Source: Bacteroidales bacterium (lineage in GTDB: Bacteria > Bacteroidota > Bacteroidia > Bacteroidales > UBA12077). From it: DNA of 36,427 nucleotides. Below are positions 1-36,427 of the stretch, piece by piece. The notes under the pieces are model-generated. The model had not been told where the DNA came from. It saw only the letters and a list, made by a program, of their open reading frames with translations, and did not search any database. The DNA lies in contig JAKSCO010000166.1 of assembly GCA_022360575.1 (NCBI GenBank), positions 1-36,427 of the forward strand. The letters run 5' to 3'. Made by a program: the position numbers and the translations under genes. The first letter of the stretch is position 1; each line of letters begins with the position of its first letter.

Positions 1-1506
1 AAATTCATCAGGAGTAAAAGCCAGTGCAGCTGTAGTCATATAGCCTCCATACGATCCTCCCATTATTCCTATTTTATTCGCATCGACCCATCCTGTTTTA
101 ATTAAAAATTCTTTAGCAAAGATGCAATCTTTTAAATCGTGATCACCATGTTTACGATCGTCTAACGAATAAAATGTACGACCATACCCACTGCTGCCTC
201 TGTTGTTAACTGCGATTATAGCATAACCATGATTTACTAAATATTGTATATTGGGATCATAGTCTACTCGTGATTGACCTCCAGGCCCCCCATGAACAAG
301 AACAATTGCAGGAACCTTATTCTTAGAAGAAGCATTTATAGGTTTGTATAAAATTGCTGGTATTTCAAGTCCATCAAACGATTTATATCTTATAACTTCG
401 GAATTAGCCAAAAAATCGGGGTTGATTTCAGGGTTTAATGTGTTTGTTAATTTTTTTGCTTGAGTATTTCCAAGCTTGTAAGTGTATAAATCTTGAGGTG
501 TTTTTGAGCTACTTCCGTAAAAGCTCATAATTGATTCGCTATCCGAGAAATAAACAAATTTGATATTTGCTTTTTTGAGTTTAGGAAACTGTATTTCTTT
601 GCCTGTAGCAACATCAAAAACTTTAACTATAGTTTGAGCATCTTGATTTATCCCTATAATACGATAGTTTTCGTTACGCGAATGATATGCATATGAAACA
701 TCCCACTGATCTTTGTAAATTGTTTCCGAAGCTTTGGTTTCAAGATTTAATCGAGCATAATAGGTGAATTCCGAATCGATGTTTGATAAATAATATAGAT
801 ATTTATTGTCTTTACTGAATTCTACTGGATAGTTTATTGTTTCTTCAATATCTTTTATTTTTTCTATCTTATTATTATTTCTGTTGTAAATGAAAAGTCT
901 ATTATAGTTCCAAGTTATTGTTTTTGTTAGCGCAATCATACTTTTATCGTCAGAAATAGCTCCGATACTAAACCCTTCGGTGTTTTTATAAATTAAATCG
1001 AATTTAAATGTTTCAATATCTATTTCATATAAATCCATATATCTAGAATCTCTCTTATTGGTTTGTATAAAAAAGCTCCTTTTGTCTTTGCTCCACCCAT
1101 AAAAACTCGCTCTTGCTTTTTCGAATGGAGTTATATCATGTATTGTTCCGTCGATTTCACGAACATATATATGATAAATTTCATTTCCCCCGTTATCCGA
1201 TGAAAGGAGTAATCTTTCATCATTTGGGAAATAACTTATTGCATAAGTTGCCTCTGTTCTATTTGTCAATTGAACAGGGTCTCCCCCATTTAAATTAATT
1301 TCGTAAGCATTGTAAACGCCTGATTTATCGCAATTAAACAATATTTTTGATTCGTCTGGCGAGAATGAACTCCCGAAAATATTGGTATTGTTCATAAATT
1401 GATTGATAGAATATTGTTCTATCTTGATCTTTTTTTCTTTTACTTGACATCCGATCAAGATTACTCCTGTAAAAAGAATAATAGTTAGTAATTTAAATTT
1501 TTTCAT
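1..1506 (-). CDS. S9 family prolyl oligopeptidase-like lipoprotein (partial; C-terminus beyond the window)
   Basis: A serine peptidase of the S9 (prolyl oligopeptidase/DPP4) class, probably anchored in the envelope and cutting peptides. The first 502 residues are present; the gene runs off the left edge. Residues 1-20 form a lipoprotein signal with lipobox LIGC and the lipidated Cys at 20. Residues about 35-370 contain repeated beta-propeller-like strands (for example SFSPDESKILF). The alpha/beta-hydrolase domain then begins with the oxyanion segment VLVHGGPGG and reaches the nucleophile motif GGSYGGYM with Ser485. The catalytic Asp and His, expected about 80-130 residues later, lie outside the window, so activity cannot be judged here. 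The ATG at 1506 is chosen because it directly precedes a clean signal peptide. The nearest upstream gene on the same strand is the ferredoxin, separated from it by a terminator, so this gene is probably transcribed alone. Confidence 0.93.
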   Translation of the reverse strand, partial: MKKFKLLTIILFTGVILIGCQVKEKKIKIEQYSINQFMNNTNIFGSSFSPDESKILFNCDKSGVYNAYEINLNGGDPVQLTNRTEATYAISYFPNDERLLLSSDNGGNEIYHIYVREIDGTIHDITPFEKARASFYGWSKDKRSFFIQTNKRDSRYMDLYEIDIETFKFDLIYKNTEGFSIGAISDDKSMIALTKTITWNYNRLFIYNRNNNKIEKIKDIEETINYPVEFSKDNKYLYYLSNIDSEFTYYARLNLETKASETIYKDQWDVSYAYHSRNENYRIIGINQDAQTIVKVFDVATGKEIQFPKLKKANIKFVYFSDSESIMSFYGSSSKTPQDLYTYKLGNTQAKKLTNTLNPEINPDFLANSEVIRYKSFDGLEIPAILYKPINASSKNKVPAIVLVHGGPGGQSRVDYDPNIQYLVNHGYAIIAVNNRGSSGYGRTFYSLDDRKHGDHDLKDCIFAKEFLIKTGWVDANKIGIMGGSYGGYMTTAALAFTPDEF

Positions 1507-1663
1507 AGGATATTTATTTAAAGTTAATGAGGTTAAAAGATAATAAAACTATTAGAATATTTTTCTAAATAAGGGGTGTATTTCAAGAAAAAGATTTATT
1601 AAAAAATTCTATCTGGATTAAGGTAGGTATAAAAAGTAGAATTTGGAAAAAACAAGGCATAAA

Positions 1664-1687
1664 AAAACCCGCAAAAATGCGGGTTTT
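1664..1687 (-). terminator. Rho-independent terminator of the ferredoxin gene
   Basis: A perfect 10-bp stem (AAAACCCGCA with TGCGGGTTTT) closes a 4-nt AAAA loop. On the minus strand the hairpin is followed by a run of T (complement of the A tract from 1661). It lies 19 bases past the ferredoxin stop codon and before the S9 peptidase gene. Confidence 0.85.
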
Positions 1688-1705
1688 ATATTATCTTATC
1701 TATGT

Positions 1706-1873
1706 TTATTCTGGTTGAATAGCTTCAACTGGACAAACATCTGCACAAGAACCACAGTCAGTGCAAGTTTCTGGATCAATTTTATAGATATCACCTTCTG
1801 ATATTGCTTCAACTGGACATTCATCAATGCAAGTTCCGCAAGCTGTGCAATCGTCACTTATAACGTAAGCCAT
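1706..1873 (-). CDS. 2[4Fe-4S] ferredoxin (55 aa)
   Basis: A small electron carrier of the bacterial (clostridial) type, acting in the cytoplasm as a low-potential partner for oxidoreductases. The 55-residue protein has two complete cluster motifs CxxCxxCxxxCP: Cys 9, 12, 15, 19 and Cys 37, 40, 43, 47, each followed by Pro and then VEAI, the usual internal two-fold repeat. The length is normal for the family. The ATG at 1873 gives the standard start MAYVIS. The gene is monocistronic, with a TAnnTTTG box about 45 bases upstream and a strong terminator downstream. Its partner enzyme is not in this window. Such ferredoxins are typical of anaerobic metabolism (pyruvate:ferredoxin oxidoreductase, Rnf), but that link is inference. 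Confidence 0.96.
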   Translation of the reverse strand: MAYVISDDCTACGTCIDECPVEAISEGDIYKIDPETCTDCGSCADVCPVEAIQPE

Positions 1874-1914
1874 GATTTTAAATTTTTAGTTTTAAAATTT
1901 CTTTAATTCAGCTA

Positions 1915-1922
1915 CAAAATTA
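1915..1922 (-). promoter_or_regulatory. Putative -7 promoter box of the ferredoxin gene
   Basis: The minus strand reads TAATTTTG, a full match to the Bacteroidota consensus TAnnTTTG, 41 bases upstream of the ferredoxin ATG. No convincing -33 TTTG is seen at the usual spacing. Confidence 0.45.
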
Positions 1923-2089
1923 TGCCCTTAATTTAAATCCTGAAATAAAAATGAAATAAAAATTATAAATATGTTGAATTTAGAATAATTCTAATCTCTA
2001 TAATACTTCTTGTGAGGTCTTTCTGTTTTTTAGAAGTTATAGCAAAAGCATATCAAAATGAGTGTTGGAAAATTCATCGCGGTTAAACT
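1923..2089. other. AT-rich intergenic stretch before the tandem array
   Basis: No open frame of useful length, RNA gene or terminator is visible here. It is the left flank of the 41-bp array and is plain AT-rich sequence. Confidence 0.5.
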
Positions 2090-2379
2090 AGTTTAGATGG
2101 GTTCCTAGAAGTCAAAATAGACTCCTAAGCAGTTTGGATGGGCTCCTAGAGATCAAAATGGACTCCTAAGTAGTTTGGATGGGCCCCTAGAGATCAAAAT
2201 GGACTCCTAAGTAGTTTGGATGGGCTCCTAGAAGTTAAAATGGGTTCCTGAGCAGTTTAGATAGGCTCCTAGAAGTTAAAATGGGTTCCTAGAGGTTAAA
2301 ATGGACATCTTGGCAGTTAAATGAGCTCCTAAGAGTTAAAATGGGCTCCTAAAAATTAGAACAGACATCTTGTCAGTAT
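2090..2379. repeat. Degenerate 41-bp tandem array with about 20-bp half-units
   Basis: Five consecutive 41-bp units start at 2090, 2131, 2172, 2213 and 2254, each opening with AGTTTRGAT. Units 2 and 3 are nearly identical; the array decays to the right through about 2379. Each unit holds two related halves, one around ATGGGCTCCTAGAG and one around AAAATGGACTCCTAAG, so the core RTGGRCTCCTARR recurs about every 20 bp, roughly 14 times. All frames on both strands are broken by TAG/TAA inside the repeat itself, so it is not coding. It has no palindromic repeat plus unique-spacer structure. Function unknown. Confidence 0.85.
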
Positions 2380-2720
2380 TTTTTTAGGGTATTTTACCCT
2401 AAAAACTAAGAATAAAAAATTCTTCAATTTAATAAATAGATGTTGTGTCTTATACCAAATAAATTTCAAGGTGAGGGATTTATAAAAATGAATAATTTTT
2501 GTCTTAGATGCGACGAAAAAGCAAAAGATAGCCTAGTTACCTTGCAGCTTTTTTGGCAATGAATAAGGCAAAAAGAAACGTTTTTATCACTCATTTTGAT
2601 GTTCTTTTGGTATTACAAGCTTAACTTATTGCTTAACACACACAAAAAATTATAATCCAAAAATAAATCTATTTTAAAGAGTCTGATAACAGAATGTTTT
2701 TCATTGAAAATCGAAAATAA
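2380..2720. other. Intergenic region with two tiny overlapping reading frames
   Basis: The stretch lies between the tandem array and the M20 gene stop. On the plus strand, 2488-2562 could encode 24 residues (with a CLRC motif) and 2559-2624 could encode 21 residues; the two overlap as ATGA. No promoter box, ribosome binding site or terminator supports them, and I do not call them genes. Nothing else is recognisable. Confidence 0.35.
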
Positions 2721-3929
2721 TCAGTTTGTATCTTTTGTATTTGTATGTATCATAAAATTCATTGCAATGTAAGCCATTGTTCCCATTCCTATTTTTAAGG
2801 ATTCTTCGTCGATATCGAAGTACGGAGAATGTAAAGGAATGTATTCTGTTCCTTTTTTAGTTGTACCTAAACGATAAAAGGTTGCCGGAATTTCTTGTGA
2901 ATAATAAGCAAAATCTTCGGCAGTCATTCTTAAGGGAAGTTCTTGTACTTTTTCTGAACCCAAGAAATCTTGAGCAAAACTTATTGCTTTTTCTGTTATT
3001 TCTGAGTTATTAACTAAAACAGGATATCCATCTATAATGTTTACTTCGATCTGAGCTCCATTTTTAGTTGCAATTTCGCTTGCTGTATCTTTTATTTTTT
3101 GATGAACTTTTTTTCGCCAGTTTTCGTCCATTGTTCTGAAAGTCCCTTCCATATATACCTCGCTAGGAACAATATTGGTGGCTCCGTTGGCAATAACTTT
3201 TCCGATACTTAAAATTGTTTTTATCTCTTTAGGAGCTTGTTTCTGAATTTCTTTTAATTGACTAATAATTTCGGCTGCAACAAAAACTGTTTGGGTTATT
3301 TTTTCGGGAGTAGCAGCATGCCCTCCTTTTCCTTTTACAGTTAAATAAATCTCATCGGTTGATGCCATATAAACTCCCGATCGAAAACCAACAGTCCCTG
3401 TTGGTAAATCCGGAAAAACATGTTGCCCAATAATTAAATCGGGTTTAGGATTTTCTAAAACCCCTTCTTGTATCATTAATTTGGCTCCTCCGGGGAGTTT
3501 TTCTTCGGCTGGTTGAAAAATTATTTTGATTGTACCTTCAAATTCGTTTTTCAATTTATTTAAGATATACAAGCATCCCATAATGGAAGCTGTATGAGCA
3601 TCGTGTCCACAGGCATGCATAACTCCTTTGTTTTTCGATTTGTAATCAACAGAGTTTTTTTCTTCGATAGGTAAAGCATCGATATCGGCTCTTAGGGCAA
3701 TTGTTTTTTTTGACGGATTTTTCCCTTCGATAAAGGCTACTATTCCGTTGTTAGCAATTCCTGCTGTATATTTTACCTGTGCTTTTTTTAATAAAGATAT
3801 AATGTATTGAGCTGTCTGTGTTTCTTCGAACGAAAGCTCAGGATTTTGATGCAAATGTCGTCTTATTGCTATTACATCGTTATAGTATTCTTGTGCAAGT
3901 TGTTTTATTTTGTCTTTTATATCAATCAT
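2721..3929 (-). CDS. M20 family metal-dependent amidohydrolase/peptidase
   Basis: A cytoplasmic zinc-dependent hydrolase of the M20D group (hippurate hydrolase, N-acyl-amino-acid or IAA-amino-acid amidohydrolase type), which cleaves amide-linked acyl groups from amino acids. The 402-residue length is typical. Visible motifs are RADIDALPI (80-88), the metal-binding HACGHDAH (105-112) and the AEE pair (142-143) with the general-base Glu. A dimerisation-domain segment with GGHAATP follows and the catalytic half resumes near the end at LHSPYFDID. The substrate cannot be told from sequence. Its ATG overlaps the stop of the upstream TSUP gene by four bases (ATGA), which implies translational coupling in the barrel protein-TSUP-M20 operon. 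Confidence 0.93.
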   Translation of the reverse strand: MIDIKDKIKQLAQEYYNDVIAIRRHLHQNPELSFEETQTAQYIISLLKKAQVKYTAGIANNGIVAFIEGKNPSKKTIALRADIDALPIEEKNSVDYKSKNKGVMHACGHDAHTASIMGCLYILNKLKNEFEGTIKIIFQPAEEKLPGGAKLMIQEGVLENPKPDLIIGQHVFPDLPTGTVGFRSGVYMASTDEIYLTVKGKGGHAATPEKITQTVFVAAEIISQLKEIQKQAPKEIKTILSIGKVIANGATNIVPSEVYMEGTFRTMDENWRKKVHQKIKDTASEIATKNGAQIEVNIIDGYPVLVNNSEITEKAISFAQDFLGSEKVQELPLRMTAEDFAYYSQEIPATFYRLGTTKKGTEYIPLHSPYFDIDEESLKIGMGTMAYIAMNFMIHTNTKDTN

Positions 3930-4294
3930 TTGTAAAATATCATTTTTAAAGAGATTATAAGCATAAAAATTCCGAATATTTTTCTTAGGATTTTTTCAGG
4001 GAGATGTATCGATATAATAGATCCTAAATAACTCCCAAGGACAAAGGCAATAATTAATACAAGAGCAAAACGAAAGTTTACATAACCATTTTTTGTATAA
4101 TTTATAACAGCTAAAATCCCGATAGGAAATAACAATACTGCTAAACTGGTGCCTTGTGCATTATGTTGCGATAATCCCATAATAAAAACTAAAGCAGGAA
4201 CAATAATAATCCCCCCTCCTAACCCTAGCGAGCCTCCAACTATTCCGGCCAAAAATCCTATGATAATTAAAATTATCAGTTCATTTATACTCAT
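3926..4294 (-). CDS. Half-size TauE/SafE (TSUP) family membrane transporter
   Basis: An inner-membrane protein of the TSUP family, whose members export small anions such as sulfite or sulfoacetate. Only 122 residues and about four membrane helices are present, half of the usual 240-260 residues. The N-terminal family signature is clear: GFLAGIVGGSLGLGGGIIIVP at about 14-34. It ends cleanly after a fourth helix and a basic tail, so it is not obviously truncated. Short TSUP proteins that would need to pair are known in Bacteroidota, so dimerisation is inferred. It starts 11 bases after the stop of the barrel protein and overlaps the M20 gene by four bases. The substrate is unknown. Confidence 0.85.
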   Translation of the reverse strand: MSINELIILIIIGFLAGIVGGSLGLGGGIIIVPALVFIMGLSQHNAQGTSLAVLLFPIGILAVINYTKNGYVNFRFALVLIIAFVLGSYLGSIISIHLPEKILRKIFGIFMLIISLKMIFYK

Positions 4295-4305
4295 TAAAGT
4301 GAATT

Positions 4306-7300
4306 TTAAAAGTCCAAACTTAATGAAAAATAAAATATTCCTGAATTTACTTTTTTATTTTCGATTCCCCAAGCCCAATCAAAACGAGCAAAATATCCAA
4401 ATAGCATTAATCTCAAACCACATCCATATCCAGCAACAAAAGGTTCTCTTTCTGTATCTATAGTTATTTTTAATGAGTTGTTGTCGATAACTAGTTTGTC
4501 GTATCCATTTTTATTCGAATATGGAGAAATTCCACTCCAAGCAGTCCCAACATCGAAAAAACCTACAAGTTGTAAGTTATTCCAAAACGAAGAGTTTATA
4601 GGGGTATTCGAAAAATATTTAACAACAGGTAAACGCAACTCGGTATTAATTAAAGCAAAGCTATTTCCATTTCGTATATTTTGCGGAAATCCTCGTAAGT
4701 TTGTTGCTACAGCTTGGTATGCATATTTTGCATCTTCGTTTATCGGAATTTCATTTAAGGGTATAAATGTTGGTTTCTTTTGCGAGAAATTAGTCCAATT
4801 ATCAACACCCCCCAGGTAATAAATTAATTTATTGTGTCCAAACGAGGTACTAGTAGCAAAACGTGCAGCAAAAATTAAGTCGCGATGTATTTTCTGATAG
4901 TGTCTAAAATCGGCGCCTATTACAAATAAATCGGTTTTTGACTTATTTAACTGATTGTAATATTCGGCAAAGATTTTATATCTGGTTCCGTTGTATAAAT
5001 TAATACCTGTTTTTATTGTATTATCAAAAATATAATCAAGTTTTATTCCTCCAGAAACTCTGTGGGAGTCGTCTTTTCTTAAGGTTTTCCAATTCGTTGA
5101 TAAGAAAATCATTTTATCGTAGCGTAATATTAAGCTTCCTTTTATAGCTCTAACCTCGTTAAATGGCAATGTTCGTATGTATATAAATTTGTTCGTTTTT
5201 GTTTTCGACATAAAATCAATAGTTGAGTTTTTAAATGTTTGTCGATGATAAACATACTGTTCGTCAATTTTTTTCTTTAAATTTTCTAAACTAAATAAAT
5301 ACTCATTACTATGAAAATCGGCAGAAAAACGAACTCCTGCAACAAGTTTATAATCTTCTAATAAATCATATGCTCCTATTTTTAGTAGAGCATTAAACCC
5401 TGGATTAAAGTAAACAGCACCTCCGGTAAAAGCCTGATAAGTAGAGTTGAGAAATCCAAAATCAATTTGACTAACAATATGATTTGTATAAAAAGTACGT
5501 TGATAAATCCGTATTTTCGGGAGCTTGAATAAATTCGACGATGAGTCTTTCTTGGTTCCCAAATAATTTCTGGTAAATATAGGATTTTCAGTTTCGAACA
5601 CATAGTTGTTAATGTCAATCTTATAATCTTTAAGAGGTATAATATTGCTTGTATCAGTTATTTGTTTTAGTTGTTCCGATTTTTTTATACTATCAGCAAT
5701 TCGCAATTCGTTATTTAATTTATTTCGATATTGGGTAAATTGTAATTTCTGGTACTTATTTCTCGAAAAATCACCTAAGGTATGTTTTGTGATTTGAAAT
5801 TTATTATTCTGATAATTTAGGGTAAGATATCTGTTATTTAATTTATTCAAATGATGACTAATTATATCTTTAGAGTAATTCGTTAAAGGTCTTTCGCTTA
5901 AAAAATATTTATAGTGAATAGTAGTATCAATAAAACTTATTGTACTATCGTATTTACCTTGATATAAGTTGTGAATTCCATTTTTATCGTTTAAGTATAA
6001 ATATTCTTTATCGTGAATTTCGAAAGCCTGTGTTTCGTTTTGGTATAAGGTGTTTGTTAACTGCGACAGATTTCGTTTTTTGCTTTTGATGTTGTATGTA
6101 TATAAATCGAATTGATTACCATATAAAATATTTTTAGTATTTAAAGAGTCATTTAATCTGTTCGATGAAAAAATTATTTGTTCGGAGTTGTTTATAAATC
6201 GGGGATTAAAATCATCGGCATTGTCATTGGTAATTCGTTTGTGTGTAGCTGATGCAATATCGTAAATAAAAATATCTGTTTTGCTATTTTTTACAGCAGA
6301 AAAAACTAATTTGGCTCCATTGTCCGAATATGATAAACTTAAAATTTTGTCGAAATACAATAAGTTTCTTTCTGTTATTTCATCTTTTTCTAATATGTAT
6401 TGAAGCAATTTTAAACCTCCTTTTTCTTCGGTGATAATTGTAAGGTATTCGCCTGAAGGATGCCATGCTATAACAGGATAAGTGTAATCGTTTATTTGTT
6501 TTATTTTATACCCTCGTTTTAAAATGCGATGATTTTCTTCGGTTAGCAAATCATAAATCCAAATTTTATATTGACCTAACTTATTGCTAACATAAGCAAT
6601 TTTATTTCCTAAAGGGTTTAATTTTGCTTGTGAGTAATATAAAGCATTTTGTTTTTCTTGTAAAATATTGTTTCCCTCTATTTCTTCGGTTTTTATATTG
6701 TCATTTTCGAAGTAATCTTTATAATAATCTAGCCATTGTTTGTTAATTTCTTTAAACGAAAGCCCTAGAACATTTTTTATAGCATTATTTATGTTTTTAT
6801 TTATACGAGTAATATATATAATATCATTTATAGCATTTGCCCCATAATAGTCGTTTATATATTTCCAAAACGAATATCCGGCATATACAGCATTATCGCC
6901 GGTTAGTTTATTGAATTTTTTGAATTTATTATTAGCAAATCCATCTTTAATTCTGTTTTCGGTTTTGATACTCCAGTTTTCCGATAAATAAGCAATTAAA
7001 CCTTCGAAATACCACTCAGGAGGATTTGATATTGATGTGTTTGTTATATTTTCGCTATACTTACTACCGTAAAGCATTTCTTTAATAATAACCTCAGCAA
7101 TAGCAGCACGCATTTCTTTTAGATATAAACTATGGTTACCCTGAAAGTAAAGGCTAACCTTATTGTTTTTTATTTTGGTTACACCTCCAATATTGTGAGC
7201 TTCGTTACCTGTAACAAGGCCAACATTACTTTGTTTGAAATCAGAAAATTTATTATAAACTAAAAATGTAAGTCTCTTCTTTAACTTGTGATTAAGACGC

Positions 7301-7536
7301 TTTTCCATGGCAGAAATTTCTTTCGAAGCATGCTCGCATGTATACTCGGCTATGGCTTTCCCGTCTTGATTAAAATAAGTATCGAATTTTTCGAAGTGAA
7401 AATACGACCAATAGAAATTGTTGTACTGAACTCTATTTTTTCCAAAGGTCATTTGATGTCCATTGTAAAACTGAGCATATAAAGGATTTAAAACAATAAA
7501 TAATAGTAGTGTATTTATAAAAATTTTCTTTTTCAA
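4306..7536 (-). CDS. Outer-membrane beta-barrel protein with degenerate peptidase-like and TolB-type propeller domains
   Basis: A 1076-residue exported protein, likely in the outer membrane. Residues 1-21 are a Sec signal peptide ending LYAQ. Residues about 40-275 resemble the gluzincin 'peptidase MA-like' fold: PPEWYFEGLIAYLSE (172-186) matches the segment after the zinc motif, but the expected HExxH is replaced around 147-155 by AEVIIKEML, so zinc catalysis is unlikely. Residues about 290-530 hold WD40-like/PD40 blades (LNPLGNKIAYVSN, YSDNGAKLVFSA, FNPRFINNSEQIIFSSN), as in TolB. The C-terminal 330 residues look like an Omp85/surface-antigen barrel (LRGFPQNIRNGNSF... and a final aromatic F). 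No POTRA domains are recognised. It heads an operon with the TSUP and M20 genes. A role in envelope biogenesis is inferred from architecture only. Confidence 0.8.
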   Translation of the reverse strand: MKKKIFINTLLLFIVLNPLYAQFYNGHQMTFGKNRVQYNNFYWSYFHFEKFDTYFNQDGKAIAEYTCEHASKEISAMEKRLNHKLKKRLTFLVYNKFSDFKQSNVGLVTGNEAHNIGGVTKIKNNKVSLYFQGNHSLYLKEMRAAIAEVIIKEMLYGSKYSENITNTSISNPPEWYFEGLIAYLSENWSIKTENRIKDGFANNKFKKFNKLTGDNAVYAGYSFWKYINDYYGANAINDIIYITRINKNINNAIKNVLGLSFKEINKQWLDYYKDYFENDNIKTEEIEGNNILQEKQNALYYSQAKLNPLGNKIAYVSNKLGQYKIWIYDLLTEENHRILKRGYKIKQINDYTYPVIAWHPSGEYLTIITEEKGGLKLLQYILEKDEITERNLLYFDKILSLSYSDNGAKLVFSAVKNSKTDIFIYDIASATHKRITNDNADDFNPRFINNSEQIIFSSNRLNDSLNTKNILYGNQFDLYTYNIKSKKRNLSQLTNTLYQNETQAFEIHDKEYLYLNDKNGIHNLYQGKYDSTISFIDTTIHYKYFLSERPLTNYSKDIISHHLNKLNNRYLTLNYQNNKFQITKHTLGDFSRNKYQKLQFTQYRNKLNNELRIADSIKKSEQLKQITDTSNIIPLKDYKIDINNYVFETENPIFTRNYLGTKKDSSSNLFKLPKIRIYQRTFYTNHIVSQIDFGFLNSTYQAFTGGAVYFNPGFNALLKIGAYDLLEDYKLVAGVRFSADFHSNEYLFSLENLKKKIDEQYVYHRQTFKNSTIDFMSKTKTNKFIYIRTLPFNEVRAIKGSLILRYDKMIFLSTNWKTLRKDDSHRVSGGIKLDYIFDNTIKTGINLYNGTRYKIFAEYYNQLNKSKTDLFVIGADFRHYQKIHRDLIFAARFATSTSFGHNKLIYYLGGVDNWTNFSQKKPTFIPLNEIPINEDAKYAYQAVATNLRGFPQNIRNGNSFALINTELRLPVVKYFSNTPINSSFWNNLQLVGFFDVGTAWSGISPYSNKNGYDKLVIDNNSLKITIDTEREPFVAGYGCGLRLMLFGYFARFDWAWGIENKKVNSGIFYFSLSLDF

Positions 7537-7645
7537 ACTATACTATTTTAAGATGACGGTATTCATTCTTTTTCGGGATGAATTTAGTATAATATTAGTA
7601 AAAGTTAAAGTTTGTTAACGATTATATCGCCCGATCTTTATTTAT

Positions 7646-7653
7646 TACTTTTG
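7646..7653 (+). promoter_or_regulatory. Putative -7 promoter box for the DUF1573 gene
   Basis: The sequence TACTTTTG matches TAnnTTTG 33 bases upstream of the ATG at 7687. It sits in the 150-bp divergent spacer between the outer-membrane barrel gene and the DUF1573 gene. Confidence 0.5.
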
Positions 7654-7686
7654 TTTAAGTAAGTTATAAATTAATTGAAAATAATC

Positions 7687-8766
7687 ATGAAGAAAATTAT
7701 TTTAAGTATTATCTCTATCTCATTAATTGTAAATTTTGTATGTGCTCAACAAAAAGGAGCTTTTATCTCTTTTGACAAAACAGTTCATGATTTTGGAAAA
7801 GTAAAAGAAGATGGAGGTAGAGTTGAATACAAATTTGAATATACAAATACAGGAAGTGCCCCATTAATAATAACTAATGTTAGAGCATCGTGTGGATGTA
7901 CTTCGCCTACATGGACCCAACAGCCAGTTATGCCAGGACAAAAAGGTTTTGTTACTACTATGTTTAATCCAATTCGTCGCCCGGGGATGTTCAATAAGAG
8001 CATTACTGTTGAAACTAATTCGCAGAAATCTCGAAATGTATTACGAATTACCGGAGAAGTAATTCCGCGTGTAAAAACAGTTAATGATTACTATCCCAAA
8101 ACAATTGGTAATTTAAGATTAGAAACAAATCACTTTGCTTTTGTCAAAGTGTATAACAATCAAATAAAAAAAGATACTTTAAAAATATTTAATAGTTCGG
8201 ATTCAAAAATGACAATTTCTTTCGAAAATGTTCCTAGTTATTTAACATTAAAAACATCAAAAAGTGTTTTAAATCCTAAAGAAAAAGCATTTATTGTTGG
8301 CGAATACGACGGAAATAAAGTTAACGATTGGGGTTTTATTACATCAAGAGTTAAGGTAAAGGTTAATAACCAGCAAGTACAAGGAGGAACAATAACTATT
8401 AGTGCTAAAATTGAAGAGGATTTCTCGAACTTAACTGAAAAAGAAATTAAAAATGCTCCTAAGATAGTCTTTGATAATCGTACTTTTAATTTTGGGAAAC
8501 GTCCGGCTAAACAAAAAATCGATCATGAGTTTAAATTTAAAAACGAAGGAAAAAGAGATTTAGTAATTCGTAAAATTAGAGCAACTTGTGGCTGTACTAC
8601 TGCCGATCCAAGTAAAAAAATATTGAAACCAGGCGAAAGTAGTTCGTTTAAAGTAACATTTAATCCAGGGAGTAGAAAAGGAAGACAACGAAAATCTCTT
8701 TATGTAATTTGTAACGATCCTAAAAATTCGAATGTTCGATTAATGATAAATGGAGAGTTAGAATAA
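7687..8766 (+). CDS. DUF1573 exported protein with two Ig-like domains
   Basis: An exported 359-residue protein of the DUF1573 family, common in Bacteroidota, whose function is not established. A signal peptide spans residues 1-20 (ends VCAQQ). Two ASH/Ig-like DUF1573 domains follow: one about 27-130 beginning FDKTVHDFGKV with the CGCT motif at 69-72, and one about 265-359 beginning FDNRTFNFGK with CGCT at 301-304. A less conserved domain lies between them. The paired Cys in CGCT could form a disulfide outside the cytoplasm. An in-frame TTG lies 12 bases upstream at 7675, but the ATG at 7687 gives a standard signal peptide and is preferred. It is flanked by a promoter box and a terminator, so it is probably monocistronic. 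Confidence 0.92.
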   Translation: MKKIILSIISISLIVNFVCAQQKGAFISFDKTVHDFGKVKEDGGRVEYKFEYTNTGSAPLIITNVRASCGCTSPTWTQQPVMPGQKGFVTTMFNPIRRPGMFNKSITVETNSQKSRNVLRITGEVIPRVKTVNDYYPKTIGNLRLETNHFAFVKVYNNQIKKDTLKIFNSSDSKMTISFENVPSYLTLKTSKSVLNPKEKAFIVGEYDGNKVNDWGFITSRVKVKVNNQQVQGGTITISAKIEEDFSNLTEKEIKNAPKIVFDNRTFNFGKRPAKQKIDHEFKFKNEGKRDLVIRKIRATCGCTTADPSKKILKPGESSSFKVTFNPGSRKGRQRKSLYVICNDPKNSNVRLMINGELE

Positions 8767-8790
8767 ACCCTGTTTCTAAAAATAGAAAAG

Positions 8791-8820
8791 AGACTGTTCA
8801 AAAAGGACAGTCTTTTTTTT
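8791..8820 (+). terminator. Rho-independent terminator after the DUF1573 gene
   Basis: AGACTGTTC pairs with GGACAGTCT (nine pairs including one G-U) around an A-rich loop and is followed by eight T. It lies 24 bases past the stop codon. Confidence 0.88.
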
Positions 8821-8894
8821 ATTTGTATTGCTTATGTTTTAATTTCGTAAATTAAAATATAAAGTTGAATATAAGCTAAAAGCATAAAATATAG

Positions 8895-10007
8895 ATGACT
8901 GAAAAAAAATCAAATAAAAAATCCGAGAAGTTTAAATCGGCTTTGCATGTTCAGGATGGAGTTGAACAGCCTGAATCAATAAATCCTGAGATAGCAAAAA
9001 AATTTCGCCGAAAAAAAAAGATACAATATACTGTTGATGAGTTTGTCGATGGAATATTAAAAGGCAACAGAACAATTTTAGGTCAAGCTATAACTTTAAT
9101 CGAGAGTAATTTGCAAGTGCATAACGATACTGCACAACAAATTATAGAGAAGTGTTTGCCTCATTCAGGAAATTCGATCCGAATAGGAATAACAGGAGTT
9201 CCTGGTGTCGGGAAAAGTACATTTATCGAATCAATGGGAAAACATATTACTAATCGAGGAGATAAATTAGCCGTATTAGCAGTTGATCCAAGTAGCGAGA
9301 AAACCAAAGGAAGTATCTTAGGAGATAAGACCAGAATGGAAGAACTATCTACTGATCCCAATGCTTTTATAAGACCATCACCTTCTGCTGGATCGTTAGG
9401 AGGTGTAGCTAGAAAAACTCGCGAAACAATTATTTTGTGCGAAGCTGCTGGGTTTAATGTTATTTTTATCGAAACTGTAGGTGTTGGGCAAAGCGAAACA
9501 GCGGTTCACTCAATGGTTGATTTCTTCTTATTATTAATGTTGGCTGGAGCTGGAGATGAATTACAGGGAATAAAACGAGGAATTATGGAGATGGCTGATG
9601 CAATAACTATAACAAAAGCTGATGGCGAAAATAAGCAAAAAGCAGATATGGCTAGAATAGAATATCAGAATGCCTTACATTTGTTTCCTCCTACCGAAAT
9701 AGGATGGATTCCAAAGGTACTAACATGCTCTTCGCTTCAGAAAACAGGTATTGAGAAAATATGGGAAACTTTGGAAGACTATATTACTTTAGCTCGTAAA
9801 ACAAATTATTTCGATGAGAAAAGAAAAAAACAAGCTAAATATTGGATGTACGAATCGATAAATGAAGCCTTAAAAAATAGCTTTTATAATAGATCTGATA
9901 TTAAAAATAAATTAAGCATATTCGAAAATAATGTTCTGAACGGAACAATGAACTCTTTTTTAGCTTCAAAGATGTTGATAAATGAATATCTGAAAAGTTC
10001 GAAATAA
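8895..10007 (+). CDS. meaB: Methylmalonyl-CoA mutase-associated GTPase MeaB
   Basis: A cytoplasmic G3E-family GTPase that guards and reloads the adenosylcobalamin enzyme methylmalonyl-CoA mutase, part of the succinate-propionate interconversion. Family motifs are intact: Walker A GVPGVGKST (101-109), the AVDPSSEKTKGSILGDKTRM segment, the ETVGVGQSE switch/Walker B region, and a TKADGEN base-specificity motif. A basic N-terminal tail precedes the G domain and a helical dimerisation tail follows it. The 370-residue length is slightly longer than the usual 310-340 because of that lysine-rich tail. The mutase subunit genes, often neighbours of meaB, are not in the window. The gene stands between the DUF1573 terminator and the tlpA-like gene. 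Confidence 0.95.
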   Translation: MTEKKSNKKSEKFKSALHVQDGVEQPESINPEIAKKFRRKKKIQYTVDEFVDGILKGNRTILGQAITLIESNLQVHNDTAQQIIEKCLPHSGNSIRIGITGVPGVGKSTFIESMGKHITNRGDKLAVLAVDPSSEKTKGSILGDKTRMEELSTDPNAFIRPSPSAGSLGGVARKTRETIILCEAAGFNVIFIETVGVGQSETAVHSMVDFFLLLMLAGAGDELQGIKRGIMEMADAITITKADGENKQKADMARIEYQNALHLFPPTEIGWIPKVLTCSSLQKTGIEKIWETLEDYITLARKTNYFDEKRKKQAKYWMYESINEALKNSFYNRSDIKNKLSIFENNVLNGTMNSFLASKMLINEYLKSSK

Positions 10008-10089
10008 GTATATTGATATATATAAAATTCTAATTATATGCATTTTTTTTGTATGTTTATCCTTCAAAAAAACACTTTAAAGAGATAAT

Positions 10090-11202
10090 ATGAAAAAGTT
10101 AATTTACAGTTTATTGGCAGGATTTTTTATGTTTTCTGCTTGTACAATGCAACCATCGTACAAAATAACAGGAACGATTGAAGGCTTAGAATCGAGTCAA
10201 GTAATATTAAAGAGCCTTAATAAAGGAAAGTTCGTAGCTATTGATTCAGCAAAAGTCGAAAATGGAACGTTTGTATTTAAAGGTTCTTTAACACAACCTG
10301 ATTTACATGCAATATCTTTGGCAGACAAACAAGAAATACAATTATTTATTGATAATTCAGAAATAACGATTCATGGTAATATCAAGAATATGGCAGAGCT
10401 AAAAATTGAAGGCTCTCAAGTAGCATCTTTATTCAAAAGTTTTTCTGATGAAATGAATACCATCAATACTAAAATGCGTGATATTTATAATAAGTATGTG
10501 CAGTTGAGTATGACTAAAGATTCTGATGAAAAAACACAAATGCTAAAGCAGATAGAGGGTGAGTATGTTGAAATGGAAAAAAAATCTGGAGATTTAGTAA
10601 AGAAGTATGTTGATGAGAATACAAGTAGTTATGTCGCTCCTTTTGTAGCATTAAACTACATGGCTCCTCGTTTAAGTTTAACCGAATTAGAAAAAGTTGT
10701 TGAATCTTTTGATCCTAAAATAGCTGATTCGAAGTATTTGGTTAAAATGAGAGAGAAAGTATCTAAACTTAAAAAAGTATCTATAGGACAACCATTCATT
10801 GATTTTACTTTAAATGATCCAGAAGGGAATCCTGTAGCATTATCTTCTGTTGCAGGAAAAGGAAAGTATGTTTTGCTTGACTTTTGGGCTAGTTGGTGTG
10901 GCCCTTGTCGTGCCGAAAATCCTGTTTTGGTAGAAAATTACGCAAAATATAAAGACAAAGGGTTTGAAATCTTTGCAGTTTCTCTAGATAAAGAGAAGAA
11001 ACCTTGGGTTGATGCTATTAAAAAAGATGGAATTGCTTGGATTCAAGTTTCTGATTTAAAATTTTGGAATACTGCAGCTCGCGAATTGTATGAATTTAAC
11101 TCAATCCCTCATAATATTCTTTTAGACAAAAATGGAATTATCATAGCTAAAGACCTTAGAGGAGAGGATTTAGGAGCTAAGCTAGCTGAATTATTGAATT
11201 AA
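10090..11202 (+). CDS. TlpA-type thiol-disulfide oxidoreductase lipoprotein with DUF4369 domain
   Basis: An envelope thioredoxin-fold protein that probably reduces or isomerises disulfides outside the cytoplasm. The lipoprotein signal at 1-18 ends FSAC (Cys18). Residues about 22-110 form the DUF4369 beta domain common in Bacteroidota TlpA proteins (KITGTIEGL, VENGTFVFKG). A charged helical linker follows, then an AhpC-TSA/Redoxin domain from about 230. The active site is WCGPC with Cys270 and Cys273, preceded by LLDFWAS. The cis-Pro segment SIPHNILLDKNG is present near 335-345. All catalytic features are intact. It begins 82 bases after meaB and is closed by a terminator. Confidence 0.94.
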   Translation: MKKLIYSLLAGFFMFSACTMQPSYKITGTIEGLESSQVILKSLNKGKFVAIDSAKVENGTFVFKGSLTQPDLHAISLADKQEIQLFIDNSEITIHGNIKNMAELKIEGSQVASLFKSFSDEMNTINTKMRDIYNKYVQLSMTKDSDEKTQMLKQIEGEYVEMEKKSGDLVKKYVDENTSSYVAPFVALNYMAPRLSLTELEKVVESFDPKIADSKYLVKMREKVSKLKKVSIGQPFIDFTLNDPEGNPVALSSVAGKGKYVLLDFWASWCGPCRAENPVLVENYAKYKDKGFEIFAVSLDKEKKPWVDAIKKDGIAWIQVSDLKFWNTAARELYEFNSIPHNILLDKNGIIIAKDLRGEDLGAKLAELLN

Positions 11203-11227
11203 ATATTCATTAATATAAAAAATTATG

Positions 11228-11253
11228 AAAGCTGTCTAAAAAGGACAGCTTTT
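11228..11253 (+). terminator. Rho-independent terminator after the TlpA-like gene
   Basis: AAAGCTGTC pairs perfectly with GACAGCTTT over a 7-nt loop (TAAAAAG), followed by a short T-rich tail. It lies 25 bases past the stop codon. Confidence 0.82.
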
Positions 11254-11553
11254 ACTTTTACATCCAAATAAAAAGGTTGTTAAATTGTAGCTGACACTAA
11301 ACTAAAGATCTTGAAAAATCAGATAAAAGTATCTTTTTGCGTTTTGAGTTTTGATTAAATAACCAAAACTATATTTTCACTTTGTATAAAAGAAAATCCC
11401 AATCGAAGAAGTTTATTCTTCTTTGATTCCTGAAGTCGCTTCGCGAAGTTCTAACTTTGTTGCAAATGTAAAGAAGCTTAACTTATGTTAATTTTCGATA
11501 CAAATAACATATAATACTTATCCGAAATACGATACTCTTCGTAGAGTTTTCAA
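11254..11553. other. Intergenic region with an isolated promoter box and a hairpin
   Basis: This 300-bp gap separates two convergent genes. It contains no open frame that looks genuine. On the minus strand a perfect TAnnTTTG box (TACATTTG, 11463-11470) points away from the beta-lactamase-like gene, and an inverted repeat lies downstream of it at 11401-11428. A GC-rich palindrome CTTCGCGAAG lies between the two. Confidence 0.45.
11463..11470 (-). promoter_or_regulatory. Orphan -7 promoter box (TACATTTG)
   Basis: The minus strand matches TAnnTTTG exactly. No coding region lies downstream on that strand before the convergent tlpA-like gene, so if active it would make a short RNA of about 60-80 nt ending near the 11401-11428 hairpin. 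Confidence 0.3.
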
Positions 11554-12927
11554 CTAATACAACCTTTTTTGCAAACACATTTGGTTAAATAATCCTAAAC
11601 GACGAGCAGCCACATGGCTATTCGATTTATAAAGTATTTGACTAACTTTAATTAATTTTACTGTATCAAGAACAAGATTTTCGTTGTTCAGATATTTCAA
11701 GGCAGGCATTAATCCCTCATCTAAAATTGTTGCTATTACCTCTTGTGTTGTATTGCAAGTAGATGTATCTCCAATAACTTTTTGGATTTCGCGAATTATC
11801 GAATTATTAAGAGAACTTGAGGTATGATTTAAAATAATTATTGTATTTGTATCTTCAACATAACGTAGCATACTTGTTCTAAATCCATTCCATTTACCAT
11901 GATGATAGGCTATTTTTTTCTGATCGTGTTTCTTTATACGAAATCCAAACCCATAAGGAATTTCATACTTATCTCGTAATTTAAATGTTGATATAGCTTC
12001 TTGCATCGTTTCTTTCGAAACCAATATATTACTATATAAAGCTCTATCCCATTTAAATAAATCTGCTGTTGTAGAGTATACTCCTTTGTCGCCTACAGTT
12101 CCGTCATTTATCGTCTCCGGAATTTCTCTATATCTACGTCCTCTATAATAATAGCCTTTTAATTTTTTTCTTTGACAACTAGCAACAGAACTACTATAAA
12201 CAAAGGTATTTTTCATTTGTAGAGGATCAAAGATATTTTGTTGCATAAACTCACAAAAGTTATTTCCTGAAATCCGTTCAACTATAGATGCCAATACAAC
12301 ATAGCCTGTATTAGAATAGTCCCATCTTTTGCCTGGAGTAAAATATAAGCCCAACTTATACTCAGATAATAACTTTATCACATCCTCGTTTAAAGGAGCT
12401 TCCTTTTTGTTCCAATGATGCTCAACCAACCAATAATAATTTGGCAAGCCTGATGTATGGTTCAATAGCATTCTTACTGTTATTTGCGGATAAGGGAACT
12501 CAGGAATATATTTTGTTACTGTATCATCATAGCTCAATCTATTTTGCTCTTTCAGAATCATTATAGCCATTGCAGTAAACTGCTTACTCACCGATGCTAA
12601 CTGAAAAATATCATTTTCTTTAAGATTCCTTCTTTTTCTCAAATCAGCATATCCAAAAGATTTATTATAAATACATTTCCCTTTATAAGCAACCAATACA
12701 CTTCCATTAAAATATGCTTTCTTTCTCTTTTGCTGCATTATCGAATCAATAATCTTTGCTTTATCTTGATAAAAAATTTTCTTTATCTCATCTTTTATCA
12801 AACGAGAAACAATTTCTTTTTGAGGTTTATTTTCTTTTTGGGGTTCTGGGTTAAATCCTAAAACAACAATTGAAACAGTAAAAACTAATGATAATAATAA
12901 GTATATTTTCAGTTGATTGTAATCCAT
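11554..12927 (-). CDS. Serine hydrolase of the beta-lactamase/class C penicillin-binding family
   Basis: A membrane-anchored or exported serine hydrolase of the Beta-lactamase (PF00144) group, which includes AmpC, DD-peptidases and esterases. A single N-terminal hydrophobic helix (about 7-24) is followed by a charged linker and the catalytic domain from about 70. The three active-site motifs are present: SVSK (Ser112, Lys115), YSN (Tyr204, Asn206) and HHG (342-344). LNHTSGLP at about 155-162 is also typical of the group. A C-terminal extension of about 70 residues after the domain is helical and of unknown role. The true substrate (peptidoglycan, ester or peptide) cannot be read from sequence, and resistance should not be assumed. 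It is separated from murF-alr by 243 bp and probably has its own promoter. Confidence 0.88.
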   Translation of the reverse strand: MDYNQLKIYLLLSLVFTVSIVVLGFNPEPQKENKPQKEIVSRLIKDEIKKIFYQDKAKIIDSIMQQKRKKAYFNGSVLVAYKGKCIYNKSFGYADLRKRRNLKENDIFQLASVSKQFTAMAIMILKEQNRLSYDDTVTKYIPEFPYPQITVRMLLNHTSGLPNYYWLVEHHWNKKEAPLNEDVIKLLSEYKLGLYFTPGKRWDYSNTGYVVLASIVERISGNNFCEFMQQNIFDPLQMKNTFVYSSSVASCQRKKLKGYYYRGRRYREIPETINDGTVGDKGVYSTTADLFKWDRALYSNILVSKETMQEAISTFKLRDKYEIPYGFGFRIKKHDQKKIAYHHGKWNGFRTSMLRYVEDTNTIIILNHTSSSLNNSIIREIQKVIGDTSTCNTTQEVIATILDEGLMPALKYLNNENLVLDTVKLIKVSQILYKSNSHVAARRLGLFNQMCLQKRLY

Positions 12928-13170
12928 AATGTCAATTTATTTACAAGGTTTTCTCAAAATCACAGCCAAAGTAAATATTTTTTTTCGAATCATTCTTTAT
13001 TTTATTTTGCAAGTAATCTTAGAAATCAATATTTTTTATCAACAACATCACAAATTGCAATTATCATACCATCTTGTAAAGAGCAGAAAATGCAGGAGAT
13101 AGAAAGTTTTTAACAAAAAAGATTATTCTCTTATTGTAGATTTATATATTTTGTGGAAAAAATTTGAACA

Positions 13171-15633
13171 TTATTCGTGAAAGTAAACTCTTTTTACTCT
13201 GGTAGATATACTTGTAAATATCTCGTAAGGAATTGTATTTAACTGTTTAGCTAATTTATTAACAGCTCTATCTTTCCCAAAAACAATAACCTCATCACCT
13301 TCGTGAATATTACACCCTGTAATATCAACAATACACATATCCATACAAATATTACCTATAATAGAAACATTAAATCCATTAATAAATAATGTGCCCACAC
13401 CATTCCCTAACCTACGGTCTAAACCATCGGCATAACCTATGGGTATTATTGCAATTGTAGTATCTTTTACAATCTTTGCTTTGCGGCTATACCCTACCGT
13501 CTCGTTTTTCGAAACTTGCTTTGTTTGAAGCACTGTACTTTTTAAAGTACTAACAACACGAAGATCTTTTTGATTAACCGATGAAATACCATACAAACCT
13601 ATCCCTAACCGTACCATTTCAAACTGAGCCTCAGGAAAACGTTCTATACCTGCCGAGTTTAGTATATGCCGGATAATTGGATAGGTAAACTCCTTCTTTA
13701 TTTTTTTACTCATAAAGTCAAATGCCTTTACTTGCTCTTGAGTAAATAAATCATGCTTTTTCTCATCGCTTGCTGCCAAATGCGAAAAAATAGAGGCCAA
13801 CTTAATATTCGAACTTTGTTTTAATTCTTGAATTAGAATATCTAATTCATCGGCAATAAATCCTAAGCGATGCATACCTGTATCTAACTTTAGATGTATT
13901 GGATAAGAAAGAAAACCTCTTTTCGAAACTGCTATTTTAAATTGCCGCAATATTTTTAGACCGTAAATCTCTGGTTCTAATTTATAATCTAACATCAAAT
14001 CAAAACTTTCACTATCAGGATTCATCACAATTATAGGTATTTTTATCCCTGCTTTACGCAAAGCAACACCTTCATCAACAACAGCAACACCCAGATAGTC
14101 TACTCCATGATATTGTAAAATATTTGCAATTTCAAATGTTCCGCTTCCGTACGATAATGCTTTTACCATTATCATAATTCGTGTTTGAGGTTTAAGTTTT
14201 GCCTTAAAATGATTTAAGTTATAAATCAACGAATTTAAATCTATTTCGAGTACTGTCCGATGAACCTTTTCTTCGATATGTTTTGCTATTTTTTCAAATT
14301 CGAAACTGCGTGCTCCTTTTAACAAAATAGCCTCATTGTTAAAATAACTTTCTGATATTTTTTCTATAAACTCCTGTGTAGATCGAAAAAATTCTTTGTC
14401 AACAGAGAATTTATCTGCTTGTGCTAAAACTGATTTCCCTACACCAATCAGTCGATTTATTTTAAATTCAGATATTAATGCAGAAACTTCACTATACAAT
14501 TCATCTTCAGATTTTCCGCTCTGAAAAATATCTGATAATATAAGAGTTTTCTTTTTGTGCTGATTTTGTTGATTTAAATAATTAAGAGCTATACCCAATG
14601 AATTCAAATCAGAACTATAACAATCATTTATTATTGTACAATTATTAACTCCCTTTTTTAACTCCATTCGCATAGCTATTGGAGGCAAACACAGAAATTG
14701 TTCTTTTAAACTATCCGATTGGAAACCCAGAGCCAATACAAGAGCCAAAGTATGAATTGCATCTATTATCGAAGCTTTATCGCTAAACGGGATTTCTATA
14801 TCTTGTTCCTTATTTTCATACAAATATTCAATTATTGTAGTTTTTGACAACTTACGAATAGAATTTATCTGTAACTGAGCATCGTCTTTCTCTGACCAAG
14901 TAAATGTCTTTTTAGATTTTAAAACCTTATCTCTTAAAATAGCCTCGTGTATCAGTTTATAATCTTTACAATAAACTAAACAATCAGAATTGATAAATAA
15001 TTTCAGTTTTTCATTTAATTTATCTTCAATACTGGAAAAATTTTCTTGATGAGATTCGCCAATATTAGTTATTAATCCTACATTCGGTTCTATTATTTTT
15101 TGAAGAGTACTCATTTCGTCAGGCAAAGAAATTCCTGCTTCGAAAATTGCTAAATCAAAATCTTTTTGCATTAACCATACCGACAAAGGAACTCCTACTT
15201 GAGAATTATAACTTTTAGGACTACGTATAATCTTCTTTTCTTTTTGTAAAATATGATATAACCATTCTTTTACAATCGTTTTTCCATTACTCCCAGTTAT
15301 ACCAACAACAGGATACAAAAAATTTTTACGATGATATGAAGCCAAGTGTTGTAAAGCAACTAAACTATCATTAACTAATGAAAAGTTGGCTTCGGTTAAT
15401 TCCTTGTAATTATCGGGTAAATTCTCAACAATAAAATTTTTAATACCTCTTTTATACAAATCAGAAATAAAATCATGCCCATCATGTCGTTTACCTTTTA
15501 TTGCAACAAACAAAGTATTTTTTACAGTTGATACCGATCTTGAATCAATCAATAAATTCTCAATATCAACATCATTTTCGCCTATCTGTTTTGCGCCAAT
15601 TATTTCTGTTATTTTCGAGATTTTATACATCAT
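13171..15633 (-). CDS. murF-alr: Bifunctional UDP-MurNAc-tripeptide:D-Ala-D-Ala ligase / alanine racemase
   Basis: A cytoplasmic peptidoglycan enzyme combining two steps of D-alanine use: the racemase makes D-Ala and the ligase adds the D-Ala-D-Ala dipeptide to UDP-MurNAc-tripeptide. Residues 1-455 are MurF-like, with the ATP loop GSNGKT (114-119) and a [10 protein letters not shown] segment (337-346) equivalent to the family DAYNANP motif. Residues about 458-820 are alanine racemase: the PLP lysine is Lys491 in VKALSYGSG, the substrate-site Tyr is probably Tyr715 in VGYSRKA, and the C-terminal beta domain contains IGNICMDM. This fusion is a known Bacteroidota arrangement. Two ATG codons open the gene (15633, 15630); both overlap the end of tdk by 8-11 bases, implying coupling. 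Confidence 0.95.
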
Positions 15634-16216
15634 GAGTTTCCTCTGACATTACTTTGTTATAGCAAACTCGGCATAAAGGTTCATATTCTGCTGTTTCACC
15701 TAATAATACCAATTTATCACTCTTGGCAATGCGATGCGAATATTGAGCCAAGTTGCCACATTTCATACAGATAGCATGTACTTTAGTAAGATATTCAGCT
15801 TCTGCCATCAATGCAGGGATTGGACCAAAAGGCTTACCTAGATAGTCCATATCTAAACCAGCAACAATAACCCTAATACCATCATTGGCTAACTGATTAC
15901 AAACTTCAACTAAGTTGTTATCAAAAAACTGGGCTTCGTCTATACCAACAACATCAACATTGCCTGTTAAAAGTAAAATATTCCCCGAAGATTCAACAGG
16001 AGTAGATCGAATTGTTGTTGAATCATGAGATACAACATCCTCTTGAGAATATCGAGTATCGATCATTGGTTTAAATATTTCTACTTTAAGCTTTGCATAT
16101 TCTGCGCGTTTTAATCTACGTATTAATTCTTCAGTTTTCCCCGAAAACATCGACCCGCAGATTACTTCAATCCATCCTCTATTTTTACTCTTTTTATTTG
16201 TACCTTCGAAAAACAT
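15623..16216 (-). CDS. tdk: Thymidine kinase (type II)
   Basis: A cytoplasmic enzyme that phosphorylates thymidine to dTMP in pyrimidine salvage. The 197-residue length fits the type II family. Visible elements are the P-loop GSMFSGKT (21-28), the catalytic-base segment DEAQFF (93-98, Glu94), and the lasso-region zinc ligands Cys150, Cys153, Cys182 and Cys185 in CMKCG and CRVC. It is the first gene of a tdk-murF-alr pair: the coding regions overlap by 11 bases. The start lies only 59 bp from a divergent plus-strand gene, so the promoters of both genes are packed in that spacer. Confidence 0.96.
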
Positions 16217-16244
16217 CCTATACCAAATTGTAAACTATTATCGT

Positions 16245-16252
16245 TATTTTTG
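16245..16252 (+). promoter_or_regulatory. Putative -7 promoter box for the gene at 16276
   Basis: TATTTTTG matches TAnnTTTG 23 bases before the ATG at 16276, in the 59-bp spacer shared with the divergent tdk gene. Confidence 0.45.
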
Positions 16253-16275
16253 CAAAATATAATTATCATAATATC

Positions 16276-17028
16276 ATGAACAAAATCAAAAAAATCCAGA
16301 ATCTCAAAGAAGATATTCAAGATATTTATTCTATCGTAACTCGATTCGAAAATACTAATCAAATGCATCAGTTAGATATCGATCTTGCTCTCTCAAAAGT
16401 AAGAAATCTTTATGATTTATTTTTAAAATTAAACAACAAAGAAACAGAGACCACTGAGTTTCAAGAAAAAGAAATCTCAACAAATCACAATCCTATTTTT
16501 CAAGAGAAAACACTAATTAAAGGAGAGCAAATCGAAAAAGACTTCCCTGATATAAAATCAGAAGATATTATTTCTGAAAAAAAAGTTCAGGAGACATTCG
16601 AAGTGACAAAAACTAAAACACTCCCTAAAAAAGAAAAAGTTCTTTCATCACCAAAATCTTCGAGTAAATTAACATCTAAAACCAACCCTAAAAACGGGAC
16701 CTCTGAAATTATTGCAGATAAATTTCAATCAAAGAAATTTATATACGATAATATTTCAAAGAAAAACAACCCGAATGATTTATCAAGTAAAATGCAATTT
16801 AAACCAATAAAAGATATCAATACGGCCATTGGGTTAAATGATAAATTCATTTTTATCCGAGAACTCTTTAATGGAGATAAAGAAAGCTATCATGAAACAA
16901 TACAGGTTTTAAACAATTTTGACACATTTGATAATGCTTTCAACTTCTTAACACAAAATTTTGATTGGAATGCTGAAGATGCCAATTTTGTTAAACTTAC
17001 CGAACTTGTTCGAAGAAAATATTTATAA
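16276..17028 (+). CDS. Uncharacterised Bacteroidota protein, coiled-coil N-terminus and conserved-looking C-terminal domain
   Basis: I do not recognise a named family. The 250-residue protein has no signal peptide or membrane helix, so it is probably cytoplasmic. Residues 1-55 form a charged amphipathic helix with coiled-coil character. Residues about 56-175 are low-complexity, rich in Lys, Ser, Thr and Glu, and likely disordered. Residues about 176-250 are compact and look like the folded part: DINTAIGLNDKFIFIRELFNG (about 179-199), then a helical segment with the NFDWNAED motif and a final basic helix. The sequence is AT-rich like its neighbours. It starts from a short divergent promoter region with tdk and is followed 21 bases later by rsmI, so it is probably co-transcribed with rsmI. 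Confidence 0.8.
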   Translation: MNKIKKIQNLKEDIQDIYSIVTRFENTNQMHQLDIDLALSKVRNLYDLFLKLNNKETETTEFQEKEISTNHNPIFQEKTLIKGEQIEKDFPDIKSEDIISEKKVQETFEVTKTKTLPKKEKVLSSPKSSSKLTSKTNPKNGTSEIIADKFQSKKFIYDNISKKNNPNDLSSKMQFKPIKDINTAIGLNDKFIFIRELFNGDKESYHETIQVLNNFDTFDNAFNFLTQNFDWNAEDANFVKLTELVRRKYL

Positions 17029-17049
17029 TACCTACTAGCATAAACTTAT

Positions 17050-17760
17050 ATGAGCAAACTATATTTAGTCCCAACTCCTATCGGAAATTTAGAAGATATA
17101 ACATTTAGAGCAATACGTATTTTAAAAGAAGTCGATATTATTTTAGCTGAAGACACTCGAAAAACAAAAATTTTACTAAATCATTATGATATAAATAAAC
17201 CAGTTATAGCTCATCATAAATTCAATGAACACAAATCAATCCCTTCAATCTTAAATAGGATTAATGGAGGGGAAACCATTGCTTTAGTTTCTGATGCCGG
17301 AACTCCAGGTATCTCGGATCCTGGTTTTTTAATTGCTCGTTCATGCATCGAAGCAGATGTTGAAATAGAGAGTTTACCCGGAGCTACAGCCTTTGTTCCT
17401 GCATTAATAAATTCAGGATTACCCAATGATCGATTTTCTTTCGAAGGGTTCTTACCTCAAAAAAAAGGTCGCCAAAAACGATTAAATGAACTCATCAACG
17501 AACAGAAAACAATGATTTTTTACGAATCTCCTTATCGTTTATTGAAAACGTTAACTCAATTTTCTGATTTTTTTGGAGAAGATAGAAAAGCTGCTGTTTC
17601 GAGAGAAATAACAAAAATTCATGAAGAAAACAAAAGAGGAACATTAAAAGCTCTTATCGATTTTTACTCAAAAGCTACAATAAAAGGAGAAATTGTTATC
17701 GTTGTTGAAGGAGCATCAAGTTACAAAAAAACACAATTAAATAGTACAGAATCGGAATAA
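17050..17760 (+). CDS. rsmI: 16S rRNA (cytidine1402-2'-O)-methyltransferase RsmI
   Basis: A cytoplasmic SAM-dependent enzyme that 2'-O-methylates C1402 in the decoding centre of 16S rRNA, together with RsmH fine-tuning start-codon use and fidelity. The 236-residue sequence shows the tetrapyrrole-methylase-fold signatures of the family: LYLVPTPIGNLEDITFRAIRIL (4-25), AEDTRKTKILLNHY (33-46) and the glycine-rich SDAGTPGISDPG loop (81-92), then PGATAFVPALINSGLP and FEGFLPQKKGRQKR. All are intact. It is 21 bases downstream of the uncharacterised gene and has no clear terminator. Confidence 0.96.
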   Translation: MSKLYLVPTPIGNLEDITFRAIRILKEVDIILAEDTRKTKILLNHYDINKPVIAHHKFNEHKSIPSILNRINGGETIALVSDAGTPGISDPGFLIARSCIEADVEIESLPGATAFVPALINSGLPNDRFSFEGFLPQKKGRQKRLNELINEQKTMIFYESPYRLLKTLTQFSDFFGEDRKAAVSREITKIHEENKRGTLKALIDFYSKATIKGEIVIVVEGASSYKKTQLNSTESE

Positions 17761-18017
17761 CAGATTAAAAAAAGTCGGAGGATACAAATTAGAAAACAAA
17801 AACTTACCAAATAAATTACCGAACCAAAAATAGAAATGAGTAAAGAATTTTATTTTCATTGAAATGTACCCTTACGACTTATTTTTTCTAATAATATTCA
17901 TTAAAACTTAATTCTTTTATTGTTTGTTTAATTTTAAAACCAAACGCCCGGTATGCAAATGTAAAATAAGCTAAGAATAAAACAATCCATTTCTAATTCT
18001 TTCTTCGTAAAACATAA
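17761..18017. other. Intergenic region between convergent rsmI and the helicase gene
   Basis: No coding frame or RNA gene is recognised in this AT-rich stretch. It contains an isolated minus-strand TAnnTTTG box at 17956-17963 with no gene behind it, and the helicase terminator lies at its right end. Confidence 0.45.
17956..17963 (-). promoter_or_regulatory. Orphan -7 promoter box (TACATTTG)
   Basis: A perfect TAnnTTTG match on the minus strand, about 55 bases beyond the helicase terminator and pointing toward the 3' end of rsmI. The surrounding GCAAATGTAAA and a nearby AAGCT also occur at the other orphan box near 11463. Confidence 0.28.
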
Positions 18018-18053
18018 AAAAAGTTGCTAAAATATCAATCTTAGCAACTTTTT
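18018..18053 (-). terminator. Rho-independent terminator of the DEAD-box helicase gene
   Basis: A perfect 13-bp stem (AAAAAGTTGCTAA with TTAGCAACTTTTT) with a 10-nt loop begins 20 bases past the helicase stop. A- and T-runs flank both sides, so it could also stop plus-strand transcripts from rsmI. Confidence 0.87.
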
Positions 18054-18072
18054 ATTTATGAGTAATATTAAT

Positions 18073-19833
18073 TTACTTTCGTCTGTTATCAGATCGTCTT
18101 CGCGAAGATTTTTTCTTGTTTCTGTCTCCATCTCTTCTTGATCCGTAACGATTGTCCTTTCGTTCATCAAAGCTTCTTCTATTTTCGCTTCGACGTCCTC
18201 CTCCTCCTTTAGATGTTCTATCTTTTGCAATTTCGACACTTACATCAGCACCTTCGAAATTTGCTTCATTCAACTTTTCGAGAATTTTATCAGTAAACGA
18301 CTTATTTACCTCGAAAAAAGAGAATGATTTCATAACATCAATACGCCCAATCGGAATATTATTATCACGAGTAGATTCATTTATTAACCCCATTAAACGC
18401 TGAGGGTTCAATCCTTGGGTTTTTCCCAAGTTTATAAAAAATCTCTTGTAATCTTTATCTCTATCTTTTTTTCTATTTCGATCGCGACGACCTGAATCTC
18501 TATCGTCTGGAATGTTCAAATCTGGAGCATTTTTATAATATTCTAAGAATCGGTTAAACTCTAAAGAAACAAATCGTTTGATTAAATCTTCTTTATCTAA
18601 CCATTCTAGTTTTTTATAAATCTCAGGAAGGAAGCTATCAATTTGTTCATGATCAATATCAACATGCTCCATTTTATCGATCATATGAAACAATTGTTTT
18701 TTACATACTTCTTTCCCTTTAGGAACTTCAGTTTTCTCGAATGATTTATTTATTTTTCGTTCGATCTCACGAATACGATGTTTTTCGCGAGAATGAATTA
18801 TTGCTATAGAAACACCTGTTCGTCCTGCTCTTCCGGTACGTCCACTACGATGAGTATAAGCTTCGATATCATCTGGAAGATTATAATTTATAACATGAGT
18901 CAATTCATTTACATCTAATCCACGAGCAGCAACATCGGTTGCAACTAACATTTGCATGTTTTTTAACCGAAAACGGTTCATTACATGATCACGTTGTGCT
19001 TGCGATAAATCTCCATGCAAAGCATCTGCATTATATCCATCTTTTATTAACCATTCGGCCACTTGTTTGGTTTCCATTCGAGTACGGCAGAAAATTATAG
19101 CATAAATATCAGGGTTCATATCAGCTATTCGCTTTAAAGCTAAATATCTATCACGAGCCTGAACCTGATAATATAAATGTCTTACACTTTCTGCTCCAGA
19201 ATTCTTCTTCCCTATAGTAATTTCCTCTGGATTAAACATGTAATTTTTAGCAATTGCAGCCACTTCTTTAGGCATTGTTGCAGAAAAAAGTAAAGTGCGT
19301 CTATCATCAGGAGCCGATTCTAATATCTCATTTAGATCATCTCGAAATCCCATGTTTAACATTTCATCAGATTCGTCAAGAACCACCGTTTTAATCTTAG
19401 AAAGATTTGCTTTTTTTCTTTTAACAAGATCTAAGATTCTTCCTGGTGTTGCAACAATTACATGTACTCCCATTTTTAAAGCACGAATTTGTGCTTCTAT
19501 ATTAGCTCCACCATAAACAGGCAACACTTTCAATCCATCAACATATTTAGAGTATGCGGTTAAATCTTTTGCAATTTGAACGCACAACTCTCTTGTTGGA
19601 GATAAGATTAAAGCTTGAGGATATTTCTTTGAAACTTCGATATCCTGAACAATAGGCAATCCAAATGCTGCTGTTTTTCCTGTTCCTGTTTGTGCCAAAG
19701 CCACAATATCTCTATTTGTTTCTAACACTACAGGAATTACTTCTTCCTGAACTGGCATTGCTTTTTCAAATCCCAGTTCACTAATTCCTTTTAGGATATT
19801 CTTATTTATTCCTAAATCGGCAAATTTTGTCAT
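18073..19833 (-). CDS. DEAD-box ATP-dependent RNA helicase (DeaD/CsdA-like) with DbpA RNA-binding domain
   Basis: A cytoplasmic RNA helicase that likely remodels ribosome precursors or mRNA, as DeaD/CsdA proteins do, particularly in the cold. Of 586 residues, 1-210 and 215-360 form the two RecA domains. Motifs in order are the Q motif (GFEKAMPVQEE), Walker A AQTGTGKT (47-54), PTREL (79-83), motif II, SAT (184-186), and HRSGRTGRAGR. Motif II reads DESD (153-156) instead of DEAD, with both acidic residues kept. Residues about 455-530 match the DbpA-type RNA-binding domain, with FFINLGKTQGLNP. The tail of about 50 residues is rich in Arg, Gly, Ser and Lys, typical for nonspecific RNA contact. 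It is transcribed alone from a leader of about 85-90 nt. Confidence 0.95.
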   Translation of the reverse strand: MTKFADLGINKNILKGISELGFEKAMPVQEEVIPVVLETNRDIVALAQTGTGKTAAFGLPIVQDIEVSKKYPQALILSPTRELCVQIAKDLTAYSKYVDGLKVLPVYGGANIEAQIRALKMGVHVIVATPGRILDLVKRKKANLSKIKTVVLDESDEMLNMGFRDDLNEILESAPDDRRTLLFSATMPKEVAAIAKNYMFNPEEITIGKKNSGAESVRHLYYQVQARDRYLALKRIADMNPDIYAIIFCRTRMETKQVAEWLIKDGYNADALHGDLSQAQRDHVMNRFRLKNMQMLVATDVAARGLDVNELTHVINYNLPDDIEAYTHRSGRTGRAGRTGVSIAIIHSREKHRIREIERKINKSFEKTEVPKGKEVCKKQLFHMIDKMEHVDIDHEQIDSFLPEIYKKLEWLDKEDLIKRFVSLEFNRFLEYYKNAPDLNIPDDRDSGRRDRNRKKDRDKDYKRFFINLGKTQGLNPQRLMGLINESTRDNNIPIGRIDVMKSFSFFEVNKSFTDKILEKLNEANFEGADVSVEIAKDRTSKGGGGRRSENRRSFDERKDNRYGSRRDGDRNKKKSSRRRSDNRRK

Positions 19834-19920
19834 TATGTTTCCCTTCCCGTGCTTCAGAATCTTAAAACAGCTAGCCCAAAGCCGGTTAGATCCCTCAGAA
19901 CACCTTTAATTAATTCAAGA
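19834..19920 (-). promoter_or_regulatory. GC-rich 5' leader of the helicase mRNA
   Basis: Between the promoter box and the ATG the minus strand carries about 87 bases that are visibly richer in G and C than nearby intergenic DNA. A nested helix can be drawn: GATCT with AGATT enclosing AAC/GTT and GCT/AGC. Just before the ATG there is AAGGG at a Shine-Dalgarno-like distance, unusual for this phylum. Leaders of cold-inducible helicases are often regulatory, but no named element is recognised here. Confidence 0.4.
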
Positions 19921-19923
19921 GCG

Positions 19924-19931
19924 CAAAGGTA
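19924..19931 (-). promoter_or_regulatory. Putative -7 promoter box of the helicase gene
   Basis: The minus strand reads TACCTTTG, a full TAnnTTTG match about 90 bases upstream of the helicase ATG. No -33 element is obvious. Confidence 0.5.
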
Positions 19932-19970
19932 ACATAATTATTTGTGTTTGAAATATTATTCTCTAGTATT

Positions 19971-20435
19971 TTAGAAAATCGTTCCTAAAGCAACTATTCC
20001 AGCAACTAAACCTACTAGTACATATATACCAAAAAGAACAATAACTAATATTCCCATAAATTTGAAATGCGATTTTAAATAGCGGAAAGCTTCTGTTAAT
20101 TTATTTTCTGAAGTTTGTTCTAACGCTTTTTGCATATTTGTTGAAAATTTCATTAACCATAACATAGGAAATATATACACAACACTTAATGCAACATATG
20201 CAATAGCCAATAAAATTAAAACCCATCCTTCATAGATTCCCCCGAAGTTACTACCAATTAAAAAGGCAACTAACATAATAACAGCAAATAAAAACATAAA
20301 GCCAACTCCTATAAAACCTAACACAGAGAAGAACATTGTCCATTTTCGGGTTATCATCAACGAATTTACACTATCGTTACTAAGAGTAAGTTTTTTCCCG
20401 TTCACATCTTTTTGCTCATTATCATAACTCATCAT
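19971..20435 (-). CDS. Small multi-pass membrane protein (possibly DUF5362-like)
   Basis: A protein of about 154 residues that is mostly membrane helices. After a polar N-terminus with KLTLSNDSVNSL, helices lie at about 33-60 and 70-95, then a soluble amphipathic segment (FSTNMQKALEQTSENKLTEAFRYLKSHFKFMG), then a final long hydrophobic helix to the C-terminus. This layout resembles the DUF5362 family in Bacteroidota, but I cannot confirm the assignment. The frame is open from a TTG at 20447; the ATG at 20435 or the next one at 20432 is more likely because AAAGG lies just upstream. The function is unknown. It precedes the helicase on the same strand, but the helicase appears to have its own promoter. 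Confidence 0.8.
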   Translation of the reverse strand: MMSYDNEQKDVNGKKLTLSNDSVNSLMITRKWTMFFSVLGFIGVGFMFLFAVIMLVAFLIGSNFGGIYEGWVLILLAIAYVALSVVYIFPMLWLMKFSTNMQKALEQTSENKLTEAFRYLKSHFKFMGILVIVLFGIYVLVGLVAGIVALGTIF

Positions 20436-20721
20436 AACCTTTATCAATTTTAAGATTTAATTGCTCAATATACACAGAAGAATCTACTATACCAAACAAA
20501 AAATACAAGCATTGAAATTTCAAGAAATCTATTCAAAAGACAATTATCAGAGCATTAATTTTATTTCTTATATGGATTTCAAAAACGACAGACATTAATC
20601 TAAACCTACTATTTTCTATACTCCACAAACTTATCATATAAAAACCAAACGAAAATAAGTTGATTTTGGCACATAATTTGTTTCAATAATTAAAAATGAT
20701 GTCAAACCTAATACTCTTACC

Positions 20722-21357
20722 ATGAAAAAGACAAATATATTCATCGTTACTTTATTTGCAATTCTTATCTACAACACTACTCTTGCTCAAACAACAATTT
20801 ATCCAGATAGCAATTGTGATTATGCAACAATTCCTCAACACTTTACCTACAATAATCTAATTTACGATACATCCTACGAAGGATTAAAGCAGATGATGAA
20901 TCAAATTCAAAACGATGATCCTAAGACCTACCAAATGTTATTACCTCAATTTAATAAATTAACAAAAAAGAGAAATCAATCATTAACCATTTTTTGCAGT
21001 TCTTTTGTAATAGGAGGAATTATATTAGGAACAGGAATGTCTAGACTATTTAAGTCTGATGACGATTTCCTCCCAACCCAAAAAGAAATTAATGATTTCT
21101 TACATCACGGAAAATCGACCATTCGTAACAAATCAAACGATGACAGTGATACAAAAAACCATGTCATATCATTTATTGGATTAGGTACTATTATAATTGG
21201 AGCACTAGTATCTTATAATTTAGCCCCCGAAAGAACAGATATTTTTAATCTTATAAATACCAACAACCGGAATAATAAGGATTCTAAAATTAAATGGAAC
21301 TTAGGATACAACCCCTCAACAAAAACGGCAGAGTTTGCTCTGTGTTACAAATTTTGA
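20722..21357 (+). CDS. Exported or membrane protein of unknown function
   Basis: I do not recognise a family. The 211-residue protein has a Sec signal peptide (about 1-22, ending TLAQ). A mature N-terminal part contains a predicted helix with DPKTYQMLLPQFNKLTKKRN, then a hydrophobic glycine-rich segment near 93-111 (FVIGGIILGTGMSRLF), a polar stretch, and a second glycine-rich hydrophobic segment near 152-168 (FIGLGTIIIGALVSYNLAP). The C-terminus (WNLGYNPSTKTAEFALCYKF) looks like a final beta strand ending in Phe, as in outer-membrane-associated Bacteroidota proteins. Whether the two segments span the inner membrane or are glycine zippers cannot be decided. It stands alone between the membrane protein and the tRNA cluster. 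Confidence 0.72.
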   Translation: MKKTNIFIVTLFAILIYNTTLAQTTIYPDSNCDYATIPQHFTYNNLIYDTSYEGLKQMMNQIQNDDPKTYQMLLPQFNKLTKKRNQSLTIFCSSFVIGGIILGTGMSRLFKSDDDFLPTQKEINDFLHHGKSTIRNKSNDDSDTKNHVISFIGLGTIIIGALVSYNLAPERTDIFNLINTNNRNNKDSKIKWNLGYNPSTKTAEFALCYKF

Positions 21358-21403
21358 AATATCCGTTTTCGATTTCAATAAATACTAAATTTCTTAAAAC
21401 AAA

Positions 21404-21430
21404 AAAGCCAAACGATTAACGTTTGGCTTT
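21404..21430 (-). terminator. Terminator of the tRNA cluster (distal copy)
   Basis: AAAGCCAAACG pairs perfectly with CGTTTGGCTTT over a 5-nt loop. On the minus strand it is followed by a T tract (complement of A at 21401-21406). It lies just past the distal tRNA-Leu. Confidence 0.82.
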
Positions 21431-21433
21431 CTG

Positions 21434-21517
21434 TACCCAGGGCGGGACTTGAACCCGCACAGCCTAATGGCCACAGGATTTTAAGTCCTGCGTGTCTACC
21501 AATTCCACCACCTGGGC
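21434..21517 (-). tRNA. tRNA-Leu (anticodon UAA), distal copy
   Basis: The 84-nt minus-strand sequence folds as a class II tRNA. The acceptor is GCCCAGG with CCTGGGT (G1-U72 wobble), the D arm contains the TTGGTAGACA-type loop, the anticodon stem CAGGA/TCCTG holds the loop CTTAAAA giving anticodon UAA, a long variable arm follows, and the T arm is GCGGG/CCCGC with loop TTCAAGT. The discriminator is A and CCA is not encoded. It is identical to the copy at 21630-21713. Confidence 0.95.
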
Positions 21518-21599
21518 AAATTACAACAAATGAGATTTGCGCAAACACAAAACCTCTAAAAATATTTAATGAACGAATACACTCTAAAATAAAAACAAA

Positions 21600-21626
21600 A
21601 AAGCCAAACGATTAACGTTCGGCTTT
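21600..21626 (-). terminator. Internal terminator between the two tRNA-Leu genes
   Basis: An 11-bp hairpin with one G-U pair on the transcribed strand and a 5-nt loop, followed by a T-rich tail on the minus strand. If it works, the distal tRNA-Leu is made only by readthrough or from an unseen promoter in the 75-bp spacer. Confidence 0.72.
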
Positions 21627-21629
21627 CTG

Positions 21630-21713
21630 TACCCAGGGCGGGACTTGAACCCGCACAGCCTAATGGCCACAGGATTTTAAGTCCTGCGTGTCTACCAATT
21701 CCACCACCTGGGC
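21630..21713 (-). tRNA. tRNA-Leu (anticodon UAA), proximal copy
   Basis: An 84-nt class II tRNA identical to the distal copy: anticodon loop CTTAAAA, long variable arm, discriminator A, CCA not encoded. It follows tRNA-Gly by 10 bases, so the two are co-transcribed. Confidence 0.95.
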
Positions 21714-21723
21714 ATTGCTTAAG

Positions 21724-21796
21724 AGCGGGAAACGGGACTCGAACCCGCGACCCCAACCTTGGCAAGGTTGTGCTCTACCAACTGAGCTATTCTCGC
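21724..21796 (-). tRNA. tRNA-Gly (anticodon GCC) with an acceptor-stem mismatch
   Basis: The 73-nt minus-strand sequence folds as a cloverleaf. The D arm is GCTC/GAGC, the anticodon stem CAACC/GGTTG holds loop TTGCCAA giving anticodon GCC, and the T arm is GCGGG/CCCGT with loop TTCGAGT. The acceptor GCGAGAA against TTCCCGC has an A4-C69 mismatch where a G-C pair would be expected. Discriminator U, CCA not encoded. It is the first gene of the cluster, about 55 bases from a promoter box. Confidence 0.93.
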
Positions 21797-21851
21797 ATTT
21801 ATTTCAGTTTTTTTAAGAACTATGCTAATCGTTATTCCTGATTAGCGGTTG

Positions 21852-21859
21852 CAAATATA
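21852..21859 (-). promoter_or_regulatory. Putative promoter of the tRNA-Gly/tRNA-Leu cluster
   Basis: The minus strand reads TATATTTG (TAnnTTTG), and a TTTG at 21878-21881 lies 18 bases upstream of it, close to the expected -33/-7 spacing. It is about 55 bases before tRNA-Gly. Placement in front of a stable RNA cluster makes this one of the better promoter calls in the window. Confidence 0.6.
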
Positions 21860-21924
21860 GGTATATTTTTCATTTCTCAAAAAATATTCGTCGAAAAAAA
21901 GATCTTTTTTTTAAGATATTTTTT

Positions 21925-24543
21925 TCAGAGCCCAATATGCTTTTTTATTTCGTTTAATTTATTCAAAGCCTCTACTGGCGTTAGATTATTGATGTCTAAG
22001 TTTTTAATTTCATCTCGTATTTGAGATAGTACAGGATCATCTAACTGGAATATTGTTGTTTGAAAACCTTCTCTTTTTTTTGCAATTTCATCTACTTCTT
22101 TCGAGATTGATTTTTTATTTTCTGTTTTTTCTAAATCTTTTAATATTTCGTTAGCTCTTTTCACAACACTATTTGGCATTCCGGCCATTTGAGCTACATG
22201 TATTCCGAAACTATGTTCGCTTCCTCCGCGTTTTAATTTTCGTAAGAAAATAACTTTATCGTTAAGTTCTTTAATAGATACATTATAATTTTTTATCCGA
22301 TTAAATGATTTTTCCATTTCGTTTAGCTCGTGATAATGAGTAGCAAAAAGAGTTTTTGCTTTAGCTTGTGGATGCTCGTGTATATATTCGGCCATAGCCC
22401 ACGCAATTGAAATTCCATCGTAGGTACTTGTTCCCCTACCAATTTCATCGAGAAGAATTAAGCTTCGTTGCGAAATATTATTGAGTATGCTTGCTGCTTC
22501 GTGCATTTCGACCATAAAAGTTGATTCGCCTTGTGAAATATTATCCGAAGCCCCTACTCTGGTAAATATTTTATCTACTAATCCGACTTTGGCTTCGGCA
22601 GCAGGCACAAAACAACCTATCTGAGCTAGAAGAACAATTAAAGCAGTTTGTCTTAACAATGCGGATTTACCCGACATATTAGGTCCGGTAATAACTATAA
22701 TTTGTTGTTGTTCGCTATCTAAATAGACATCGTTAGAAATATAAGACTCACCTATTGATAACATTTTTTCGATTACGGGATGACGCCCTTCTTTAATATC
22801 AATAACATCGGTAGAATTAATTTCTGGGCGGACATAGCTATTTTCGTTTGCAATAATCGAAAAAGAGAGCAAACAATCGAGCTGTGCAATTAAAGAAGCA
22901 TTAAGCTGTATGGCCGATATATAATCTTCTAAACTACATACTAAATCGAAAAATAATTTTTGTTCTAATTCGAAAGCTTTTTCCTCGGCTCCTAATATTT
23001 TTACTTCGTACTCTTTAAGCTCTTCGGTAATATAGCGTTCGGCACTAACAAGCGTTTGTTTTCGAATCCACTCGGGCGGAACTTTATCTTTGTGAGTGTT
23101 TCGCACCTCTATATAATAACCAAATACATTATTGAAACTTATCTTTAACGAAGGAATTCCTGTTCGTTCTATCTCGCGTTGTTGTATTTGTAAAAGATAA
23201 TCTTTGCCGGAGTATGCCAAATTACGATATTCGTCGAGTTCGGTAGAAACTCCATTAGCAATATAATTTCCTTTATTTAGTAATGCCGGAGGATCTTGGG
23301 CTATTTCTTTCTCTATCCTATCGCGAATATTAAGACAAGGATTTAATCTGTCGGCAATTTTTATTAAGGCAGGATTTTCGGAGTTAGTACAAGCTTCTTT
23401 TATTGGCTCGATAGCTGTTAATGCGTTTTTAAGTTGTACCACTTCGCGAGGATTTACCCTCCCTGCGGCTACTTTCGAAATAATACGTTCGAGGTCGCCA
23501 ATTTCTTTTACATGTTCGGCTAATAGGGCTTTAAAATCGGCATCTTTATTTAGATGTTCAACTACATCATGGCGTTCGTTGATTGGCTTTTCGTCTTTTA
23601 ACGGGAGAGCAATCCATCGTTTTAATAATCGAGCTCCCATTGGAGAAATAGTACGATCAATAACATCAACAAGTGTTTTGGCATTTTCGTTTATCGAAAC
23701 AAAAAGCTCAAGATTGCGAATTGTAAATTTATCTAACCAAACATATTTATCCTCCTCGATTCGCGAGATGGTTGATATATGTTGTAATTTTTCGTGTTGT
23801 GTAATTTCGAGATATTGCAATATTGATCCGGCAGCAATTGTACCTAATTGTAGTCCATCGACACCAAATCCTTTTAATGAATTTGTTTGAAATTTTTTCA
23901 ATAATTTCTCGGTTGTATTTTCGGGAGTAAACACCCAATCGTCGAGTTTGTATGTATAAAATTTATCGCCAAATAGTTCTTTAAATTTTGAGGTTTTGCT
24001 TCGCTCGTATAATACTTCTTTGGGTTGAAAACTATTTAATAATTTATCGATATAATCGAAATTTCCTTCGGCAGTAAGGAATTCTCCTGTTGAGATATCA
24101 AGGAAAGCAATTCCTGCAATATTTTTTTCGATATGTACTGATGCTAAGAAATTATTTTCGCGATGCTCTAATACATTATCATTAAATGAGACTCCCGGAG
24201 TTACCATTTCGGTTACCCCTCTTTTTACAATTTTTTTTGTTTTCTTGGGATCTTCTAATTGTTCGCAAATAGCAACACGTTGTCCGGCGCGAACTAATTT
24301 AGGCAAATAGGTATCAATAGCATGATGAGGAACTCCAGCTAGTTCGACAAATGAGGCAGCTCCATTTGCTCGTTTGGTTAATGTAATTCCGAGAATTTCT
24401 GAGGCTTTGATAGCATCTTCGCCAAAAGTTTCGTAAAAATCTCCTATCCTAAATAACAAAATAGCATTAGGATGTTTTCTTTTGATCTCATAATATTGTT
24501 TCATTAGAGGAGTCTCTACGTGTTTCTTTTTCTTTTCTGCCAA
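21925..24543 (-). CDS. mutS: DNA mismatch repair protein MutS
   Basis: The mismatch-recognition ATPase of methyl-independent mismatch repair, working with MutL on newly replicated DNA. The 872-residue length is typical. The mismatch-reading motif F-Y-E is at 36-38 in [10 protein letters not shown], the same numbering as E. coli MutS. The connector, lever and clamp domains follow. The ATPase has Walker A GPNMSGKS with Lys626, Walker [13 protein letters not shown], and the H-loop ATHYHEL. A helix-turn-helix dimer region ([11 protein letters not shown]) and a C-terminal tail complete it. All motifs are intact. It has its own promoter box and is followed by the tRNA cluster on the same strand. 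Confidence 0.98.
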
Positions 24544-24575
24544 AATATTAGATATTTAAATGTTACTAATCAGAA

Positions 24576-24583
24576 CAAAATTA
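24576..24583 (-). promoter_or_regulatory. Putative -7 promoter box of mutS
   Basis: The minus strand reads TAATTTTG (TAnnTTTG) 32 bases before the mutS ATG. A TTG at 24603-24605 lies 19 bases further upstream, consistent with a -33 element. Confidence 0.55.
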
Positions 24584-24726
24584 AAACTAATCAATTACTT
24601 TGCAACAAATAAAAATACTTTAAACAAGTATGTCATTTTATCACAAGAATCAAATCATTACATAGCAAGGACATAACAAATCGGAAAAATGGAATAATTT
24701 TGAAACAATGCTTATTTAAATATATT

Positions 24727-25220
24727 GATTTTAGCATTCCACAGAAAAAATGACTAGTCCCTGCTTAATTGCGATAACCCCCTGAAGAAATTTAGTTACA
24801 GCCTGTAAGTATTTTTGCAAATAATACTTAAATTCTTTAAGTCAATTGAAAAAATGACCTGTCCCCTGAACAAAATCTATCAAATAATTAGAAAAATGAG
24901 TAGCCCATTAAAGAAATATAGCATTTAATTAAGTCTTTGACCCATCCCCGAGGCAAAATGAGTATTCCAATTAATGATTTTAGCATTCCACAAAAGAAAT
25001 GACTAGTCCCCGCTTAATTGCGATAGTCCCCCGAATAAATTTAGTTACACCTTGTAACTTTTTTTACTAATAATACTTAAAATCTTTAATAAAATTTTAA
25101 AAAAGAAGAATTTCCCGAATAAAATTTATCGGATAAAAAAGAAAATATAGTATTTGCTTAAACTTATTGCCTTATTTTCTCAGGTAATGCGAGTATTTTA
25201 GTTAACAAGTTTAGCTTTCC
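24727..25220. repeat. Diverged tandem duplication, period about 230-250 bp, non-coding
   Basis: Copy 1 starts at 24727 and copy 2 at 24976. The first 110 bases of each (from GATTTTAGCATTCCACA through TGACTAGTCCC, GCTTAATTGCGATA and TTTAGTTACA to AATACTTAAA) align nearly base for base, then similarity falls but remains visible. A third start (TTAGCTTTCCCTGAT) is seen at 25211, just before the cotransporter stop. Within each copy, short blocks of the form AAAATGAnnNNtCCC recur at irregular spacing. All frames are interrupted on both strands. The rest of the 693-bp gap (24544-24726) holds only the mutS promoter region. Confidence 0.82.
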
Positions 25221-25236
25221 CTGATCAATTCAATTC

Positions 25237-27411
25237 TTAGCTTAGGATATCTCTAAATTCTATATCTTGTGAGGCTAAAACAAACACTTTGTTGGTTATA
25301 TTTTTTGTATTTTCTTTCAGCGAATTATAATATGAGTTAAAATCTTTGTCAGGAGTTTTTAATCCTAACATTACCATATCGCTTTTTTTCGATTCTTCTT
25401 CAAGAATATCCCAAAACCTTCGTCCGTTTGATACCAACACTTGGGTTTTGAAATTGATACGCATTTCTTTTAAAATATTTCTTAGATTTTGATGTGCACC
25501 TATGGCTGCTTCTTGAGATGGAACAGCCATTTTTATGAAAATACTTACATGTTGCCAGTGAGGAGTATGTTTCATTAGATATCCCAGAATCATCATTAAT
25601 CCTCCGTTTCCTTTTAAACCTCCCCACCAAATGTCAATTTTTTTACATTGTTTGTAATCGAGTAAGAAATTATTCTGTAATATAATTACATTGCGTTTCG
25701 ATTTAAAAAAATGGGTAATCATTTCGGAGTAAGCTGCATTATGGCTTGATTCTTCGGTATCGCCAAGCAATATTGTGTTGGGAACTAAAGAACCCAATCC
25801 GTAGGAATTTACAAGTTGAATTGATCCTTCAAAAGGATTGTTCGATCGAGTTACTCTAACCAATGTTCGTATGTTTTTTTCGCTTAAGTATGAAGAAATT
25901 TGTTTTTCGTAATCAGGAACTTTTTCTTGAGAAACAGTGCATTCGGGCAAGATTGTAGCAACAGTAATAAGACCTTTTTCTTGAACTATTCCGTATGCAA
26001 AATCGATTAAGTGCCATCTTTTTGTGGGCATTCCGGATAATACTAAAATATTAGGACGCCAGCTTTTAGGATTTGATTTTGTATCTAAGCGTAAAAGAGC
26101 ATAACGAGCTACTTGTAAAAGCATTCCGCTACGAACATCTCCCCAAGTGGTTTTTAGTCGGCGGCGGCGAAGCCAGGTATAAACTAGCATTATAAAGAAA
26201 ATAGCAATAATAGTTGCTATTGCATTAATTAAAAACATTACAGCAAAACATCCTATTGTGCCCAAAAATGAGAGGATCCAGTGGACTTTGAATTTAGGTC
26301 GGAACGAAGGACTTTCTAATAATTTTTCTAAACCCGCAGTGATATTTAATACTCCGTAGGTTGTTAAAAAAAACATAGTAAGAATAGGGGCTATAACATT
26401 TAAATTCCCGACATATACTAATCCCAGAGTAATAATGATTGTAAAGATTGTAGCCCAACGAGGGATTTGTTCGGGACCTGACCCTCTGCTTAAAAAAGCT
26501 AATTGTTTGGGTAAAACTTCGTCTTGAGTTAATGCTTGTAATACACGAGGAGCTCCAAGTAAACTCCCTACGGCACTTGAGAGTGTAGCTCCCCAAACTC
26601 CTAGAAGAATAGCTCCTCCCCAAAAAGCTACTTTTTGCATAACAAGCGAATCTTCGATTAATGTTTTTTCATCAACCCAGAAAGCTAAAATTACAGGGAT
26701 TATCATGTAAATAACAAATCCCACACCGACAGCTAAAAATGTTCCTCGAGGAATTGATTTTGATGGATTTTTTAAATCTCCAGACATATTAACCCCTGCC
26801 ATTATTCCGGTGACCGCAGGGAAAAAGACAGCAAAAACTTTCCAAAAATTTTCGGTATGTTCGGGTTTGATTGTTAAAATATTGGTTTGTATTTCGCCTA
26901 TAGGATTACCCATGAAAAGAGAAATAAGAGAAAGAATTATAACTCCTAAAATAAGAAATTGAGCGCGTATAGCTGCTTTTGTTGAAAATAAAGAAAGGAT
27001 ACCTAATAGTATTGTCGTAATAATTCCGACAAATTTTATATTTAACGAAGGAAATATAGCAACTAAACTTTCGGAAAATCCGATTATGTATAATGCAACA
27101 GAAAAAGCTTGAGCTAGATACAGAGGTATTCCTACGGCTCCTCCTATTTCAATCCCTAAAGAACGGCTAATCATGTAATAAGCTCCACCTGTTTTTACCG
27201 GAGTATTAGTTGCTATTGCAGCAATAGAGAGTGAGGTAAGGAAAGTTATTGATGTTGATAGAACAACTATTAATATTGTTCCGATAAGACCTACATTTCC
27301 GACAACCCATCCAAATCGGAGATACATGATAACACCTAAAATAGTTAGTATTGATGGGGTAAATACTCCTCCGAAGGTATTTAAACGGCTTTGTGTATTT
27401 TGTGTTTTAAT
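25237..27411 (-). CDS. Cation-chloride cotransporter-like (SLC12/APC superfamily) membrane transporter
   Basis: An inner-membrane secondary transporter resembling bacterial members of the Na-K-Cl cotransporter family. About 11-12 membrane helices occupy residues 20-420. Family blocks include GGAYYMISRSLGIEIGGAVG, VFFPAVTGIMAGVNMSGDL and SSAVGSLLGAPRVLQALTQD. A soluble C-terminal domain of about 300 residues follows, with WRPNILVLSG and IDIWWGG...GGLMMILGYL, typical of the SLC12 C-terminus. The only ATG is at 27327, but the frame stays open upstream and the translated residues (NTFGGVFTPSILTILGVIM) are a conserved N-terminal part of the first helix. No ATG, GTG, TTG or CTG lies between this ATG and the in-frame pdxH stop. 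I therefore place the start at the ATT at 27411 (724 aa), 30 bases after the pdxH stop. Substrate unknown. Confidence 0.85.
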   Translation of the reverse strand: MKTQNTQSRLNTFGGVFTPSILTILGVIMYLRFGWVVGNVGLIGTILIVVLSTSITFLTSLSIAAIATNTPVKTGGAYYMISRSLGIEIGGAVGIPLYLAQAFSVALYIIGFSESLVAIFPSLNIKFVGIITTILLGILSLFSTKAAIRAQFLILGVIILSLISLFMGNPIGEIQTNILTIKPEHTENFWKVFAVFFPAVTGIMAGVNMSGDLKNPSKSIPRGTFLAVGVGFVIYMIIPVILAFWVDEKTLIEDSLVMQKVAFWGGAILLGVWGATLSSAVGSLLGAPRVLQALTQDEVLPKQLAFLSRGSGPEQIPRWATIFTIIITLGLVYVGNLNVIAPILTMFFLTTYGVLNITAGLEKLLESPSFRPKFKVHWILSFLGTIGCFAVMFLINAIATIIAIFFIMLVYTWLRRRRLKTTWGDVRSGMLLQVARYALLRLDTKSNPKSWRPNILVLSGMPTKRWHLIDFAYGIVQEKGLITVATILPECTVSQEKVPDYEKQISSYLSEKNIRTLVRVTRSNNPFEGSIQLVNSYGLGSLVPNTILLGDTEESSHNAAYSEMITHFFKSKRNVIILQNNFLLDYKQCKKIDIWWGGLKGNGGLMMILGYLMKHTPHWQHVSIFIKMAVPSQEAAIGAHQNLRNILKEMRINFKTQVLVSNGRRFWDILEEESKKSDMVMLGLKTPDKDFNSYYNSLKENTKNITNKVFVLASQDIEFRDILS

Positions 27412-27441
27412 AGTTGTAAAATTAAAAGGTTGATAATTACT

Positions 27442-28083
27442 TTAAGGTGCAAGTCTACGTATTTTCCAGATATTTTTATCAAAAAAAAATTCAATTCTAT
27501 CATGTAATCTGTTTGGGCGTCCTTGCCAGAATTCAATTATTGTAGGATATAAAATATAACCACCCCAATTATCAGGTCTTTGTATTGTTTTACCCGCAAA
27601 TTTCCGCTCAAATTCTTTATTTTTTTCTTCGAGATATTTCCGATTTATGATTTCATTGCTTTGTTGGGATGCCCACGCTCCAATTTTTCGATTTTCATTT
27701 CTGGATTGGAAGTATTTATCAGATGTCTCAGAGGTTACTTTTTCTATTTTCCCTTCAATCCTTATTTGTTGTTCGAGTTTTGCCCAAAAAAATAATAAAC
27801 TCCCATAATTGTTTTCTGCTATTTGGATTCCTTTTTTACTGTTGTAGTTTGTATAAAAAATAAATCCATTGTTTTTTATTTCTTTTAATAAAACAATTCT
27901 GGATGATGGTTTAAGATTTTTTCCTACTGTAGATAAGCTCATGGCGGTAGGATCTTTAATTCCTGAATTAATAGCATTATTGATCCATTTATTAAATTGC
28001 CTAAAAGGATTTGAATCTACATTCTCTTTCCCAAAATCTTTTTGTGTAAAATCTTTGTTGATATCATCATATCTCTTATTCAT
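27442..28083 (-). CDS. pdxH: Pyridoxamine 5'-phosphate oxidase
   Basis: A cytoplasmic FMN enzyme that oxidises pyridoxine or pyridoxamine 5'-phosphate to pyridoxal 5'-phosphate, the last step of PLP synthesis and salvage. The 213-residue length is standard. Recognisable blocks are NPFRQFNKWINNA, the FMN-binding SRIVLLKEIKNNGFIFYTNY, the RIEGKIEKV strand, IGAWASQQS, and the C-terminal signature WGGYILYPTIIEFWQGRPNRLHDR ending in RRLAP. It is complete, and its TAA is normal for the family, so readthrough into the next gene is not needed. It lies 20 bases after yihY and 30 bases before the cotransporter start in the same operon. Confidence 0.96.
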   Translation of the reverse strand: MNKRYDDINKDFTQKDFGKENVDSNPFRQFNKWINNAINSGIKDPTAMSLSTVGKNLKPSSRIVLLKEIKNNGFIFYTNYNSKKGIQIAENNYGSLLFFWAKLEQQIRIEGKIEKVTSETSDKYFQSRNENRKIGAWASQQSNEIINRKYLEEKNKEFERKFAGKTIQRPDNWGGYILYPTIIEFWQGRPNRLHDRIEFFFDKNIWKIRRLAP

Positions 28084-28103
28084 AATACATTTAAAAGTAA
28101 TTT

Positions 28104-29033
28104 TTAGTTATCAGAATTTTCGAGTTGAGCATTGTTAATGCTAGCATTTAATTCGAAACCTAATATTAAAGCAAATGAATTAAAATACAACCACAATAAA
28201 ACAACCATAATTGTTCCTATAGAACCATATAATTTATTGTATTGTCCGAAATTATTTACAAAATAAGAAAATCCGAGTGATGTGATTAAGGCTAATATTG
28301 TGGCAATGGTTGATCCTGCTGATATAAATTTCCACTTTGTTTTTCTTGCTGGAGCATAGTAGTATAAAAATGAAATAGAGAAAAAAAATAAAGCTATAAC
28401 AACGAGCCATTTGCCAAATGTAATTAAGTAATAAATTATGTTGGTTTGTATGATCTCAATTTCGACAAGTTTACTTAAGATTAATTGACCAAAGGTTAAT
28501 AAGATGACTGAAGTAGAAATTAATATAAAAATTATAAAGACTAAAAATGTAGAAACAATTCTGATCGCAGTCCAATTACGAGTATCGATTGTATGATATG
28601 TATTGTTAAAAGCTTGAATTAATGCATGTACAGCATTAGTTGAGAATATTATACTAGTCAGAGCTCCAAAAGAAAATACTCCAATTTTTTTAACAGTAAC
28701 AACAGATATTAATGTTGATTCGAAATAATTAAACGCATTTTTAGGAAGGAACTCTTGAATTAGATGTAGTAGCTCGAGTTGCAGATTTTTAACAGGGATA
28801 AATGGAATTAAAGTAAACAGAAATAACATTGTGGGAAATATTGCTAAAGCAAAATTAAAAGCAATAGCTGATGCCCGAGTAGCTAAGTATCCATTTTTTA
28901 CTCCTGATATAAAAAAAATTATAACATCATAAATGGGAACTTTCTCAAATCCGGGCAACGAAATAACCTTTGCCTTTTCTTTTATTTGTATTATTCTGAG
29001 TTTAAAAAAAGAGTTTTTATTTATTTCCGGCAT
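28104..29033 (-). CDS. YihY/BrkB family inner-membrane protein
   Basis: A 309-residue inner-membrane protein of the YihY (formerly ribonuclease BN/BrkB) family, whose function is unsettled; the old RNase label is not supported. About six helices are visible. The family-typical segment RASAIAFNFALAIFPTMLFLFTLIPFIP starts near residue 56, followed by a helical stretch with SAVHALIQAFN-like residues, and the last third has YYYAPARKTKWKFISAGS and LYGSIGTIMVVLLWLYFNSFALILGFELN, all characteristic. A non-hydrophobic N-terminal part of about 35 residues is cytoplasmic. It is 33 bases after nadC and 20 bases before pdxH, in the middle of the operon. Confidence 0.92.
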   Translation of the reverse strand: MPEINKNSFFKLRIIQIKEKAKVISLPGFEKVPIYDVIIFFISGVKNGYLATRASAIAFNFALAIFPTMLFLFTLIPFIPVKNLQLELLHLIQEFLPKNAFNYFESTLISVVTVKKIGVFSFGALTSIIFSTNAVHALIQAFNNTYHTIDTRNWTAIRIVSTFLVFIIFILISTSVILLTFGQLILSKLVEIEIIQTNIIYYLITFGKWLVVIALFFFSISFLYYYAPARKTKWKFISAGSTIATILALITSLGFSYFVNNFGQYNKLYGSIGTIMVVLLWLYFNSFALILGFELNASINNAQLENSDN

Positions 29034-29066
29034 ATTTTATTATTAAAAGCTAAAGTTTACAGTAAA

Positions 29067-29909
29067 TTAAATAGCTTTTAAGCTCATATCCAAACTTTTT
29101 ATTTGATGGGTTAAGGCACCAACCGAAATAAAATCTACACCACATTCGGCATATCCTCTTATTGTTTGATCTGTGATTCCTCCGGATGATTCTGTTTCGT
29201 ATTTTCCTTCGATTAGTTCTACTGCTTTTCGAGTATTCTCATAATTGAAATTGTCAAGCATAATTCTATTGATCCCACCAATTCGTAGTATCTCTTTAAC
29301 TTCGGTTATATTTCTAGCTTCAATTTCAATTTTAATGTCTTTATTTATTGATTTTAAATATTGTTGAGCTTTTTTTATTGCAGGTTCGATTCCTCCTGCA
29401 AAATCAATATGATTATCTTTTAGCATAATCATATCGTAAAGTCCCATTCTGTGATTTTCTCCTCCTCCAATTTTAACAGCTTGTTTTTCTAAGAATCTAA
29501 CTCCGGGTGTTGTTTTTCGAGTATCTAAAATTTTAGTATTTGTTCCGTTAACTAAGTTTACATATTTACGAGTAGTTGTAGCTATACCACTCATACGTTG
29601 CATTATATTTAAAACTAACCGTTCGGCTTTTAATATAGAATGTACATTACCTTTTACTATAAAGGCTCTGTCTCCTTGATTTATTTCACTTCCATCAAAC
29701 AAAAATTGTTTGAATTTCAACGAAGGATCAATATGTGAAAATATTTTTTTTGCGATTTCAAGTCCAGCTAAAATACCTTTTTCTTTTATTAGTAGTTGAG
29801 CTTCTCCTACTGCATCTTTAGGAATACATGAAAGAGATGAGTGATCTCCTTCTCCAACGTCTTCTTTTATTGCATCTTGAATAAATGCTTCTAAATACTT
29901 ATCTATCAT
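29067..29909 (-). CDS. nadC: Nicotinate-nucleotide pyrophosphorylase (carboxylating)
   Basis: Quinolinate phosphoribosyltransferase, the cytoplasmic enzyme that turns quinolinate and PRPP into nicotinate mononucleotide in de novo NAD synthesis. The 280 residues are full length. The N-terminal EDVGEGDHSS segment and the core blocks ERLVLNIMQRMSGIATTTRKYV, LDTRKTTPGVRFLEKQAVKIGG and GGENHRMGLYDMIMLKDNHI carry the PRPP and quinolinate contacts (Arg, Lys, His). The barrel ends with IEARN, IMLDNF and ESSGGI and a SVGALTH strand. The start overlaps the upstream DUF4783 gene by 11 bases. nadA and nadB are not in the window. Confidence 0.97.
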   Translation of the reverse strand: MIDKYLEAFIQDAIKEDVGEGDHSSLSCIPKDAVGEAQLLIKEKGILAGLEIAKKIFSHIDPSLKFKQFLFDGSEINQGDRAFIVKGNVHSILKAERLVLNIMQRMSGIATTTRKYVNLVNGTNTKILDTRKTTPGVRFLEKQAVKIGGGENHRMGLYDMIMLKDNHIDFAGGIEPAIKKAQQYLKSINKDIKIEIEARNITEVKEILRIGGINRIMLDNFNYENTRKAVELIEGKYETESSGGITDQTIRGYAECGVDFISVGALTHQIKSLDMSLKAI

Positions 29910-30309
29910 CTTCTGTTTCTATTCTTAATTGATGTATTAAAGGTTTATTATTTTTTACTTTGATTAAAATATAAACTCGAAATGTACCATTAAATGTTAC
30001 AAGTTTTCCGATTGCAAATTTAGATTCTTCTTTGCCTCCTTTATGTATTAATTCGAATTTTTTTGGATAATGATTAGTGAAAAAGTTATCCATTATTTGT
30101 TGAGCTTGTATATTACTGTATACATCCTCAGTATCAACAATAACTAGTTCTATAGTTTTATTAAAGTGTCGAGCAAGTTCTTCGGCACTTCCTACCTTAA
30201 ATGCAATAACAATATCTCTTGGAATTTCTTTGGTATAGGTAAAAGAACCAAAATTGAAAATAAAAGAGAATATAACGAATAATGGTAGTGCTTTTTTTAA
30301 GGTTTTCAT
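29899..30309 (-). CDS. DUF4783 exported protein
   Basis: A 136-residue exported protein with the pattern of the Bacteroidota-specific DUF4783 family. A Sec signal peptide spans about 1-27. The mature part has a cystatin/NTF2-like alternation of one long helix (DIVIAFKVGSAEELARHFN) and beta strands (TIELVIV, KFELIHKG, FRVYILIKV, IHQLRIE). No catalytic residues are evident and the function is unknown; an NTF2-like fold is inference. It is the first gene of the nadC-yihY-pdxH-cotransporter run, overlapping nadC by 11 bases. The same gene pair next to a divergent rlmH is common in this phylum. Confidence 0.85.
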   Translation of the reverse strand: MKTLKKALPLFVIFSFIFNFGSFTYTKEIPRDIVIAFKVGSAEELARHFNKTIELVIVDTEDVYSNIQAQQIMDNFFTNHYPKKFELIHKGGKEESKFAIGKLVTFNGTFRVYILIKVKNNKPLIHQLRIETEDDR

Positions 30310-30434
30310 TTCAAATCTTCTTAAGTTTGTGAATTAATATAACAAAAATCAAACCACAAATCTGTTATAGCATAAGTAATGTATATAATTTGCAAAAATT
30401 ATAAAAAAATACCAAATAAAAAAAGAACATCATT

Positions 30435-30908
30435 ATGAAGGTTAAACTTATTGTTATCGGGAAAACTGACTCGAAGTATATAAAAGAGGGGAATACAGAA
30501 TATTTAAAACGTTTGAAACATTATATTAATGCAGAAATCATTGTTATCCAAGATTTGAAAAATACTAAGAATTTATCTGAACAACAACAAAAGAAGAAAG
30601 AAGGTGAATTGATTTTGAATCATGTAAAAGATAATGATTTTGTTGTTTTATTGGATGAAAATGGAGGGCAATACTCTTCTGTTGAATTTTCTAAATTTAT
30701 AGAAAAACAGATGATTTCGGGGGTGAAAAATTTGATTTTTGTTATTGGAGGTCCTTATGGTTTTTCTGATGAAGTATATCAAAAAGCGAACAAAAAGATT
30801 TCTTTATCTCGATTAACATTCTCTCATCAAATGGTTCGGTTGATTTTTTTAGAACAGTTGTATCGATCTATGACTATATTGAAGGGAGAACCGTATCATC
30901 ATAATTAA
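30435..30908 (+). CDS. rlmH: 23S rRNA (pseudouridine1915-N3)-methyltransferase RlmH
   Basis: A small SPOUT methyltransferase acting on assembled 70S ribosomes at pseudouridine 1915 of helix 69. The 157-residue length is normal. The knotted SAM-binding signature is intact: LIFVIGGPYGFSDEV (about 100-114, GGPYG at 105-109), then ISLSRLTFSHQMVRLIFLEQLYRSMTILKGEPYHHN at the C-terminus. A divergent 125-bp spacer separates it from the DUF4783 operon. A TTTG is present in that spacer but without a full TAnnTTTG box. The sensor kinase follows after 45 bases and may be co-transcribed. Confidence 0.97.
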   Translation: MKVKLIVIGKTDSKYIKEGNTEYLKRLKHYINAEIIVIQDLKNTKNLSEQQQKKKEGELILNHVKDNDFVVLLDENGGQYSSVEFSKFIEKQMISGVKNLIFVIGGPYGFSDEVYQKANKKISLSRLTFSHQMVRLIFLEQLYRSMTILKGEPYHHN

Positions 30909-30953
30909 AATATATATGTATCTTATTTAAATGTTATCATTGAGTTTATACAA

Positions 30954-33900
30954 ATGAAGCTTATCTTTAATAAATACCGAATTATTTTTTCTGCAATCAT
31001 ATGCTTGGTTTTCGCTTTAGTTTTCGAGAATAATTCGAAGCGTATATCATCATATGAATCTGATTTTAATAATGCTCAGGAGGTATTAAACAAAAAGATT
31101 GTCAAAGTTGAAAATATTTTAAGAGATATTGAATATAAGCTCGATTCTTTGAATTTAAAAGACTTGATGAAAAATCAGGATTTTATTCAGAAGGATTTAT
31201 ATCCCAATGAAGGGATTGTTATTTTAGGTTTTTCATCAGATTCGTTAGTATTTTGGTCTGATAATTCGATTCCTATCGAAAATTATTTAATCGATAATGC
31301 TCTATATAATCGTGTTTCAAAATTCAGGAATGGATGGTTTGTTATACGACAGAATTATATCGAAAATTACGAATTTTTTGGATTAATCTTAATAAAGAAT
31401 GAATATTCATATCAAAATGAATTTATAAAGAATGATTTCTTTTACGAATACAAATTAAACGAAATTGAAATTGTATTAGATTCGAAAAGAGACTTTAAAG
31501 TAAACGATTATAATGATGATTATTTATTCTCATTTGTATTAAAATCAGGACATAAATATTACGCTGCCAAAGCAGTATTAGCAAGCTTATTTTATTTTAT
31601 TGCGTTAGTTTTAATTCTATTATATATTCGGAATTTGGTAAGGAGACAAAACTCATACAAATCGAAAGGAATATTATTGTTTATATTAGGATTGGGGATT
31701 GTTTGCTTGCGTTATTGTATGTTAAAATATCATTTCCCAAGAGTGTTCAATCATCTTGACTTATTTCAACCTCATCATTTTGGTATTTCATTTACAATTC
31801 CTTCGTTAGGTGATTTGTTGATACATTCAATGTTAATACTGTGTTATTTTTTCATTATATCTGAAAGTTTTAGAGGTTTTAAGATAACAAATAAAAGAGT
31901 TAATTATGTTGTACTTATCCTATTTGTGATTTTGTCATTTATTTTCTTTAGTTATGTCAATTATATTTTTAAAAGTTTAGTTTTTCACTCAAGTATTTCT
32001 TTTGATGTATATAAATTTTTAGAATTATCTATATACAGTTTTGTTGGATTCTTGATTATACTTTTCTTACAATTGTCCATATTTTTGTTTATTAACCGAT
32101 ATATTCAAATTGTATATAACAGAGTAAGTTGGCGATACTTCTTCTTAATAATTGTTCTTTTAATATTTGCATTAGGATTTATATCACAAATATCTTCGTA
32201 TAAGTTTAGTTGGTTTGAGGTTTTGTTTTATTTGTTCCTAACAGTTTCTATATTCTTTATAAAGTTTAAGCAAAAAAAATATTCTTATAGCTTAACCCTT
32301 TTGTTTTTATTGTTGCTTGTAGCTCATTCTGTTTTGTTTATAACGGGCACAAGTTTAGAAAAAGATACCGAAACACGAAAGGTACTAGCTGTAAATTTAT
32401 CGAACGAACGAGATCAGATAGCAGAAATGTTATTAGTAGATGTTGAGCAAAAAATACAACAAGATACTGTTGTTAGAGATTTGCTGGAATGGCATTTGCA
32501 AAACAAATCAGCTATATTAGAGCATTTACAAATAAATTATTTTAGTGGCTATTTCCGTAAATTCGACTTGAAAATATCGGTATGTAAACCCGATGAAGAT
32601 TTGACATTAATTCGAGAAAATACTACAGAAATAGTTCCTTGTTATCGTTTTTTTAAAAACTTATCAGAAAATGAAGGTTTGAAACTTAATAAGTCGAATT
32701 TTCATTTTATAGACAATCTAAATGGGAAAATAAGTTACTTAGGAAAGATATCATATCAAAGAGATGATTGGGATTCAGAAATATCGTTGTTTATTTCTTT
32801 AGATTCGAAACTTATTTCTCAAGAACTAGGTTATCCAGAGTTATTGTTAGATAATAGAATGTCAAGAGTGTCATTACTGAGTAATTACTCTTATGCAAAA
32901 TATAAAGAAGGGTATTTAACTACGCAATCTGGAATTTATTCATATCAATTAAGCCTGCCTAATGATTGGATTTCTGATGATGAATTTTATGATGTTAGTG
33001 ACAAAGAGTTTAATCATCTAATATATCGAATTAATGATGATACTGTAATTGTTATTAGTAATTTAAGGTTTCAGTTTGTCGATTTGTTAGCTTCATTGTC
33101 TTATATATTTGTATTGTATTACATTATTTTTGCCGTAACATTTTTTATTATAAGGTTTCCAGATAATATTCGCCAATTTAATTACGACTTTAAGAATAAG
33201 ATAAAATTTTCGATGATTGGAGTTTTGTTGTTGTCATTAATTGTAATTGGAATAGGAACTACTTACTACAGTATTAATCAATTTCAAAATAAATTGCATA
33301 ATAATATTAGTGAGAAACTACAATCGGTATTGGTTGAAGTAGAACATAAATTAGGAGGAGAGTTTAGTCTTGATTCTGATTATTCTGATTATTTAACCTA
33401 CTTATTAACAAAATTTTCGAATGTATTTTACATAGACATTAATATGTATGATGTAAAAGGAAACTTGTTGGCCTCTTCGCGACCTCAGATATTTGAAAAA
33501 GGATTGATGGGACGAAAAATGAATAATATTGCCTATGACGAAATGTTAATAAAAAAGCGAGGGAGATTTATTCATAAAGAAACTATTGGAAAGCTGAGCT
33601 ATTATTCGGCTTATGTTCCATTTATGAATGAGAATAACGAATTGCTAGCTTATATTAATTTGCCCTACTTTACAAAACAGAGTGCATTAAAAAAGGAGAT
33701 ATATACTATTGTTATTGCAATTGTTAATATTTATTTTTTCCTGATCCTTTTATCAGTCATTGTTGCTATTTTAGTTTCGAATAATATAACAAAACCCTTA
33801 CAGTTGATAAACGAAAGGTTTAAATCTATTGATTTGATAAAGCATAATAAAACAATAGAATATGAAAATAAAGATGAGATTGGGAGTTTAATAAAAGAAT

Positions 33901-34634
33901 ATAACAGAATGGTTACTGAGCTAAGAGAAAATGCCGAGAAGTTAGCTAAGTCAGAAAGGGAATCTGCATGGAGAGAAATGGCAAAACAAATAGCTCATGA
34001 GATAAAGAATCCTTTAACACCAATGAAATTGTCGGTACAATATTTACAAAAGGCTTGGGTTGATAAGATTCCTGATTTTGATAAGCGTTTATCAAAATTT
34101 TCAAATTCTTTAATAAGTCAGATAAATAGTTTATCGCGGATAGCAACGGAATTTTCTAATTTTGCTAAAATGCCTAAAGCATCGACAGGGAAAGTAGATA
34201 TAGTAGAGAAACTTGTCGAATCAATAAATCTATTTGAAACAACAGAAAATGTTGAGTTTATAACCAATGTTGCAAATAAGCAATACTATGTAAATGCTGA
34301 TAAAGAACAGTTATTAATAATAATTGGAAATCTTATAAAAAATGGAATACAAGCTATTCCTAAAGGGAAACAAGGTATAATAGATGTAAAAGTTAAAGAT
34401 ATTGGTTCTTATATTGAATTGATTATAACCGATAATGGGGCTGGTATTGCTAATGAAGTAAGAGATAAGTTATTCATCCCGAATTTTACAACCAAAACAA
34501 GTGGAATGGGATTAGGGTTAGCTATAGTAAAGAATATGTTAGAAAATATTGGGGGAAGGATAAATTATAAAACGAAAATAGGAGAAGGAACTTCATTTTT
34601 TGTTCTGTTTCCAAAGTATGAAATTGACTTATAA
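30954..34634 (+). CDS. Large NtrY-like multi-pass sensor histidine kinase
   Basis: A 1226-residue inner-membrane histidine kinase. Helix 1 (8-25) and a periplasmic region to about 205 are followed by a block of about eight helices (about 205-475), a second extracytoplasmic region (about 480-690), and two helices near 705-770. A third sensory region follows, then a last helix near 920-945. A HAMP domain (NNITKPLQLINERF) precedes the HisKA motif MAKQIAHEIKNPLTPMKLS with His1015. The ATPase domain is complete: N box GNLIKNGIQAI, G1 DNGAGI, F box FIPNFTTK, G2 GMGLGLAIV. The H-box and architecture match NtrY-type kinases in Bacteroidota. No response regulator is adjacent, so its partner is unknown. 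The signal sensed cannot be deduced. Confidence 0.93.
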   Translation: MKLIFNKYRIIFSAIICLVFALVFENNSKRISSYESDFNNAQEVLNKKIVKVENILRDIEYKLDSLNLKDLMKNQDFIQKDLYPNEGIVILGFSSDSLVFWSDNSIPIENYLIDNALYNRVSKFRNGWFVIRQNYIENYEFFGLILIKNEYSYQNEFIKNDFFYEYKLNEIEIVLDSKRDFKVNDYNDDYLFSFVLKSGHKYYAAKAVLASLFYFIALVLILLYIRNLVRRQNSYKSKGILLFILGLGIVCLRYCMLKYHFPRVFNHLDLFQPHHFGISFTIPSLGDLLIHSMLILCYFFIISESFRGFKITNKRVNYVVLILFVILSFIFFSYVNYIFKSLVFHSSISFDVYKFLELSIYSFVGFLIILFLQLSIFLFINRYIQIVYNRVSWRYFFLIIVLLIFALGFISQISSYKFSWFEVLFYLFLTVSIFFIKFKQKKYSYSLTLLFLLLLVAHSVLFITGTSLEKDTETRKVLAVNLSNERDQIAEMLLVDVEQKIQQDTVVRDLLEWHLQNKSAILEHLQINYFSGYFRKFDLKISVCKPDEDLTLIRENTTEIVPCYRFFKNLSENEGLKLNKSNFHFIDNLNGKISYLGKISYQRDDWDSEISLFISLDSKLISQELGYPELLLDNRMSRVSLLSNYSYAKYKEGYLTTQSGIYSYQLSLPNDWISDDEFYDVSDKEFNHLIYRINDDTVIVISNLRFQFVDLLASLSYIFVLYYIIFAVTFFIIRFPDNIRQFNYDFKNKIKFSMIGVLLLSLIVIGIGTTYYSINQFQNKLHNNISEKLQSVLVEVEHKLGGEFSLDSDYSDYLTYLLTKFSNVFYIDINMYDVKGNLLASSRPQIFEKGLMGRKMNNIAYDEMLIKKRGRFIHKETIGKLSYYSAYVPFMNENNELLAYINLPYFTKQSALKKEIYTIVIAIVNIYFFLILLSVIVAILVSNNITKPLQLINERFKSIDLIKHNKTIEYENKDEIGSLIKEYNRMVTELRENAEKLAKSERESAWREMAKQIAHEIKNPLTPMKLSVQYLQKAWVDKIPDFDKRLSKFSNSLISQINSLSRIATEFSNFAKMPKASTGKVDIVEKLVESINLFETTENVEFITNVANKQYYVNADKEQLLIIIGNLIKNGIQAIPKGKQGIIDVKVKDIGSYIELIITDNGAGIANEVRDKLFIPNFTTKTSGMGLGLAIVKNMLENIGGRINYKTKIGEGTSFFVLFPKYEIDL

Positions 34635-34691
34635 TTTGAACTTTAACGGTTGATTTGTTATGAAAACGGAATAATCAAACTAAAATTTATT

Positions 34692-34699
34692 TATATTTG
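34692..34699 (+). promoter_or_regulatory. Putative -7 promoter box for the glycine-rich surface gene
   Basis: TATATTTG matches TAnnTTTG 37 bases before the proposed TTG start at 34736, between the kinase stop and the surface-protein gene. No -33 element at the expected spacing. Confidence 0.45.
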
Positions 34700-34735
34700 T
34701 TATATATAGCATAGGATACGTAAAATTTGTGAACA

Positions 34736-36427
34736 TTGGTAAAGAAAAATCTGCTAATTCTTGTATTGTTAATTATAGTTAACACAATTGTTGATAGAGC
34801 ATATCCTCAATCTACTATTTCGGGTATTATCAATCAATATACAATAGTTGATTCTGTTTATCCTTCAAAAGATACTATTGTTGTTACAAACCCTTCTATT
34901 TTTAGTGCTGATGATACAGTTATGGTTTATCAGGTAAAAGGCGCTGTTGTTAGAAAAGACACCACTTCTGATGGTACTCGACATCTTTTCGGAAATGTTG
35001 ATGCTACAGGACTTAACAATGCTGGAAAGTATGAAATTATTTGTGTTGATAATATCCAAGGGAATCGGGTTGTTTTTAAATTACCGTTAGAGAATAATTA
35101 TGATGCTGATGATATAGTACAGCTAATTACAGTTCCTTCTTTCGAAAACGTTAGAGTTAATAGTGAATTGACTTGTAAGAATTGGATAGATTCAACAGGA
35201 GGAGTATTGGTTTTTATGGTTAGTGACACTTTGTTTTTAAATGCTAATATAAATGTAACAGGAACAGGATTTAGAGGTGCGACACCTATTCTTACAAATA
35301 TCGAATGTGGCATTACCTCTCCTAGTATTTATAGATCGTATTATTTTGATGAATCAACAATACTTAGTACTGGTTTTAAAGGTGAAAGTATAGCTAAGTT
35401 CGAGTCTGGATATAGAAAAGGCTTAGGACGTTGGGCTAATGGAGGAGGAGCTGCTAATGGACGATTTTCTGGAGCCGGAGGAGGTGGTAATGGTGGTAAT
35501 GGTGGTGTTGGAGGAAGCGAAGATATCACAGTATGTAATCAAAACGTGTTTAGACTAATACCTCCGAATGAGCAAAGGAGTATTGGTGGTGATGATGGTT
35601 TTGGATTAAGTTTGCGAGTTAATAGCCGAACTATTTTTTTAGGAGGTGGTGGCGGTGCAGGAACTTATGCTAGTTCTTTTGTTGCAAGCAATGGGGGAAA
35701 TGGAGGTGGAATTGTTATTATAATTGCTTCGAATATAAAAACAAATGGTTATCAAATACGAGCAAATGGAAATTCGGTGTCTGAATATACTCCTACACCT
35801 TTCAATATTTCTAATATATCAACAGCATCTGCTGGCGGAGGCGGAGGCGGAGGTGCAATAGTATTCGATGTAGATACTGTTTTAGGAAGTTTATCTCTAT
35901 TGACTAATGGCGGCGGCGGGGGTTTTGTTCAAAACACCAATATTGCCGGGCCTGGCGGTGGTGGTGGTGGTGGTATTATCTTTTGGAAAACCAATCGTCC
36001 AGATAATGTAAATATCTCAATTAATGGAGGAAGTTCTGGCTTTATTGCTACAGGTTATCCTGGTAGCGAAGATAATTACAATGCTTCCGAAGGAGGTATT
36101 GGTTCAACATATCTTAATACAATGGTTCCTTTAACAGGGTTTTTATTTAATCGTATTTCTGAAAGTCAAGATATTTGTTCCGGAATGACTCCTTCTCTTT
36201 TTGAGGGGAGTACTTTGCGTGGAGGAACGGGAACCTATACATATCAGTGGCAAGATAGTACTGATGGTGGATCATGGTCAGACATAACGGGAGCTACTGA
36301 ACCCAACTATCAAGCACCTTCGTTAACAGATACAACTTATTACAGAAGGGTTGCTACATCAGGAACTATTATTGATAGAGGTAATGTAATAAGAATAAAT
36401 GTACAAAATCTTATTACGAATAATATT
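34736..36427 (+). CDS. Glycine-rich secreted/surface protein with Ig-like repeat (partial; C-terminus beyond the window)
   Basis: The frame is open from a TGA at 34730 to the window end (564 codons). The only sensible start is TTG at 34736, which gives a signal peptide MVKKNLLILVLLIIVN... ending near AYPQ; no in-frame ATG or GTG precedes it. After a beta-rich N-terminal part (to about 220), residues about 235-470 contain four or five glycine runs (up to GGGGGGG) alternating with short strands such as RTIFLGGGGGAG, GIVIIIASN, GAIVFDVDT and GIIFWKTN, a pattern like the glycine-rich domains of large surface proteins. From about 480 an Ig/PKD-like repeat begins (CSGMTPSLFEGS, TYTYQWQDSTDGGSWSDI, YYRRVA), typical of Bacteroidota adhesins exported by type IX secretion. 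A C-terminal sorting domain would lie outside the window. Confidence 0.85.
   Translation, partial: MVKKNLLILVLLIIVNTIVDRAYPQSTISGIINQYTIVDSVYPSKDTIVVTNPSIFSADDTVMVYQVKGAVVRKDTTSDGTRHLFGNVDATGLNNAGKYEIICVDNIQGNRVVFKLPLENNYDADDIVQLITVPSFENVRVNSELTCKNWIDSTGGVLVFMVSDTLFLNANINVTGTGFRGATPILTNIECGITSPSIYRSYYFDESTILSTGFKGESIAKFESGYRKGLGRWANGGGAANGRFSGAGGGGNGGNGGVGGSEDITVCNQNVFRLIPPNEQRSIGGDDGFGLSLRVNSRTIFLGGGGGAGTYASSFVASNGGNGGGIVIIIASNIKTNGYQIRANGNSVSEYTPTPFNISNISTASAGGGGGGGAIVFDVDTVLGSLSLLTNGGGGGFVQNTNIAGPGGGGGGGIIFWKTNRPDNVNISINGGSSGFIATGYPGSEDNYNASEGGIGSTYLNTMVPLTGFLFNRISESQDICSGMTPSLFEGSTLRGGTGTYTYQWQDSTDGGSWSDITGATEPNYQAPSLTDTTYYRRVATSGTIIDRGNVIRINVQNLITNNI

Follow-up and report, generated by a model that had tools for sequence, protein, structure and literature searches.

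The window analysed here is a stretch of 36,427 nucleotides from a Bacteroidales bacterium in which an SLC12-type cotransporter gene lies on the minus strand in the order yihY-like, pdxH, cotransporter and mutS, and the question that this locus raises is where translation of the cotransporter begins. The stop-to-stop frame of the gene (27441-25237, minus strand; 734 codons) begins right after the pdxH stop (TAA, 27444-27442, minus strand) and contains no ATG, GTG, TTG or CTG ahead of an internal ATG at 27327, which sits within the sequence GVIMYLRFGW. A first-pass annotation had claimed that these four codons are missing between the in-frame pdxH stop and this ATG, which the frame scan bears out; upstream of the TFGG codons, as far back as the pdxH stop, they are absent from every frame. 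The relevant features, all on the minus strand, are listed below (AUH stands for AUU, AUC or AUA; TM1 for the first transmembrane segment).

25237-27411, minus strand: coding sequence of the SLC12/KCC-type cotransporter read from ATT, 724 amino acids plus stop
27325-27327, minus strand: internal ATG within TM1, the first canonical codon of the frame and the likely automated start call
27328-27408, minus strand: N-terminal tail and first half of TM1, which would be lost with an ATG start (judged by coding constraint and alignment to KCC2)
27406-27408, minus strand: second codon AAA (14 of the 16 AUH members have AAA and two have AAT)
27409-27411, minus strand: proposed start codon ATT (AUU); the homologous codon is ATT, ATC or ATA in 16 of the 17 genomes of the clade described below
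27412-27441, minus strand: intergenic leader of 30 nt between pdxH and the ATT, without a Shine-Dalgarno sequence and without ATG in any frame
27442-28083, minus strand: pdxH (TIGR00558, E 5.3e-77), directly upstream of the cotransporter in 13 of 13 genomes of the genus

The cotransporter passes the curated Pfam cut-offs for both AA_permease (E 2.3e-51; 175.4 versus 24.6 bits) and SLC12 (E 3.8e-20; 72.8 versus 27 bits), and phmmer aligns it to KCC2 (6m23) with an E value of 8.2e-90. It misses the NCBIfam cut-off of the K-Cl cotransporter model TIGR00930 (471.1 versus 953.4 bits) and is a bacterial relative of that subfamily, not a member. A Foldseek search with its predicted model (mean pLDDT 66.7) matches the NKCC1/KCC fold (best hit 9c0h, E 1.1e-29). 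The window gene is thus like the SLC12 cotransporters (NKCC/KCC) in sequence and fold, but unlike them it is bacterial and has a short N-terminal tail; its transport role is predicted. Residues 1-20 of the model have pLDDT below 50, and a helix at residues 21-32 spans the internal Met (residue 29) with low confidence, which is why the KCC2 alignment was preferred over the model around this residue. In the neighbouring mutS gene (21925-24543, minus strand), the first canonical codon is a TTG that immediately precedes AEKKKKH.

Twenty genomes of the genus were surveyed and the 5' end of an orthologue was available in 13 of them, the window included; the other 12 orthologues are 69-83% identical to that of the window over the match. 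Across these 13 genomes, the TFGGVFTPSILTILGVI codons, which lie upstream of the internal ATG, differ by 658 synonymous versus 30 nonsynonymous codon-pair differences, the changes being nearly confined to third positions (0.06, 0.00 and 0.50 per position), and the segment aligns with TM1 of the solved KCC2, in agreement with the earlier claim that the residues before the ATG belong to this helix. Coding constraint this strong shows that the part of TM1 preceding the internal ATG, its first half, is translated. The tail that follows the AUH codon varies freely by comparison (297 nonsynonymous versus 52 synonymous differences in 11 sequences).

Between the last in-frame stop and TM1, 12 of the 13 genomes have no ATG, GTG or TTG, while G016 has a TTG there. 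One position in these 12 genomes is always ATT, ATC or ATA. It precedes the conserved Leu of LNTFGG by 11 codons, or by nine in the window, which has thus lost two codons of the variable tail. The codons around it vary, with the exception of the codon after it, which is AAA or AAT. In-frame stops are found as few as one or two codons before the AUH codon, for example in L008 (TGA AAA ATA) and L009 (TAA GTT ATC). The lack of a canonical start together with an AUH codon at one shared position in 12 of 13 genomes exceeds chance. When four genomes of a second Bacteroidales group are added, the clade comprises 17 genomes, of which 16 carry AUH (ATT in seven, ATC in six and ATA in three) and one carries TTG. 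Within the sequences compared, the absence of a canonical in-frame start in 16 of 17 genomes, together with one near-cognate codon shared by all of these, is shown by the alignment itself. The first-pass annotation had placed the start at the ATT at 27411 and had proposed aligning orthologues at that codon: the alignment has ATG at the homologous codon in none of them, and the ATT is the sole near-cognate codon common to all AUH members before TM1, which makes it a well-supported candidate for the start site. In these counts, L032, L033, L035, L048 and L049, which share all tested 60-mers with L006, L005, L012, L008 and L007, respectively, were counted once, and L142 is the same genome as L034.

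The second group consists of 4 of the 61 genomes examined around a Dysgonamonadaceae MAG in which an orthologue was found. In all four, the open stretch offers no canonical start and reads ATC AAA AAC at the same distance, and their cotransporter is not preceded by pdxH. Aligning their upstream DNA shows TATATTTAC and TATCAAAAAC as the longest two stretches ahead of the tail that are invariant (4/4 genomes each), and the TATCAAAAAC block contains the proposed start (T-ATC-AAA-AAC). The -7 promoter box of Bacteroidota is TAnnTTTG, which the TATATTTAC box resembles, and on this likeness it may be regarded as a candidate -7 promoter element. The box is located at 2980-2988 in L034, near 1466 in L140, near 1449 in L141 and on the reverse strand in L143, with one copy per locus on that strand. 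In the protein tree, the AUH form is one clade apart from L037 (support 99/97; 94/92 with added rows), and the four second-group rows nest within the genus group, with L001, L003 and L004 (96/98), suggesting that the gene might have moved between Bacteroidales lineages with its weak start intact. L066 matched no motif and was left out, and L096 and L097, which missed the first motif, were left out of the tree.

Several other explanations of the missing start codon were considered. The plain alternative raised with the first-pass annotation is that an ATG of the window strain was misread or misassembled, or was recently lost by point mutation. It might be entertained because the assembly behind the window is fragmented (362 contigs); however, 15 further genomes lack a canonical start as well and have ATT, ATC or ATA, and in no case ATG, at the same codon, which leaves this explanation with almost no probability. 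Initiation at the internal ATG at 27327 would yield a protein that lacks the first half of TM1. It would agree with this ATG being the first canonical codon, the one that bacterial annotation would pick, but the strong purifying selection on the upstream TM1 codons and their alignment to KCC2 both speak against it. Conservation of the Met itself does not help this proposal either: it is invariant in 16 of 16 aligned members, and equally so in relatives with an upstream ATG, which points to a structural residue, and we consider a start at this codon very improbable.

The proximity of pdxH offers two further possibilities. Ribosomes finishing pdxH might resume at the AUH codon by termination-reinitiation, such that the weak start functions only within the operon, and the invariable presence of pdxH directly upstream in the genus (13/13 genomes) at a short gap (30 nt in the window) is consistent with this idea. 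However, gap length and frame vary (length modulo 3 is 0 in nine and 2 in four of the 13 genomes), and the four second-group genomes keep ATC AAA AAC without pdxH; there, the upstream ORF ends approximately 190-230 nt before TFGG (in the three genomes with a readable ORF) and the promoter-like box lies in between in all four. The lack of an upstream pdxH together with this conserved box argues against readthrough or obligatory coupling; coupling to pdxH cannot be required in the second group, although it may help in the genus, and as the explanation of the start, reinitiation thus seems unlikely. Programmed frameshifting or stop readthrough from pdxH or another frame, which would make the Ile codon an ordinary internal one, finds some encouragement in the window, where pdxH and the cotransporter are in one frame and one ATG ORF in a different frame overlaps the junction. 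Across the genomes the picture does not hold: 8 of 14 have no ATG ORF of another frame that crosses the stop of the cotransporter frame, and in the remaining 6 such ORFs are placed differently; 4 of 13 have another frame relation to pdxH, and several contain additional in-frame stops in between. Because neither the frame relation nor the crossing ORFs are conserved, this route is disfavoured and has very little probability in our judgement.

Initiation at the AUH codon would take place in an unusual context. None of the 14 leaders examined has any 4-mer of AGGAGG at positions -20 to -4, and no enrichment of A was detected at position -3 (8/14 versus a frequency of 0.52 in 217 ATG genes of G007) or position -6 (4/14 versus 0.45). 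The second codon is AAA in 14 of the 16 AUH members, compared with 21% of the 217 ATG genes, and the 60 nt around the start fold with a mean of approximately -0.9 kcal/mol (14 genomes) versus -3.97 kcal/mol (sd 3.35) for the ATG genes, a low level of structure that may come partly from A/U richness. A leaderless start from a TAATTTTAC motif located 13 nt before the ATT of the window was also considered and set aside, as no equivalent was seen by eye in the other leaders of the genus.

We then asked how special the cotransporter is among the genes of the genus. The infC gene, which encodes IF3, is the textbook case of an AUU or AUA start with IF3 autoregulation, and the first-pass annotation had drawn this parallel. 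The parallel is apt, since infC starts at ATA in all 18 genomes of the genus that have the gene (L099-L116; G000:C62:5541-6038 in the window genome); the genus thus does contain a known AUH start, and it can be recognised. The arrangement differs, since infC has GGAGG 8-9 nt upstream of its start in all 18, despite the rare use of Shine-Dalgarno sequences in Bacteroidota, and the cotransporter lacks such a motif. GGAGG precedes the ATA of Marinilabilia infC (L138) too. In the second group, infC has an in-frame ATG near its start in the three genomes examined, and the starts of infC and the cotransporter are therefore not linked there.

A homology survey drew on syntenic stretches of 11 genomes, with 159 orthologue-bearing ORFs of 150 codons or more in 27 families, and flagged pairs in which both partners have identical residues ahead of their first canonical start. 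The cotransporter was flagged in 39 of 49 diverged pairs and was the only family flagged throughout, whereas 21 of the 24 families with diverged pairs gave none, implying that AUH starts are not general in the genus. Two minor families (flagged in 3/9 and 3/3 pairs) were rejected as AUH cases because they keep TTG and ATG (MKTLKKA), respectively. The TTG family is a lipoprotein-like gene (G007:C8 near base 200, L147) with relatives in G012, G013 and G016; TTG is kept in the four genomes, and identical residues occur upstream of this TTG in some pairs. In G007, a codon-bias survey over 400 kb (289 called genes) placed infC at the top with a score of 19.0, and the runner-up (10.8) appears to be an out-of-frame artefact ahead of a genuine ATG. 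The cotransporter reaches scores of only 0.7-7.9 (13 AUH rows), so that this survey was too insensitive and the homology survey was used instead.

Based on these results, we assign a probability of roughly 0.8 to the reading that translation starts at the AUU at 27411, giving a predicted full-length cation-chloride-cotransporter-like protein, and that this conserved AUH start without a Shine-Dalgarno sequence throttles the transporter, probably via IF3. The throttle is the part that we infer. In the proposed mechanism, the start codon would be kept as AUU, AUC or AUA, preceded by an A/U-rich leader that has little structure and no Shine-Dalgarno sequence and followed by AAA or AAU, fMet-tRNA would initiate there with a third-base mismatch, and initiation would be inefficient because IF3 rejects such complexes. 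The weak start could have been retained because low transporter output is favoured, possibly in an IF3- or growth-dependent manner. Steady non-conversion to ATG, which is a single transition away from ATA, suggests selection for low output. By counts alone, however, the missing ATG does not reach significance: fourfold sites have 9.7% G, and only approximately seven independent third-base changes were counted by eye at the AUH codon. The invariant AT could reflect a kept Ile residue if translation enters by another route. A broader proposal, that Bacteroidota ribosomes, for which Shine-Dalgarno pairing is not the norm, can start at AUH without a Shine-Dalgarno sequence when the codon has AAA after it and a short, unstructured and A/U-rich leader before it, that the clade keeps an AUH setting which couples the transporter to IF3 or growth, and that the gene was transferred with this weak start intact, is tentative and in our view somewhat more likely to fail than to hold.

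Several known systems resemble the cotransporter in part. As in infC, the AUH start is conserved over the genus and rejection by IF3 would be expected, but infC combines its GGAGG with a fixed ATA, whereas the third base drifts in the cotransporter, and IF3 is the product of infC itself and not of the cotransporter gene. Binns and Masters reportedly found in 2002 that the AUU start of E. coli pcnB limits expression, which is similar to the inefficient AUU start limiting protein level that we propose for the cotransporter, although product and phylum differ. In Staphylococcus aureus, cvfC1 (AUU), ccpN (AUA) and citZ (AUA) are described as newly found non-canonical starts, of which those of cvfC1 and ccpN are conserved; output from AUU and AUA starts is put at roughly 10% of that from AUG, with ccpN reaching up to 30% in rich medium, and the starts of infC, cvfC1 and ccpN are tied to an extended Shine-Dalgarno sequence (PMC13009471). 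These genes share the use of a non-canonical AUH start with the cotransporter, but infC, cvfC1 and ccpN have the extended Shine-Dalgarno sequence that the cotransporter lacks, and staphylococci are not Bacteroidota. For Streptomyces sigR, a GTC start repressed by IF3 has been described (PMC5472188). As proposed for the cotransporter, sigR has a conserved non-canonical start that holds the protein down, and it was mis-annotated to a nearby canonical codon; it differs in that the codon is GTC and not AUH, the ribosome-binding site is very extensive and the product is a sigma factor, not a transporter. Considering that the cotransporter lacks a Shine-Dalgarno sequence, it should not be filed with the IF3-discriminated infC/sigR type, only as working like it.

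A conserved AUH start that limits expression is thus already known. Our literature search did not find an AUH start of a Bacteroidota transporter, and what appears to be new after this search is the combination of a missing Shine-Dalgarno sequence, a third base drifting among U, C and A, a cation-chloride cotransporter and a host in Bacteroidota, a phylum reported to lack Shine-Dalgarno sequences naturally (PMC6847099). The AUU, AUA and GTC starts described in the cited parts of PMC13009471 and PMC5472188 lean on strong Shine-Dalgarno sequences, whereas the cotransporter start has none. If real, it raises the questions of how the 30S subunit finds an AUH codon without such a sequence and whether infC is the only Bacteroidota gene under IF3 control. 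Start tables limited to ATG, GTG and TTG would truncate the cotransporter inside TM1, and comparison of relatives at the protein level can reveal non-canonical starts of this kind.

In the wider cotransporter family, 26 of 52 rows have ATG, 12 have GTG or TTG and 14 have none of these, classes that represent codon presence and not proven starts and that, as phylum-wide counts, are a sample among the matches listed. Relatives from Marinilabilia, Cyclobacterium and most Balneolaceae have ATG near the expected place. Judged by the codons available, weak starts recur in the family. An orthologue in a Cryomorphaceae MAG (L037, 2980-5172) has no ATG, GTG or TTG and has an ATT before TM1; it falls outside the clade with weak support and was kept out of the clade count, and it is possibly a second origin of the AUH start. 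In a separate branch (L067-L070, L087-L089 and L091; support 100/99), only GTG or TTG is available in all eight rows.
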